Assembly (NCBI GenBank): GCA_027924025.1
Contig: AP026970.1
Span: 2,998,501 to 3,062,500, forward strand
DNA from: Comamonadaceae bacterium OS-4
GTDB lineage: Bacteria; Pseudomonadota; Gammaproteobacteria; Burkholderiales; Burkholderiaceae_C
Direction: 5' to 3'
Length of the DNA stretch: 64,000 bases
Program-made: the position numbers and the translations under genes
Notes under the pieces: model-generated
Told to the model about the DNA's origin: nothing
What the model saw: the letters and a program-made list of their open reading frames with translations, nothing else
Database searches by the model: none
Shown here: in pieces, positions 1-64,000 of the stretch
Position numbering within the stretch: the stretch's first letter is position 1
How the letters are laid out: each line of letters starts with the position of its first letter

Positions 1-1332
1 TTTGACTGGGTGATTGCCGAGTACGACAAGCTCTCCAAGATTGTGGACGCCAATACGGTCACCGCGACCGAGGCGATGGAAGAGATCATTGGCGGCGACT
101 TCGAGTTTGATGAAGCGGCTGCTGAATCCGCCGTGGAGACCACCCAGGCGGCGACCGCTGATGTGGAAGACGCGCCGGTGGTGCGTTTCCTGCACAAAAT
201 GCTGATGGATGCGTTCAGCATGCGGGCCTCGGATTTGCACTTTGAGCCCTATGAGCACCAGTACCGGGTGCGCTTCCGTATTGACGGAGAGTTGCGCGAA
301 ATAGCCAGCCCGCCGATTGCGATCAAAGACAAGCTAGCCTCGCGGATCAAGGTGATCTCGCGGATGGATATTTCTGAAAAGCGGGTCCCGCAAGACGGCC
401 GCATGAAGCTCAAGGTGGGCGCGGACCGGGTGATTGACTTCCGGGTCAGCACACTGCCGACGCTGTTTGGCGAGAAGATTGTGATCCGTATCCTGGACCC
501 GAGCAGCGCCAAGCTGGGTATTGATGCACTGGGTTACGAGGCTGAGGAAAAAGAACGCCTTCTGAAGGCGATCGGCCGGCCTTACGGGATGATTCTGGTC
601 ACCGGGCCAACGGGTTCCGGCAAAACGGTGTCGCTCTACACCTGCCTGAATATGCTGAACCAGCCCGGGGTGAACATTGCCACGGCGGAGGACCCGTCCG
701 AAATCAACTTGCCGGGTGTCAACCAGGTGAACGTGAATGAAAAGGCGGGGCTGACCTTTGCTGCGGCGCTGAAGTCGTTTTTGCGGCAGGATCCGGACAT
801 CATCATGGTGGGTGAAATCCGGGACTTGGAAACAGCGGACATTTCAATCAAGGCGGCGCAAACCGGCCACTTGGTGCTATCGACCTTGCACACCAACGAT
901 GCCCCGACCACGCTCACGCGGATGCGGAACATGGGCATTCAGCCGTTCAACATCGCATCGAGCGTCATTTTGATCACGGCGCAGCGCTTGGCGCGGCGTT
1001 TGTGCGGGCAATGCAAGCAACCTGCCGATGTACCGGAACTAGCGCTGCTGGATGCAGGATTCAAGCAGGCTGATCTGGATGGGAGCTGGAAGCCCTATCG
1101 GGCGGTGGGTTGCTCGGCTTGCAACAACGGATACAAGGGCCGGGTGGGTATCTATCAGGTGATGCCCATCAGTGACGAGATTCAACGCATTATTTTGCGT
1201 GATGGCAGTGCAATGGATATCGCCGCCCAGTCGGAGCTGGAGGGCGTGCGCTCGCTGCGTCAGTCCGGCTTGCACAAAGTGAAACAAGGGCTGACTTCGT
1301 TGGAAGAAGTGCTTGCTGTGACCAACGAATAA
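1..1332 (+). CDS. pilB: Type IV pilus assembly ATPase PilB (5' truncated by window edge)
   Basis: Cytoplasmic hexameric GspE/PilB-family ATPase that powers pilus extension. The frame is open from base 1 (Phe-Asp-Trp-Val), so the N-terminus lies outside the window; about 443 codons remain of a usual 570 or so. Visible motifs are Walker A GPTGSGKT at 604-627, the Asp/Walker B region IIMVGEIRD near 800-830, and a C-terminal tetracysteine zinc site (CGQC near 1005, CSAC near 1111). The cut removes the start and most of the N-terminal T2SSE-N region. pilC follows 21 bases after the stop, then pilD, giving the classical pilBCD order. Confidence 0.95.
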
Positions 1333-1353
1333 AAGGGCATCCCCGGGAGATCT

Positions 1354-2571
1354 ATGGCAACAGGAAAATCGGCGCCCACCAAAGACGTGGTTTTTGAATG
1401 GGAAGGCAAAGACCGCAACGGCAAGCAAGTCCGAGGCGAGACGCGGGCCGCGGGTGAAAACCAGGTGAAGTCCATGTTGCGCCGACAAGGCGTGACGCCG
1501 ACCAAAATCAAAAAGCGGCGCATGCGCTCGGGCAAATCGATCAAGCCCAAAGACATGGCGATCTTTACCCGGCAGCTGGCGACGATGATGAAGGCGGGCG
1601 TGCCCTTGCTGCAGGCCTTTGACATTGTGGGTCGCGGTAACCCGAACCCCAGTGTGACTAAGTTGCTGAGCGATATCCGCGCGGATGTGGAAACCGGTAC
1701 CTCGCTGAGTGCGGCCTTCCGCAAGTACCCGCTGTACTTTGACAACCTGTATTGCAACTTGGTAGAAGCTGGCGAGTCGGCCGGTATTCTGGATCAGTTG
1801 CTGGACCGCTTGGCGGTTTATATGGAGAAGACAGAGGCCATCAAATCCAAAATCAAGTCTGCGCTGATGTACCCGATTGCAGTGCTGGTGGTGGCGTTTG
1901 TGGTGGTGTCGGTGATCATGATTTTTGTGATCCCGTCGTTCAAACAGGTCTTCAGCTCTTTCGGTGGAGAGCTGCCGGCGCCCACCTTGTTTGTCATCGC
2001 CCTGAGTGAGATTTTTATCGCCTACTGGTGGCTGATATTCGGCGGAATTGGCGGGGGGTTGTACTTTTTCATGCAGGCCTGGCGCCGCAACGAGAAAGTG
2101 CAGGCCTTTATGGACCGCGTCATGCTGAAACTGCCCATCTTCGGTGTCATGGTAGAAAAGAGCTGTGTGGCCCGTTGGACCCGCACGCTGTCCACCATGT
2201 TTGCGGCCGGGGTGCCCTTGGTGGAGGCACTGGACTCGGTTGGCGGGGCCTCCGGCAACGTGGTGTACCTGAATGCAACCCAAAAGATCCAGCAAGAAGT
2301 GTCTACCGGCACCTCGTTGACTGCCGCGATGACGAATGTGAATTTGTTTCCGTCGATGGTGCTGCAGATGTGTGCCATCGGGGAAGAGTCGGGCTCTATT
2401 GACCACATGTTGGGCAAAGCGGCCGACTTTTTTGAAGCGGAAGTCGATGACATGGTGGCAGGCATCTCCAGCCTGATGGAGCCCATCATTATTGTGGTGC
2501 TGGGCACACTGATCGGTGGGATTGTGGTGTCGATGTACCTCCCCATCTTCAAGTTAGGACAAGTGGTTTGA
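1354..2571 (+). CDS. pilC: Type IV pilus inner-membrane platform protein PilC
   Basis: Polytopic inner-membrane platform protein that couples PilB/PilT ATPase motion to pilin assembly. It has 405 residues, the usual family length, with two T2SSF domains: the first near residues 70-190, then a membrane segment around 170-200, and the second near 270-395 ending in a C-terminal membrane helix. The ATG at 1354 follows a GGGAGA ribosome site. The stop TGA overlaps the ATG of pilD by one base, so the two are translationally coupled. Confidence 0.96.
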   Translation: MATGKSAPTKDVVFEWEGKDRNGKQVRGETRAAGENQVKSMLRRQGVTPTKIKKRRMRSGKSIKPKDMAIFTRQLATMMKAGVPLLQAFDIVGRGNPNPSVTKLLSDIRADVETGTSLSAAFRKYPLYFDNLYCNLVEAGESAGILDQLLDRLAVYMEKTEAIKSKIKSALMYPIAVLVVAFVVVSVIMIFVIPSFKQVFSSFGGELPAPTLFVIALSEIFIAYWWLIFGGIGGGLYFFMQAWRRNEKVQAFMDRVMLKLPIFGVMVEKSCVARWTRTLSTMFAAGVPLVEALDSVGGASGNVVYLNATQKIQQEVSTGTSLTAAMTNVNLFPSMVLQMCAIGEESGSIDHMLGKAADFFEAEVDDMVAGISSLMEPIIIVVLGTLIGGIVVSMYLPIFKLGQVV

Positions 2572-3416
2572 TGAGCACCGGTTTGCAGTGGTTGGACGTG
2601 GGCGCGTTGGGTTTGCTGGGGCTGCTGATCGGCAGCTTCTTGAATGTGGTGATCCACAGGCTGCCCAAGATGATGGAACAACAATGGGCTGCGGAATATG
2701 CAGAGATGGCAGGCAAGGAGCTACCTGCTCAAGCCCCGTTTAACTTGATGGTGCCCCGGTCGCGCTGCCCGCACTGCGGCCACGTGATCGCTTGGTACGA
2801 AAACATCCCGGTCATTAGTTATGTGGCGTTGGGTGGCCGTTGCGCTGGGTGTAAAAAGCCGATCAGCGTGCGCTACCCGCTGGTCGAGTTGGTGACGGGT
2901 GGACTCTTTGGGTTCTGCGCATGGCAATGGGGTTTGTCGGTCACAGCCTTGGTTTGGTGTGTCTTTTGCGCGGCGCTGGTAAGTCTGGCCATGATTGACT
3001 GGGACACCACCCTGCTGCCGGATGACATCACGCTGCCCTTGGTGTGGCTCGGCCTGGTGGCATCCGCCCTCGGATGGACTGCGGTTCCCTTAAGTACCGC
3101 CCTGTGGGGTACGGTTGCGGGGTATTTGTCGTTGTGGTCGATCTACTGGCTGTTCAAACTGGTAACTGGCAAAGAAGGCATGGGGTACGGAGACTTCAAG
3201 CTGTTTGCCGCGCTGGGCGCATGGTTTGGTTGGCCGGTGCTGATCCCCATGATTTTGCTGGCGTCCGTGATCGGCGCGATCGTGGGTATTGCGATGAAGT
3301 TCACCAGCGGTTTGCGCGAGGGGGGCTATGTGCCCTTTGGGCCGTTTCTGGCGGGCGCGGGCTTTGCTGCCTTGATCATCGGGCCTGACACCTTGCGCCA
3401 AATGGCCAACCTGTAA
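2571..3416 (+). CDS. pilD: Prepilin peptidase / N-methyltransferase PilD
   Basis: Inner-membrane aspartic protease that cleaves type IV prepilin leaders and N-methylates the new N-terminus. It has 281 residues. The N-terminal methyltransferase part carries two CxxC pairs (CPHC and CAGC) of the zinc site. The catalytic aspartates lie in a DWDT motif and in GYGDFK. About eight hydrophobic helices are visible. The ATG at 2571 overlaps the pilC stop; a TTG one codon upstream is possible but unnecessary. coaE starts 14 bases downstream, as in many betaproteobacteria. Confidence 0.95.
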   Translation: MSTGLQWLDVGALGLLGLLIGSFLNVVIHRLPKMMEQQWAAEYAEMAGKELPAQAPFNLMVPRSRCPHCGHVIAWYENIPVISYVALGGRCAGCKKPISVRYPLVELVTGGLFGFCAWQWGLSVTALVWCVFCAALVSLAMIDWDTTLLPDDITLPLVWLGLVASALGWTAVPLSTALWGTVAGYLSLWSIYWLFKLVTGKEGMGYGDFKLFAALGAWFGWPVLIPMILLASVIGAIVGIAMKFTSGLREGGYVPFGPFLAGAGFAALIIGPDTLRQMANL

Positions 3417-3430
3417 GCGAGACCCACACG

Positions 3431-4027
3431 ATGCGGGTCGGGCTCACAGGTGGTATCGGCAGCGGGAAGAGCACGGTTGGCGCTTTTTTGGCGCAGTGCG
3501 GTGCAGCAGTCGTGGATGCCGATGCGATTTCCCGTGCGGTGACTGCCCCGGGCGGAAGTGCGATTACCCCCCTCAAAGCGGCATTCGGCGCGGACATGAT
3601 CGATGCCACGGGTGCACTGGACCGGGTAAAGATGCGGGCAAAAGTGTTCCAGGATGCGGAGGCCCGCAAGCTGCTGGAGTCCCTCATTCACCCACTGGTT
3701 GGCGCCGCCATTGAGGCTGCCACCCAAGAGGCTCAGACCAGTGGCGCGCGCTGCGTGGTGCTGGACATTCCCTTGTTAGTCGAGTCTGCGCATTGGCGAA
3801 AACGGCTTGATAGGGTGCTCGTGGTCGACTGCTCGACCGAGACTCAGATCCGCAGGGTCATGCAGAGAAATGCCCTTCAAGCCCACGAAGTACAGGCTGT
3901 CATTGACAGCCAGGCCCCACGCCTTGCCAGGCTTGCGGCTGCCGACTGTGTGATCTTTAACGAGGGCCTGTCTTTGCTGCAACTTGAAGCGGCGTCGAGG
4001 CAAATGGGCGCACAGTTCGGGCTATGA
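3431..4027 (+). CDS. coaE: Dephospho-CoA kinase CoaE
   Basis: Catalyses the last step of coenzyme A synthesis, phosphorylating the 3'-hydroxyl of dephospho-CoA. It has 198 residues, normal for the family. The P-loop GGIGSGKS occupies residues 7-14, followed by the conserved VDAD segment. The ATG at 3431 lies directly after the pilD stop, and the gene sits in the common proteobacterial order pilD-coaE-zapD-yacG. Confidence 0.95.
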   Translation: MRVGLTGGIGSGKSTVGAFLAQCGAAVVDADAISRAVTAPGGSAITPLKAAFGADMIDATGALDRVKMRAKVFQDAEARKLLESLIHPLVGAAIEAATQEAQTSGARCVVLDIPLLVESAHWRKRLDRVLVVDCSTETQIRRVMQRNALQAHEVQAVIDSQAPRLARLAAADCVIFNEGLSLLQLEAASRQMGAQFGL

Positions 4028-4052
4028 TCGACCGCCGACCGGAAATACCAGC

Positions 4053-4808
4053 GTGATCCTTTACGAATACCCTTTCAACGAACGCATCCGCACGTATTTG
4101 CGGCTGGAACACCTGTTTCTGCGTCTGGCCGAGTTGATGGGGCGCCCTGATCCCCTGGACCACCACTTCGCACTGACCACGATTTTTGAGGTCATGGATG
4201 TGGGTGCACGGGCTGACCTGAAGTCGGATGTACTGAAGGACCTGGACAAGCAAAAGCAGGTGTTGAACGGTTACCGGGGCAACCCTGCGATCTCCGAAGC
4301 GGCACTCGACAAAATTGTGAAGCAGCTCGACCAGTGCTTTACCGACTTGAATGCATTGGCCGGCAAATCGGGCCAATCGCTCACCGAGAACGACTGGCTG
4401 ATGAGTATCCGCAGCCGGGTCGGTATCCCGGGAGGCACCTGCGAATTTGATTTGCCCGCCTACTATGCATGGCAGCACCGCGATGCGGCTGCACGGCAGC
4501 AAGATCTGCAGCGCTGGGCCTCGACACTGGCGCCTTTGGCAGCCTCGATTCACCTGCTCTTGAAGATGCTGCGCGACTCGGGGGCCCCACAGAAGGTGAT
4601 GGCGGTTGCTGGGCAGTTTCAGCAAAATCTGCCGCAGGGCCGCACTTTCCAGCTGCTACGCTTGGCAGTGGACCCCGCCCTCCAGGTGATCCCTGAGATT
4701 AGCGGTAACCGGCTGATGGTATCTATCCGCTTTATGCGGCACGAAGCCGACGACCGCCTGCACTCCAGTGCGCAAGATACGGGCTTTGAACTGACCTTGT
4801 GCTCTTGA
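4053..4808 (+). CDS. zapD: Cell division protein ZapD
   Basis: Cytoplasmic factor that crosslinks FtsZ filaments and stabilises the Z-ring. I chose the GTG at 4053, which gives 251 residues starting VILYEYPFNERIRTYLRLE, aligning with the N-terminus of the family (hydrophobic strand, then NE-R-RT-LR-E). The frame stays open upstream into coaE, but that extension does not resemble ZapD. A GGAAA lies about 8 bases before the GTG. Its position between coaE and yacG supports the call. Confidence 0.93.
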   Translation: MILYEYPFNERIRTYLRLEHLFLRLAELMGRPDPLDHHFALTTIFEVMDVGARADLKSDVLKDLDKQKQVLNGYRGNPAISEAALDKIVKQLDQCFTDLNALAGKSGQSLTENDWLMSIRSRVGIPGGTCEFDLPAYYAWQHRDAAARQQDLQRWASTLAPLAASIHLLLKMLRDSGAPQKVMAVAGQFQQNLPQGRTFQLLRLAVDPALQVIPEISGNRLMVSIRFMRHEADDRLHSSAQDTGFELTLCS

Positions 4809-4823
4809 TAGGCGCCGCGCCGA

Positions 4824-5033
4824 ATGACGATGGACTCTCCGATGTTGGAAAAGCTGGTGCGCTGCCCCGCTTGTGGTGGCGATAGCGTTTACGGACCGCG
4901 CAATCTGTTTCGCCCTTTTTGCAGCGAGCGTTGCAAAAACCTGGACTTGGGTGCTTGGGCGAGCGAGTCGTTCCGAGTGCCCACTGAGGCACCACCCGAC
5001 GAGGTGCCCTTCGGCGACCCGAAACTACAGTAA
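4824..5033 (+). CDS. yacG: DNA gyrase inhibitor YacG (zinc protein)
   Basis: Small zinc-binding protein; in E. coli YacG binds GyrB and inhibits gyrase. It has 69 residues with four cysteines at 14, 17, 33 and 37 in the family pattern CPAC ... CSERC, followed by the DLG-W segment typical of YacG. A second in-frame ATG at residue 3 is possible. It ends one base before the stop of the convergent NUDIX gene. Confidence 0.93.
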   Translation: MTMDSPMLEKLVRCPACGGDSVYGPRNLFRPFCSERCKNLDLGAWASESFRVPTEAPPDEVPFGDPKLQ

Positions 5034-5034
5034 A

Positions 5035-5544
5035 TCAGCTAATCACCGGCGCAGAATCTGCGCTGGATGCTCCTGAAATAGTAGCACCCATATGGTTGCG
5101 CTCGGCGGCAAACCAGTCAAGAACCGGGATGGTGCCCGGCAAAACAGGTTCTACTGCTACCGGGAGCTGCTGCCATGCAAAGCTTTGCGATTCCCGCATT
5201 TCCAGCTCGCCATTCCACTCAAAGACTTTGCAAAAGTGCAGACGCACCAGCGCGTGCGGGTAGTCGACCATTTCAACCCGCCAAGGTACAACAGGGCCAA
5301 TGTGGATGCCGATTTCTTCTGTGAGCTCACGACGCAGCGCCTGCTCAATGGTTTCACCCGCCTCGACCTTGCCGCCGGGGAACTCCCAATAGCCTGCGTA
5401 AGGCTTGCCCTGCGGCCTGGATGTCAACAGAAACGCGCCATCCGGGCGGACCAGAACGCCCACGGCCACGTCGACAGCAGGACGGTCTGCACTGCCCGTG
5501 CGTTGGGCTTGCGGATCGGCGACCAATGGGTTGGATGCCGTCAC
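5035..5544 (-). CDS. NUDIX hydrolase, MutT-like (8-oxo-dGTP diphosphatase type)
   Basis: Probable nucleotide-pool sanitising pyrophosphatase. It has 169 residues. The Nudix box is complete at residues 58-80 (G58, E64, R72-E73, E76-E77, G79), preceded by the YWEFPGGK strand typical of MutT. Its ATG overlaps the stop of the upstream DUF815 ATPase gene (ATGA), so the two are probably co-translated. The last 18 or so codons after the Nudix fold run through a sequence (5069-5085) that resembles the interspersed repeat listed below, so the C-terminal tail may be a lineage-specific addition. Confidence 0.88.
   Translation of the reverse strand: MTASNPLVADPQAQRTGSADRPAVDVAVGVLVRPDGAFLLTSRPQGKPYAGYWEFPGGKVEAGETIEQALRRELTEEIGIHIGPVVPWRVEMVDYPHALVRLHFCKVFEWNGELEMRESQSFAWQQLPVAVEPVLPGTIPVLDWFAAERNHMGATISGASSADSAPVIS
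5069..5085 (-). repeat. Probable partial copy of interspersed AT-core repeat, inside the NUDIX gene
   Basis: On the minus strand this reads GCTACTATTTCAGGAGC. It shares GCTACTATTT with the copy at 48634-48671. It lies in the 3' end of the NUDIX gene and is read as part of its C-terminal tail. The match is short, so membership of the repeat family is tentative. Confidence 0.4.
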
Positions 5545-6413
5545 GATGCAGCCCGCCCCGAATAATCGCGGGCGAACTGATAGGCGACACGGCCGCTTCG
5601 CGCTCCGCGCTCAAGGGCCCACAAGAGGGCCTCTGCACGGGCTGCCGCAATGGCTGCTGAGTCGAAACCTAAGGCGGTCAACCACTGGTTGACGATCGAT
5701 AGATACTCATCTTGGCTGAATGGGTAAAAGCTTACCCACAGGCCGAAGCGCTCCGACAAGGAGATTTTTTCCTCAACCCCTTCGCCGGGATGCACTTCTC
5801 CATCTTCGGTGTGCTTGTAGCTCAGGTTGTCGGACATGTATTCGGGCAAAAGATGGCGCCGATTACTGGTGGCATAGATCAACACATTCGGGGTAGAGGC
5901 TGCAACGGATCCGTCCAGCACCGACTTCAGTGCTTTGTAGCCCGGCTCACCATCATCAAAGCTCAAATCATCACAAAAGATGATGAATTTTTCCGGCCTC
6001 GCTGCGATCAGTTCGATAATGTCCTGGAGATCTATCAGGTCTGCCTTGTCCACTTCGATCAGGCGCAAGCCTGAAGGTGCATAGGTCTGAAGGCACGCAC
6101 GAATGAGCGATGACTTTCCGGTGCCGCGGGCACCGGTTAACAAGACATTGTTGGCCAAGCCACCACGCACAAACTGCGCTGTATTGCGTTGGATTTTTTC
6201 CTTTTGGTCGTCGATCTCGCGCAGTGAGTCCAATGACATGGCACCCACGTGCTGCACCGGAGAAATGACACCCTGGCCACCGGACCGGCGACGGTAACGG
6301 AAGGCGATCGACGCGTTCCAATCTGGCGCTGACAACGTGTGCGGAAGCGAGGCCTCCACACGCTGCATGAACAGTTCAGCCCGCGCGAAGAAGCGCTCTA
6401 GTGCATCAGACAT
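5541..6413 (-). CDS. AAA-type ATPase of the DUF815 family
   Basis: Predicted cytoplasmic ATPase of unknown cellular role. The start at 6413 (MSDALERFF) gives 290 residues; the frame is open further upstream, but that extension runs into argJ and looks artificial. Walker A is GARGTGKS at residues 94-101, and a Walker B-like FIIFCDDLSF lies at 143-152. It is followed by the NUDIX gene with a 4-base overlap and lies 13 bases after argJ, so it is likely in the secA-argJ transcription unit. The family is common in proteobacteria but not functionally defined. Confidence 0.88.
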   Translation of the reverse strand: MSDALERFFARAELFMQRVEASLPHTLSAPDWNASIAFRYRRRSGGQGVISPVQHVGAMSLDSLREIDDQKEKIQRNTAQFVRGGLANNVLLTGARGTGKSSLIRACLQTYAPSGLRLIEVDKADLIDLQDIIELIAARPEKFIIFCDDLSFDDGEPGYKALKSVLDGSVAASTPNVLIYATSNRRHLLPEYMSDNLSYKHTEDGEVHPGEGVEEKISLSERFGLWVSFYPFSQDEYLSIVNQWLTALGFDSAAIAAARAEALLWALERGARSGRVAYQFARDYSGRAAS

Positions 6414-6426
6414 CAGGCAATCCCGT

Positions 6427-7653
6427 TCAGGAGCGATAGTCCGCGTTGATCGTGACGTAGTCGTGGCTGAAGTCGCAGGTCCAAACCGTCTGGCTGGCAG
6501 TGCCACGCCCCAAATGGACGCGCACGGTGATCTCGCTTTGCTTCATGACGCGCTGGCCATCCTCCTCACGGTAGGCCGGATTCCGGCCACCGCGGGTTGC
6601 GACGTGCACATCGTCCAAGAACAGCTCAATGAGGGACTGATCCAAATCCTGGATACCCGCATAGCCCACGGCAGCAAGAATGCGACCGAGGTTGGGGTCG
6701 CTGGCAAAAAATGCGGTTTTGACCAAAGGGGAATGCGCAATGGCATAGGCCACCAGGCGGCACTCCGCTTCGGTTCCGCCACCTTCGACCTGGACGGAAA
6801 TGAACTTGGTTGCGCCTTCGCCGTCCCGCACGATGGCTTGTGCCAATTTGCGAGCAACCTCCAGCATTGCGTGCTTTAAAGGGGCGGCAGAGGCCGCGTC
6901 CAGATCAGTGACAGTTGGATTGCCCGCCTTGTTGGAAGCAATCACCAACAACGAATCATTGGTAGAGGTATCGCCATCTACCGTCACCCGGTTGAACGAG
7001 CCTTCGGCCAGTTCGCGTGCCAGGGAGGGCATCACGGACGCATCGATGCAGGCGTCAGTGGCAATAAACCCCAGCATGGTGGCCATGTTCGGGCGAATCA
7101 TGCCCGCGCCTTTGCTGATACCCGTGACCGTGATCGGGACGCCATCTACCAAGGCCGTTGCACTGAAAGCTTTGGGCTGGGTATCCGTGGTCATGATGCC
7201 CTCGGCCGCCTTGAGCCAGTTGCTTTCCCGCGCATCCAGAATCGCAGCATCCAAGCCGGCCACGATGCGGTCCACCGGCAGCGGCTCCATGATCACGCCG
7301 GTAGAAAATGGCAGCACTTGCGTGGCCTGGAGGCTGAGTTTGCCCGCCAGTGCGGAGCAGGTTTCCTTGGCGCGGGCTAGTCCATCGGCTCCGGTGCCAG
7401 CGTTCGCGTTACCCGTGTTGATCACGACCGCCCGAATGTCACTGGCCGCGAGATGCTCCCGGCAAATTTGTACTGGGGCTGCACAAAAGCGGTTGGTCGT
7501 AAACACGCCACCGACGGAGCAGCCGGGATCCAGCAGCATCACGGTCACATCTTTGCGACCCGGCTTGCGAACGCCGGCTTCGGTAACCCCGATACGGACG
7601 CCGGGCACCGGCAACAAATCGGCTGCAACAGGCAGCGGGAGGTTCACTGGCAT
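6427..7653 (-). CDS. argJ: Bifunctional glutamate N-acetyltransferase / amino-acid acetyltransferase ArgJ
   Basis: Arginine biosynthesis: transfers acetyl from N-acetylornithine to glutamate (and from acetyl-CoA if bifunctional). I chose the ATG at 7653 (MPVNLP), the conserved N-terminus, giving 408 residues. The autocleavage site that frees the catalytic threonine is seen as NMATMLGF, between Ala191 and Thr192. It lies 10 bases after secA, the same neighbour order as in many Burkholderiales. Confidence 0.95.
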
Positions 7654-7663
7654 ACAAAGGCTT

Positions 7664-10417
7664 TCAAGAGAGTTTGCCGTGGCACTGTTTGTATTTTTTA
7701 CCGCTGCCGCAAGGGCAAGGGTCGTTACGGCCGACGCGCGGGACATCGGACTCGGCAGTTTTTACGGTAGCGGCATCGGTCGTCGTCTCAGCTTCACCGG
7801 TCTCTGTGGGCGCGGTGTAGGTGACGTTGGCAATGCTTTCCCCGCGCGATTCAATGGCCTCCGCAGCCTGCTCCAATTGTTCGTTGGATTGGATCTTGAC
7901 GGTCATCAAGATCTTGGTGACATCGTTTTTGACGGAGTCCAGCAACTGGCCGAATAGTTCAAACGCTTCGCGCTTGTATTCCTGCTTGGGTTGCTTTTGT
8001 GCATAGCCCCGCAGATGGATACCTTGGCGCAAGTAGTCCAAGGCACTCAGATGGTCACGCCAGTGGCTATCGATACTCTGCAAGAGCACCATGCGCTCAA
8101 ATTGGGTGAAGTTGTCTTTGCCGACCAAGTTCACTTTGCTTTCGAAAGCCTCGTTCGCCGCCGTGGTGACGGTGGTCAGGATTTCTTCATCGGTGATAGA
8201 GCTGGCGCTGCTTACTTGTTGCTGGAGATCCAGGTTCAGTTGCCATTCATCCGACAGCATCTTCTGGAGCGATGGAATATCCCATTGCTCTTCAACGGAC
8301 TCTGCGGGGACGAACTGGCGCACCATGTCTTCAAAGGCGCCTTCGCGCAGGCCCGCGATCTGGGCCTCGAGATCGGTGGCATCCAAAATCGCATTGCGTT
8401 GCTGGTAGATGACCTTGCGCTGGTCGTTGGATACATCGTCGTATTCCAAGAGCTGTTTGCGCATATCGAAGTTGCGCGCTTCTACTTTGCGTTGTGCGCT
8501 TTCAATGCTGCGGGTCACGATACCGGCTTCAATGGCCTCGCCCTCGGGCATTTTGAGGCGATCCATGATGGATTTCACCCGGTCGCCGGCAAAGATCCGC
8601 ATCAAAGAATCGTCAAGACTCAGATAGAAGCGGGATGAACCGGGATCCCCCTGGCGCCCTGAGCGACCACGAAGTTGATTGTCGATCCGGCGAGACTCGT
8701 GGCGCTCGGTCGCAATGATGCGCAAGCCACCCAGTGCTTTGATGGCTTCGTGATCTTTTTGCCACTGGCTTTTCAATTCCGCGACTTTGGCTTGCTTGGT
8801 GGCGGCGTCCAAAGAGGCATCACCCTCAATCTCCTCAAGCAGCTTGTCCATGTTGCCGCCAAGAACAATATCGGTACCACGGCCTGCCATATTGGTGGCG
8901 ATCGTGATCATCTTTGCACGGCCTGCTTGAGCCACGATATCGGCTTCGCGTGCGTGCTGCTTGGCGTTCAAGACCTGGTGAGGCAACTTTTCTTTGTCGA
9001 GCAGCTCAGCAATGATTTCTGAGTTTTCGATCGATGTAGTTCCCACCAAAACAGGCTGGCCCCGGTCATAGCATTCGCGGATGTCTTTGATCGCCGCATC
9101 GTACTTTTCACGGGTGGTCTTGTAGACACGGTCCAACTGGTCGTCCCGGCGGCTGATGCGGTTGGGCGGGATCACCACGGTTTCAAGACCATAGATTTCC
9201 TGAAACTCATAAGCCTCGGTGTCTGCAGTGCCGGTCATGCCCGCCAACTTGCTGTAAAGCCGGAAATAGTTCTGGAAGGTAATGGATGCGAGTGTCTGGT
9301 TCTCCGCTTGGATCTGTACCCCTTCTTTGGCCTCCACCGCTTGGTGCAAGCCGTCGCTCCAACGGCGACCCGTCATCAAACGGCCGGTGTACTCGTCCAC
9401 AATGACGATTTCGCCGTTTTGCACAACATAGTGCTGGTCGCGATGGTACAGATGATTGGCGCGCAGCGCTGCATACAAGTGATGCATCAGCGTGATGTTG
9501 GCCGGGTCGTACAAAGAAGAGCCCGCAGGGATCAAGCCAAGCTCTGCAAAAATGGATTCGGCTACTTCGTGCCCTTGTTCGGTCAAGAAAACTTGGTGGC
9601 TCTTCTCGTCCAAGGTGAAGTCGCCTGGCTTGGTGATGCCTTGCCCAGTGATGGGATCAGCCTCCCCCTCTTGCTTCAGCAAACGGGGAATCGCTTTGTT
9701 AATAGCGAGATAGAGCTCGGTGTGGTCTTCAGCTTGGCCACTGATGATCAGTGGTGTGCGGGCTTCGTCGATCAAAATGGAGTCAACTTCATCCACGATG
9801 GCAAAGTTCAGTCCGCGTTGGACCCGGTCATTCGCCTCGTAGACCATGTTGTCGCGGAGGTAGTCGAAACCGTATTCGTTGTTCGTACCGTAGGTGATGT
9901 CAGAGTTATAGGCCTGCTGCTTGTCTTCACGGGGGGCTTGGGGCATGTTGATGCCCACGGTCAGACCCAAGAAGTTGTAGAGGCGGCCCATCCAACGGGC
10001 GTCGCGACTGGCGAGGTAATCGTTGACGGTGACAACATGGACACCTTTGCCACTCAATGCATTCAGGTACACCGGCAATGTCGCAGTGAGCGTTTTGCCC
10101 TCACCGGTGCGCATTTCAGAAATCTTCCCGTAATGCAGTGCCATCCCACCCAACATTTGCACATCGAAGTGGCGCATTTTCATGACGCGCTTGGAGCCTT
10201 CGCGGACGAGCGCAAAAGCTTCCGGGAGGATGGCATCGAGTGTCTCGCCTTTGGCGACACGGTCTTTGAACTCCTGTGTCTTGGCCCGAAGTCCGTCGTC
10301 GGTGAGGGCCTCGAACTCAGGCTCCAGTGCATTGATGCGAGTGACGATGACCCGATACTGTTTGAGCAAACGATCGTTGCGGCTGCCAAAAATTTTGGTA
10401 AGGAAGTTAATAGCCAT
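7664..10417 (-). CDS. secA: Preprotein translocase ATPase SecA
   Basis: Motor of the Sec export pathway at the cytoplasmic membrane. The ATG at 10417 ([16 protein letters not shown]) gives 917 residues, the family length. The DEAD-like nucleotide site is seen as MRTGEGKT at residues 102-109. Preprotein-binding, helical scaffold and wing domains follow, and the C-terminal zinc motif [14 protein letters not shown] binds SecB. The 142-base gap upstream, to the M23 gene, probably holds its promoter; I see a TTGACT -35-like hexamer there but no good -10, and no SecM-like arrest gene. Confidence 0.97.
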
Positions 10418-10559
10418 CAATGCGAGCACTGCCCGACGGACCCACCATGGGCTCACCGGACTGCACAGTCCTTTGTTTATCTTGAGAAATTGAAGGCTCT
10501 TTGCGGGAAGTCAAGCCAGACGAATGGCCAGCGCTCAGCATCGAGTCAAGCATTAGATT

Positions 10560-11516
10560 TTAGCGCTGTACAACAGACGCCTTGGAAGAGGCCGTCCGCT
10601 CGGCGCCCAAACCTTTCCCGGCATTCAAAAACTTCTGAGGATCTTGCGGAACACCTTGGACCAGAACTTCAAAGTGGAGGTGGGAACCCGTAGAGCGCCC
10701 GGTATTGCCAACATCGGCAACACGCTGCCCCCGCTTGATCAGGTCGCCTTTTTTCACATGGACTTTGGAGGCGTGCGCGTACCTTGTGATGAGGTCGTTG
10801 CCATGATCCACCTCGAGCATGTTTCCGTATTGCGGATGGTATTCCTGTGTGACCACCATACCGCCGGCCGCAGCATAGATGGGAGTGCCGACCCCCGCCG
10901 GAAAGTCAAGCCCTGTGTGTAGCGCCGAACGGCCTGTGATGGGATCAATTCGCCAACCGAAGATGGACCCCAGATTGGCATCCAACACAGGCTGTTGGGT
11001 AGGCACCATCATTTTCTTGATCTTTTGCTCGAAGAGACGGGACTCAATGACTGTCATCACGTCCGCATTTTTACTGGCCGCGCCATCCAAAGAAGCCAAA
11101 GTTGCGTCAAGCTCTTCGATGGAGAGGTCACGGCCGGAGATCAGCGCGCCACCGCGCCCCGGTGCGATTGTGATTTCAGCAGGATTGATGCCTGCGAGCC
11201 CGGAGACACGTTCGCCGAGAGACTCCAACTGCAACATCTTGGCCTGCATTTCGCCCAGGCGCTTGGCAAGTACCTCGATATTCTCTTTCACGTAACGATC
11301 GCGTTGGGCGATTTCGTCTTTGGCGACGAGGCGCACGAGTGAACCAATCACTGGCCAGCCTTCGCGCGCGCCCTTCATGAATACCCAGTGGTAAAGCCCG
11401 GCGGACACCAGCATCAACACCAATGACGCCAGCAGCGTCGCCAATATCAAATTAAAGCCATTGAGGTGGAAGGCGCGGGACCTTGCCATCCACGCATCCG
11501 TGATAATTACCTGCAT
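10560..11516 (-). CDS. M23 (LytM) family metallopeptidase, membrane-anchored
   Basis: Probable cell-wall endopeptidase or EnvC/NlpD-like activator. It has 318 residues: a short cytoplasmic N-terminus, one membrane helix at about 22-45, a coiled-coil-like stretch at 65-105, and a C-terminal LytM domain at about 185-295. The zinc ligands appear intact: H200 and D204 in HTGLD, and H281 in HLHFE, with H248 as the further active-site histidine. It is divergent from the DciA-like gene (30 bases) and upstream of secA. Confidence 0.88.
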   Translation of the reverse strand: MQVIITDAWMARSRAFHLNGFNLILATLLASLVLMLVSAGLYHWVFMKGAREGWPVIGSLVRLVAKDEIAQRDRYVKENIEVLAKRLGEMQAKMLQLESLGERVSGLAGINPAEITIAPGRGGALISGRDLSIEELDATLASLDGAASKNADVMTVIESRLFEQKIKKMMVPTQQPVLDANLGSIFGWRIDPITGRSALHTGLDFPAGVGTPIYAAAGGMVVTQEYHPQYGNMLEVDHGNDLITRYAHASKVHVKKGDLIKRGQRVADVGNTGRSTGSHLHFEVLVQGVPQDPQKFLNAGKGLGAERTASSKASVVQR

Positions 11517-11546
11517 CCAACGAACCCCTTATTGCATCTCGCATAC

Positions 11547-11861
11547 ATGATCAGAAACCACCGCTCTGTTTCAGCATTACAGGCGGCCCACGAGTCGCCC
11601 ACGCTGTCACACCTTGCCGCCCTCGCCAAGGAGTCCAGCGCGCGACTTAAAAGCCTGGAGGGGCTCATTCCGGGTGGATTGCTGAAGAACATTAAACCGG
11701 GGCCGATTGAAGGCTCGACGTGGTGCTTGTTGCTCGACAACAATGCAGTAGCGGCGAAACTGCGCCAGCTTATGCCAGCACTGCAAGCACACTTGCGCTC
11801 AAAGGGGTGGGAGGTTACCTCAATTCGACTCAAGGTACAAATGTCGTCGCTTACACGGTAA
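11547..11861 (+). CDS. DciA-like protein (DUF721)
   Basis: Member of the DUF721/DciA family, implicated in loading or operating the replicative helicase DnaB in bacteria that lack DnaC. The start at 11547 (MIRNHRSV) gives 104 residues. The central LLLDNNAVAAKLRQ-type strand-helix followed by KGWEVTSIRLKV matches the family fold. The position divergent from an M23 gene and next to secA is the usual one for this family. The upstream open frame is not supported. Its 3' end faces tRNA-Thr. Confidence 0.75.
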   Translation: MIRNHRSVSALQAAHESPTLSHLAALAKESSARLKSLEGLIPGGLLKNIKPGPIEGSTWCLLLDNNAVAAKLRQLMPALQAHLRSKGWEVTSIRLKVQMSSLTR

Positions 11862-11877
11862 ATAAGCGAGAAAGAAA

Positions 11878-11953
11878 TGGTGCCGGTTATCGGATTCGAA
11901 CTGATGACCTACCGCTTACAAGGCGGTTGCTCTACCAACTGAGCTAAACCGGC
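11878..11953 (-). tRNA. tRNA-Thr (anticodon TGT), CCA encoded
   Basis: Full cloverleaf on the minus strand: acceptor GCCGGTT/AACCGGC, D-arm GCTC...GAGC, anticodon stem ACCGC/GCGGT around loop CTTGTAA (anticodon TGT), a 5-base variable loop, and T-loop TTCGAAT. The discriminator is A, and CCA is encoded at 11878-11880. The T-stem has one A-C mismatch, which to my recollection is also present in E. coli tRNA-Thr(TGT). It lies 48 bases downstream of sspB on the same strand and may be co-transcribed with it. Confidence 0.97.
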
Positions 11954-12001
11954 ACGGGCTAAATTCTACACCAGCAATTTGGCGCTTCCCGAGAGAAAGC
12001 A

Positions 12002-12484
12002 CTATTTAATTCGCGTGAGCGCTGGGCGCGATGCTGGTGTTGGAGACTTGGGCGGAGTGGGCTCTGAGTCCGCATCTTGAGCTGCGTCCACTGCCGTCAA
12101 CGCCGCACCCGGTGCCTTGTTGACTCCCTCGTCATCAAGTGCCTGCGCTTTGGCTGTCTTGGTAGATAGAGGAAACGCCATGCCCTGCCCGTTCTCACGG
12201 GCATAAATAGCGAGAACATGATCGACAGGCACCAGGATGTCGCGAGCCACACCCCCAAAACGGCCCTTAAATTCGATGTACTCGTTTCCAAGCTTTAAGG
12301 CGCTGGTGGCATCGAAGCTGACATTGAGGACGATTTCTCCGTCCTTGACAAACTCCATGGGGACCCGCACCGCATCATCCACCTGAACGGCTATGAAAGG
12401 CGTAAAGCCGCTATCAGTGCACCATTCGTACAAGGCACGAATCAAGTAGGGGCGAGTGGAAGGGGCGTCCATGGAGTCGAGCAT
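12002..12484 (-). CDS. sspB: ClpXP protease specificity-enhancing factor SspB
   Basis: Adaptor that delivers ssrA-tagged and other substrates to ClpXP. It has 160 residues: a conserved N-terminal substrate-binding domain beginning with RPYLIRALYEWC and ending near IYARENGQGM, then a disordered Ala/Pro-rich linker and a short C-terminal tail (PALTRIK) that would be the ClpX-binding module. A Met at residue 5 is an alternative start. It follows sspA by 14 bases, the standard sspAB operon. Confidence 0.94.
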   Translation of the reverse strand: MLDSMDAPSTRPYLIRALYEWCTDSGFTPFIAVQVDDAVRVPMEFVKDGEIVLNVSFDATSALKLGNEYIEFKGRFGGVARDILVPVDHVLAIYARENGQGMAFPLSTKTAKAQALDDEGVNKAPGAALTAVDAAQDADSEPTPPKSPTPASRPALTRIK

Positions 12485-12498
12485 AGATCCATCCTGCG

Positions 12499-13110
12499 TT
12501 ATTTACGCATGACCTTTTCGGAGGGAGTCAATGCTTCGATGTAGGCGGGGCGCGAAAAAATGCGCTCTGCGTACTTCAACAGCGGGGCTGCGTTCTTGCT
12601 GAGTTCGATACCGTAGTAATCCAGACGCCACAACAAGGGGGCGATGGCTACGTCCAACATCGAGAAGCTTTCACCCAGCATGTACTTGTTCTTCAAAAAC
12701 ACAGGGGCGAGCTGCGTCAAACGGTCGCGAATGTGCGCCCGAGCCTTCTCCAGGGCCTTTTCATTGCCTTTGGTTGCACGCGCTTCCAAGGTGTTGACAT
12801 GCACAAACAACTCCTTCTCGAAATTCAAAAGGAACAGGCGTACACGTGCGCGATCCACTGGGTCTCCGGGCATCAACTGTGGATGGGGGAAGCGCTCATC
12901 AATGTATTCATTGATGATGTTCGACTCATACAAAATCAGGTCGCGCTCCACCAGGATCGGCACCTGGCCGTAGGGATTCATCACGCTGATGTCTTCGGGC
13001 TTGTTGTAGAGATCTACGTCGCGGATCTCAAAATCCATGCCCTTCTCGAACAAGACAAAACGACACCGATGGGAAAAGGGGCAGGTTGTTCCTGAATACA
13101 GCACCATCAT
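12499..13110 (-). CDS. sspA: Stringent starvation protein A (GST-fold)
   Basis: RNA-polymerase-associated protein with a glutathione-S-transferase fold. It has 203 residues, with the thioredoxin-like N-domain YSGTTCPFSHRCRFVL and an all-helical C-domain from about residue 85. The start is the first of two adjacent ATGs, with AGGAG about 10 bases upstream. It lies between petC and sspB; the terminator after petC at 13125-13166 suggests sspAB has its own promoter, although almost no space is left for one. Confidence 0.93.
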   Translation of the reverse strand: MMVLYSGTTCPFSHRCRFVLFEKGMDFEIRDVDLYNKPEDISVMNPYGQVPILVERDLILYESNIINEYIDERFPHPQLMPGDPVDRARVRLFLLNFEKELFVHVNTLEARATKGNEKALEKARAHIRDRLTQLAPVFLKNKYMLGESFSMLDVAIAPLLWRLDYYGIELSKNAAPLLKYAERIFSRPAYIEALTPSEKVMRK

Positions 13111-13124
13111 GGCGAAAGACTCCT

Positions 13125-13166
13125 AAAAAATGCAAAAAGAGTGGGACGCGTCAGCGGGCCCACTCT
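13125..13166 (-). terminator. Rho-independent terminator after petC
   Basis: On the minus strand an 8-bp stem AGAGTGGG/CCCACTCT with a 13-base loop is followed by TTTT, GCA and then six T. It sits between the petC stop (13214) and the sspA start (13110) and would end the petABC transcript. The T-run reaches to about 15 bases before the sspA ATG. Confidence 0.7.
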
Positions 13167-13213
13167 GAATCTGTCACTGGCCCCCATCACCGGGAGCAGG
13201 ACAGTCGAAAACT

Positions 13214-13969
13214 CTATTTCACGTCTTTCCAGAATGCAGCATTCAAACGCCACGCAAACAGGGTTAAGACTGCCAAGAAGAGTAGCACCCAAACGCCCAC
13301 ACGAACGCGGGTGTTTTGAGCGGGCTCGCCCATCCACTGGAGGTAGTTGACCAAGTCACCTATCGTTTGATCGTACTGAGCGGGCGACATAGTGCCTGGG
13401 GTTACTTGTTGCCAGCCCTTGAAGACTTTTTCCTCATGCCCGTGATTCTCGACTGTCTCGTAAATGGGGGCGCGTTTGCCCTGGAGCTCCCACAACACGT
13501 GAGGCATACCCACGTTTGGAAACGCCAAGTTATTCCAACCCGTCGCCTTGGTGTCATCGGCGTAGTAGGTCCGCAGGTACGTGTAGAGGTAGTCAGCACC
13601 AGAGCCACCTGCACCTGCACGCGAGCGTGCGATCACCGTCAGGTCAGGCGGATTAGCGCCGAACCACTCTTTAGCCTGCCGCGGATCAATGGCCGCCTTC
13701 ATGGTTTCACCGACTTTTTCAGTCGTGAAGAGCAGGTTGTCTTTGATCTGTTGATCCGTCAGGCCAATATCTTTGAGGCGATTGAACCGCATGAACGCTG
13801 CCGAGTGGCAGTTCAGGCAGTAATTGACGAAAACCTTTGCGCCGTTCTGCAAAGAGACCAAATCGTTGGTTTTAGATGGCGCTTTGTCCCAAGCAATGCC
13901 ACCGGAAGAGGCGTTTACTCCGCCCACCAGCGTCAAAACGAGCGCCAAGCCGAAAATGATTTTTTTCAT
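13214..13969 (-). CDS. petC: Cytochrome c1 subunit of the bc1 complex
   Basis: Haem-c subunit that passes electrons from the Rieske centre to soluble cytochrome c. It has 251 residues: an N-terminal signal sequence (about 1-20), haem motif CLNCH at 51-55, the periplasmic haem domain, and a C-terminal anchor helix near 225-245. It is the last gene of the petABC operon, 17 bases after petB. Haem attachment would need the System II proteins encoded near 62-64 kb. Confidence 0.95.
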   Translation of the reverse strand: MKKIIFGLALVLTLVGGVNASSGGIAWDKAPSKTNDLVSLQNGAKVFVNYCLNCHSAAFMRFNRLKDIGLTDQQIKDNLLFTTEKVGETMKAAIDPRQAKEWFGANPPDLTVIARSRAGAGGSGADYLYTYLRTYYADDTKATGWNNLAFPNVGMPHVLWELQGKRAPIYETVENHGHEEKVFKGWQQVTPGTMSPAQYDQTIGDLVNYLQWMGEPAQNTRVRVGVWVLLFLAVLTLFAWRLNAAFWKDVK

Positions 13970-13986
13970 ACTTTAATCTCCAGCAC

Positions 13987-15402
13987 TCAGTGGGCTGCAA
14001 ATGTCACACGGGCTGGCACGGGCTTGCTTTCACCCACGGTGCTCCACCAAGGCATCAGCAAGAAGAAGCCGAAGTAAAACAGGGTGCCCACTTGGGAAAC
14101 ACGCTCGCCGATCGGCGACGGAGGCTGCACGCCAAGGTAAGCCAAGATCACGAAATTGATCACAAAAATGCCATACAGGTACTTGTGCCAATCCGGACGG
14201 TAACGAATGGATTTCACGGGGCTGTTATCCAACCAAGGCAGGAAGAACAAGATCACCACAGCACCACCCATGACCACTACGCCCCAGAACTTGGCATCGA
14301 TGGAGAGCATGGCGACAGAAACGACTACTGCAGCTCCCACGAGAGCGGCCTTGAAAATATTGGGCAGCTTTGCCTTGATCACACCAAAGGCAGCTGCACC
14401 TATCACACAGGCGATCAGCGCGTACATCATCTCGCTGGTGATAGCCCGCAACATGGAATAGAAGGGCGTGAAATACCAGACTGGGGCAATGTGGGCCGGG
14501 GTCTTCAGCGGGTCCGCGGGGATGAAGTTGTTGTACTCCAAGAAATATCCACCGAACTCTGGTGCGAAGAAGATGATGGCAGTGAACACCATCAAGAACA
14601 TGCTCACCGCAAAGATGTCGTGCACGGTGTAGTAGGGGTGGAAGGGGACTCCGTCCAGAGGGTGACCCTGGGCATCGCGGGGCGCGTTAGGCCCTTTGAT
14701 TTCGACGCCGTCGGGATTGTTAGAACCCACATCATGCAGCGCAAGCAAGTGCGCAACCACCAAGCCCAGCAACACCAAAGGAACAGCAATCACGTGAAAG
14801 CTGAAGAAACGGTTCAACGTGGCATCGCCCACCACAAAGTCGCCGCGGATCAACAGCGCGAGGTCAGGACCGACCAGGGGGACCGCTGCAAACAAGTTCA
14901 CGATCACTTGTGCACCCCAGTACGACATTTGACCCCAAGGCAGCAAATAGCCCATGAAGGCTTCCGCCATCAGGCACAAGAAAATCGCACAACCAAAAAT
15001 CCATACCAATTCACGTGGCTTACGGTAGCTACCATAGATCAAACCACGGAACATGTGCAGGTACACGACGACGAAGAATGCAGAGGCCCCGGTCGAATGC
15101 ATGTAGCGGATCAGCCAGCCCCACGGCACATCGCGCATGATGTACTCCACAGAGGCAAACGCCAAGTTGGCGTCCGGCTTGTAGTGCATGACCAAAAAGA
15201 TCCCGGTGACGATTTGAATCACCAGCACCAACAAAGCCAACGACCCGAAGATGTACCAAAAGTTAAAGTTTTTCGGAGCGTAGTACTCCGACATGTGAAC
15301 TTTGTAGGCATCAAAAGCCGTTGGAAAACGGTTTTCGAACCAGTTGGTCACCTTTTCCCCGGAAGAGGCGTTAGGCGAAATGTCCTTGAATGCTCGGGCC
15401 AT
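13987..15402 (-). CDS. petB: Cytochrome b subunit of the bc1 complex
   Basis: Membrane subunit with both haems b and the Qo and Qi quinone sites. It has 471 residues and about eight or nine helices. The haem-ligand histidines appear to be H102/H116 and H203/H218; the second pair is 15 apart, one more than in mitochondrial cytochrome b. H223, just before the GSNNP segment, matches the Qi-site histidine. The Qo motif reads PVWY instead of PEWY. petA precedes it by 10 bases and petC follows. Confidence 0.96.
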   Translation of the reverse strand: MARAFKDISPNASSGEKVTNWFENRFPTAFDAYKVHMSEYYAPKNFNFWYIFGSLALLVLVIQIVTGIFLVMHYKPDANLAFASVEYIMRDVPWGWLIRYMHSTGASAFFVVVYLHMFRGLIYGSYRKPRELVWIFGCAIFLCLMAEAFMGYLLPWGQMSYWGAQVIVNLFAAVPLVGPDLALLIRGDFVVGDATLNRFFSFHVIAVPLVLLGLVVAHLLALHDVGSNNPDGVEIKGPNAPRDAQGHPLDGVPFHPYYTVHDIFAVSMFLMVFTAIIFFAPEFGGYFLEYNNFIPADPLKTPAHIAPVWYFTPFYSMLRAITSEMMYALIACVIGAAAFGVIKAKLPNIFKAALVGAAVVVSVAMLSIDAKFWGVVVMGGAVVILFFLPWLDNSPVKSIRYRPDWHKYLYGIFVINFVILAYLGVQPPSPIGERVSQVGTLFYFGFFLLMPWWSTVGESKPVPARVTFAAH

Positions 15403-15412
15403 GTCTTATTCC

Positions 15413-16027
15413 TCAGGCTTTTTTGTCTTCGCCGATAAGCAGCTTGCTGTCGGACAGGAACATGTGGGGGGGGACTTCAAGGTTGTCAGGCGCGGGCTTG
15501 TTCTTGAAAACCCGGCCCGCCATGTCAAATGTCGAACCATGGCATGGGCACAAGAAGCCGCCCTTCCAATCGTCGGGAAGCGAGGGCTGAGCACCGGTCT
15601 GGAATTTGTCAGAGGGAGAGCAGCCAAGGTGAGAGCAAATACCCACTGCCACAAAGAATTCTGGCTTGATGGATCGCGCTTCATTGCGAGCGTACGCGGG
15701 AGTCAACTCGTCCGGTTTGCGCTCTGATTTGGGATCTGCAAGTTGGCTGTCGATACCCGCCAGAGCGGCTACTTGCTCTGGGGTACGCCGAACGATCCAC
15801 ACGGGCTTGCCGCGCCATTCAACCGTGACCTTTTCGCCGGGCTTGAGTTCAGCGATGTCTACCTCAACGGCTGCTCCTGCAGCCTTCGCACGCTCAGACG
15901 GCTGAAAGGTACTCACAAAGGGAATGGCGGTTGCAACACCACCTACCGCACCGGCACAACCGGAGGCAATCAGCCAAGTCCGCTTGCTGGCGTCGATCTT
16001 TTTGCTGTCGACAAGTGTTTCACTCAT
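15413..16027 (-). CDS. petA: Rieske iron-sulfur subunit of the bc1 complex
   Basis: Carries the 2Fe-2S cluster that takes electrons from quinol at the Qo site. The start at 16027 (MSETLVDSKK), with AGGA just upstream, gives 204 residues; the frame extends four codons to a TTG without support. Residues 14-40 form a Tat-type signal anchor with a Lys-Arg pair (SKRTWLIA). The cluster ligands are C131 and H133 in CSHLGC and C160 and H163 in CPCHG, with the disulphide cysteines at 136 and 162. It is the first gene of petABC, with a good promoter at 16067-16096. Confidence 0.96.
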   Translation of the reverse strand: MSETLVDSKKIDASKRTWLIASGCAGAVGGVATAIPFVSTFQPSERAKAAGAAVEVDIAELKPGEKVTVEWRGKPVWIVRRTPEQVAALAGIDSQLADPKSERKPDELTPAYARNEARSIKPEFFVAVGICSHLGCSPSDKFQTGAQPSLPDDWKGGFLCPCHGSTFDMAGRVFKNKPAPDNLEVPPHMFLSDSKLLIGEDKKA

Positions 16028-16066
16028 GAGAATCCTCAACGAACGTCGCTAGTAGATTAGACAAGA

Positions 16067-16096
16067 ATTGTAGCTGACGGATGTAGGGTTATTCAA
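16067..16096 (-). promoter_or_regulatory. Candidate sigma-70 promoter of petABC
   Basis: On the minus strand TTGAAT (-35, 16091-16096) and TACAAT (-10, 16067-16072) are separated by 18 bases and lie about 40 bases before the petA ATG in the divergent petA/mscL gap. Both hexamers match the consensus at four or five positions. Confidence 0.55.
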
Positions 16097-16183
16097 TGAA
16101 CAGGGGCTTGCGCAAGTCGCCTTCCCAATGCCCTTGCGATTTCGGGGATACTAGCGCTTTTATTATTTAAGGAGAGCTACCCC

Positions 16184-16612
16184 ATGGGCATGTTGCAGGA
16201 ATTCAAAGAATTCGCCGTCAAAGGTAATGTGGTCGACTTGGCAGTCGGTGTAATTATCGGTGGCGCGTTCGGCAAAATCGTCGACTCGGTGGTGGGCGAC
16301 CTGATCATGCCTTTGATCGGAGCGGTTGTTGGCAAACTTGATTTCTCCAACCTCTTTGTGGTCTTGGGAAGCATTCCTCCTGGCACCGGCACTACCCTGG
16401 ATGCACTCAAAAAAGCAGGCGTGCCGGTGTTTGCTTATGGCAACTTCATCACCGTTGCCGTGAATTTTGCAATCCTGGCTTTCATCATTTTCCTGATGAT
16501 CAAGCAAATCAACCGCATGAAGAAAGAGGCTCCGGCAGCTGCACCTGCGCCCGTGGTCACTCCGGAAGATGTGTTGTTGTTGCGTGAAATCCGCGACAGC
16601 CTGAAGAAGTAA
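16184..16612 (+). CDS. mscL: Large-conductance mechanosensitive channel MscL
   Basis: Inner-membrane pentameric channel that opens under hypo-osmotic shock. It has 142 residues: the N-terminal amphipathic [20 protein letters not shown] segment, TM1 at about 16-45, a periplasmic loop, TM2 at about 85-110, and a charged C-terminal bundle. A strong AAGGAGA ribosome site lies 7 bases before the ATG. A hairpin terminator follows at 16620. Confidence 0.97.
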
Positions 16613-16619
16613 TCTTCGC

Positions 16620-16662
16620 AGCAGGATTTGCTACATTTTCAATAGCAAATCCTGCTTGTTTT
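16620..16662 (+). terminator. Strong Rho-independent terminator after mscL
   Basis: A perfect 14-bp stem (AGCAGGATTTGCTA with its complement) and a 9-base loop are followed by TGTTTT. It lies 7 bases after the mscL stop and points to the convergent pdxA end, so it may work for both strands. The stem centre (TTTGCTA ... TAGCAAA) resembles the core of the interspersed repeat. Confidence 0.8.
16628..16650 (+). repeat. Repeat-like core inside the mscL terminator
   Basis: TTTGCTAC, an AT core and ATAGCAAAT resemble the TTTGCTAT...GATAGC core of the copies at 23287 and 30812. The hairpin of this copy forms the upper stem of the mscL terminator. Confidence 0.4.
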
Positions 16663-16681
16663 ATAAGGGCCTTGCGCTCAT

Positions 16682-17728
16682 TCAACGGATCTTTACGAGA
16701 CGTTTCGCGGTATCAACCGCCTCCAATAGGCTTCGGTAATCCGCAACACCGCGGCCCGCAATATCAAAAGCGGTTCCGTGATCCGGGCTGGTGCGAACCA
16801 GAGGCAGCCCTAAGGTCACATTCACACCCTGCTCCACGCCCAAGTATTTGACAGGGATGAGCCCTTGGTCGTGGTACATGGCCACCACCACATCAAATTC
16901 GCCAGGGTGGTCGTCTGTATTCCTGGCGCGCATAAAAACAGTATCAGGTGCGATAGGGCCGTAGATATCTGCCCCCTCAGACCTGACCGCCGCGATGGCG
17001 GGTGCGATGGTCTCGATCTCCTCTTGCCCAAACAGCCCGCCCTCACCCGCATGCGGATTCAGACCCGCGACAGCAATGCGTGGCTCACGGCCTAAGGCAT
17101 TGCGCAGAGCGACTCGGGTAATTCTCAGCGTGTCGACGATATTTTCGAAGGTGATCGCCTCCAGGGCCTTTCGGAGTGATACGTGGATGCTCACCAGCAC
17201 CGTGCGCAACTCATGGTTGGCCAGCATCATCCGCACCGGCATCTCGTCAATCGATAGCCCTTGGGCATTCGCGGCGCGCGCCTGCAGCAACTCAGTATGC
17301 CCCGGGTATGCGTTGTAAGGCGCACCTGCGGCACTCATCGCTTCTTTGTGCAAGGGGGCTGTCACTATCGCAGCGACTTCTCCACGCAACGCCGCATCTG
17401 CCGCCCAGACGACGCATCGGCCGGCGAACTCGCCCGCTGCCGCACTCACCATGCCATAGGGCGCCTCAGGGAGCGCCGGGCCGACCTGGAGCACAGGAAT
17501 ACACCCGGGTGGAATACGGTCCATGTCATCCGGTGTGGTCAGTACTGCCACGGGTGCCACTAGCCCGCCCTCCGCGACCAAGCGGCTGGCGCGCCGCATG
17601 GCTTGCACGTCCCCTGCAACCAAACAGTCCCGCATCAGCGCTGGCGCCTGCTGGTAACACCGGGCAATGATTTCGGGCCCGATTCCGGCCGCATCACCAA
17701 GAGTGATCGCTATCCAAGGAGTTGTCAT
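16682..17728 (-). CDS. pdxA: 4-hydroxythreonine-4-phosphate dehydrogenase PdxA
   Basis: NAD-dependent enzyme of the DXP-dependent pyridoxal phosphate pathway. It has 348 residues. Metal-ligand histidines are seen in GHTELL, NPHAGEGG and MYHDQGLIP, all hallmark PdxA motifs. The N-terminal ITLGDAAGIGPEI is also typical. The start ATG overlaps the stop of the upstream Nif3-like gene by 4 bases, so the two are coupled. In many proteobacteria pdxA sits with ksgA instead, so this linkage is a lineage feature. Confidence 0.95.
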   Translation of the reverse strand: MTTPWIAITLGDAAGIGPEIIARCYQQAPALMRDCLVAGDVQAMRRASRLVAEGGLVAPVAVLTTPDDMDRIPPGCIPVLQVGPALPEAPYGMVSAAAGEFAGRCVVWAADAALRGEVAAIVTAPLHKEAMSAAGAPYNAYPGHTELLQARAANAQGLSIDEMPVRMMLANHELRTVLVSIHVSLRKALEAITFENIVDTLRITRVALRNALGREPRIAVAGLNPHAGEGGLFGQEEIETIAPAIAAVRSEGADIYGPIAPDTVFMRARNTDDHPGEFDVVVAMYHDQGLIPVKYLGVEQGVNVTLGLPLVRTSPDHGTAFDIAGRGVADYRSLLEAVDTAKRLVKIR

Positions 17729-18477
17729 GCGGGATTCGGGATATCAATGAAGGTATGGGTCAAACCGTGTTGCTCAGCCACCCAGGCCCCTACTGCCTGA
17801 GCACCATAGCGCTCGCTGGCATGGTGCCCGCAGGCAATGTACGACACACCGCATTCGCGTGCATAGTGGGCCTGAGGCTCTGAAATTTCGCCTGTAATAA
17901 ACACTTGGGCCCCGGCGGCAATGGCCGGCTCAAAATAACTCTGCGCCCCGCCGGTACACCACGCGACCTTGCTGACAGGCCCCGAAAATCCGGATACACA
18001 AGTCACGCTGCGACCCAGTGCGATTTCGATATGCGCAGCGAGCGCTGCATCGCTCTCCCAGGCAGTTGACGCAGCGCCCCAATGCCCTAACGCCTGCTCT
18101 CCGAAGGTGGCCAGCGTGTCCAGTCCGAGCAGCTTACCCAGCTGGGCGTTGTTGCCGAGTTCGGGGTGGGCATCCAGAGGCAAATGGTAGGCCAGCAGGT
18201 TGATGTTATGGGTGATCAACAAACCCAGGCGTTTTCGCATCCAACCACTCACCTGGCCATCAAACCCTTTCCAGAATAAACCGTGGTGCACCAAAATTGC
18301 GTCCGCCTGTTGATCGATCGCAGCTTGAATAAGCGCCTCGCTGGCCGTCACCCCGCTGACCAAGTGTCCGATTTGGGTGCGCCCTTCGACCTGCAAGCCG
18401 TTATGGCAATAGTCCTTGAAGCGCTCGGGTTGAAGCAGAGTGCGCAATGTCTGGGTGAGCTGCTGGCGGTCAATCAT
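17725..18477 (-). CDS. Nif3-like dinuclear metal-centre protein
   Basis: NIF3/YbgI family, often annotated GTP cyclohydrolase 1 type 2; its role in vivo is unsettled. It has 250 residues. Metal-binding residues are apparent in LVHHGLFW near the N-terminal third, in LPLDAH, and in the C-terminal GHHASERYG. The ATG overlaps the end of the upstream Cys-cluster gene by 8 bases, and pdxA overlaps its stop, so all three form one unit. Confidence 0.92.
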   Translation of the reverse strand: MIDRQQLTQTLRTLLQPERFKDYCHNGLQVEGRTQIGHLVSGVTASEALIQAAIDQQADAILVHHGLFWKGFDGQVSGWMRKRLGLLITHNINLLAYHLPLDAHPELGNNAQLGKLLGLDTLATFGEQALGHWGAASTAWESDAALAAHIEIALGRSVTCVSGFSGPVSKVAWCTGGAQSYFEPAIAAGAQVFITGEISEPQAHYARECGVSYIACGHHASERYGAQAVGAWVAEQHGLTHTFIDIPNPA

Positions 18478-18865
18478 GGTGTGTCGGAACCTCGTTTCTG
18501 TTGACTATTGTCTCTGAGGGCCGCATCGGCTCCAGGCTGCTGTCGCACCCCTGCCCTGCGGCGATCCAGCGGGAGGCCATCTTTCCAAGCAAGAAGGCGG
18601 CCCCACTGCGCACCGGCCACCAAACCGCGGGCCACACCCGCGATAGCATGGCTTGAGGATTTGATACTGCACCGCAGCGGTACTGGCGCGACAGGCTGTC
18701 CCACTGCAAAGCCACACAAGCCCCGCTGCGGCGCCGACTGAGCACGACACCCACAGGGCACGGCTCCGCCAGACAGCAGACGCCGCAACCATTGCATGCA
18801 GCCCCCCAATTCGGCTTGGAAGGCGCGTCCGGCTCGATCAGGATGGTGCGGTAAGGATCGGTCAT
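18470..18865 (-). CDS. Cysteine-cluster protein, YkgJ-like (putative Fe/Zn chelating)
   Basis: Small protein of 131 residues with a dense N-terminal cluster CNGCGVCCLAEPCPVG (about residues 24-39) and further cysteines at about 50, 64 and 107, in the pattern of the YkgJ/UPF0153 metal-binding families. No transmembrane helix is evident. It is first in a unit with the Nif3-like gene and pdxA. A competing open frame in another phase (18474-18884) has no recognisable motif. Confidence 0.75.
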   Translation of the reverse strand: MTDPYRTILIEPDAPSKPNWGAACNGCGVCCLAEPCPVGVVLSRRRSGACVALQWDSLSRQYRCGAVSNPQAMLSRVWPAVWWPVRSGAAFLLGKMASRWIAAGQGCDSSLEPMRPSETIVNRNEVPTHHD

Positions 18866-18947
18866 AGTCGGTGCAGCAGCGCACAGCTTAGCAGCCTACA
18901 ATTTGGCGACGGCGCCCGCTGGTGTGTGCCCTTTGCAGAGTGATTTC

Positions 18948-20090
18948 ATGAAAAGACTTTGGTTGCTGTTCTCTCAAACGTGCACCGTATTGCTGGCTTC
19001 GTATTTTGTGGTCGCGACGTTAAAGCCCCAGTGGATCAGCGCCGGCACCAGCAGCCGCGGTGTCATCTCCATGTTTGAGTCACCCGCTCCGCCGGCGGGG
19101 GAAATTCCTCCCGGTAGCCTGCGCATGGCCGCGCAAATCGCATCGTCCGCGGTGGTCAGCATCGCCACCAGCAAAGCGGCGGCACAGCACCCCAATGCCA
19201 ATGACCCCTGGTTCAAGTTTTTCTACGGTGACCAGAGCGATGAACCACAGGGCGGCTTGGGCAGCGGGGTGATTGTCAGCCCACAAGGTTACATCCTCAC
19301 CAACAACCATGTGATTGAAGAGGCAGACGAGATCGAAGTCTTCCTTAACGATGGGCGCAAATCCATCGCCAAGGTCATCGGTACGGACCCCGATAGCGAC
19401 CTCGCCGTGTTGAAAGTCGAGTTGGACAAGTTGCCCACCATCGTGCTGGGCAATGCCGATGCGCTGCGTGTCGGTGACCAAGTTTTGGCCATCGGCAACC
19501 CGTTTGGCGTCGGGCAGACAGTGACCAGCGGGATTGTGAGCGCGCTGGGACGCAACCAGTTGGGCATCAACACCTTTGAGAACTTTATCCAGACCGATGC
19601 TGCGATCAACCCCGGCAACTCGGGCGGCGCCTTGGTGGATACCAACGGCAACCTGCTGGGAATCAACACCGCCATCTACTCCCGCTCGGGTGGCAGCATG
19701 GGCATCGGTTTTGCCATACCGGTGACGACCGCCAAGCAGGTGCTCGAAGACATTGTGAAAGACGGCAAGGTCACCCGCGGCTGGATTGGTGTGGAACCTA
19801 ACGATCTCTCGCCCGAGCTGGCTGAAACCTTTGATGTAAAGGCCCAAGAGGGTGTCATCATCACTGGCGTGCTGCAAAACGGGCCTGCCGCTCAGGCAGG
19901 CATCCGACCGGGCGATGTGATTGTGAGCATTGGTGGCACGCCGGTCCGAGATGTCACCCAGTTGCTGGCTCTGGTGTCATCGCTCAAGCCCGGTACCGAA
20001 TCCGCTTTTGTAGTGCAACGCAAGGATGCACAGGTCAACCTGAAGCTCACCCCGGGTGTGCGACCCAAGCCCAAGGCGGTCAAGCGCTGA
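18948..20090 (+). CDS. Trypsin-like serine protease with one PDZ domain (DegS/AlgW type)
   Basis: HtrA-family periplasmic protease. The start at 18948 (MKRLWLLF) gives 380 residues. One N-terminal membrane anchor covers about 8-24. The protease domain is at about 100-270, with H121 in NNHV, D151 in SDLAVL and S225 in GNSGG, and a single PDZ domain lies at about 280-375. A single PDZ plus an anchor fits DegS/AlgW, which cleave anti-sigma factors, better than soluble two-PDZ DegP. No anti-sigma gene is adjacent. It converges with tatC. Confidence 0.9.
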   Translation: MKRLWLLFSQTCTVLLASYFVVATLKPQWISAGTSSRGVISMFESPAPPAGEIPPGSLRMAAQIASSAVVSIATSKAAAQHPNANDPWFKFFYGDQSDEPQGGLGSGVIVSPQGYILTNNHVIEEADEIEVFLNDGRKSIAKVIGTDPDSDLAVLKVELDKLPTIVLGNADALRVGDQVLAIGNPFGVGQTVTSGIVSALGRNQLGINTFENFIQTDAAINPGNSGGALVDTNGNLLGINTAIYSRSGGSMGIGFAIPVTTAKQVLEDIVKDGKVTRGWIGVEPNDLSPELAETFDVKAQEGVIITGVLQNGPAAQAGIRPGDVIVSIGGTPVRDVTQLLALVSSLKPGTESAFVVQRKDAQVNLKLTPGVRPKPKAVKR

Positions 20091-20098
20091 AAGCAAAA

Positions 20099-20118
20099 CC
20101 CCCGCACGGCGGCGGGGG
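20099..20118 (+). terminator. GC-rich hairpin between convergent protease and tatC genes
   Basis: CCCCCGC pairs with GCGGGGG around a 6-base loop, 8 bases after the protease stop. Only CTTGAT follows on the plus strand, while on the minus strand the stem is followed by TTTTGCTTT. It could therefore end tatC transcripts at least as well as those of the protease. Confidence 0.55.
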
Positions 20119-20142
20119 CTTGATCTAGGAGCGGGGACCGGC

Positions 20143-20928
20143 TCAGGCGGACTTTGATTCTTCCGCGGGGGCCTGGGTGTGCTTGATGAAGACCTGAGCC
20201 GCCCAAATACCGATTTCATACAAGATACACATCGGGATCGCCAATGCCAGCTGAGACACCACATCCGGCGGAGTCACGACCGCGGCGATCACGAAGGCAA
20301 GCACGATGAAGTAGCTGCGGAAGGCCTTGAGCTTGTCGATAGACACAATGCCCATACGCGCCAAAACGACCACCACGATCGGCACTTCAAACGCCAGGCC
20401 AAAGGCCAAGAACATGGACAGAACAAAGTCCAAATACGCCTCAATATCCGGAGTGGCGGCAATACTTTTGGGTGCGAAGCTTTGGATGAACTTGAACACC
20501 TGCCCGAAAACAAAGAAGTAACAAAACGCCACGCCAATAAAAAACAGCACCGTACTCGAGATCACCAACGGCAGTACCAGCTTTTTCTCGTGGCTGTAGA
20601 GGCCGGGTGCCACGAATGCCCACAGCTGCCAGAGAACTACCGGAAGCGCAATCAAGAATGCGGTCATCAGCATGATCTTGAGCGGCACCAAGAAGGGCGA
20701 AATCACCGAGGTGGCAATCAGCTTGCCCCCCTCAGGCAGAGAGGCAATCAAAGGCTGGGCCAAAAAGTCATACAGCGCGGCCGGGCCGGGGTACAAAGCC
20801 AAGACCGCCATGGCGATACCCACCGCAATGGCAGCTTTGACCAAGCGGTCGCGCAACTCCATCAAATGCTGGACGAAGGGTTGCTCTGTGCCGGCAAGCT
20901 CGTCTTGCGGTTGATTTTCAGTAGACAT
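20143..20928 (-). CDS. tatC: Sec-independent protein translocase TatC
   Basis: Multispanning receptor of the twin-arginine translocase. It has 261 residues and six predicted helices, with the conserved HLMELRDRL cytoplasmic N-terminus and the FxxG/F-EVP motifs (AFGLAFEVPIVVV). It is the last gene of tatABC, 21 bases after tatB. Likely local clients are the Rieske protein PetA and MsrP, both with Tat-type signals in this window. Confidence 0.96.
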   Translation of the reverse strand: MSTENQPQDELAGTEQPFVQHLMELRDRLVKAAIAVGIAMAVLALYPGPAALYDFLAQPLIASLPEGGKLIATSVISPFLVPLKIMLMTAFLIALPVVLWQLWAFVAPGLYSHEKKLVLPLVISSTVLFFIGVAFCYFFVFGQVFKFIQSFAPKSIAATPDIEAYLDFVLSMFLAFGLAFEVPIVVVVLARMGIVSIDKLKAFRSYFIVLAFVIAAVVTPPDVVSQLALAIPMCILYEIGIWAAQVFIKHTQAPAEESKSA

Positions 20929-20949
20929 GGGTAGAGTTTTGAGCGCCGC

Positions 20950-21393
20950 TCAGCGGGCGCGGGGAGGACGGAAGCGGGCGACTCGCGCAGCACCCGACAA
21001 AGCACGGGTACGTACCCCGTTGCGGGCTTTGTACCACTGCGGCATGGCACCTTGTTTCAAACGCCAGTTTTTGTTGGGATGTTTGTAGCTCGGTGGCTCG
21101 GGCACCAACGCTGCATCGGCAACCTCGGACCACGATTTCTCGAAGTCGGAGGCAGATGTCTGGATAGAGTTTTCTACATCGCGCGCGGCACCTTCGACGG
21201 TTTCGCGCATTTTTTTCAACTCGTCCAGATCCATCGACCGGTTGACCTCAGCCTTCACATCCGACACATAGCGTTGCGCCTTGCCAAGCAAGGCACCCAC
21301 CGTGCGGGCAACCCTGGGCAGCTTTTCAGGCCCGATGACGATCAACGCCACCGCGCCGATCAGCGCCATTTTGGCAATTCCGAGATCAATCAC
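20950..21393 (-). CDS. tatB: Sec-independent protein translocase TatB
   Basis: Single-span TatA-like protein that forms the substrate receptor with TatC. It has 147 residues: a membrane helix at about 5-22 with the conserved [10 protein letters not shown] hinge right after it, then a long amphipathic and charged cytoplasmic tail. It lies between tatA (11 bases) and tatC. Confidence 0.94.
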
Positions 21394-21404
21394 GCGGATT
21401 CAGC

Positions 21405-21641
21405 TCAGGACTTTTGCTTGGCTTCCACGTCGATCGTGGTTTTCTCAGCGGCATTGGCCACTTGTTGTGCAGGGGCTGCTTTGTCGTCGGCCGCAGGCGT
21501 AGTGCCGTCTTTCATGCCGTCTTTGAAACCTTTGACCGCACCGCCCAGGTCGGAGCCGATGTTCTTGAGTTTCTTGGTGCCGAACACCATGACCACGATC
21601 AGCAGAACGATCAACCAGTGCCAAATAGAAAATGAACCCAT
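21405..21641 (-). CDS. tatA: Sec-independent protein translocase TatA
   Basis: Pore-forming component of the Tat system. It has 78 residues starting [21 protein letters not shown], with the TatA signature [21 protein letters not shown] at the hinge and amphipathic helix. A GGAG ribosome site lies close upstream of the ATG. It is preceded by the HIT gene (48 bases). Confidence 0.95.
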
Positions 21642-21689
21642 GATGTACTCCTAACAATAAATTGAATTCTAGTCGCCCACTTGAAGCGA

Positions 21690-22067
21690 CTAACCTTTCA
21701 GCCAGGGGCGGGAACCACCCATGATGTGAAAATGTAAATGGTGGACTTCCTGCCCACCCTCTGACCCGGTATTGGTGACCAAACGGTAGCCGCCTTCGGG
21801 ATAAGGGTTGCATCCCTCCTTCAAAGCCAACTCAGGCACCAGGGCCATCATGTGGGCCATCAGGGCGCCATGCTCTGCAGTGATGTGCGCCATGCTGGGA
21901 ATATGCGCCTTGGGTATCAGCAAAAAATGCACCGGCGCCCACGGATTGATGTCGTGGAAGGCATAGACATGCTCGTCCTCGTACACCGCCTTGGATGGAA
22001 TCTGCTTGGCCACGATCTTGCAAAAAATGCAATTCGCATCGTGGGCGTGATGGGTGTGCTCGCTCAT
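21690..22067 (-). CDS. HIT-family nucleotide-binding protein (HinT-like)
   Basis: Purine nucleoside phosphoramidase-like histidine triad protein. The start at 22067 (MSEHTHHAHD) gives 125 residues. The triad H110-L-H112-F-H114 is intact near the C-terminus, and the CIFCKIV N-terminal pair typical of the family is present. The ATG overlaps the stop of the upstream DUF4870 gene. It is the usual gene between hisE and tatA in this cluster. Confidence 0.93.
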   Translation of the reverse strand: MSEHTHHAHDANCIFCKIVAKQIPSKAVYEDEHVYAFHDINPWAPVHFLLIPKAHIPSMAHITAEHGALMAHMMALVPELALKEGCNPYPEGGYRLVTNTGSEGGQEVHHLHFHIMGGSRPWLKG

Positions 22068-22465
22068 GCACCGATCTCCTGACCTTTGTTCATTGCCATA
22101 AAGCCCGTCACGATACGGTATAGAAACCACAGTGATATGACCGCCCAAGCCACAGCGCCCGGAAAATACAAGAGCAGAAACAGAGGGAAGGTCAGCAAAT
22201 ACGCCAACCCGGCAAACAAGACCGAGCGGATACGCCAGCGGAAATGCGAAGCGTGCCAAGTGCCGGCTGCGTCATCGCGCTTGACCAAGTCGATGATCAG
22301 GGCCACCAGCAACAGCGTCAAGCCAAACTGCGCGCCGGGAATCAAGGCTGCGACCGCCACGATGAGGTGCAGCACATAGCTGATGGTGCCTACCGTGTTC
22401 AGCCCCTGCAGCTTGAGCAACAGGGCTTGGTCTGAGGTAGCGGGGGTGGTGAAGTCTTGGCTCAT
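22064..22465 (-). CDS. Small membrane protein, DUF4870-like
   Basis: A 133-residue protein with three or four hydrophobic segments (about 28-62, 85-105 and 105-125) and a C-terminal FLYRIVTGFMAMNKGQ segment that resembles DUF4870. The function is unknown. The ATG at 22465 is 11 bases after hisE, and its stop overlaps the HIT start by 4 bases, so it is within the his-tat transcription unit. Confidence 0.75.
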   Translation of the reverse strand: MSQDFTTPATSDQALLLKLQGLNTVGTISYVLHLIVAVAALIPGAQFGLTLLLVALIIDLVKRDDAAGTWHASHFRWRIRSVLFAGLAYLLTFPLFLLLYFPGAVAWAVISLWFLYRIVTGFMAMNKGQEIGA

Positions 22466-22476
22466 GGCGCGGCTCC

Positions 22477-22857
22477 TTATTTGGACTCGGCTTCGCGCGC
22501 CACCGCTTTGCGCAGGGCTTTTTCTTCCAGGCCACTCGTACCCAAGCGACGCTGCAACTCGGTGATGACATCTGCGGGGCTCAGGCCGTAATGGGCCAGC
22601 GCCACCATGCTGTGGAACCACAGGTCTGCCATCTCATAGACGATCTTTGTCTTGTCGCCGCCGTGGTCCGCGTCTTTGGCGGCCAGCACCACTTCAGTGG
22701 CTTCTTCGCCGATTTTCTTCAAAAAGGCGTCAGGGCCTTTGTGCAGCAGGCGCGCCACATAGCTCGCCTCGGGGTCGCCCCCGTTGGCCGCTTTGCGACT
22801 TTCGATGACAGCCGCCAAATGGGCTAGCGCATCTTGAGAAGTGAGTGTGTCCTGCAT
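22477..22857 (-). CDS. hisE: Phosphoribosyl-ATP pyrophosphatase HisE
   Basis: Second step of histidine synthesis, removing pyrophosphate from phosphoribosyl-ATP. It has 126 residues with the MazG-like motif [16 protein letters not shown] and the second acidic motif YEMADLWFH. It is a separate gene rather than a HisIE fusion, as usual in betaproteobacteria. It starts 16 bases after hisI. Confidence 0.95.
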
Positions 22858-22873
22858 GGTGTGAATACGCGCT

Positions 22874-23287
22874 TTACTTATAAATGGATTCAGGGTCTTT
22901 GAGCACCGGGTCTACCGCTTGCCAGACACCGTCCTTCAGCACACTGAAGAAACAGCTGTGGCGGCCGGTGTGGCAAGCGATACCGGGCTCATGACCCAGC
23001 TGGGTCACCTTGAGCAAGATAACGTCACTGTCACAGTCCATACGGATCTCATGGACTTTCTGCACATGGCCGGACTCTTCGCCTTTGAACCAGAGCTTGT
23101 CGCGCGAACGGCTGAAATACACCGCCTGACCGAGCTCTACGGTTTTCTGCAGCGCCTCCCGGTTCATCCAGGCAAACATCAGCACATCACCCGTGGTTTG
23201 CTCTTGCGCAATGACAGGCACCAAGCCTTTGGAGTCCCAACGGATGTGCTTGATCCAGCTCACTGGGGGGGTATTTTGAGATTCCAT
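22874..23287 (-). CDS. hisI: Phosphoribosyl-AMP cyclohydrolase HisI
   Basis: Third step of histidine synthesis, opening the adenine ring of phosphoribosyl-AMP. It has 137 residues, with the zinc and magnesium sites in [10 protein letters not shown] and [13 protein letters not shown]. The ATG at 23287 lies at the edge of an interspersed repeat that fills the gap to hisF, so its leader is repeat-derived. Confidence 0.95.
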
Positions 23288-23338
23288 TTGCTATATTTTT
23301 GATAGCTGCTCGCGCAGCGTTATTGGGCGCCAGAGCCC
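23287..23338 (+). repeat. Interspersed AT-core repeat between hisF and hisI
   Basis: Begins TTTGCTATATTTTTGATAGC, continues with a GCTCGCGCAGCG arm and ends near GGGCGCCAGAGCC. It aligns with the minus-strand copy at 30812-30864 over almost its whole length with small gaps. It fills nearly the whole 59-base hisF-hisI gap and abuts the hisI start codon. Confidence 0.65.
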
Positions 23339-23346
23339 TAAATGGC

Positions 23347-24126
23347 TTAAATTCTGACCGGGATACCCCGCTCCGCCATACGCGCTTTCGCCTGGCCCAC
23401 CGTGTATTCGCCGTAGTGGAAGATGCTGGCAGCCAGCACTGCATCGGCGCCGCCCTGCTGCACGCCATCTGCCAAGTGGTCTAGATTGCCCACGCCGCCG
23501 CTGGCAATCACCGGCACGCTGATCGCATCAGCCACCGCGCGGGTCAGGGCCAAATCAAAGCCACTCTTGGTGCCATCACGGTCCATGCTGGTGAGCAAGA
23601 TCTCGCCGGCACCGCGGCGCGCCATCTCCGTGGCCCACACCACGGCATCCAGCCCCGTGTTTTTACGGCCGCCGTGGCTGTACACATCCCAGCCCGCGCC
23701 GCGGGTGGCTGCGTCTTCGGCGGACCGGCGCTTGGCGTCAATCGCCACCACAATCGCCTGCGAGCCGTATTTGAGCGATGCGTCTTCAATCACCTGCGGA
23801 TTGGCCAAGGCCGCCGAGTTGAAACTCACTTTGTCGGCACCTGCGTTCAGCAGGCGGCGCACGTCCTCGACCACCCGCACGCCGCCACCCACGGTAAGCG
23901 GAATGAACACTTGCGAAGCCACCGCCTCGATGATGTGCAGAATCAAATCCCGCCCATCACTGGTAGCCGTGATATCGAGAAACGTGAGTTCGTCAGCGCC
24001 CTGGTCGTTGTAGCGGGCGGCGATTTCCACCGGGTCACCGGCGTCACGCAGCTCAACAAAGTTGACGCCTTTGACGACGCGACCGCCGGTCACGTCCAGG
24101 CAAGGAATGATGCGTTTGGCTAGCAT
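23347..24126 (-). CDS. hisF: Imidazole glycerol phosphate synthase subunit HisF
   Basis: Cyclase subunit that uses ammonia from HisH to close the imidazole ring. It has 259 residues in a TIM barrel, with catalytic Asp in IIPCLDV near residue 11 and in the LTSMDRDGT loop. Phosphate-binding glycines are in VGGGVR and IASGGVG. The ATG overlaps the hisA stop by one base. Confidence 0.96.
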
Positions 24127-24866
24127 CAGCCGTTGAGCTCGTCGGCGCGGAGCTGCGCTTTTTCAAAGTCGAGGTCGCCGCTATAGATGGCGCGGCCGCA
24201 GATCACACCTTCCACGCCTTCGTCTTCCACAGCGCACAGGGCTTCGATGTCAGCCATGTTGGACAGGCCGCCAGAGGCGATGACAGGAATCGTGAGCGCT
24301 TGCGCAAGCTTGACGGTAGCGTCAATGTTGATGCCGGACAGCATGCCGTCGCGGCCGATGTCGGTGTAAATGATGCCTTCGACGCCGTAGTCTTCAAACT
24401 TCTTGCCGAGGTCGATCACATCGTGGCGGGTGAGCTTGCTCCAGCCGTCGGTGGCGACCTTGCCGTCGCGGGCATCCAGGCCCACGATGATGTGACCGCC
24501 GAATGCGGTGCAAGCATCCTGCAAAAAGCCGGGGTTCTTGACCGCTGCGGTGCCGATGATGACGTAGCGCAAGCCCGCATCCAGGTAGCGCTCGATGGTG
24601 TCCAGATCGCGGATGCCGCCACCCAACTGCACATCAATCTCGCCGCCCACCTCCTTCAATATCTTGCGAATGGCCACCTCGTTCTTGGGGTGGCCCGCAA
24701 ACGCGCCATTCAAATCTACAAGGTGCAGGCGGCGCGCGCCTTTGTTAACCCAGCTACGGGCCATGACCGCGGGGTCTTCGCCAAAGGTGGTGGATTGGTC
24801 CATATCGCCTTGTTTGAGGCGAACGCAGTGGCCGTCTTTGAGGTCAATTGCAGGAATTAAAAGCAT
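24126..24866 (-). CDS. hisA: HisA isomerase (ProFAR isomerase)
   Basis: Amadori rearrangement of ProFAR to PRFAR in histidine synthesis. It has 246 residues in a TIM barrel related to HisF, with the catalytic acid in [14 protein letters not shown] and the second Asp in YTDIGRDGM. It lies 67 bases after hisH; I see no promoter or hairpin in that gap. Confidence 0.96.
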
Positions 24867-24933
24867 GGTGCTTCAGGGTTGGAGGAAAAAGAGGTCGCTT
24901 TGCCAAATGCAGGAGTGCGGCAAGGATAAAGAT

Positions 24934-25584
24934 TCAAGGGTTCCAGTGCAGGAAATTGCGGTACAGGGCTAAACCGTGTTCGGCGCTCTTCTCGGGGTGG
25001 AATTGCGTCGCAAAAATATTATCGCGCGCAATGGCGCAAGAGAAGCGCTGGCCGTAGTCGGTCTCGCCCACGCTGTGGCGTGCATCCGACGGTCGGGCGT
25101 AGTAGCTGTGCACAAAGTAAAAGTAGGCGCCATCCGGCACCTCACCCCACACGAGGTGCCGGCTTTCCCCGGTTTGCCAGACCTGGTTCCAGCCCATCTG
25201 GGGCACTTTGTAGCGGCTGCCATCGGGCTGTGTTTGGCCGACCAAATCAAACTTGACCACCTCGCCAGGAATCAAGCCCAGGCACGGTGTGTCCAGCTCT
25301 TCCGAGTGGTCCAGCAGCATCTGCATGCCCACGCACACGCCCATCAGGGGCTTGTGGGCCGCAGCGTGCATCACGGCGTCGAACATGCCGGACTCGTGCA
25401 GCTCGCGCATGCAATCTCGCATGCCGCCCTGACCAGGCAAGACCACGCGCTCGGCGTCCATTACCTCTTGCGGGGTGCGGGCCCAGACGACCTCGACACC
25501 GGTGCCCGCGGCCACATGCATCACCGCCTGTGTGACGGAACGCAAATTGCCCATGCCGTAATCAACGACAGCGACCTTTTTCAT
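24934..25584 (-). CDS. hisH: Imidazole glycerol phosphate synthase glutaminase subunit HisH
   Basis: Class I glutamine amidotransferase that feeds ammonia to HisF. It has 216 residues with catalytic C84 in GVCVGMQML and H196/E198 in QFHPEKS. The ATG overlaps the hisB stop by one base. In some betaproteobacteria a marC gene separates hisB and hisH; it is absent here. Confidence 0.96.
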
Positions 25585-26216
25585 CAGAGCGAACCTTTGG
25601 TGGATGGAATCACACCCAATGCGCGCGGGTCGAACTCCAGCGCGGAGCGCAACGCCCGGGCAAAGGCCTTGAACACCGTCTCGGCCTGGTGGTGGGCATT
25701 TTCGCCCTTGAGGTTGTCAATGTGCAGGGTTACCGAGGCGTGGTTCACAAAGCCCTGGAAGAACTCGTGCGTCAGTTGGGTGTCAAACGCGCCGATCATG
25801 CCGCTCTTGAAGGGCACATGCATTTCCAATTGCGGGCGGCCGGAAAAGTCGATCACGACACGGCTCAGCGCTTCATCCAGCGGCACATAGGCGTGGCCAT
25901 AGCGGCGAATGCCTTTCTTGTCGCCCACGGCCTTGGCAAAAGCCTGACCCAGGGTGATGCCCACGTCTTCCACCGTGTGGTGCCCGTCAATGTGTAAATC
26001 GCCTTCGGCTTCGATGTCGAGGTCAATCAACCCGTGGCGGGCAATCTGGTCGAGCATGTGGTCAAAAAAGCCGATGCCGGTGGACAGGCGACTCACACCC
26101 GTGCCGTCCAGATTCACGCGCACGCGGATCTTGGTTTCCGCGGTGTTGCGGGACACTTCGGCAATGCGCGCGGGCATGGCTGAGGGGATTTCGGTAACGG
26201 GATAGGTTGTGCTCAT
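25584..26216 (-). CDS. hisB: Imidazoleglycerol-phosphate dehydratase HisB
   Basis: Sixth step of histidine synthesis; a monofunctional enzyme without the N-terminal phosphatase of E. coli HisB. It has 210 residues, with metal-binding motifs [23 protein letters not shown] and ENAHHQAE. The N-terminal 15 or so residues before [10 protein letters not shown] are poorly conserved, and the second Met could be the start. It overlaps hisC by 4 bases. Confidence 0.95.
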
Positions 26217-27361
26217 AGGGTTTCCTGCAAGGCCTGAATCAATCGGGCGTTTTCTTCGGCGGTGCCGACGGTCAAACGCAAACAGCGGGCCAGCAATGGA
26301 TGCATTTTAGAAACGTTCTTGACCAGCACCCCGCGCGCCTTCAAACCGTCGAATATTTTTTGGGCGGCATCTTCCGCGCCGGGAAAGCGCACCAGCACCA
26401 TGTTGGCATCGCTATCCCAGGCCTTCACGCCGGGCATGGCGCGCAACGCTCCTAAAAGAATAGCGCGCTGCGCACATATCTCTTGGGCTTGCACCGCAAA
26501 AGCATCTTGATGGTCCAAAGCAAACAAGGCGCACTCGTAGTTCAGCACGCTGATGTTGTACGGCGGGCGCACTTTGTCGACTTGGGCAATCAGCGCAGCC
26601 GGCCCCACCATGTAGCCTAGGCGCACACCGGCCAGGCCGAACTTGCTCAGGGTACGCATCAGCACCACATGGGGGTGGGCGGCGGGGTTCGCGCGGATCA
26701 CATCCATGTAGGTGCGGCTGGAAAAAGGCTGGTAGGCCTCGTCCACCGCCACGATACTGCCCGCTTGCTTGGCTGCGGCAATCACGGTGGCCATGGCATC
26801 GGCATCCCACAAATTGGCGGTGGGGTTATTGGGGTAGGCCAAGTACACGATGGCAGGCTGCTTCTCGGCAATCGCCTGCACCATGGCGGGCACATCGAGC
26901 GCAAAGTCGTCGGTCAGCGGCACGCCCACAAAGTCCAACCCCTGCAACTGGGCGCTCATGGCGTACATCACAAAGCCGGGTGTGGGCGCCAGCACCACAG
27001 GCCGGGCCTCGCTGGGCTGAGCGGGTACGTCGCAGGCCATCGAGAGCAGAGAGATCAGCTCGTCCGAGCCATTGCCCAACATGATGTCGTGGCCCGCGGG
27101 CATGCCCACGTACTGGGCCAAGGCGGTTCGCAGGTCGTTGACCCGGCCATCGGGGTAGCGGTTCAGGGCCAGCGCGCCCAGGCGTTGGCCCAACTCGGCT
27201 TGCAGGTGGGGTGGCAAAGAAAACGGGTTCTCCATGGCGTCGAGCTTGACCATGCCCTTGGAGTCCTGGACCGCGTAGGCATGCATGCCTTGCACGTCCT
27301 GGCGGATGCGGCGCGCAATCAGCGCCTGAACGTCAGCAGCAAAGTCGGCAGAGGTTGTCAT
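26213..27361 (-). CDS. hisC: Histidinol-phosphate aminotransferase HisC
   Basis: PLP-dependent class I/II aminotransferase. It has 382 residues. The PLP lysine is in [14 protein letters not shown], and substrate-binding features include [12 protein letters not shown] and VDEAYQPF. It is the first of the distal his block and sits 18 bases behind a VapC-like gene rather than behind hisD, so its transcription may start from the toxin-antitoxin promoter. Confidence 0.95.
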
Positions 27362-27379
27362 GGAAGGGCTTTCAAAAAA

Positions 27380-27844
27380 CTAGTCGGCCAGCGCCAAGTC
27401 GGCAGGCGTGGCTTGCAGGGGGTTGAGGATGGTGATGCCGTCGATCTGCTGGCCATGCTGAAGATCGAACGACAGCACATGGCTTGCGCCACTCTGCGCG
27501 GCAGCGGCAACGATGAGGGCATCCCAATACGGCAGGCCGAAGCGGGCTTCCACGCCCCAGGCGGTTTCTACTGTCTGGTGATCGATCTGCCAGGGCTGCC
27601 AGAGCTGGTAGCGGCGCAGCTTGGCGCGTGCGTCGCCCTGCGGCATGGCGAAGTGGCGGGTGGCGCCCACGTAATAGGCGTTGATCACCTGCGTGCTCAA
27701 GCGCCCTGCCCTGCGCTGCCACAAGGCCTGCAGCCATTCGCGTACGCGGGTTTGGCTGGCCGCGTCAAACGCATCGTCAGCGGCCAATAGCACGTTGGTG
27801 TCCACAAAGACGATGGCGCCGGAGGTGTCGAGCGGGCTAGCCAT
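27380..27844 (-). CDS. PIN-domain ribonuclease toxin, VapC-like (possibly active-site degenerate)
   Basis: Predicted toxin of a type II toxin-antitoxin pair. The start at 27844 (MASPLDTSG) gives 154 residues. The first PIN acid is D15 in VDTNVLL; others are D108 in YWDALI and D127 in SFDLQHGQ. The segment STQVINAYYVG has Ala56 where relatives I recall carry Glu (pattern QVLNEFY), and Phe126 replaces the Glu of the EDLQHG pattern. Nuclease activity may therefore be weakened. The antitoxin gene overlaps by 8 bases; hisC follows 18 bases later. Confidence 0.85.
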   Translation of the reverse strand: MASPLDTSGAIVFVDTNVLLAADDAFDAASQTRVREWLQALWQRRAGRLSTQVINAYYVGATRHFAMPQGDARAKLRRYQLWQPWQIDHQTVETAWGVEARFGLPYWDALIVAAAAQSGASHVLSFDLQHGQQIDGITILNPLQATPADLALAD

Positions 27845-28061
27845 TCTGGACATCCCGCGCCGGATAAGCCTTGCCACCTGAGCTGAAGCTGGACGTATCC
27901 GCCACCCAATCGCGCTGGGCGCGGGCGTAGGCGTCGTCATGTTGCATCTTCTCGGTCAACATCTCGCCCACCAAGCGCGACACGCTGGTGTTGCGCCGCG
28001 CCGCCTCGATCCGTACCCATTCCAGGGTGGCGTCTTCGACGGTGATGGTGACGTTTTTCAT
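27837..28061 (-). CDS. Antitoxin of the VapBC-like pair (ribbon-helix-helix type)
   Basis: A 74-residue protein with an N-terminal MKNVTITVEDATLEWVRIEA strand-helix, then RRNTSVSRLVGEML, the pattern of an RHH DNA-binding domain, and an acidic/Ser-rich C-terminal tail that would bind the toxin. It overlaps the toxin start by 8 bases. Two CACGAANTTCGTG palindromes 16-28 bases upstream of the ATG are the likely autoregulatory operator. Confidence 0.82.
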   Translation of the reverse strand: MKNVTITVEDATLEWVRIEAARRNTSVSRLVGEMLTEKMQHDDAYARAQRDWVADTSSFSSGGKAYPARDVQNG

Positions 28062-28075
28062 CGTGAATGCAGTTT

Positions 28076-28106
28076 ACACGAAATTCGTGCCGCACGAAGT
28101 TCGTGT
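28076..28106 (-). promoter_or_regulatory. Double-palindrome operator of the toxin-antitoxin operon
   Basis: Two copies of the dyad CACGAA-N-TTCGTG, at 28077-28089 and 28093-28105, are separated by CCG (centres 16 bp apart). Flanking A and T extend the outer symmetry. It starts 16 bases upstream of the antitoxin ATG. Within it a poor -35/-10 pair (TTCGTG, 16 bases, TAAACT) can be read on the minus strand, so a bound repressor would block the promoter. Confidence 0.75.
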
Positions 28107-28286
28107 TTATTTTGACCTACCGGCGACACTCAGCGAGTAACCCAGCGCGCCTCTCGCCCTTCGGCCCGCGAGGGCTCGACTGAATTCCAAGGCCGTATAT
28201 TGCACACAGATGACTTTTGCACCGGGGTTGGCGTTATTTGCCACCGGGCCAGGTCCGTTTGAAACACTGAAAATTGGGGCCACCTC

Positions 28287-29072
28287 ATGCTGCTAAAAGC
28301 CTTTGTCGCTCTGCTATTGATGCTGGGGATGCCCACCAAGGGCACAGCAGAGCCGGCAGCCGCCACCACGATCGTGCTGGCCGGGGAAGACGACTGGCCT
28401 CCTTACAGCTTTGCAGACAAACGCTCGCTTGGCGCGGGACACGAACCCACCGGCTTTAGCCCCCGGTTGATCCGGGCGGCGTTCGCCAGCCAAGGCGTCC
28501 ATGTGCGGTTTATCTCCGTGCCGTTTTCCCGGTGCATGCGATTGGCACTCACAGACCAGGTGGCAGGCTGCTTCAATGCCAGCATCACCAATGAAAACCG
28601 GAACGATTACATCTGGCACTCGCCGCCGATGTTCAAAGAAGAGCTGTCGATTTTTGGTGCACCAAGCAACGACGCCACCCCGCTGACCCTGGCGGACCTG
28701 CGGGGCAAAAACGTCGCCATCACCAATGGCTACACCTACCCCAGCGCCTTTGTGAACGATTCACGCATTAGCAAGTTCCCCGCGAATTCTGACGACAACC
28801 TCATACACATGTTTTTGAGCAAGCGCGTGGACTATGTCGTGATGAATCGCACCCCGGGTTGGCTGCGGATCGATGCCACCGATGCAGCGCGTGGCCGTCT
28901 GGTGCACCGGGGCGCCCTGTCCGCTGATGAGTTCTGGATCGCTTTTTCGAAAAAGTACCCGGGAGCGCAACAGGCGTCTGACACCTTCGGCAAGGGCCTG
29001 ACCCAAATGCGCAACAACGGAAGCTACCAAGCCATGCTCGACGAATTCCGCAAGCAGGTGAAATTCCGTTAA
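28287..29072 (+). CDS. Periplasmic solute-binding protein, family 3 (orphan)
   Basis: A 261-residue protein with a signal peptide (about 1-21, ending near GTAEP) and an SBP_bac_3-like two-lobe pattern: DDWPPYSF near residue 35, PFSRCMRLALTDQVAGCFNA, a hinge near LADLRGKNVAITNGYTYP, and a C-terminal QMRNNGSYQAMLDEF helix. No permease or ATPase gene is adjacent. Such orphan proteins can serve as sensors or belong to unlinked transporters. It is the only plus-strand gene inside the his cluster and interrupts hisD-hisC transcription. Confidence 0.82.
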   Translation: MLLKAFVALLLMLGMPTKGTAEPAAATTIVLAGEDDWPPYSFADKRSLGAGHEPTGFSPRLIRAAFASQGVHVRFISVPFSRCMRLALTDQVAGCFNASITNENRNDYIWHSPPMFKEELSIFGAPSNDATPLTLADLRGKNVAITNGYTYPSAFVNDSRISKFPANSDDNLIHMFLSKRVDYVVMNRTPGWLRIDATDAARGRLVHRGALSADEFWIAFSKKYPGAQQASDTFGKGLTQMRNNGSYQAMLDEFRKQVKFR

Positions 29073-29123
29073 GAAGCGATCAAAAGCCTCTGTGGTGTGG
29101 CAGCGGCTCGCGCATGCGGGCGC

Positions 29124-29510
29124 TCACAAACAGGGATAAACCGTCCCCAGCGCATTCACCACCACCAGCTGCACCGGCATATCGGCCTCGTAGAGGTCGG
29201 CGTTGCGTTTGAGTTCGGTGGTGTACAGGTTCTTGGCCATGCTGGGCTCCAGACGGCGACCATTGAGGCAGATGCTGGCGCTGGCACCGGCGCGCACCGC
29301 TTGGGTGTGGGCCTCGAGCGCGCCTTCCATGACACCGACCAGGTAGTAGTCGGTATAGGTGCTGCCTTGTTTCTCGGTCTTCTCGAGGGCCCGCATTTCG
29401 CGGATGGTCATGGCCTGAGCCGTGGAGGCTGCGGCAAGGCAGAGGGCGAAGCACGCAGCGGCTTGCCGCAGCGTGGAAAAGGTGTGAGGGGTATGAAGTG
29501 TGGTGCGCAT
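29124..29510 (-). CDS. Secreted protein, Rap1a/Tai-like
   Basis: A 128-residue protein starting at 29510 (MRTTLHTPH), with a signal peptide ending near AQA (about residue 33). The mature part has a YYLVGVMEGAL motif, a cysteine in ASICLNGR, and a C-terminal NALGTVYPCL. This layout resembles the Rap1a/Tai immunity fold, in which two conserved cysteines form a disulphide, but I rely on pattern memory. It lies 29 bases after hisD on the same strand. No type VI effector gene is nearby, so an immunity role has no local support. Confidence 0.55.
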   Translation of the reverse strand: MRTTLHTPHTFSTLRQAAACFALCLAAASTAQAMTIREMRALEKTEKQGSTYTDYYLVGVMEGALEAHTQAVRAGASASICLNGRRLEPSMAKNLYTTELKRNADLYEADMPVQLVVVNALGTVYPCL

Positions 29511-29539
29511 AGGGCTTGGTCGTCCTGATGCACCCATTC

Positions 29540-30856
29540 TTACTTCAATCGCATTTCCGCCGCACGTGCATGGGCTTGCAAGCCCTCGCCGTGGGCCAGC
29601 ACCGAGGCGATCTGCCCCAATGCTTGGGCGCCCTGCTCGCTCACTTCGATCAGACTGCTGCGCTTCTGGAAGTCATACACCCCCAGCGGGCTGCTGAAAC
29701 GCGCGGTACCGCTGGTGGGCAGCACGTGGTTGGGGCCAGCGCAATAGTCGCCCAGGCTCTCGGAGGTGTAGGCCCCCAAAAAGATGGCACCGGCGTGCTT
29801 TAGCAACGGCTCCCATTTGTGGGGGTCATTGCTGGAGACTTCCAGGTGCTCGGGCGCGATGCGGTTGCTGATCTCGCACGCCTCTTCCATGCTGCGGGTC
29901 TGGATCAGCGCGCCACGGCCGGTGAGGCTCTTGGCGATGATCTCGGCGCGCGGCATTTCGGGTAGCAGGCGGTTGATGCTCTGTTGCACTTGCTCGATGT
30001 AGGCAGCGTCAGGGCACAGCAAAATGCTTTGCGCCAGCTCGTCGTGCTCAGCCTGGCTGAACAGGTCCATCGCCACCCAGTCCGGCGGTGTGGTGCCGTC
30101 TGCCAGCACCAGAATCTCGCTGGGGCCGGCAATCATGTCGATGCCCACGGTGCCGAACACGCGGCGCTTGGCGGCGGCCACGTAGGCGTTGCCGGGGCCG
30201 GTGATTTTGTGCACGGCAGGAATGGTGGCGGTGCCATAAGCCAATGCGGCCACCGCTTGCGCGCCGCCGATGGTGAAAGCGCGGGTTACGCCGGCCACAT
30301 AGGCGGCAGCCAGCACCAAGGCGTTTTTCTCGCCCTTGGGGGTGGGTACGACCATGATGATTTCGCCGACCCCTGCTACATGGGCGGGGATGGCATTCAT
30401 CAGCACACTGCTGGGGTAAGCCGCTTTGCCGCCAGGCACATAAATGCCCACGCGGTCCAGCGGCGTGACCTTTTGGCCCAAGAGCGTGCCGTCTTCGTCG
30501 CGGTAGGTCCAGCTCTCGCCGGAGGCCTTCTTTTGGGCTTCGTGGTAGCTGCGCACCCGCTTTGCGGCGGCCTCCAGCGCAGCGCGCTGGTCGGCGGGAA
30601 TGCTGTCGAATGCCGCTTTGAGCTCGGCCTGGGTCAGCTCCAGCGCCTTCATGTCGGTGGCGCTCAGGCCATCGAAACGGGCGGTGTACTCCAGCACCGC
30701 AGCATCACCGCGCTGCTGCACGTCGGCCAGGATATCGGCCACGCGCTGCTCGATGGCGGCATCGGTGTCCGCAGACCAATGCAGGCGCGCCTTGAATTCA
30801 GCCTCAAAAGTGGCGCTAGCGCTTGATAAACGTGCGGGAGCAGCTACAAAAGTCAT
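29540..30856 (-). CDS. hisD: Histidinol dehydrogenase HisD
   Basis: Catalyses the last two oxidations to histidine, zinc and NAD dependent. It has 438 residues. Conserved blocks seen are [40 protein letters not shown] and the C-terminal [14 protein letters not shown]. The first 17 or so codons, including the ATG, coincide with an interspersed repeat copy at 30812-30864. hisG lies 19 bases upstream. Confidence 0.96.
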
Positions 30857-30864
30857 AGCAAATG
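30812..30864 (-). repeat. Interspersed AT-core repeat covering the hisD start codon
   Basis: On the minus strand it starts CATTTGCTATGACTTTTGTA and ends AAGCGCTAGCGCC, parallel to the plus-strand copy at 23287-23338. The hisD ATG is the TATG within the repeat core, so the repeat encodes about the first 15 residues ([15 protein letters not shown]). Confidence 0.65.
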
Positions 30865-30875
30865 GGGTTCCGGAG

Positions 30876-31526
30876 TTACTGGCCTACGGCGCCGGCAAAG
30901 GCGTCGATGATCTTGCGGATGGGTTCTTGTTTGAGCTTGAGCGCAGCCTGGTTCACCACCAAACGGGAGCTGATGTCCATGATGCGCTCCACCTCGACGA
31001 GGTGATTGGCCTTGAGGGTATTGCCGGTGGAGACCAGATCCACAATCGCATCGGCCAGGCCGACCAAGGGCGCCAACTCCATGCTGCCGTAGAGCTTGAT
31101 CAAATCCACGTGCACGCCCTTGCTGGCGAAAAACTCGCGGGCAATCGCCACGTACTTGGTAGCCACTTTAAGGCGGGAGCCCTGTTTGACGGCCGACGCG
31201 TAGTCAAAGTCCGCACGCACCGCCACGCTGATGCGGCACTTGGCGATCTGCAAATCCAGCGGCTGGTACAGGCCTTGGCTGCCGTGCTCCAGCAAAGTGT
31301 CTTTGCCGGTAATGCCGAGGTCGGCACCACCGTACTGCACATAGGTGGGCACGTCGGTCGCGCGCACCACCAACACGCGGACGTTGGGCTGGTTGGTGTC
31401 CAGAATCAGTTTGCGGGACTTCTCGGGGTCGTCCAGCACCTCAATGCCCGCGGCTTTAAGCAGCGGCACGGTTTCTTCAAAAATACGGCCTTTGGACAGG
31501 GCCAGGGTGATCATGTCTGCGCTCAT
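30876..31526 (-). CDS. hisG: ATP phosphoribosyltransferase catalytic subunit, short form HisG
   Basis: First and regulated step of histidine synthesis. The start at 31526 ([14 protein letters not shown]) gives 216 residues; Met5 is an alternative. The length and lack of the C-terminal ACT-like domain mark the short form, which in characterised bacteria needs a HisZ regulatory subunit; hisZ is not in this window. The phosphoribosyl site is seen near [18 protein letters not shown]. It starts 26 bases after the BolA-like gene. Confidence 0.95.
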
Positions 31527-31552
31527 GGCGGGCTCTCGGAGTTGCGTGCGCC

Positions 31553-31795
31553 TCAGGCGGACTGGGCTGCCCATTCGGTGGGCGAGAAAGTTTTCATGGA
31601 CAAGGCGTGTACCTCGTCGGTTTGCATGCGGTTGCCCAAGGTGGCGTACACCAAGCGCTGGCGCTGGACAAGGCGTTTGCCTTCGAATTCAGGCGACACG
31701 ATGGTGGCGTACCAGTGGCGGCCATCGCCTTCGAGCGCGCAATGGTCACAGGCGAGGCCTGCAGTGATAAGGGCTTGGAGTTGGTCTGCGGTCAT
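31553..31795 (-). CDS. BolA-family protein (IbaG-like)
   Basis: Small 80-residue protein beginning at 31795 (MTADQLQAL). It has the BolA-fold helix-strand pattern, with [22 protein letters not shown] and a C-terminal [14 protein letters not shown] containing the conserved His of the Fe-S/glutaredoxin-binding site. In E. coli ibaG lies after mlaB, just as this gene lies downstream of the mla and ABC genes. The murA gene that often follows ibaG is missing here. Confidence 0.9.
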
Positions 31796-31802
31796 AAGAA
31801 TC

Positions 31803-32558
31803 TCAGCTGCGGATTTTGTAGCCGCTGCGCAGCAATTGAAGGGCAATCAGGCTCACCACCACGGTGGCGCCGCCGACGACAGCAAGGCTCATCCAAGGGG
31901 ACACGTCGCTGATGCCAAAGAAGCCGAAACGGAAGCCGTCGATCATGTAGAAAAACGGGTTGAAGTGGCTCACCCCTTGCCAGAACGCGGGCAAGGAATG
32001 GATGGAATAAAACACGCCGCTCAAAAACGTCATGGGCATGACCACAAAGTTCTGGAAGGCGGCCAGCTGGTCGAACTTCTCGGCCCACAAGCCGGCAATC
32101 AGCCCCAACGCAGCCATCAGGGTAGCGCCCAGAATGGCGAACACCAGGATCCACACCGGCGCTGCATAGCTCATGGGGGTGAAGAAAGCCGCCACCACAA
32201 ACACGCCCAGCGCCACCACCAAACCACGAATCACAGCGGCACCCACATAGGCCACAAACCAGTTGAAGTACGACAGCGGAGTGAGCAACAGGAACACCAG
32301 ATTGCCCATGACCTTGCTCATGATGAGCGAGGACGAACTGTTGGCAAATGCGTTCTGCAACAGACTCATCATGGCCAGGCCCGGCACCAGAAAGGCGGTG
32401 TAACTGACCTGGTCGTACACCTTCACATGGCTTTCCAGCGCGTGTCCGAAGATCAGTAGGTACAGCATGGCGGTCAGCACGGGCCCGGCAATGGTTTGGG
32501 CCGCAACCTTCCAGAAGCGCAAGGTCTCTTTGTAGAGCAGGGTTTGCCAGCCGTTCAT
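31803..32558 (-). CDS. ABC-2 type transporter permease (YadH-like)
   Basis: Integral membrane subunit of an exporter of unknown substrate. It has 251 residues and six predicted helices, with the ABC-2 signature ending ...SHFNPFFYMIDGFRFGFFG. The ATG overlaps the stop of the ATPase gene by 4 bases. The pair sits between mlaB and the BolA-like gene, a common order in betaproteobacteria. Confidence 0.92.
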   Translation of the reverse strand: MNGWQTLLYKETLRFWKVAAQTIAGPVLTAMLYLLIFGHALESHVKVYDQVSYTAFLVPGLAMMSLLQNAFANSSSSLIMSKVMGNLVFLLLTPLSYFNWFVAYVGAAVIRGLVVALGVFVVAAFFTPMSYAAPVWILVFAILGATLMAALGLIAGLWAEKFDQLAAFQNFVVMPMTFLSGVFYSIHSLPAFWQGVSHFNPFFYMIDGFRFGFFGISDVSPWMSLAVVGGATVVVSLIALQLLRSGYKIRS

Positions 32559-33481
32559 GCGTGTGCTCCTTGCTTGTTCATGATGTCAAGGAACACGTCT
32601 TCCAGATCGGCCTTGCGGATCTCCACGTCATCCACCGTGACGCCGGCTTGGCGCACCGCAGCGAGGTAGTTTTCAATTTCGAGCGCGTTGTTGGCTGGCA
32701 ACTGAACAATACGGCCGGTGATGCGGGCACGGGCAGCGAGTTCAGGGGGCAGCACATCGGCCGTCTTGAAGCGCAGCACATTGCTGCTGGCCGCCTTGAG
32801 CAGGTCGCTGGTTTTGTCCAAGGCCACAATGCGGCCGGTCTTGAGCATGGCAATGCGCCCGCACAAGGCTTCGGCCTCTTCCAGGTAGTGGGTAGTGAGC
32901 AGCACCGTGCTGCCCTGTTTGTTGAGGTTGGCGACAAACTGCCACAACGTCTGGCGCAATTCCACATCCACACCCGCAGTGGGTTCGTCCAGCACGATGA
33001 CGGGGGGTTTGTGCACCAAAGCCTGCGCCACCAGCACGCGGCGCTTCATGCCGCCAGACAATTGGCGCATGTTGGCATTGGCCTTGTCGGCCAGGCCCAG
33101 GCCTTCCAGCAGCTCATCCACCCAAGAGTCGTTGTTTCGCAGACCGAAGTAGCCGGACTGGATACGCAGCATTTCGCGCACATTAAAAAACGGATCAAAC
33201 ACCAGCTCCTGGGGCACGACGCCTAGTTTGCGGCGGGCATCGGCGTAGTCGGTCTGAACATCGCTGCCCAGCACTTGCACATGGCCACTGGTGGGGCGAG
33301 ACAAGCCGGCCAGCATGCTGATCAAGGTGGTTTTGCCCGCTCCATTGGGGCCGAGGAGACCGAAAAATTCGCCCTCTTCGATGTTGAGACTGACGTTATC
33401 GACTGCCTTGAAGGTGGAGCCTTTCGGCCCCTTGGGCGAGGGATACGACTTGGAGATGGATTGGAAGGAGATGGCGGGCAT
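32555..33481 (-). CDS. ABC transporter ATP-binding protein (YadG-like)
   Basis: Nucleotide-binding subunit partner of the ABC-2 permease. It has 308 residues: Walker A GPNGAGKT near residues 44-51, signature LSGGMKRR near 141-148, Walker B VIVLDEPTAGVD, and the H-loop LLTTHYLEEAE. A C-terminal extension of about 80 residues after the ATPase core is typical of DrrA/YadG proteins. The substrate cannot be inferred. Confidence 0.92.
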   Translation of the reverse strand: MPAISFQSISKSYPSPKGPKGSTFKAVDNVSLNIEEGEFFGLLGPNGAGKTTLISMLAGLSRPTSGHVQVLGSDVQTDYADARRKLGVVPQELVFDPFFNVREMLRIQSGYFGLRNNDSWVDELLEGLGLADKANANMRQLSGGMKRRVLVAQALVHKPPVIVLDEPTAGVDVELRQTLWQFVANLNKQGSTVLLTTHYLEEAEALCGRIAMLKTGRIVALDKTSDLLKAASSNVLRFKTADVLPPELAARARITGRIVQLPANNALEIENYLAAVRQAGVTVDDVEIRKADLEDVFLDIMNKQGAHA

Positions 33482-33510
33482 AAAGAACCCGCGATTTTAC
33501 GCTGCCGGTC

Positions 33511-33777
33511 TCAGGCGGGCTTGAGCAGAGCGTCAATCCCGTACAGGGCGGCCAGATCGCGCAAACGGGCCGGAAGCTTTTGCACGGCAAACATCTTGCC
33601 GGCCTTGGCGCATTCGCGCCGCAGCTCCAGCAAGACGGCCAGCGCAGATGAGTCGAAACGCTGCAAACGCTCGCCGTCGACCACCACCGTGCTGGCCTCG
33701 TGCTGCAGCCCATCCCGCAGTTCGGACAAACAGGCGGGTGCGACCTCGTGGGTCATGGTGGCAGGCAGCTTGAGCAC
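33511..33777 (-). CDS. mlaB: STAS-domain protein MlaB
   Basis: Cytoplasmic STAS subunit of the MlaFEDB phospholipid transporter, bound to MlaF. It has 88 residues with the strand-helix RFDSSALAVLLELRREC characteristic of STAS domains. It starts one base after the mlaC stop. The sequence is short and divergent, so the assignment leans on its place in the operon. Confidence 0.82.
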   Translation of the reverse strand: MLKLPATMTHEVAPACLSELRDGLQHEASTVVVDGERLQRFDSSALAVLLELRRECAKAGKMFAVQKLPARLRDLAALYGIDALLKPA

Positions 33778-33778
33778 A

Positions 33779-34420
33779 TCAGCCTTTCTTGGCGTTCGCC
33801 TTGTTTTGGTCAGCCAGGGCCTCGATCAGTCCATCGACGCCTTTGGCATTGATTTGCTGGGCAAATTGGCTGCGATACGTTTCGACCAGCCACACACCCA
33901 GCACGTTCAGGTTGTAAATTTTCCAGCCGGCACCGACACCCGGGGTCTTTTCCAAACGGTAGTCGAGCTGGATGGGATCACCCTTGCCTTTAATTTCGGT
34001 ACGAACCACCACTTCTTTATCCTCAGGCGCAGCGCGCAGAGGTTTCATGGCAATGGTTTGGTCGCTAACTTGCGCCAATGCACCCGCATAGGTGCGGACC
34101 AACAGGGTTTTGAACTCCTCTTGCAAGCGCTTTTGCTGCTCGGGGCTTGCCTGGCGCCAACCGGGTCCGACGGCAGAAGCTGTCATGCGCTGGAAGTTCA
34201 CATTGGGCATGATGCGCGAATCTACCAAGGCCACAATTTTGCTGGTGTCGCCTGCACGCAATGTCTTGTCGGCTTTGATGGTGTCCAACACGTCAACCGA
34301 AAGGCGCTTGATCAGGGCATCAGGAGCCTCGTCATCCGCATGGACCGGGCTGCTGACCAAACCACCCAAGGCGGCGACCAGCACCAGTGCGCCACTTAAA
34401 AAACCACGTTTTTTCAACAT
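33779..34420 (-). CDS. mlaC: Periplasmic phospholipid shuttle MlaC
   Basis: Carries phospholipids between outer-membrane MlaA and inner-membrane MlaFEDB. The start at 34420 (MLKKRGFLS), with AGGAAAAGAGT just upstream, gives 213 residues with a signal peptide ending near VHA (about 27). Conserved MlaC features are VDSRIMPNVNF, RTYAGAL and the lipid-pocket strand pattern. It is placed between mlaA and mlaB; mlaA within the operon is the betaproteobacterial arrangement. Confidence 0.93.
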   Translation of the reverse strand: MLKKRGFLSGALVLVAALGGLVSSPVHADDEAPDALIKRLSVDVLDTIKADKTLRAGDTSKIVALVDSRIMPNVNFQRMTASAVGPGWRQASPEQQKRLQEEFKTLLVRTYAGALAQVSDQTIAMKPLRAAPEDKEVVVRTEIKGKGDPIQLDYRLEKTPGVGAGWKIYNLNVLGVWLVETYRSQFAQQINAKGVDGLIEALADQNKANAKKG

Positions 34421-34489
34421 TACTCTTTTCCTCAAACAGTGCCAGATTATCGTTTTTGCGGGACGACACCCACAAAGACGGCTACGACC

Positions 34490-35203
34490 TTACGGCTCCG
34501 AGGGTTCCTCGTCGGGGGGATTACCGTCATACACCTGATAACGCTGGCGCTGCAAATACGCATCACGGGTAAACGAGTAGCGATCAAGCGCGGCACCACT
34601 CACTACTTCTTCAGCCCCCAGAAAACTGGCGCGTGTATCGACCACATCGACCACGGTGAGCCCGGTACGGGTCGCCTCGTCGCTCAATTGGTTTACCAGA
34701 TTGCCACGGTTGTCAATCGGCAAGGCGCCCACCTCGCGCAGGGTGTAGGGCCCCAGCAAGGGCAACACCACATAAGGACCGGCACCGACGCCCCATCGCC
34801 CCAGCGTGATGTTGAAGTTGGCCGGATGCTTTTCAATATTCAGATCACTGGCCACGTCGACCAAACCGCCCAGGCCAATGGTCGTATTCACCATGACACG
34901 CCCGACGCTGTCACCAAACGCCTGGCCGCGCAATTGCAAAGCGTTGTTGATGGCAGACCAGACGTCATCCAGATTTGCGAAAAAATTCTTGATGCCGGTG
35001 CGCCCCAAGGCAGGCACGGTGTTGACATACGCCGTGGCCACAGGCTTGAGCACCGCGCGGTCTACCGCGTCGTTGAAGCCGAACACCGTGCGATTGATCG
35101 ACTCCAAGGGGTCGCGCGGGTCCGGGTTAGCAACCGTGGCGCACCCTTGGAGCAACGCCACCAGGGCCATACCCAGCATCCAGCGGATCGAGGGGCGCAT
35201 CAT
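34490..35203 (-). CDS. mlaA: Outer-membrane lipoprotein MlaA (VacJ)
   Basis: Outer-membrane component that removes mislocalised phospholipids from the outer leaflet. It has 237 residues. The lipobox LLQGC places the acylated cysteine at 21. The MlaA core is seen as NPDPRDPLESINRTVFGFND and the GPYVVLPLLGPYTLRE block. The ATG overlaps the mlaD stop by 4 bases. Confidence 0.95.
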   Translation of the reverse strand: MMRPSIRWMLGMALVALLQGCATVANPDPRDPLESINRTVFGFNDAVDRAVLKPVATAYVNTVPALGRTGIKNFFANLDDVWSAINNALQLRGQAFGDSVGRVMVNTTIGLGGLVDVASDLNIEKHPANFNITLGRWGVGAGPYVVLPLLGPYTLREVGALPIDNRGNLVNQLSDEATRTGLTVVDVVDTRASFLGAEEVVSGAALDRYSFTRDAYLQRQRYQVYDGNPPDEEPSEP

Positions 35204-35679
35204 GGTGCCTCTTTGGCGGATGGGCCATCCGCCGCTTTGCTGTACAGGAACTGACTGATCAGGTTCTCCAACACCACCGCGCTTTGGGTGGTGCTGATGA
35301 CATCGCCCGCCGCGAGGTTGGCGCTGTCAGCACCGGCTTCAATGCCGATGTACTGCTCGCCGAGCAAACCGCTGGTCAATATCTTGAGCGAGCTGTCTTT
35401 GGGGAATACGAACTGCTTGTCCATCGACAGGCTCACCTTAGCCTGGAAGGTTTTGTCATCAAACCCGATGGATTCCACCCGGCCGACCACCACACCCGCA
35501 CTTTTGACGGCCGCTTTGGGCTTGAGACCCCCGATGTTGTCGAACTTGGCTGTCACGGGGTAGCCTTTGTCGACACTGAAGCTCAACAAATTGGCGGACT
35601 GCAGTGCAAGAAACACCAGCGCCAAGGCGCCGAGCAAGACAAACAAGCCCACCCACACATCATTTTTTGAACGCTGCAT
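35200..35679 (-). CDS. mlaD: MCE-domain protein MlaD
   Basis: Inner-membrane-anchored hexameric MCE ring of the Mla system. It has 159 residues: one N-terminal helix at about 8-28, then one MCE domain (KFDNIGGLKPKAAVKSAGVVVGRV and GLLGEQYIGIE), and a short tail. It starts 9 bases after mlaE. Confidence 0.95.
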   Translation of the reverse strand: MQRSKNDVWVGLFVLLGALALVFLALQSANLLSFSVDKGYPVTAKFDNIGGLKPKAAVKSAGVVVGRVESIGFDDKTFQAKVSLSMDKQFVFPKDSSLKILTSGLLGEQYIGIEAGADSANLAAGDVISTTQSAVVLENLISQFLYSKAADGPSAKEAP

Positions 35680-35688
35680 TTTCCCCCC

Positions 35689-36471
35689 TCAAATACTGAA
35701 CATCATGGCCGTCAGGACAAAGTCCAAGGCCAACACGGTAAGCGACGCCACCACCACGGTCCGGGTCGTGGCACGGGCCACGCCCTCGGGTGTCGGCTGC
35801 GCTTCAAAACCCTGCAACAAGGCGATAAAGCTCACGGCAAAACCGAACACTACGCTCTTGAGCACCCCGTTACCCACGTCAACCCAGGCATCGACCCCGC
35901 TTTGCATCTGGCTCCAGAATGCGCCGGAATCGATCCCGATCATCGGCACGCTGACCACCCAGCCCCCCAACACGCCCACCGCACTGAACATGGCCGCAAG
36001 GATGGGCATGGCAATGACAGCCCCCCAGAAACGCGGCGCCAAAATACGGGCCACCGGATCGACTGCCATCATCTCCATGGCGCTGAGCTGCTCGCCTGCC
36101 TTCATCAGGCCGATTTCTGCGGTGAGCGAAGTGCCCGCGCGACCGGCAAACAACAGCGCGGTCAGCACCGGGCCAAACTCCCGCACCAGGCTCAGGCTAA
36201 TCAGCATGCCCACCGAGTCTGCAGCGCCAAAGCGCTGCAAGCCATAGTAGTACTGCAAGCCCATCACGAAGCCCACAAAAACGCCCGACACCGCAATGAT
36301 GGCCAGCGAGTAGTTCCCCATAAAGTGGATCTGGTCGCGCAACAACGCCGGACGGCGCAACACCGCCCCCAAGGAGGCGACCAAGCGGAAAAACAAGCGA
36401 GCACCCGCACCCGCGTCCGCCAGCTTGCTGCGCACGGCGTAGCCCAATTCAGCCGGTTGCAAGAACTTCAT
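35689..36471 (-). CDS. mlaE: Phospholipid ABC transporter permease MlaE
   Basis: Inner-membrane permease of the Mla transporter. It has 260 residues and five or six helices, with the conserved LVREFGPVLTALLFAGRAGTS and AEIGLMK...EQLSAMEMMAVDPV blocks of the MlaE family. It overlaps mlaF by 4 bases. Confidence 0.96.
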   Translation of the reverse strand: MKFLQPAELGYAVRSKLADAGAGARLFFRLVASLGAVLRRPALLRDQIHFMGNYSLAIIAVSGVFVGFVMGLQYYYGLQRFGAADSVGMLISLSLVREFGPVLTALLFAGRAGTSLTAEIGLMKAGEQLSAMEMMAVDPVARILAPRFWGAVIAMPILAAMFSAVGVLGGWVVSVPMIGIDSGAFWSQMQSGVDAWVDVGNGVLKSVVFGFAVSFIALLQGFEAQPTPEGVARATTRTVVVASLTVLALDFVLTAMMFSI

Positions 36472-37307
36472 GAAGAGGCCCCGACAGAAAAATCCGCATC
36501 CACAGGGGCTGCGGGGTAATGGAAACGCACCGGACCTTCGGGGAGCGCATTCACGAACTGATGGACCAAGGGATCGACACTGTCACGCACCTCTTGGGGC
36601 GTGCCCTGTGCCGCAATTTTGCCGTTGGCCAAAATAATGACTTGGTCTGCGATGTGGAAGGTTTCTTCCAGATCGTGCGACACCACAATGCTGGTCAGGC
36701 CCATGGCATCGTTGAGCTGGCGAATCAGGCGGGCGGCGGTACCCAATGAAATCGGGTCCAAACCTGCAAACGGCTCGTCATACATCACCAGCTCGGGGTC
36801 CAGGGCGATGGCACGTGCCAGCGCTACACGGCGCGCCATGCCGCCGGACACTTCGGACGGCATCAAGTCCCGGGCGCCCCGCAGGCCCACGGCATTGAGC
36901 TTCATCAGCACGATGTCGCGGATCAAGGCCTCGGGCAATTCGGTGTGTTCACGCAGCGGAAAGGCCACGTTGTCAAACACGCTCAAGTCGGTGAACAAGG
37001 CACCAAACTGAAACAGCATGCCCATGCGCCGGCGGGCTGCATACAGCTCTGCGGTGCTCATCCGGGTGATGTCATGGCTGGCCCCCTCGCCCGGGGCGCC
37101 ATGGAGCAGCACTTGCCCGCCTTGGGCGCGGTATTGCCCGCCGATCAGGCGAAGCACGGTGGTTTTTCCGCCTCCTGAGGCTCCCATCAGCGCGGTGACC
37201 TTGCCACGAGGAACGGTCAGGCTGATGCCGTCGAGAATGCGACGCTCTCCGTACCCGAAGGAGACGTTGTTCAATTCAACCAGAGCTGTAGAAGATGTTG
37301 GAGCCAT
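36468..37307 (-). CDS. mlaF: Phospholipid ABC transporter ATPase MlaF
   Basis: ATPase of the Mla phospholipid transporter and first gene of the mlaFEDACB block. It has 279 residues: Walker A GASGGGKT near 42-49, signature VSGGMARR, Walker B LVMYDEPFAGLD. The ATG at 37307 lies only 8 bases behind a stable hairpin (37316-37338), and no Shine-Dalgarno sequence is seen between them, so expression may involve read-through and an unusual leader or a start further in. Confidence 0.95.
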   Translation of the reverse strand: MAPTSSTALVELNNVSFGYGERRILDGISLTVPRGKVTALMGASGGGKTTVLRLIGGQYRAQGGQVLLHGAPGEGASHDITRMSTAELYAARRRMGMLFQFGALFTDLSVFDNVAFPLREHTELPEALIRDIVLMKLNAVGLRGARDLMPSEVSGGMARRVALARAIALDPELVMYDEPFAGLDPISLGTAARLIRQLNDAMGLTSIVVSHDLEETFHIADQVIILANGKIAAQGTPQEVRDSVDPLVHQFVNALPEGPVRFHYPAAPVDADFSVGASS

Positions 37308-37315
37308 AAAGCAAG

Positions 37316-37338
37316 AAGGCCGGGATGTGCCCGGCCTT
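37316..37338 (-). terminator. Terminator hairpin between gltD and mlaF
   Basis: A perfect 9-bp GC-rich stem AAGGCCGGG/CCCGGCCTT with a 5-base loop, followed on the minus strand by CTTGCTTT and immediately by the mlaF ATG. A second weaker dyad (ATAAGGG...CCCTTAT, 37345-37364) overlaps the gltD stop. Together they look like the end of the gltBD transcript. Confidence 0.65.
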
Positions 37339-37363
37339 GGAATGATAAGGGGGAAAACCCTTA

Positions 37364-38830
37364 TTAGCGTGGCAGGTCGGAAAAGCCCATCAGGAACTCA
37401 TCCACCGCACGGGCTGCTTGACGGCCTTCACGGATCGCCCAGACCACCAACGACTGGCCGCGGCGGATGTCGCCAGCGGCAAACACCTTGGGCACATTGG
37501 TCGCATAGCCACCAGTGAAATCGGTCGTTGCCTTGGCGTTTCCGCGTGCGTCCTTGTCGATACCGAAGGACTCCAGCACAGTCGCCACCGGGTTCACAAA
37601 GCCCATGGCCAGCAACACGAGGTCGGCCTTGAGTACTTTTTCTGTGCCGGGCACATCGACCAACTTGCCGTCTTTGAACTCGACTTGCACGGTCTTGAGA
37701 CCGGTGACCTTGCCTTTTTCGCCGATGAACTCTTTGGTCGAGATGGAGAACACACGCTCGCAACCTTCTTCGTGGCTGGAGCTGGTGCGCAGCTTCAGCG
37801 GCCAGTAAGGCCAGGTCATGGGGCGGTTTTCTTCGGCCGGTGGCTCGGGCATCACCTCAAACTGGGTCACGCTGACCGCGCCATGGCGGTTGGAGGTGCC
37901 TACACAGTCAGAGCCGGTGTCACCACCGCCGATGACGATGACATGCTTGCCGTCAGCGCGCAGCTGGTTCTTCAACTTATCGCCGGCGTTGACCTTGTTT
38001 TGCTGGGGCAGGAACTCCATGGCGAAATGGATACCGTCCAGATCGCGGCCGGGCACCGGCAGGTCGCGGGACTGCTCGGAGCCGCCGGTCAGCAGCACCG
38101 CGTCAAAGTCCTTCTTGAGCTGCTCGGGGGAAATGGTTTCCTTGGCCCAGTTGGTAACTTTGGAGCCTTTGGGCATGTCACCCACGAGCACGCCGGTGCG
38201 GATGGTGACGCCTTCAGCGACCAGCTGCTCAGCGCGGCGGTCGATGTGGGTCTTTTCCATCTTGAAATCAGGAATGCCGTAGCGCAGCAGGCCGCCGATG
38301 CGGTCGTTCTTTTCGAACAGCGTGACGTCGTGACCCACGCGGGCCAGCTGCTGGGCAGCAGCCATACCCGCAGGGCCGGAGCCGACCACAGCCACCTTTT
38401 TGCCGGTCTTGACGGCAGAGGGCTGGGGCTTCACCCAACCTTCATGCCAGGCGCGGTCAATGATGGCGTGCTCGATCGACTTGATGCCCACTGCCTCTTC
38501 GTTGACGTTCAAGGTGCAGGCTGCTTCGCAAGGTGCGGGGCAGATACGACCGGTGAACTCGGGGAAGTTGTTGGTGCTGTGCAGTGTGTCGATCGCGGCC
38601 TTCCAGTCCTTGCGGAAGACGAGGTCGTTGAAGTCCGGAATGATGTTGTTGACCGGGCAGCCGTTATTGCAGAACGGCGTACCGCAGTCCATGCAGCGCG
38701 CGGCTTGCTTGTTGGCCTGTGCATCGTCCAGACCGATAACGAACTCTTTGTAGTTCTTCAGGCGCTCGGTAACGGGCTTGTAGCCCTCCTCGATGCGCTC
38801 AAACTCCATGAAGCCAGTGACTTTTCCCAT
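37364..38830 (-). CDS. gltD: Glutamate synthase small subunit GltD
   Basis: NADPH-dependent FAD/Fe-S subunit that feeds electrons to GltB. It has 488 residues. N-terminal cysteine clusters [17 protein letters not shown] and CPAPCEAAC hold 4Fe-4S centres; the FAD site is [17 protein letters not shown] and the NADPH site [12 protein letters not shown]. It lies 34 bases after gltB in one operon and ends at a hairpin. Confidence 0.96.
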
Positions 38831-38864
38831 GATGTACGTCCTTGTGCGTTAGATCAGACCGGCC

Positions 38865-43637
<4,773 letters not shown>

Positions 43638-43681
43638 GGCGCACTCCTGAAAATTGCAGTGGGATTGGAGAATACTGCAAC

Positions 43682-43697
43682 GCAACAAAAGTGCCAA
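43682..43697 (-). promoter_or_regulatory. Sigma-54 (-24/-12) promoter of gltBD
   Basis: The minus strand reads TTGGCACTTTTGTTGC, matching the RpoN consensus TGGCAC-N5-TTGC with the invariant GG and GC exactly 10 bases apart. The GC doublet is 44 bases from the gltB ATG, so a start near 43670 gives a leader of about 33 bases. Sigma-54 promoters need an activator such as NtrC; I could not identify its binding site upstream. Confidence 0.72.
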
Positions 43698-43708
43698 GAT
43701 TTTTAAAC

Positions 43709-43721
43709 GGGGTCTGACCCC
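43709..43721. repeat. GGGGTC palindrome flanking the Y1 transposase
   Basis: GGGGTCTGACCCC is a 5-bp-arm dyad set in a wider AT-rich symmetry (TTTAAAC ... ATTTAAA). A further GGGGTC occurs at 43758-43763. Such GGGGTC dyads next to Y1 transposase genes look like REP-type elements mobilised by RAYTs. It lies 12 bases upstream of the gltB sigma-54 site. Confidence 0.5.
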
Positions 43722-43762
43722 ATTTAAATTAAGCCAAAATGACGTCTGAATTTATTGGGGTC

Positions 43763-43797
43763 ATATCAATTTGATAGCAATGAGCGCTTTATTTACC
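43763..43797 (+). repeat. Degenerate AT-core repeat copy downstream of the transposase
   Basis: ATATCAATTTGATAGCAATGAGCGC followed by TTTATT resembles the GATAGC-GCTCGCGC-GTTATT order of the copy at 23287. It is more divergent than the others and could be coincidental. Confidence 0.35.
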
Positions 43798-43817
43798 TAC
43801 GCAAAGACACTATTTGA

Positions 43818-44510
43818 CTAAGTTTTAACGTGGAGAGCTGGCCGACCGGGAGCTTTTTTAGTGAGTCGACGGGCGCTGTTTTTTTGCAAATCTGCGACAA
43901 ATGCAGCATCGCCCAAGGCCCATCCACCGATCACAGCGTCGGTGATTTCACCCAATTGCACTGAATTGAGGCCCTCTCGCACCGCGGCTTGGTACTGCGC
44001 CTCCCGGGCAAACGGGGTATTGCCTAAACCCCAATACGCCGGATGTGTCGCAATGCGCTTGTCCACCCGGGCGCCGCTGTAATGGGCATGGGTCGACCAC
44101 GCATAGTCTGCCGGCCCGGCCCCCTCACCGTGTCGCAGGGCATGGGTATCGAAGTAGGTCAACACAGGTAGCAAATAGCGCGGCTGCAACACAGCCGATT
44201 TAAACCGCCCTTCCCACAGGGTGCCGCGGCGATCGTATTTGCTGTTGAAGTACCTGACATAGCTGCGACCCAAAGCCTGCATCAAGCCCGGCAAGCCCTC
44301 TGCACTCGCGGGCGTTACGAGCAAATGGAAATGATCTGCCAAGACCACATAGCCATGCACTGCGACGTGATTCGCCTCGGCAGCGCTGTAAAGCGCGCTC
44401 AGGAACGCGTCAAAATCCTCCGTATCCCGGCATACCGCTTGGCCATGGGCCCCGCGCTGCAACACATGGTGCAAGTGCCCTGCAATCGATAGTCTTGGAA
44501 GTCGTGCCAT
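43818..44510 (-). CDS. REP-associated Y1 (IS200-like HUH) transposase, RAYT
   Basis: Single-strand DNA transposase-like protein of 230 residues. The HUH metal motif is HFHLLVTP (about residues 60-67). The catalytic tyrosine is likely in the SYVRYFNSKYDRRGTLWEGRFKS block, which with the N-terminal ARLPRLSIAGHLHHVLQRG is diagnostic of REP-associated tyrosine transposases. The gene appears intact. GGGGTC palindromes lie on its 3' side; I found no matching dyad on its 5' side. Confidence 0.9.
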   Translation of the reverse strand: MARLPRLSIAGHLHHVLQRGAHGQAVCRDTEDFDAFLSALYSAAEANHVAVHGYVVLADHFHLLVTPASAEGLPGLMQALGRSYVRYFNSKYDRRGTLWEGRFKSAVLQPRYLLPVLTYFDTHALRHGEGAGPADYAWSTHAHYSGARVDKRIATHPAYWGLGNTPFAREAQYQAAVREGLNSVQLGEITDAVIGGWALGDAAFVADLQKNSARRLTKKAPGRPALHVKT

Positions 44511-44549
44511 GGCGGAGGATCGTAGCGGATACCCGACCCTCTATCGGAA

Positions 44550-45326
44550 CTACAAGGCACGAACCGGCAATTGGTACTGGGGAGCGCCCATCAAATCAAT
44601 GCCACAGGAAAGGTTCTCCAGCCAGTCCAACAACTGCGGTATCGCCGGGCCCACCAAGGGAGCGCCGTGCTGCGGGGCAATCATCCGGATATCCAACGCG
44701 CGCACCATCTTGACCCATAGCTTCAGAATTTTGTTGCTCACCATGTACCGCCGGTGGAATGCCTCCATTCCCGCGGGCATGGGCTGCAAGCTGCTAATAG
44801 AACGCTTGGCATCCTGCCCACCCACCATGGATACGCCCAAATCACCTGAAAACAGGATTTTGCTGATGGGGTCGTAGAACTGGAAATTGCCTTCAGCATG
44901 CATGAAGTGGGCAGGTAGTAACAAGATCTCCGAGTTGCCCAAGCGCAAGATGCCACCCTCGTCGGGGATGGGCGTGATGCGATCTTCGGTTTTCCCGACT
45001 TTGCAGAAATGGGGTGCAAACCGCGCCCAAAGCTGGGAGATCAGTAGCTTTGCAGAGGTGGAAGTCATCCATCGATCTAGGGACGCGATGATGTCTGGGT
45101 CGGCATGCGAAGCAATGATGTAGTCGAGATGCTGAGGCGCCACGTATTCACGCATCGTGAGATTCAGCGCGTTGAACGTCATGTTGCCGCCGGGGTCAAT
45201 GATGGCTGCCTGACCGTGATTGACAATGAGAAACTGATTGGCCTGTACCGCCTCTGCCTCGTCGGTTACCAGATCGGAAAACATGATGCAGCAATGCTGC
45301 GCACTTTTGAAAAGTTCAATTGCCAT
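44550..45326 (-). CDS. Metallo-beta-lactamase-fold di-iron protein, ODP/FprA-like
   Basis: A 258-residue stand-alone MBL-fold protein resembling the oxygen-binding di-iron (ODP) family related to flavodiiron proteins, but without a flavodoxin domain. The first metal motif reads SHADPDI instead of HxExDH, followed by AHFMHAEGNFQFYDP, LFSGDLG and APQHGAPLVG, which supply the other ligands. ODP proteins are implicated in O2 sensing with chemotaxis or diguanylate cyclase partners; no such partner is adjacent. Confidence 0.8.
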   Translation of the reverse strand: MAIELFKSAQHCCIMFSDLVTDEAEAVQANQFLIVNHGQAAIIDPGGNMTFNALNLTMREYVAPQHLDYIIASHADPDIIASLDRWMTSTSAKLLISQLWARFAPHFCKVGKTEDRITPIPDEGGILRLGNSEILLLPAHFMHAEGNFQFYDPISKILFSGDLGVSMVGGQDAKRSISSLQPMPAGMEAFHRRYMVSNKILKLWVKMVRALDIRMIAPQHGAPLVGPAIPQLLDWLENLSCGIDLMGAPQYQLPVRAL

Positions 45327-45340
45327 GGGGGTGCCCTATG

Positions 45341-45365
45341 AAAAATGGGCGCTGATGCGCCCATT
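45341..45365 (-). terminator. Terminator between lipoprotein and MBL genes
   Basis: A 9-bp stem AATGGGCGC/GCGCCCATT with a 4-base loop is followed on the minus strand by TTT, then CAT. It lies in the 86-base gap after the glycine-zipper lipoprotein gene and 15 bases before the MBL-fold gene. Confidence 0.6.
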
Positions 45366-45412
45366 CAAAACCCCATTGTGAAATCTATCGCCAGCGAAGG
45401 CTCTGATTCAAA

Positions 45413-45883
45413 TCAATTCTTGGGCGCCTTGGTAACGCGGACTTTGGAGCCGGTGGTGACCAACACCACAGGATCACCCGCCGCCAACTGCTCACCGCCT
45501 TTGGCCTGAACAATGGCGCGGCGGTCGCCGTTTTTCAGTTGCACCAGGATTTCTACCGCTTCTTCCTTGGTGGAGAAACGCTCAATCGCATTACCCGCGG
45601 CTGCGCCGGCTACGCCTGCAAGTACGCCAAGCACTTGCGCTTCGCGCTGCACGCCACTGCCGCTGAAGCCCCCAATGGCCCCCACGACTCCGCCTACCGC
45701 GGCGCCCACGCCGGACTGGTTACCATCCACCACGACATTGCGAACGGACAACACGACTCCATCCTGAACTTGCGCCAAGCGCTGGGAATCGCCACGCTGA
45801 ATGACATCAGGGCTGCTGCTCGCACATGCACCCAACAAAGCCACCGTTGCACTGATACCAACCCATTTCAACCACTGCTTCAT
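45413..45883 (-). CDS. Glycine-zipper outer-membrane lipoprotein (SlyB/Pcp-like)
   Basis: The start at 45883, with GGAG 7 bases before, gives 156 residues; an ATG two codons upstream is possible. The lipobox LLGAC puts the lipidated cysteine at 20. A Gly/Ala-rich zipper (GVGAAVGGVVGAIGGFSGSG and GVLAGVAGAAAGNAIE) spans about 59-105, then comes a basic C-terminal domain. The family is thought to stabilise the cell envelope. The gene is probably monocistronic, between the methyltransferase and a terminator. Confidence 0.85.
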   Translation of the reverse strand: MKQWLKWVGISATVALLGACASSSPDVIQRGDSQRLAQVQDGVVLSVRNVVVDGNQSGVGAAVGGVVGAIGGFSGSGVQREAQVLGVLAGVAGAAAGNAIERFSTKEEAVEILVQLKNGDRRAIVQAKGGEQLAAGDPVVLVTTGSKVRVTKAPKN

Positions 45884-45930
45884 AACCATCTCCAATTTGC
45901 AAAACATGTCTCTCAAGACCAGCTAACGCC

Positions 45931-46845
45931 TCAGGCCCCAGATCCGTTGTCAGGCTGATTGTCCATGGGCAATGTAAACCGTGTGTCAAGCAGGGCCAGA
46001 AGACCGAATTCTTGCAAAATGGACTTCAAACGCTCTGCCGCCTGCCGCTTCTTTTGGCCGGTGTAGCGCGCCAGAATCAACTCGTTTTTCATGCTGTGCT
46101 CCCAACCCACCAGCTCTGTGACGGTCACATGGTAGCCATGGGCTTCGAGGTACAAGCAACGCAACACATTCGTGAGCTGGCTGCCCATTTCACGGGTGTG
46201 CAACGGGTGGCGCCATAGTTCGGCCAGGGGTGTGCGCGTCAGGCTGAGCGCCTTGCTTTGACTCAAGTGCCGTGCCAGCTCTGCTTGGCAGCATGGCACT
46301 AGTACAAACGCTTTCACCCGCTTTTCCAACCCGAACGCGATCGCATCGTCCGTGGCGGTGTCGCAGGCGTGCAGGGCTGTGACCACGTCAAAGGTTTTGG
46401 GTAACTCTTCAAGCTGTGTCGCCGCCTCCACGCTGACGTTCAAAAAGCTCATGCGGTCAAAGCCCAGCTTGTCAGCCAAAACCCGTGATTTATCGACCAG
46501 TTCGGCCCGGGTTTCGATCCCATAAAGGTGGCTCTGGGGGAGGTGCTTGAAGTACAGGTCGTAAAGAATGAAGCCCAGATACGACTTGCCGGCACCGTGA
46601 TCCGCGAGGGTGAAGCTTCCGCCGGATGCTTGCGGCAACTCATTCATCAACTTTTCGATGAACTGGTAGAGGTGATAGACCTGCTTGAGTTTGCGACGGG
46701 AATCTTGGTTGAGCTTGCCGTCACGGGTCAGGATGTGAAGCTCTTTGAGTAGCTCTACCGATTGGCCGGGGCGGATCTCCGGGATCTGCCCTTCAGGCAA
46801 CGCTGGCGCCCCACTTTGACCGGGGGATATCTTGTTTTTTTTCAT
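45931..46845 (-). CDS. SAM-dependent methyltransferase (Methyltransf_32-like)
   Basis: The start at 46845 (MKKNKISPG) gives 304 residues. The SAM-binding core is seen in LADHGAGKSYLGFILYDLY (about 80-98), the acidic loop YGIETRAEL, and the motif VVTALHACDTATDDAI. A VPCCQAEL segment with paired cysteines follows, as in predicted rRNA or protein methyltransferases of this family. The substrate is unknown. It overlaps the DUF1415 gene by 4 bases. Confidence 0.8.
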   Translation of the reverse strand: MKKNKISPGQSGAPALPEGQIPEIRPGQSVELLKELHILTRDGKLNQDSRRKLKQVYHLYQFIEKLMNELPQASGGSFTLADHGAGKSYLGFILYDLYFKHLPQSHLYGIETRAELVDKSRVLADKLGFDRMSFLNVSVEAATQLEELPKTFDVVTALHACDTATDDAIAFGLEKRVKAFVLVPCCQAELARHLSQSKALSLTRTPLAELWRHPLHTREMGSQLTNVLRCLYLEAHGYHVTVTELVGWEHSMKNELILARYTGQKKRQAAERLKSILQEFGLLALLDTRFTLPMDNQPDNGSGA

Positions 46846-47447
46846 GTCGTTTCTTCGGGATGGGGGCCCGCAGCAGGGTGAGCCGCCACATCGAGCGCCG
46901 CCCACCCCTCTGCGCCAAGGGCCTCGAGGGTGGCAATATTGCGAGCATAGATCTGCTCAGCGTCGGGAAAGGCCTCGACGGCTTTGTCAATGCTGGCCTC
47001 GCGCAGCAGGTGCAATATCGGATATGGGGCGCGATTGGTGAAGTTGCCGATGTCGTCCGGCTCTGCATCGGCAAACTGAAAATCCGGGTGAAAACTGGCG
47101 ATCTGCAAATCGCCACTGAGCTTGAGCTTGCGCAGCAATTTGTCGGCGGGGTACAAAAAGTCATTAAACGCCAAAAACTCTGCCAGTGCGTCAGGCAATA
47201 TCAGGAGCGTGGTGTCTCGGGTCACGGCCGAACTGGCTTGCAGGGCGAGCAACTCCGTCTGCAAGACCTCCAACACATCTGCCGGCGCGATTTCCCGGCA
47301 CACCACATAGTGCACTTGGTTCTTGACGTAAACAGCCTTCGCAAACGGGCACAGATTGAGCCCGATCACCGCGCGCTCTAGCCACTGCCTGGTACGCGCG
47401 ATCACTACATCATCTGTTTGCGGGCCAAGGCGGGAGGGTTCAGACAT
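46842..47447 (-). CDS. DUF1415 family protein
   Basis: A 201-residue cytoplasmic protein of unknown function. The N-terminal WLERAVIGLNLCPFAKAV and the DFQFADAEPDDIGNFTNRAPYP block are the hallmarks of DUF1415. It overlaps the dGTPase-like gene by 8 bases upstream and the methyltransferase by 4 bases downstream, so the three are likely co-expressed. Confidence 0.88.
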   Translation of the reverse strand: MSEPSRLGPQTDDVVIARTRQWLERAVIGLNLCPFAKAVYVKNQVHYVVCREIAPADVLEVLQTELLALQASSAVTRDTTLLILPDALAEFLAFNDFLYPADKLLRKLKLSGDLQIASFHPDFQFADAEPDDIGNFTNRAPYPILHLLREASIDKAVEAFPDAEQIYARNIATLEALGAEGWAALDVAAHPAAGPHPEETT

Positions 47448-48612
47448 GAATCAAGGTCTTTCCGGTCAAGCGGGCGTGCTCGCGCAAGGCAAAGCGGTCG
47501 GTCATACCCGCAATATGGTCACTGACCCGCCGCTGAAGCGTGATCTCAGCCGCAGGCTCGCTGTCCTGGCGCATTTCAGCCGGCGTCTCCAGATAGGCAT
47601 CAAAAAGATCACGTATCACCTGCTTGGCCTTGTTCATCGTGTCCATCACCTGGTCGTGGCGGTAGAGGTGGTCAAAGAGAAATTTTTTCAACTCACGGGT
47701 TTCCGCCCGCATGCCGGGGCTGAACAACACCAAGGGCTTTGCAGCACGCACCTCCACCACATTTGCTGGCCGGCTCTCTGCCAATTGGGCTTGGGTCGTT
47801 TTCAGTACGTCGTAGACCATGTCGCTCAGCATCAAGCGGATGGACTCGTACAGCCAACGCCGCTGCTGTGGAGGCTGCGCCAGTTGCGCATGTTGTGTGA
47901 GCGCTTGGCGGGCGTAGCGCGAAAACAGGGGCACCTCCAGCATTTGCTCCAGCAGCAGCAGACCGGACCGGACACCATCGTCAATATCGTGGCAGTTGTA
48001 GGCGATTTCATCGGCCAGATTGCAGAGCTGAGCCTCGAGACTCGGTTGCCCGCCATTCAGGAATCTGCGGGCGACACCGGCAGCTGCAGAAGGAAAGTCG
48101 ACCTCGGCCTGCTCCAGCGCGTGGGCATTGGTACGGGAGCAGTGCTTCAAGATGCCTTCGCGAGACTCAAAGCATAAATTAAGGCCATCAAACTGGGGAT
48201 ACCGCGCCTCCAGGTGGTCCACGACCCGCAGACTTTGCAGGTTATGTTCAAAACCACCATATTCAGCCATGCACTCGTGCAGCGCGTCTTGCCCTGCATG
48301 TCCGAAAGGGGTGTGCCCTAGATCATGGGCCAAAGCGATGGTTTCGACCACGTCTTCGTTCAAGCCGAGGGTCCGAGCCATCGATCGCCCCAGCTGCGCA
48401 ACTTCCAGCGAATGCGTAAGGCGGGTGCGAAAGAGGTCGCCTTCGTGGTTGATGAACACCTGTGTCTTGTAGACCAAGCGCCTGAAAGCGGTGGAATGAA
48501 CAATTCGATCCCGGTCCCTTTGAAACGGGGTCCGGGTCGGCGCCGCCTCTTCAGGAAAGCGTCGCCCCCTGCTGGTCTCAGGCAAACAGGCGTAGGGCTG
48601 AAGCTGATCCAT
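47440..48612 (-). CDS. dgt: Deoxyguanosinetriphosphate triphosphohydrolase-like HD protein
   Basis: Hydrolyses dNTPs to nucleosides and triphosphate, tuning the dNTP pool. It has 390 residues. The HD-domain metal ligands are H67 in THSLEVAQ and H96-D97 in ALAHDLGHTPFGH, with a further Asp in the EIAYNCHDIDD block. The length fits the type 2 dGTPase-like subfamily rather than the E. coli Dgt of about 500 residues. It follows aroB after 57 bases that hold a repeat copy. Confidence 0.92.
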   Translation of the reverse strand: MDQLQPYACLPETSRGRRFPEEAAPTRTPFQRDRDRIVHSTAFRRLVYKTQVFINHEGDLFRTRLTHSLEVAQLGRSMARTLGLNEDVVETIALAHDLGHTPFGHAGQDALHECMAEYGGFEHNLQSLRVVDHLEARYPQFDGLNLCFESREGILKHCSRTNAHALEQAEVDFPSAAAGVARRFLNGGQPSLEAQLCNLADEIAYNCHDIDDGVRSGLLLLEQMLEVPLFSRYARQALTQHAQLAQPPQQRRWLYESIRLMLSDMVYDVLKTTQAQLAESRPANVVEVRAAKPLVLFSPGMRAETRELKKFLFDHLYRHDQVMDTMNKAKQVIRDLFDAYLETPAEMRQDSEPAAEITLQRRVSDHIAGMTDRFALREHARLTGKTLIHV

Positions 48613-48633
48613 AGAACTAGACGATTGCCCCTG

Positions 48634-48671
48634 CGATATGTGCGCGAGTAGCTACTATTTTTATAGCAATC
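48634..48671 (-). repeat. Interspersed AT-core repeat between aroB and dgt
   Basis: On the minus strand it starts TTGCTATAAAAATAGTAGCT and continues ACTCGCGCA, matching the core and GCTCGCGCA arm of the other copies. It covers the second base onward of the aroB stop codon region (TGA at 48670-48672). Confidence 0.6.
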
Positions 48672-49776
48672 ACAAACAACAAGCGTTTATCACTTCGCGC
48701 ACAAGCGCATCAGGCGCACTGCGGAGCGCTGCACGCCCCGGGCCATCGATCACTACAAACCGGATTTCACCCGCTTCTGATTTTTTGTCATGCCGCATCA
48801 AATCAAGATAGGCGCTGGCGTTGTCGACGGCATGGAGCAGCGGCGCTTTGACGGGCAAACCAGCGGCGGCGATCAAGCGCGTCAGTCGGGCCACAAAAGC
48901 ATCATCGACCAAACCCAGACGCTCTGACAAGGTTGCGGCCATGACCATTCCGCATCCGACGGCCTCACCGTGCAACCACTCCCCATACCCCAAGCCCGCC
49001 TCGATGGCATGGCCAAAGGTATGACCGAAGTTCAATATGGCGCGAAGCCCAGACTCACGCTCGTCTTGCCCAACAACCCAAGCCTTGATTTCACAACTCC
49101 GCTTCACCGCATGCGCCAGTGTGACGCTGTCCAGACTGACCAAATTCTCGATGTTGGCTTCGATCCAATCGAAAAACTCCATGTCAGCGATAGGTCCGTA
49201 TTTGATAACTTCGGCCAGACCAGCGCTCACCTCCCGAGCGGGCAAGGTGCCCAAGGTCGCCAAGTCACACAGCACCATCTGTGGCTGATAGAAAGCGCCC
49301 ACCATGTTTTTGCCGAGTGGATGGTTGATGCCCGTTTTGCCACCCACCGACGAATCCACCTGAGCGAGCAAGGTCGTAGGCACCTGCACAAAAGGCACAC
49401 CACGCATATAGCTCGCTGCTGCGAAACCTGTCATGTCTCCCACTACACCGCCGCCCAAGGCAAATAGCGTTGTCTTCCGGTCAGCTGTGTTGGCTAGCAA
49501 AACGTCGAAAATTTGATTCAACGTTTCCCAGTGCTTATGGGCCTCACCATCGGGGAGCTCCAAGATCAAAACACGCGCGTAATGGGATGCTAGCCCAGCC
49601 TTCAATTTGGCAACATACAACGGCGCTACCGTTGTGTTGCTCACAATCAGCGCGGTGTGCGCACCGGGTAAGTCGGAGAAGACGGACTCACTGACCAAAA
49701 GATCGTGGCCAATGTGAATGGGGTAGCTTCGCTCTTCAAGCGAAATGTGAACCGTGTGAAGCACTTGCGTAGTCAT
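48670..49776 (-). CDS. aroB: 3-dehydroquinate synthase AroB
   Basis: Second step of the shikimate pathway, converting DAHP to dehydroquinate with NAD and a divalent metal. It has 368 residues. NAD-binding motifs are [11 protein letters not shown] and [20 protein letters not shown], and the metal site is around [11 protein letters not shown] and the Glu of the preceding helix. It follows aroK by 46 bases. The stop lies at the edge of a repeat copy. Confidence 0.96.
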
Positions 49777-49822
49777 AGCCCGATAGTTTAGGGCCTACCC
49801 GTGATGGGGCAAAAAGACCGGC

Positions 49823-50350
49823 TCAGTCGACCGAGGGAATGGCGCCAGAGAGCTCAAGCTGCATGACGATCATGTTGACTAAGGTTGCTACCGAGGGGCG
49901 ACCGGTCTCTAGGACGAAATGGGCCGTTTCTCGGTACAGAGGATCACGAACCGCAAACAACTCGCGCATGCGCGCCAGAGGATCAGACACTTGCAACAAA
50001 GGCCTGCTCACGTCGTGACGCAGCCGCCGGAACAATTCCTCTGGGGTGGACTTCAGATACACGACCTTGCCACGCGCATGCAGATTGCGCCGGTTATTCG
50101 CGCGCAACACAGCACCGCCGCCGGTCGACAAGACAGAGTCTGCATTTTTTGACAGCTCATCCAAGACATCCTCTTCGATATCGCGGAAGCGGTCTTCCCC
50201 TTCTCGATCGAAGAATTCACGAATAGAGCAACCGATACGACTCTCAATGGCGTGGTCTGAGTCAACGAAGGGAAGGCGCAGACGTCGTGCTAGTTGCCGC
50301 CCGACAGTGGTCTTCCCGGAGCCGGGAAGACCGACAAGACTAATGCTCAA
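49823..50350 (-). CDS. aroK: Shikimate kinase AroK
   Basis: Phosphorylates shikimate at the 3-OH. It has 175 residues. The P-loop GLPGSGKTTVG is at 8-18, followed by the shikimate-binding DSD motif at about 31-33 and the GGGAVLR strand at about 77-83. It lies 26 bases after pilQ, the common pilQ-aroK-aroB order. Confidence 0.95.
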   Translation of the reverse strand: MSISLVGLPGSGKTTVGRQLARRLRLPFVDSDHAIESRIGCSIREFFDREGEDRFRDIEEDVLDELSKNADSVLSTGGGAVLRANNRRNLHARGKVVYLKSTPEELFRRLRHDVSRPLLQVSDPLARMRELFAVRDPLYRETAHFVLETGRPSVATLVNMIVMQLELSGAIPSVD

Positions 50351-50376
50351 TTCGTAGCTACCTCAGCATGCTGGAA

Positions 50377-52434
50377 TCAACGTCCCACCACTTTGTCGGC
50401 AATGACTTTCGGTGTGATGAACACGAGCATTTCTCTTTTCTGGATCTCTTTGGCTTTGTTGCGGAAGAGGATTCCCAAGCCCGGCAGATCGCCAAAGAAG
50501 GGAACCTTCGTTTCTGTGTCCGTCGAGCTCTCAGTGAAAATACCACCAATCACCACTGTACCGCCGTTCTCGACCAATACTTGGGTTTGAACGTGCTTGG
50601 TGTCGATCGCGAAGCCGGCAGGCGTGGATTGACCTACGGTGTCTTTGGTCACGTCCAAGGTCAAGATGATGTTGCCCTCAGGCGTAATTTGCGGAAGCAC
50701 CTCGAGTTTCAGGTTGGCTTTGCGAAACGCAATGGATGTAGCACCACTAGCAGATGCTACTTGGTAGGGCAGCTCTGTGCCCTGTTCAATCAGGGCTTTA
50801 ATTTGATCAGCAGTAACAACCCTTGGACTGGAGACCACTTTGCCCTTGCCTTCAGCCTCCAGTGCAGAGATTTCCAAATTCAAGAAACGATCGGCACCTG
50901 CGCCAAAAATAGAGACGGCAAACTGGCCCGGCGAACTACTACCAAGTGCGCCTGTAGAGGGTAAGTTCACAAAATTGCCCGAAGTAGTAGCTGCGGACCC
51001 AGCCACATAACTTGAGCCCAGCGAGATACCTGGTTTGTCCCCAGAAGCACCAGCCGTACCACCGCCACCCAGCTTCACGCCCAGGGACTTACCGAAAGAA
51101 TCAGAAGCCTCCACAATCCGCGCTTCAATCAATACTTGGCGTACAGCGATGTCGATCTTAGAGATCAATTGCTGCACTTGTTCCAACTTGCTGGGAATAT
51201 CGGTCACAAACAGTTGGTTAGTACGATTCTCCGAAATCACGCTGCCGCGGGAAGAAAGTATCCGCGTCGCGGTCACGCCTTGCCCGACACCGGAACTTGA
51301 GGCGATCAAACCTGCTGCGATGTCAGACGCTTTGCCGTAGTTGATCTGAAAAGCTTGGGTGCGCAAGGGCTCCAAGTTCTGCACAGCAACCACGGTCTCA
51401 AGATCGAGCTTTTCTTTGGCTGCGATTTCATCTTTCGGAGCAACCCACAAGACGTTTCCAGTCTTGCGCATGCCCAAACCCTTGGCCTGCAGGATGATGT
51501 CCAGCGCCTGATCCCAGGGAACATCCTGCAACCGAAGCGTGACGGAACCAGCGACGGAATCAGAGGTCACGATATTGAAGTTGGTGAAATCCGCTATCAC
51601 TTGCAGCAGCGAACGCACTTCAATACTCTGGAAATTCAGGGACAGCTTTTGTCCGTTGTAGCCTGGCCCTTGCGTCAACTTTTTGGGATCAACCTTGATC
51701 TCTTTGACCTCCACCACAAATTGCTCATCGCTTTGGTAGGCACTGTGCTCCCACTGCCCTTGGGGCTCGATCACCATGCGGACACGGTCCCCAGATTGCG
51801 TGGTGGTGACGGATTTCACCGGTGTTCCGAAGTCGGCCACATCCAGTTTGCGACGCAAGCCCTCAGGCAGACTGGACTTCATGAACTCTACGACCAAACC
51901 TTGCCCTTGCTGACGGATGTCCACACCCACTTGGCTATTTGGCAGTGTCACAATCACACGCCCAGCACCGTCTGTACCCCGGCGGAAATCGACATCTTTC
52001 AATGGTGCAGCCACTCGGGCAATCGGCTCTGCGAAAGCACTGACCGGTTTCGTATTGGCCACCTCAGCGGCTCCCAAAGAAACAATCAACGACTTACCGA
52101 CAATTTCGGCCTTGTAGGCGGCGGCTTGCTTCAGATTGAGCACCACGCGGGTGCGCTCACCTGCCTGAACCACGCTGACAGACCGCAAGTTGCCTTGATT
52201 GATCTCGACCGTTGATCGCCCCATCGCATTGGCAACACCGGGAAAATCGAGTGCAATGCGCGCGGGTGACTGAATAGCAAAGCCTGTGGGCAACGCGGTA
52301 AGCGCCTCGCTCAAATCAATGCGTACGACCTCGTTCCCGCCCTGCAAAGACCCCGACACGGACTCGATAGCTCCTTGCGCGAACGCAAGCTGTCCGACCA
52401 GCAGAGACAGGGTAAAAGCAATTTTTTTAAACAT
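50377..52434 (-). CDS. pilQ: Type IV pilus secretin PilQ
   Basis: Outer-membrane ring through which the pilus emerges. I chose the ATG at 52434 (MFKKIAFTLSLL) because it begins a clean signal peptide (685 residues). An upstream ATG at 52467 overlaps the pilP stop and has a fair AGAAGG site, so an 11-residue longer protein is possible. AMIN domains occupy about 20-240, then secretin N-domains, and the secretin core covers about 430-680. Confidence 0.95.
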   Translation of the reverse strand: MFKKIAFTLSLLVGQLAFAQGAIESVSGSLQGGNEVVRIDLSEALTALPTGFAIQSPARIALDFPGVANAMGRSTVEINQGNLRSVSVVQAGERTRVVLNLKQAAAYKAEIVGKSLIVSLGAAEVANTKPVSAFAEPIARVAAPLKDVDFRRGTDGAGRVIVTLPNSQVGVDIRQQGQGLVVEFMKSSLPEGLRRKLDVADFGTPVKSVTTTQSGDRVRMVIEPQGQWEHSAYQSDEQFVVEVKEIKVDPKKLTQGPGYNGQKLSLNFQSIEVRSLLQVIADFTNFNIVTSDSVAGSVTLRLQDVPWDQALDIILQAKGLGMRKTGNVLWVAPKDEIAAKEKLDLETVVAVQNLEPLRTQAFQINYGKASDIAAGLIASSSGVGQGVTATRILSSRGSVISENRTNQLFVTDIPSKLEQVQQLISKIDIAVRQVLIEARIVEASDSFGKSLGVKLGGGGTAGASGDKPGISLGSSYVAGSAATTSGNFVNLPSTGALGSSSPGQFAVSIFGAGADRFLNLEISALEAEGKGKVVSSPRVVTADQIKALIEQGTELPYQVASASGATSIAFRKANLKLEVLPQITPEGNIILTLDVTKDTVGQSTPAGFAIDTKHVQTQVLVENGGTVVIGGIFTESSTDTETKVPFFGDLPGLGILFRNKAKEIQKREMLVFITPKVIADKVVGR

Positions 52435-52463
52435 GCGCATTCCAAGTAAATCGTTCGGACATC

Positions 52464-53006
52464 TCATCTCGCCTTCTCTTGCAACTCAAGTGTCGCGACA
52501 CGCTCAATCCACTCGCCCGCAGCGTCTTGAACGATTTCACGCAGCATCACTTGGGTCTCTGTGATTTTGGTGACTTTCCCGTAGTTTTGTCCTAAATAAT
52601 TTCCAGACCGCACCTGGTACAGCAAGTTATCTACGCGGACCAAGGCTACGGGCTGACCTGATTTCGACAAATTACCGACCAAGGACATGGTATCCAGTGG
52701 AAAGGACTCCAACGGCTCCTTTCGTCTCGCCAGCTCAGGAGCAACCAAAGCCCCATTGGTCACCGCCTGCGACGACTCGCGCTTTAATGCTTGGGTCAAC
52801 TTCAAGCTGCTGAATGGCTCAGTGGCCGAGGTATCGGCATATTTTTCCGGAACGAATTGTTTTGGCGCAGGAATTGGAGCAACTTTGGGCCGCGTTTGGT
52901 TACGCTCCTCAACAATCCAATTGCGCAGATCATTCTCTCCGCTGGAACCGCACGAGGCCAATAGCAAGCCCAGCGCTCCAGTGGCTGCGATGTGCAAAAA
53001 CTTCAT
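52464..53006 (-). CDS. pilP: Type IV pilus inner-membrane lipoprotein PilP
   Basis: Alignment-subcomplex lipoprotein that links PilNO to PilQ. It has 180 residues. The lipobox LLASC puts the acylated cysteine at 19, followed by a flexible linker and the C-terminal beta domain (SLVGNLSKSGQPVALVRVD...VRSGNYLGQNYGKV). The ATG overlaps pilO by 4 bases. Confidence 0.95.
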   Translation of the reverse strand: MKFLHIAATGALGLLLASCGSSGENDLRNWIVEERNQTRPKVAPIPAPKQFVPEKYADTSATEPFSSLKLTQALKRESSQAVTNGALVAPELARRKEPLESFPLDTMSLVGNLSKSGQPVALVRVDNLLYQVRSGNYLGQNYGKVTKITETQVMLREIVQDAAGEWIERVATLELQEKAR

Positions 53007-53668
53007 TTCTTTGCTCCCGTCGCAGCGCGTTGCGCTTGGACCTCATCAGGATCAAGGTACCTGAAGGTCTTGGCCGTAGCGTCAAGAGTCAAGGCCCCAT
53101 CCACACGGGGCGAAAGGGATAGGTTATTCAGCGTCACAATGCGTGACAAGTTGGCGATGTCAGAGGCGAAATTGCCAATGTCGTGGTACTTTCCCGTGAC
53201 TTTGATCGTGATTGGCAACTCGGCGTAATACTCCTTAACCGCAATCTGCCCTGGCCTGAAGAGCTCAAACTGTAGACTCCGGCCCAAGCCAGCTTGGTTG
53301 ATGTCAGACAGCAGTGCATCCATTTCCGCCTTGCTTGGCAATTGTTTTTCAAGTTGTGTCACATATTGCTGAACCTGCTCGCGCTGCTTCCGAAGCACAT
53401 CAAGATTCACGGCTTTGGTCAGCTTTTTCTTGTAGTCTTCCCGCAGCACAATCTCTTTGTCCTGCTCCGCTTGCAAGGTCTCCTGCGATCCGGACAACCA
53501 TGCAAACCACAATAGGACCACCACGAGGGCGGCTGCTGCAAACAACAATAGATAACGCGGAATGACGGGCCAAAGCGACGGGTCCTTTGGGTCCAAATCA
53601 CGAAATTGCGACGTCAGCCTCTCCTGTAAGTCCGCAAAATTTATCGAGAGATTCAAATTTTTTGCCAT
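53003..53668 (-). CDS. pilO: Type IV pilus alignment protein PilO
   Basis: Inner-membrane protein that forms heterodimers with PilN. It has 221 residues: a membrane helix at about 38-62, a coiled coil at about 65-110, and a periplasmic ferredoxin-like domain beyond. It starts 11 bases after pilN in the pilMNOPQ operon. Confidence 0.95.
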   Translation of the reverse strand: MAKNLNLSINFADLQERLTSQFRDLDPKDPSLWPVIPRYLLLFAAAALVVVLLWFAWLSGSQETLQAEQDKEIVLREDYKKKLTKAVNLDVLRKQREQVQQYVTQLEKQLPSKAEMDALLSDINQAGLGRSLQFELFRPGQIAVKEYYAELPITIKVTGKYHDIGNFASDIANLSRIVTLNNLSLSPRVDGALTLDATAKTFRYLDPDEVQAQRAATGAKK

Positions 53669-53679
53669 ACGTGATCACA

Positions 53680-54336
53680 TCAAAGCTTGGGCGCGGGCAA
53701 AGAGGCCGAGATTAGTGGAATAGCTGCGCCAGATGCAGACATCTCAGACTGTTTGGCGGCAAGCTTCTCAGCTTCGCTAGCACGCATTAGCTTGACCTTT
53801 ACGTTGAAATTAAAAGTCCGACGCTGTTCCTTCGGGGAGATTGCTGTCGATCCGGCACTGATCTCAATCAACTCGGGCTTGCTAAACCAGGGCGTATTGT
53901 TGGCCAGGTTACGCAGTAACTCCGATACACGCTCGTTGGATTGGGCCACACCGGTAATCAATACCTGCTGGTCTTGCTGAACCATCTTGTTGACAAAGAC
54001 ACCGTCAGGCAACTGACGGACTAGTTCGGAGAGCAGATGCACCGGTAAATTCCGGTCCGACTGCAAATCCTCAACAGCCTGCTGCCGGGCGCGCAAAGCG
54101 GCAATCTCGGTCTCCAGCCCAGCGATGTCTTTGATTTGACCTTCGAGCTTTTTGATCTCTGTTTCCAGCACAAAGTTATTGCTTTGCTGCTGAGAAATAG
54201 CCGCTTCGTAAGAGAGATACACCGTTCCAGCGACAAGCCCACCGAGCAAAGCAGCGGCTGCAAGCGCCAAATTAAAAACGTCTTTGCGCTTTTTACGGGT
54301 TGCCTCACGGTGCGGTAAAAGGTTGATCAAAATCAT
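53680..54336 (-). CDS. pilN: Type IV pilus alignment protein PilN
   Basis: Inner-membrane partner of PilO; its N-terminus binds PilM. The start at 54336 (MILINLLPHREA), with GGAGG upstream, gives 218 residues. The INLLPHR motif is the conserved PilM-binding peptide. A membrane helix lies at about 21-43, then a coiled coil and a periplasmic domain. It overlaps pilM by 4 bases. Confidence 0.95.
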   Translation of the reverse strand: MILINLLPHREATRKKRKDVFNLALAAAALLGGLVAGTVYLSYEAAISQQQSNNFVLETEIKKLEGQIKDIAGLETEIAALRARQQAVEDLQSDRNLPVHLLSELVRQLPDGVFVNKMVQQDQQVLITGVAQSNERVSELLRNLANNTPWFSKPELIEISAGSTAISPKEQRRTFNFNVKVKLMRASEAEKLAAKQSEMSASGAAIPLISASLPAPKL

Positions 54337-55412
54337 TGTGAAAACCTCCGCAGCGCCAGACCGCAAGAGGTCAGGTACGAAGGCGCTTCACGTGTCATTC
54401 GCTTCAAACGAACCCCTTCTCCAATCTCCATGCCGTCAAACGGATTTAGGAGGCTACAAGGAAAAGACGTGTGCTGGGTGACGGCATTTGTCAATGCCGG
54501 AAGCGCAGCAGAACCACCGGCCAGCATGATGTAGTCCACGCGATTGTGTGGCGTGCTTGTAAAAAAGAACTGCAAGGCACGACCCAGCTCTTGCACCATG
54601 GTGTCAATAAAGGGCTTAAGCACAGTGGCCTCGTAATCGTCGGGCAACTCACCGCTGCGCTTCTTGCTTTCGGCTTCTTCTTGAGAAAAACCATATTGAC
54701 GGACGATGAGCTGGGTAAGCTGTGCACCGCCAAACGCTTGATCCCGATCGTACAAAACTTCGTCATCACGCATGACTTGCATACTTGTGGTCATGGCGCC
54801 AATCTCAAAAAGCGCGACGATCAGGCCAGCGCCTTGACCGGGCAGGTTCTCTATCAAACGCCCGGCAGCCAAACGAGCGGCGTACGACTCCACATCCACA
54901 ATAACCGGGGTTAACCCAGCCGCTTCCGCCAATCCTTGAATGTCCTGAACCTTCTCACGGCGGGAGGCAGCAATCAGAACCTCAATGTCGCCGACACTGG
55001 ACGCACTAGGCCCAACAACGCAAAAGTCCAGACTTACTTCATCCAATGGAAACGGAATATATTGATTGGCCTCTGCTTCTACCTGTTGCTCGAGCTCCAA
55101 GTCCGACATACCCCCCTGCAGAATAATTTTTTTTGTAATCACTGCAGAAGGAGGCAGCGCCATTGCGACGCTTTTCGTTTTGGTACCGCTTTTCTTGACC
55201 AGTTTGCGCACAGCCTCAGCCACTTCGTCAAACTTCTCAACATTTCCGTCAACGAACCAGCCTCGCTCCAAGGGCTCAATAGCACACCGCTCCAACACCA
55301 AGTTACCGGCCTTATCGCGGCCGAGCTCTACCAACTTCACACTCGAAGAGCTGATATCCAGCCCTAGCATTGGAGCTGGCTGACGGCTAAACAACGCCCC
55401 TATTGAGATCAA
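54333..55412 (-). CDS. pilM: Type IV pilus actin-like protein PilM
   Basis: Cytoplasmic actin/FtsA-like ATP-binding protein that docks on PilN. It has 359 residues. Phosphate-binding GLDISSSSVKLVEL lies near the N-terminus and the adenosine motif YIMLAGGSAALP near the C-terminus. The start appears to be TTG at 55412, with AGGGGA about 5 bases before it; Met15 would leave out the conserved first strand. It is the first gene of pilMNOPQ and is divergent from ponA. Confidence 0.94.
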   Translation of the reverse strand: MISIGALFSRQPAPMLGLDISSSSVKLVELGRDKAGNLVLERCAIEPLERGWFVDGNVEKFDEVAEAVRKLVKKSGTKTKSVAMALPPSAVITKKIILQGGMSDLELEQQVEAEANQYIPFPLDEVSLDFCVVGPSASSVGDIEVLIAASRREKVQDIQGLAEAAGLTPVIVDVESYAARLAAGRLIENLPGQGAGLIVALFEIGAMTTSMQVMRDDEVLYDRDQAFGGAQLTQLIVRQYGFSQEEAESKKRSGELPDDYEATVLKPFIDTMVQELGRALQFFFTSTPHNRVDYIMLAGGSAALPALTNAVTQHTSFPCSLLNPFDGMEIGEGVRLKRMTREAPSYLTSCGLALRRFSQ

Positions 55413-55513
55413 AATGGTCCCCTGAAACAGAACGACAACGCGTCGATCGAACTTAATAAATCACTTCAATGCTATCAGCAAGGGTATTGAGCGGCAAAGG
55501 ATTTTTCACTTTC

Positions 55514-55534
55514 TGACAATTTATAACGTTGTCA
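55514..55534. promoter_or_regulatory. Dyad in the pilM/ponA divergent region
   Basis: TGACAA and TTGTCA form an inverted repeat with a 9-base AT-rich spacer; on the minus strand it contains a perfect TTGACA. The 275-base gap also holds, on the minus strand, TTGCCG-17-TAGCAT, a candidate pilM promoter about 50 bases upstream of pilM. No regulator can be named. Confidence 0.3.
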
Positions 55535-55637
55535 AAAGCCGACGTCTGGGAGTAGGGCAAAAAGGCCCTCAGAGCTCTGTCAGCGCATAGAGAAGACACT
55601 TTGCGAAGCCATTCGAGCGCCCCGTGAAGTCATTACC

Positions 55638-55664
55638 TTGCGCAAGGCTGCAGGTTTTTATAAT
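55638..55664 (+). promoter_or_regulatory. Candidate ponA promoter
   Basis: A perfect -10 TATAAT at 55659-55664 lies 23 bases before the ponA ATG. The best -35, TTGCGC at 55638-55643, is only 15 bases away and is part of the palindrome CCTTGCGCAAGG. Confidence 0.4.
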
Positions 55665-55687
55665 CGCCGGAACATCAGAACGCCTAC

Positions 55688-58048
55688 ATGTCCACATCCT
55701 CCGATACTGCGAAGCACTCCACCTCAAAACAAACACACTGGTTCTGGGTCGCACTGGCTTGGTTGGCCGGCCTGAGTGCGGCGGGCATTCTGTCGGTTTT
55801 GACCTTGGTCGCGTTGGCTCTCGCGTTGGCTTATCCCAATTTGCCGGATATCAGTGACATCGCGGACTACCGCCCCAAACTACCTCTGCGGGTCTTTTCG
55901 GCTGACGGTGATTTGATCGGTGAGTTCGGAGAAGAGCGCCGCAAACTCACCCCCATCCGGGAAATCCCCAAAGTCATGACAAACGCCATTCTTGCGGTGG
56001 AAGACGCGCGTTTTTACCAGCACGGCGGGGTGGACTATGTAGGGGTCATTCGTGCCGGCTTGGCAAATGTCGGGCGAGCCAAGAGCCAGGGCGCCTCGAC
56101 CATTACCATGCAAGTGGCGCGAAATGTCTACCTGACCTCCGAGAAAACGTTCACTCGCAAAATTTACGAAATTTTGCTCACCTTCAAACTGGAACACATG
56201 TTGTCGAAGGACCAGATCCTGGAGATTTACATGAATCAGATTTTCTTGGGCAACCGCGCTTATGGTTTCGCAGCAGCCTCAGAAATCTATTTCGGCAAGC
56301 CCCTGAAGGATGTCTCTGTCGCCGAAGCTGCGATGCTAGCCGGCCTCCCCAAAGCACCTTCCGCCTACAACCCGATCAGTAACCCCAAACGCGCAAAAAT
56401 ACGGCAGGGGTACATCATTGATCGTATGTTGGAAAACGGATTCATCACCGAGCAAGAAGCCGAAGCTGCCCACGCAGAGCCACTGGTCGTCAAGACCGGC
56501 CCCAACGCCAATCCCATCCACGCAGAATACATCGCTGAGATGGTGCGGCAATTGATGTACGGCCAGTACGGCGACGAAACGTACACACGGGGGCTCAACG
56601 TGTACACCACGATCAAATCTGATCAGCAGATCGCTGCCTACCGTGCACTCAGGCGCGGCATCATGGATTTCGAGCGCAGGCAGTTTTATCGCGGACCGGA
56701 GAAGTTCGTAGAGCTTCCGGCCAAGGGACAGGAACTCGACGATGCCATCGACGAAGCACTCGACGAGCATCCGGACAACGGAGATGTCATGGCAGCTATC
56801 GTTCTCCAAGCCGATAGCAAGCGAATCAAGGCCCAGCGCCAGAACGGTGAGACGCTCGAGATCAGTGGCGAAGGCTTGAAACCTGCCCAATCAGGACTCT
56901 CGGACAAGGCTCCACCCAACATCAAACTTCGCAAGGGTGCCGTCATCCGGGTTGCCAAAACAAGCAAGGGCGGATGGGAGGTCACCCAACTGCCGGAGGT
57001 CGAGGGGGCGTTCGTTGCCATGGATCCGCGCGACGGATCTATCCGGGCCCTCGTAGGCGGCTTTGACTTTGCCAAAAACAAATTTAACCACGTGACACAG
57101 GCATGGCGTCAACCCGGCTCCAGCTTTAAGCCTTTCATTTACTCAGCAGCTTTGGAAAAAGGCTTCGGGCCAGCCACCGTGGTGAACGATGCACCGCTAT
57201 TCTTCGATGCTGGCGTCACCGGAGGGCAGCCCTGGGAACCGAAAAACTACGATGGCACATTCGAGGGTCCCATGACACTTCGCAGAGGCCTTGCCAAATC
57301 GAAGAACATGATTTCAATACGGATCTTGAACTCCATCGGCGCCCCTTATGCGCAAGAATGGGTGACTCGCTTCGGCTTTGAAGCCGAGAAACACCCTGCT
57401 TACCTGACGATGGCACTGGGTGCGGGTGCTGTCACACCGCTGCAGATGGCGAGTGCCTATTCCGTGTTTGCCAACGGCGGCTACCGCGTCAACCCTTGGA
57501 TTATTTCGAAAGTCAGTGAACAACGAGGCAAAGTGCTGGTGGAGACTCAACCGCCCGCGCTTGCAAACTCCGAAAGAGCCATCGACGAACGCAATGCGTT
57601 CATGATGAGCAGCCTGCTTCAGGAGATCACTCGCTCGGGTACAGCCGCTCGCGCGCAAGCGACGCTCAAACGCCCCGACCTTTATGGAAAAACAGGCACC
57701 ACTAACGACTCTATGGATGCGTGGTTTGCGGGCTATCAACCCAGCATCACTGCCGTGACATGGATTGGTTACGACACGCCCCGCAAACTTGGTGATCGTG
57801 AGACCGGTGGGGGGCTCAGTCTGCCTGTGTGGATCAGCTTCATGGAAACCGCACTCAAAGGCATTCCAATTACTGAACCGACGGTTCCCGAGGGGGTGGT
57901 GCGCCTAGGCAATGAGTGGTTCTATGAAGAGTTCACCCCCGGCGCCGGCGTAAGCAACCTCGGCATGACCGACAAAGCAGAGAATGCAAAAGAAAACGGC
58001 ACTGCCGCAGACGAGAAACAAAAAATCTTGGACCTGTTTAAGAACTAA
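55688..58048 (+). CDS. mrcA: Class A penicillin-binding protein 1A
   Basis: Bifunctional peptidoglycan glycosyltransferase/transpeptidase anchored in the inner membrane. It has 786 residues: a membrane helix at about 18-48, a GT51 domain with catalytic E105 in EDARFYQH and the GASTITMQ motif, an OB-like insert at about 310-440, and a transpeptidase with SSFK at 478-481, SKN, and KTGTT in the C-terminal third. The family gene is also called ponA, and it is classically divergent from pilM. It overlaps the convergent cyaY stop by 4 bases. Confidence 0.96.
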
Positions 58049-58377
58049 GCTGCGCTGAAGGTCAGTGGAACGCCAGCTTGTGCACTGGCATTCGTGCTGA
58101 GCGCAGCAAAGAACTCTCCTGCACCCTTGGTATCTTGCCAAACACCGTCGTGCCAGCGGTAGTGATAGCCACCTGACCTAGCGGCCAACCACACTTCGTG
58201 CAGTGGTTTTTGAAGATTCACGATGATCTGCGAACGGTTGGAAAAAGTCAGGGTGATCATGCTGCCCACCCGTTGGTTGTCAACATCGGCATCCGAGTCA
58301 TCATTGATGCGGTCGCACGCGATCTCGATGGACGTCAACAAAGATTCGGCGAGGTTCATGAATTCAGGGTCGGTCAT
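58045..58377 (-). CDS. cyaY: Frataxin-like iron protein CyaY
   Basis: Iron-binding regulator of IscS and Fe-S cluster assembly. It has 110 residues, with the acidic first helix ([21 protein letters not shown]) and the sheet strands [17 protein letters not shown] and [15 protein letters not shown] typical of frataxins. It is divergent from lptM by 12 bases, as cyaY and yifL are in E. coli. Confidence 0.95.
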
Positions 58378-58389
58378 TACAATTTACGC

Positions 58390-58572
58390 ATGTTCAATAG
58401 AACCCGAATTCTAGTCAGCACCCTAAGCCCGCTTTGCCTTTGCGTGTTACTCACCGCATGTGGCCAGACAGGGGCGCTGTATTTGCCGAAGCGCCCAGCG
58501 CCCCCCTTGGGTGTCAAAGCCCCCACATCCGCCCCCGCGACCACCGTCAGCCCGAACCTATCTACCCCATGA
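58390..58572 (+). CDS. lptM: LPS-assembly-linked small lipoprotein LptM (YifL)
   Basis: Small outer-membrane lipoprotein that assists maturation of LptD. The start at 58390 (MFNRTRIL) gives 60 residues. The lipobox LTAC places the acylated cysteine at 24, and the following GQTGALYLP is the conserved LptM segment. The stop overlaps the lysA ATG (ATGA), and cyaY is divergent upstream, the same context as in enterobacteria. Confidence 0.9.
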   Translation: MFNRTRILVSTLSPLCLCVLLTACGQTGALYLPKRPAPPLGVKAPTSAPATTVSPNLSTP

Positions 58573-59849
58573 GCGCACCCCAACTCCCCGGCCACCCCCA
58601 CGTTCACTACCAACAAGACCAACTACAAGTGGAAGGCTGCAACTTGGGCGAGCTGGCTCTGCTCCATGGAACACCCTTGTTTGTCTATTCCAAAGCGTCT
58701 ATGTTGGACGCTCTGTCCGCTTATCAGCGTGGTTTTGCGGGCCGCAATGCGCGTATCTGCTACGCCATGAAAGCGAATTCGTCGCTGGCTATCCTGCAAC
58801 TGTTTGCCAAGGCCGGATGCGGTTTTGACATCGTCTCTGGCGGCGAACTCGCCCGAGTGCTGGCAGCAGGCGCGCAAGCGGACAAAGTCATTTTCTCGGG
58901 TGTTGGAAAAACTCGTACAGAGATGGCGGTAGCGCTGAAAGCCGGTATTGGCTGCTTCAATGTTGAAAGCGAAGCAGAAATCGATGTCTTGAACGAAGTC
59001 GCCCTCGGCTTGGGCATGCAGGCACCCATTAGCATCCGGGTCAATCCGAATGTAGACCCCAAAACGCACCCCTATATCTCCACAGGACTCAAAGGCAATA
59101 AATTCGGCATTGCGCACGAGCGCACCTTGATGACCTACCAACGTGCAGCAGCCTTGCCTGGATTGAAAGTAGTGGGTATAGACTGCCATATCGGCTCTCA
59201 AATCACCGAAGAAACACCGTACCTTGACGCCATGGACCGGATGCTGGATTTGGTTGAGTCCATCGAGGCAGCGGGCATACCCATCCATCACATCGACTTC
59301 GGCGGTGGCTTGGGCATCAACTACAACGGTGATATCCCGCCCGCTGCAGACGCACTGTGGCACAAATTGCTGGTAAAGCTGGATGCGCGAGGATTCGGTC
59401 AGCGCCAACTCATGATTGAGCCTGGCCGCTCGTTGGTCGGCAACGCAGGAGTCTGCGTGACTGAGGTCCTGTATATGAAGCCGGGTGAACAGAAAAATTT
59501 CTGCATCGTTGACGCAGCGATGAACGACCTTCCCCGGCCGGCCATGTACCAAGCCTTCCACACGATCGTCCCTCTGCAACATTCACCAGCACAACCATCG
59601 AAAGAAGTTTTTGATGTTGTCGGTCCTGTCTGCGAGAGCGGTGACTGGATTGGACATGACCGCGCACTTGCAGTTAAAGCGGGTGATCAGCTGGCTGTAC
59701 TGTCTGCCGGTGCCTACTGCATGAGCATGTCGAGCAATTACAACTCCCGTCCCAAAGCGGCAGAGATCTTGGTCGACGGAACAAACAGCCACCTCATTCG
59801 CCAGCGCGATGAGTTTGCCGACCAGATACGCGGCGAAAAGCTTCTTTAG
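58569..59849 (+). CDS. lysA: Diaminopimelate decarboxylase LysA
   Basis: PLP enzyme that makes lysine from meso-diaminopimelate. The start at 58569 (MSAPQLPGH) gives 426 residues. The PLP lysine is in CYAMKANSSLAIL (about residue 64), with phosphate-binding GGGLG near 245 and the C-terminal CESGDW active-site cysteine. It is coupled to lptM by a 4-base overlap. Confidence 0.95.
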   Translation: MSAPQLPGHPHVHYQQDQLQVEGCNLGELALLHGTPLFVYSKASMLDALSAYQRGFAGRNARICYAMKANSSLAILQLFAKAGCGFDIVSGGELARVLAAGAQADKVIFSGVGKTRTEMAVALKAGIGCFNVESEAEIDVLNEVALGLGMQAPISIRVNPNVDPKTHPYISTGLKGNKFGIAHERTLMTYQRAAALPGLKVVGIDCHIGSQITEETPYLDAMDRMLDLVESIEAAGIPIHHIDFGGGLGINYNGDIPPAADALWHKLLVKLDARGFGQRQLMIEPGRSLVGNAGVCVTEVLYMKPGEQKNFCIVDAAMNDLPRPAMYQAFHTIVPLQHSPAQPSKEVFDVVGPVCESGDWIGHDRALAVKAGDQLAVLSAGAYCMSMSSNYNSRPKAAEILVDGTNSHLIRQRDEFADQIRGEKLL

Positions 59850-59852
59850 ACC

Positions 59853-60449
59853 CTATTTCCGCAGATACCTGCGGACTCTCCACACCAACAGAAATCCGAG
59901 GATGGCTGCGTAAACGCCAACCTCAGCGAAATTGTTTTTGCCCGCACGCATCCAGAAGAAATGCAGAAGAGCGAGCACGGCAATCGCATACACAGAGCGG
60001 TGGAGCGTTTGCCATCGCTTGGCGCCCATGGCCTTGATCACGGCGTTGAATGAGGTTGCCGCCAATGCGCTCAACAGCAACATGGCTGTGAATCCCACCA
60101 AAATGAAGGGACGCTTGAGGATGTCCGCAGCTATGTCCATCACATCTAGCCCCATATCGAGCCAGCTGTAAGAGAGCAGGTGCAGCAGTCCGTAAAAAAA
60201 GGTGGACACCCCTACCATGCGGCGGAACCGGGCAAGGCCAGACCATTTGCTGACCTCCCGCAGAGGGCTGATGACCAATGTCAAGCACAGCAAGCGCAAC
60301 GTCCAATCGCCAGTCGATCGGATGAGGGCCTCTGCAGGATTAGCCCCCAAACGATCCGTAAAGGCCGAGAACACCAGATAGGCGAGCGGAAGACACAACA
60401 CAGTCAACAGACACGGCTTGGCCAGTCGGTGCAGCAGCCACTTGTTCAT
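59853..60449 (-). CDS. msrQ: Haem-binding membrane subunit MsrQ (YedZ)
   Basis: Cytochrome b-type protein that passes quinol electrons to MsrP. The start at 60449 (MNKWLLHRL) gives 198 residues; an in-frame GTG upstream is less likely. Six helices are visible, with haem-ligand histidine candidates in FYGLLHLLSY, WQTLHRSVYAIA and LLHFFW. It begins 17 bases after msrP. Confidence 0.94.
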   Translation of the reverse strand: MNKWLLHRLAKPCLLTVLCLPLAYLVFSAFTDRLGANPAEALIRSTGDWTLRLLCLTLVISPLREVSKWSGLARFRRMVGVSTFFYGLLHLLSYSWLDMGLDVMDIAADILKRPFILVGFTAMLLLSALAATSFNAVIKAMGAKRWQTLHRSVYAIAVLALLHFFWMRAGKNNFAEVGVYAAILGFLLVWRVRRYLRK

Positions 60450-60466
60450 GAGAATCGGCCGCACTG

Positions 60467-61474
60467 TCAGAAAAACTTCTTCAAATCCATGCCGGCGTAG
60501 AGCTGGCCTACTTGTGCCTCATAACCGTTGAACATCACTGTCTTGCGCTTCTTGGCAAACAAGCCATCTTCACCGATACGGCGCTCCGTAGCCTGACTCC
60601 AGCGCGGATGATCCACATTCGGATTCACATTCGAATAGAAGCCGTACTCGTTCGCCGCAGCTTTGTTCCATGCGGTTGCCGGTGGCTTTTCTGTAAAGCG
60701 GATTTTCACAATGCTCTTGCCACTCTTGAATCCATATTTCCATGGAACAACCAGGCGAACAGGCGCCCCGCTTTGGTTGGGCAAGACCTCGCCATACATG
60801 CCAAAAGTCAACAAGGTCAAAGGGTGCTGAGCCTCGTCCAAACGGAGAGCCTCCACATAAGGCCAATCCAAGACGCGCGATCCAACATACGGCATGGTTT
60901 TCGGATCGGCCAAAGTAATGAATTCAACATACTTGGCACTCCCCTGAGGCTCGACTCGCTTGATGAGCTCCGACAAGGAGTAGCCCACCCAAGGGATCAC
61001 CATCGACCAGCCCTCCACACAACGGAGCCTGTACACACGCTCTTCCAGTGGACTCAATTTCAGCAAGTCTTCCAGCGCGTATTTGCCCGGCTTTTTGATG
61101 AGCCCCTCCACCTCCACTGTCCACGGCGTGGTCTTGAGCGTGTGGGCGTTCACTGCCGGGTCCGCTTTATCCGTCCCGAACTCGTAAAAGTTGTTGTAAG
61201 TGCTGGCGTCTTTGTAGGGCGTTACTTTTTCCGCGGTCACTGCACCATCGACAGACGTGGTTTTTGTGGTCAAGGCGGCCAACTTGCCAGGTCGACTGCC
61301 CCAGCCGGAACCTTGCGCCATGGCGTTCCTGGAGGCCCAGGTTGCCAATCCAGCACCAGCCACCCCCGTCGCGACGGTTTGCAATAGCTTGCGTCGATTT
61401 TGATACACCACCTGCGGCGTTATTTCGCTCGACGCCGGATGCTGGAAACCGCTGGACTTGGAGTGATAGTTCAT
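60467..61474 (-). CDS. msrP: Periplasmic methionine sulfoxide reductase catalytic subunit MsrP (YedY)
   Basis: Molybdopterin enzyme that repairs oxidised methionines in periplasmic proteins. It has 335 residues with a Tat signal ([19 protein letters not shown], cleavage near AMA). The Mo-ligand cysteine is in [14 protein letters not shown]. Export would use the tatABC genes of this window. It is followed by msrQ in the usual operon. Confidence 0.95.
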
Positions 61475-61520
61475 GTGTGTGTTCCTTGTTTCCGATTTGG
61501 TCGGTCGAGCTTGGGTTTTC

Positions 61521-62870
61521 TTACAGGGTTCCGTAACTATGAAGTCCGCTCAAAAACATGTTCACGCCGATAAAGGCAAAAGTGGTGATCGCCAAGCCTG
61601 CCAAAGCCCACCATGCGGCGACCGTGCCGCGCAGGCCTTTCATCAGACGCATGTGCAGCCAAGCTGCATAGTTGAGCCAAACAATCAAAGCCCAGGTCTC
61701 CTTAGGATCCCAGCTCCAATATCCTCCCCAAGCTTCGGCAGCCCATAGCGCGCCCAACACTGTCGCAATCGTGAAAAATGCGAACCCCACCGCGATGGAC
61801 TTGTACATCACATCATCTAGGACTTCGAAAGAAGGCAGTTTCTCAGCAATGGCGCGGCGTCCCAAAAGAATCCCCGCCACGATCAAGGCCGAAACGCCGA
61901 AATAGACGGCCCAATAATCGTTGAGGCCCGATGCGGAAGACTTGCGAAACACAATCGGCTCGAAGCACAACACAATACCCAGCAACCAGAGAGGCGCCAA
62001 ACGGTACCACTTGGTCTCCGTGGCCTGCTGTTTGATCAGATAGGCAAAAGCCACCATCGCCGCCAAAGCAAAAGTGCCATAGCCAATGAAGTTGGCAGGT
62101 ACGTGAAGTTTCATCCACCAGCTTTTGAGTGCTGGCACCAAAGGTTGAATCTCTTGCGCTTGCCGCGCCACGGTGTACCAGAGCAAGAAACCCACAGCGG
62201 CGCTCACGATCAGCATGACAAAAGCACCCAGCGATCTGGTCTTGTATTGCGCTTCAAAATACAAATAGAAAAGCGCCGTCATCCAACAAAACATGACGAA
62301 CACTTCGTACAGGTTGCTGACCGGGATATGCCCGATATCTGCACCCAGCAGGTAACTTTCAAACCAGCGCACCATCGTTCCCGTCAGCGCCATGGTGACG
62401 GCCACCCACACCAAACGCGAAGCAACCAACTCCAAGCCGTCGGCACGGCCCTTGGCGAAAACAGCTACCCAGTAGAAAGCAGTCGCCATAAAAAACAGCA
62501 TGCTCATCCACAATATCGCGGACTGGCTGGATAAGAAATATTTGAGCCCGAACACTGTTTCAGCACGGCCCAGATCGCCTTGGTAAGCCGCAATGCCCGT
62601 GAGCGACAACACCGCCACCAGCAGCATCAGGCGCTGCAAAGGCGCCCACAGCCAGCCCAACCAGATCGCGGCAGGCACAGCTCCCAAGAGGATGCCCTTT
62701 TCATAGACATCCATCGCGGAGTGATAACGCGCAAAGGCGAAAACGCCACCCGCTATCACGAGAGCTGCAAAAAACCACTCCCACCAAGTCCGGCGGAAAT
62801 AGCTGTCATTCAGCTCCAGGGTGATGTTTTTGGCAGATATCACCGCGGATTCGGCAGGTAGAGCACTCAT
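61521..62870 (-). CDS. ccsB: System II cytochrome c biogenesis protein CcsB (CcsA/ResC-type haem handler)
   Basis: Polytopic membrane protein that delivers haem for covalent attachment to periplasmic c-type cytochromes. It has 449 residues and about ten helices. The WWD haem-handling motif is seen as [21 protein letters not shown], flanked by His residues in hydrophobic loops. The ATG overlaps the resB stop by 4 bases. Naming differs between databases (CcsA, CcsB, ResC). Confidence 0.92.
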
Positions 62871-64000
62871 TTTTCTTGTTCCTCAAGGGCTAACAGTCGA
62901 CGCTTCAAATGTTCGAACTCTTTATCGCCGTCCATTGTTTTCCGGTTAGTCGATAGCGCCATCGTTGCCGCAGAAATGTCCGGCCTGCCGTCCAACGGTT
63001 CCAACCAAATCCACAAGCGCCGCTCCCGAACATACAGCATGGCGAAAACCCCCAGAATCAGCAAGGCACAACCGAGGTACACCACCGTTTTTCCGGGGGC
63101 ACGAGCCACCTGGAAAACGCTGGCCTGCACTTGCGTAAAGTCTGTCAAATTCAACAAAAACGGGGCCGGATAGAGCGGCAAATCACTCAAGGCCAACACC
63201 GACTGCGTCATGAATTGTTGAGTCTCTGCATCGGCCGGCAATGGCTTCAGCTTCGCCGCCTCACGGGTCATCTGCACCAGTTCGTACAGAACGCCATTCA
63301 AAATACGGACCAGCACTTCACCCGCTTTATTGCGCTCAGCTTCGGGCACGTTGGACTCAATAAAGTCAGAAATTGCTTGCAGACCCGCCACAGATCCACC
63401 CGCACCGGCAAACAATGTCAACGCGCGCGTCGCAGAGCCGGCCAACTGCCCCATCAAATCATCTCGCTGCTTATCCACCGCTTTGCTGGCGTAACGCCGT
63501 ACGGCCTCCTGGCGCATCGCGGGGTCTGCGAGTGCACGACTCACCCGCAAGAATCCATCCAGACTGCCCTCAGCGTCCGCTGGCACTCTCAAATAACGAA
63601 AAGACTCCGCCGGACTCTCCCGCATACCCAACAAGAACACCGACTGCCCGTCACCCAGATCTACGGGCAACATGTAGTTGTTGAACTCTCGGGCTTGTCC
63701 GGCCTTATCGCGGAGCTTGTAGCTGTAGCTCGGTCCGATGTTGCGCAGTGTCTTGCCATCCTTCAACTTATTGGCAGCTCCGAGTTGGGCATTGATCGAG
63801 GTGCGCAAATCCACCCCGCGCACATCCGTCTTGCCCGCCGCATCTGCCGTCAAATTTTCCACGTTGATGACCCGCAAACCCGTGAACTCAACGGTCAACG
63901 CCTCTGCACCAGAAGACGAGTTCCCTTGGATGACACTGCTGCCGCCAACCACACCGTCCACCTCGAATGGTTTCGCAGCAGTGCGCAGTGACTCCCCTTT
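62867..64000 (-). CDS. resB: Cytochrome c biogenesis protein ResB (5' truncated by window edge)
   Basis: Membrane partner of CcsB in System II. The frame remains open to base 64000, so the N-terminal part with its first helices is outside. The visible 377 codons hold the large periplasmic domain, with the ResB features YKLRDKAGQAREFNNYMLPV and FLLGMRESPAESFRYLRVP, and a C-terminal membrane helix (VVYLGCALLILGVFAMLYV) followed by a cytoplasmic tail. It overlaps ccsB. Confidence 0.92.
   Translation of the reverse strand, partial: KGESLRTAAKPFEVDGVVGGSSVIQGNSSSGAEALTVEFTGLRVINVENLTADAAGKTDVRGVDLRTSINAQLGAANKLKDGKTLRNIGPSYSYKLRDKAGQAREFNNYMLPVDLGDGQSVFLLGMRESPAESFRYLRVPADAEGSLDGFLRVSRALADPAMRQEAVRRYASKAVDKQRDDLMGQLAGSATRALTLFAGAGGSVAGLQAISDFIESNVPEAERNKAGEVLVRILNGVLYELVQMTREAAKLKPLPADAETQQFMTQSVLALSDLPLYPAPFLLNLTDFTQVQASVFQVARAPGKTVVYLGCALLILGVFAMLYVRERRLWIWLEPLDGRPDISAATMALSTNRKTMDGDKEFEHLKRRLLALEEQEK

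Follow-up and report, generated by a model that had tools for sequence, protein, structure and literature searches.

A 66-bp repeat, present in three full copies and several decayed ones in the window (the whole analyzed stretch of 64,000 nucleotides from Comamonadaceae bacterium OS-4), belongs to a dispersed family that is confined to the host family in the genomes sampled. The sequence comparisons make it somewhat probable that this is a REP-like family of the Comamonadaceae, amplified by a Y1/HUH transposase gene of the TIRYT type and now mostly fixed. Half of the repeat is shared with the flank of the transposase-like gene, which suggests the origin of the repeats. The gene, usually present in a single copy and carried by most Comamonadaceae, would have multiplied the repeat. 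We infer that its protein would recognize the repeat's right half (RTAGC plus GCTCGCGC-N11-GCGCTAGMGGC-ATTT) as single-stranded DNA and that it made the copies. This right half, also found at the gene's 3' end, would have been copied or inserted for the most part into narrow gaps where genes end. In the genus of the window, the spread seems to have come nearly to a halt, with the copies staying in place under sequence constraint.

The link to a co-resident TIRYT gene answers part of the question of origin that a preliminary description of this DNA had left open. TIRYTs are common domesticated Y1 transposases without a clear DNA partner, and the repeat is a candidate for this partner. It shares half of its length with the gene flank and tends to co-occur with the half-site across genera, which makes the partnership testable.

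Structure of the repeat

The element consists of TTTGCTAY-N7-RTAGC, GCTCGCGC-N11-GCGCTAGMGGC, and ATTT. Its column profile is based on 77 copies of the genome itself, collected with the pattern TTTGCTAT-N7-ATAGCTGCTCGCGC at no more than 3 mismatches; columns 0 to 7 and 15 to 28 are biased by this search pattern, and the other columns are unbiased. The profile shows a sharp left border at TTTGCTAT and near-invariant GCTA and TAGC arms flanking seven bases, with A or T almost exclusively at profile positions 10 to 12 in this center. The arms are followed by GCTCGCGC, 11 variable bases, GCGCTAGMGGC, ATTT, and a weak tail, and the sequence beyond the borders is unconserved. The arm given as GCGCYAGMGCC in the preliminary description has the consensus GCGCTAGMGGC. 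Positions 15 to 18 are mostly ATAG and less often GTAG, AGAG, and GGAG. Each of the two arms varies independently of the other, with the same choice of letters (GCTMY and RKAGC).

Alternatively, the repeats may serve a host DNA-binding protein as binding sites, and this protein could be the TIRYT protein after losing catalysis. Here, a dimer would read the inverted RKAGC half-sites across the AT-rich 7-base center, and the copies would be retained for a task at gene ends, for example in ending transcription or organizing the chromosome. Independent arm variation without covariation and the nearly pure A/T center columns are consistent with such sites, whereas the 45-base right half exceeds a simple operator. 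This explanation is considered unlikely, and further observations bearing on it are described below.

At a threshold of 10 bits, the window contains 8 matches to the 66-column profile, compared to none when it is read backwards. Over 1.41 Mb (the window, the stretches of six relatives, and 80 named loci), the profile gives 112 places, compared to 0 backwards.

Copies in the window

The three strong segments of the preliminary description fall into one register and, as stated there, occur on both strands (Table 1). The three weaker segments (5069 to 5085, 16628 to 16650, and 43763 to 43797) turn out to be decayed or half copies, judged by their profile scores and the corresponding sites of relatives; none of them reaches an E value of 1 with the sequence-only model. 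At 5069 to 5085, the core GCTMY-N7-RTAGC is retained in all five relatives with the locus and the remainder is gone, which favors the binding-site explanation. At the 16.6-kb site, the window's genome (W) and the related genome G362 contain a perfect palindrome that looks like a terminator stem, and G340 contains another, related palindrome. The element itself is found there within 4 mismatches in G354 and G386 and in a more diverged form in G217. In the half copy that borders the TIRYT-like gene on its 3' side, the left arm is replaced by the gene's own GGGGTCAT motif.

Table 1. Copies of the 66-bp repeat and neighboring features in the window
Feature	Position	Strand	Remarks
Decayed copy	5023..5088	-	Core GCTAC-N7-GGAGC retained, right half lost; profile 12.2 bits
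Decayed copy, now a palindrome	16627..16692	+	TTTGCTAC-N7-ATAGCAAA; profile 23.8 bits
hisI (PRA-CH)	22874..23287	-	
Full copy A	23287..23352	+	Occupies the gap between hisF and hisI, on the other strand than these genes; sequence-only model E 3.6e-15
hisF-like (His_biosynth)	23347..24126	-	hisF name read from family and gene order
Weak partial copy	26445..26510	+	Profile 16.4 bits; no model match
hisD (histidinol dehydrogenase)	29540..30856	-	
Full copy B	30797..30862	-	Between hisG and hisD, covers hisD start codon; sequence-only model E 4e-13
hisG	30876..31574	-	
Partial copy (right part)	38893..38940	+	Model E 0.0038; profile 26.9 bits
Palindrome	43706..43725		AACGGGGTCTGACCCCATTT; next to the TIRYT-like gene; no other exact occurrence in the genome
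Half copy	43759..43824	+	3' end of TIRYT-like gene; GGGGTCATAT-N7-ATAGC; profile 17.0 bits
TIRYT-like Y1/HUH transposase gene	43818..44510	-	230 aa; only PF01797 match in the genome
HD-domain phosphohydrolase-like gene	47440..48612	-	
Full copy C	48605..48670	-	Between aroB and the HD-domain gene; sequence-only model E 2e-11
aroB (3-dehydroquinate synthase)	48670..49776	-	

Copy B provides the start codon and the first codons of hisD. A profile match of at least 20 bits lies at the copy-B place in 15 of the 80 named hisD loci. In several other hisD proteins of Burkholderiales, the match begins only around residue 9, as though the N terminus of the protein derived from a former copy.

Abundance and distribution

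Within the window alone, the 16-base core with no more than 3 mismatches occurs 6 times, little more often than expected by chance (mean of 2.66 in shuffles, 5 of 100 of which reach 6). The preliminary description had named a genome scan with no more hits than in shuffled sequence as grounds against a dispersed small-repeat family. In the whole genome, the core occurs at 143 places within 3 mismatches, with 0 in the reversed control, and the family is real. The sequence-only model gives at least 150 matches, every listed one with an E value of at most 8e-10. A single one of the 150 listed matches lies on contig C2 (305 kb, ∼7.5% of the genome). A search of plasmids gave no match to copy A at an E value of 0.1, which is a weak test for 66 bases.

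The statement in the preliminary description that similar elements are scattered in Comamonadaceae genomes is borne out. At least one match is found in 91 of 299 genomes of the family, with a maximum of 309 per genome and one control hit over all 299; copy numbers are highest in G064, G243, and G015. Profile matches of at least 20 bits are found in 19 of the 80 named hisD loci, including those of Acidovorax, Polaromonas, Rhodoferax, Simplicispira, Paenacidovorax, and Comamonas. Copy numbers vary strongly inside genera, with 137, 0, and 187 copies in genus g72 and 77, 14, and 263 in g40. In a sample of 200 genomes of the order, 195 of them from other families, a single hit occurs in 2 of these 195, compared to 5 control hits. 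The genome count against its control, the patchy occurrence inside genera, and the control level outside the family support amplification by the TIRYT-type gene. For the binding-site explanation, patchiness inside genera is an unfavorable point, as it suggests amplification at some time.

The TIRYT-like gene

The only PF01797 (Y1_Tnp) match of the genome is found at 44157 to 44414, inside the open reading frame of the TIRYT-like gene. In NCBIfam, this gene is recognized as a REP-associated tyrosine transposase below the cutoff (40.5 of 80), and two of the three relatives tested, L161 (84.4) and L166 (81.8), pass, with L142 (42.8) failing. The HUH and LWEG motifs are present in all 30 genes examined from 30 genomes and the tyrosine in 28, missing only in G217 and G150. 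The TIRYT of L161 is among those with an intact tyrosine. GGGGWSAS occurs within 300 bases of the gene, downstream at 23 of 29 loci and upstream at 9 of 29. Together with LWEG and the tyrosine motif, this fits TIRYT or subclass 2.1 genes as characterized in excerpts of PMC3733652 and PMC6006769. TIRYT proteins are expected to have a C-terminal helix-turn-helix domain; the proteins here feature a C-terminal extension, and Pfam finds only Y1_Tnp in four of them. Sequence searches of the PDB gave weak matches only, the best being a TnpA transposase with an E value of 0.097.

In the genus of the window, the tyrosine of the Y-x-D-L-N-P motif is replaced by phenylalanine in five of seven genomes (G217, G354, G330, G386, and G340) and retained in W and G362. 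The asparagine is histidine in all seven, and HUH is retained. Pairwise dN/dS values of the gene among these genomes range from 0.09 to 0.22, and dS exceeds 1 in 17 of the 21 pairs. Catalysis has thus likely been lost in this clade, with the gene, judged by its substitutions, still under selection. Such a loss fits the absence of new insertions among the compared copies; W itself retains the tyrosine. For the binding-site explanation, the lost tyrosine and the low dN/dS are favorable points. The loss of the tyrosine while the repeats stay raises the question of whether the protein still has a DNA-binding job. A further, doubtful reading is that, in this genus, TIRYT may have turned into a noncatalytic, selected DNA-binding protein, for which more than 100 copies that it once dispersed to gene ends would serve as binding sites throughout the genome, read by their inverted RKAGC core.

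Homologues of the gene occur in 283 of the 299 family genomes, mostly one per genome, with or without repeats. Its plain presence or absence is therefore uninformative and was rejected as an explanation of the repeats. A second rejected candidate is GGGGTCWGACCCC as the true dispersed partner of the gene, which has one exact place in the genome and four other listed places with 2 mismatches, compared to 2 control hits. The palindrome at 43706 to 43725 (GGGGTCTGACCCC) sits 3' of the TIRYT-like gene. In relatives, GGGGTCAGATTC and GGGGACACAT are found there, arranged as direct repeats at a distance of about 50 bases.

The half-site beside the gene

In repeat-bearing genomes, GGGACAYAT 3' of the gene is followed at a fixed spacing by RTAGC or RGAGC, which is the start of the repeat's right half. 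This half-site was scored in 110 genomes, chosen from the better-scoring gene matches with coordinates and not randomly. In a first scoring, with loci lacking the anchor counted as negative, the half-site was found in 40 of 50 genomes with at least 5 copies and in 2 of 31 with none. A second scoring, in which the anchor rule was refined after the first (offset 9 added; 4 of 90 loci without an anchor dropped), gave 42 of 48 and 3 of 29. In this second set, the columns to the right of RTAGC also score higher in the repeat-bearing genomes. For 20 further genomes scored with the rule already fixed, of which 3 without an anchor were dropped, the comparison is 3/7 to 0/4, which alone is not significant (p 0.24), and the half-site is present in 5 of 6 genomes with 1 to 4 copies. 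Pooled, and without correction for relatedness, the half-site is present in 45 of 55 genomes that carry 5 or more repeats, compared to 3 of 33 that carry none.

The pooled association and the higher-scoring right columns support amplification by TIRYT, as does the location of the only PF01797 gene in the window. The proposal is weakened by the nonsignificant 20-genome set, the uncorrected relatedness, and the 10 of 55 genomes with at least 5 repeats and no half-site (G200, G088, G014, G031, G002, G142, G141, G009, G128, and G027). The half-site without repeats is found in G166, G231, and G008. Half-site and repeats agree in genera g71 and g72, with both lost in G176 and G177, and agree only partly in g89 and g100. 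A further weakness is the occurrence of the gene regardless of repeats, together with two genomes that have repeats without a clear gene: G256 (32 copies) has a best gene match of only 3e-6, and G270 (23 copies) has none. The repeats may outlive the gene.

Placement and orientation

The 77 copies were classified with a home-made codon model trained on 49 open reading frames, which places 50 between genes and 24 overlapping predicted genes (13 on the same strand and 11 on the opposite strand), with 3 unclassified. The intergenic copies lie between codirectional genes on the same strand (20) or the opposite strand (13), between convergent genes (16), and between divergent genes (1). Divergent gaps comprise 1,374 of 4,296 intergenic bases in the window according to the same model. 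The border of the neighboring gene is at most 20 bases away on the left in 38 of 52 and on the right in 39 of 51 listed distances, and the element often forms the entire intergenic gap. The single copy of 77 between divergent genes and the two gene relatives passing the NCBIfam cutoff are further support for amplification by TIRYT.

A replication-strand bias, suggested by eye among the listed matches, was rejected, with model matches of 36+/45- and 27+/41- by replichore (p 0.62; dnaA at C1:1269). Orientations on C1 are mildly clustered, unrelated to replichores (59 runs compared to 73.7 expected, z -2.48, for 149 of 150 listed places, the one on C2 being omitted). Around position 1480 of L119, L120, and L137, from three genomes, copies directly follow the same CGGGCGCCCCAGGGCGCCCG inverted repeat, which is like a terminator stem.

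Conservation, mobility, and folding

The window copies were traced in relatives by a scan with at most 4 mismatches and by alignment. Copy A is present in all five relatives with the locus, copy B in all six, and copy C in five of six, where G340 retains only a GCTAT-N7-ATAGC core; regional identity is 75 to 93% for the three copies. Across 21 G000/G362 pairs, 16 of 189 positions are different in the conserved columns not covered by the search pattern, compared to 60 of 294 in variable columns (p 5e-4). The flanks, which are mostly coding, differ by ∼6.7%, not significantly below the conserved columns (p 0.37). Individual copies look constrained, or converted. The slower conserved columns would be expected of binding sites, while their rate, no slower than that of the flanks, speaks against such sites.

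Most of the compared copies are orthologous in relatives of the same genus. Of 30 G362 copies compared with the genome of the window, 21 align across the element, L255 aligns partly, and L242 aligns with a decayed copy. Six (L245, L252, L261, L262, L263, and L265) were matched by eye through core letters and map order. For L268, no element is seen in the own sequence, where the flank on one side does not align. In the other direction, copy L006 of the own genome is also present in G362. Among the copies compared between these two genomes, there is no clean gain by recent insertion. The comparison of occupied and empty sites suggested in the preliminary description gave one clean gap, at site D, where four relatives carry the element, G340 a diverged form, and W and G362 none. 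This gap can be a loss or deletion rather than an empty site. At the orthologous site L247/L193, G362 and the own genome have flanks of 92% identity and elements that are unlike at 19 of 66 positions, possibly through replacement or conversion.

No target duplication was seen at the sites viewed, and the ends of the element (TTTGCTAT and ..ATTT) are not terminal inverted repeats. Both observations, and the half-site association pointing to TIRYT, argue against a MITE that would derive from an insertion sequence of the DDE type and have no relation to TIRYT, in which case the half-site would be an old ordinary insertion. Such an element would likewise be small, dispersed, and patchy across genomes, and this origin is very improbable.

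Stems can be drawn in the repeat, and the letters allow the fold at the core noted in the preliminary description, but no covariation upholds the pairing. Neither mutual information nor pair counts reveal Watson-Crick covariation, pairing cells amount to 78.7% compared to 79.4% in shuffles, and there is no compensatory change; RNA structure is therefore not supported as the conserved property. Slower conserved columns combined with paired columns lacking covariation indicate that the sequence and not the fold is retained. These results also make it improbable that the repeat is an RNA element at gene 3' ends (a terminator, stabilizer, or processing site) arising through repeated convergence or passive spread. 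Placement at gene ends, with almost none between divergent genes, and the terminator-like palindromes at the 16.6-kb site in W, G362, and G340 agree with an RNA element, whereas its occurrence in both orientations relative to genes (20 and 13 between codirectional genes) and an Rfam search of the window, in which a tRNA was the sole match at gathering thresholds, do not. Amplification by TIRYT is itself weakened by the lack of hairpin covariation, of a GT[AG]G foot, of replication-strand bias, and of a clean insertion with an empty site.

Relationship to known systems

No formal description of the repeat family was found in the open-access literature, and work elsewhere may exist. Excerpts of PMC2817692, PMC3733652, PMC6006769, and PMC8049555 describe REP/REPIN sequences with RAYT as short and dispersed, with up to hundreds of copies mostly between codirectional or convergent genes and a single-copy Y1/HUH transposase. 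The repeat shares with them its shortness, dispersal, gap placement, single-copy Y1/HUH gene, and a tetranucleotide before a GC-rich arm. The rarity of REPs between divergent genes reported in an excerpt of PMC3733652 is also found here. In contrast to REPs, the foot is RKAG instead of GT[AG]G, and the repeat, at 66 bp, is built from two unequal halves whose pairing is not retained by covariation. The gene flank contains half an element, as a rule on the 3' side only, instead of two whole repeats, and the gene fits TIRYT and not REP-RAYT. The repeat is not assigned to the GTAG REPs, as its foot and the arrangement at the gene flank do not agree with theirs.

The likeness to TIRYT/TIRtron (TnpAY1 subclass 2.1), as presented in excerpts of PMC3733652 and PMC6006769, lies in gene length, HUH, LWEG, Y-x-D-L-N-P in relatives, GGGGWSAS beside the gene, and betaproteobacterial prevalence. 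Those sources describe TIRYT genes with flanking inverted repeats and TIR families of only moderate abundance, and, according to the excerpt of PMC6006769, the surroundings of subclass 2.1 genes yielded no REP-like sequences. The repeat described here differs in being dispersed, in having only its right half in common with the flank, and in numbering up to 309 copies.

BRE, described in an excerpt of PMC3110155, is likewise short, mostly intergenic, and betaproteobacterial and has also been counted in Comamonadaceae, with 4 copies in Rhodoferax ferrireducens and 29 in Polaromonas JS666. In Bordetella, BRE is 75 to 91 bp long with a mean GC content of 69% and is often in tandem, compared to 66 bp and 43 to 49% GC for the window copies. 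In PMC3686654, the taxon terms sought do not occur.

The repeat family probably explains one, perhaps two, published orphan motifs. An excerpt of PMC5217627 lists GCTTAT-N5-AAGCG from Acidovorax ebreus (114 copies) and ATAGCT-N22-CAAAAG from Polaromonas naphthalenivorans (125 copies) as potential novel motifs, with motif pairs in 44 convergent, 59 co-oriented, and 4 divergent positions. The P. naphthalenivorans pair has no place in the 80 named loci, and that it belongs to the family is only likely. For the A. ebreus pair, all four places in the 80 named loci lie inside the 66-bp repeat, and the placement is the same.
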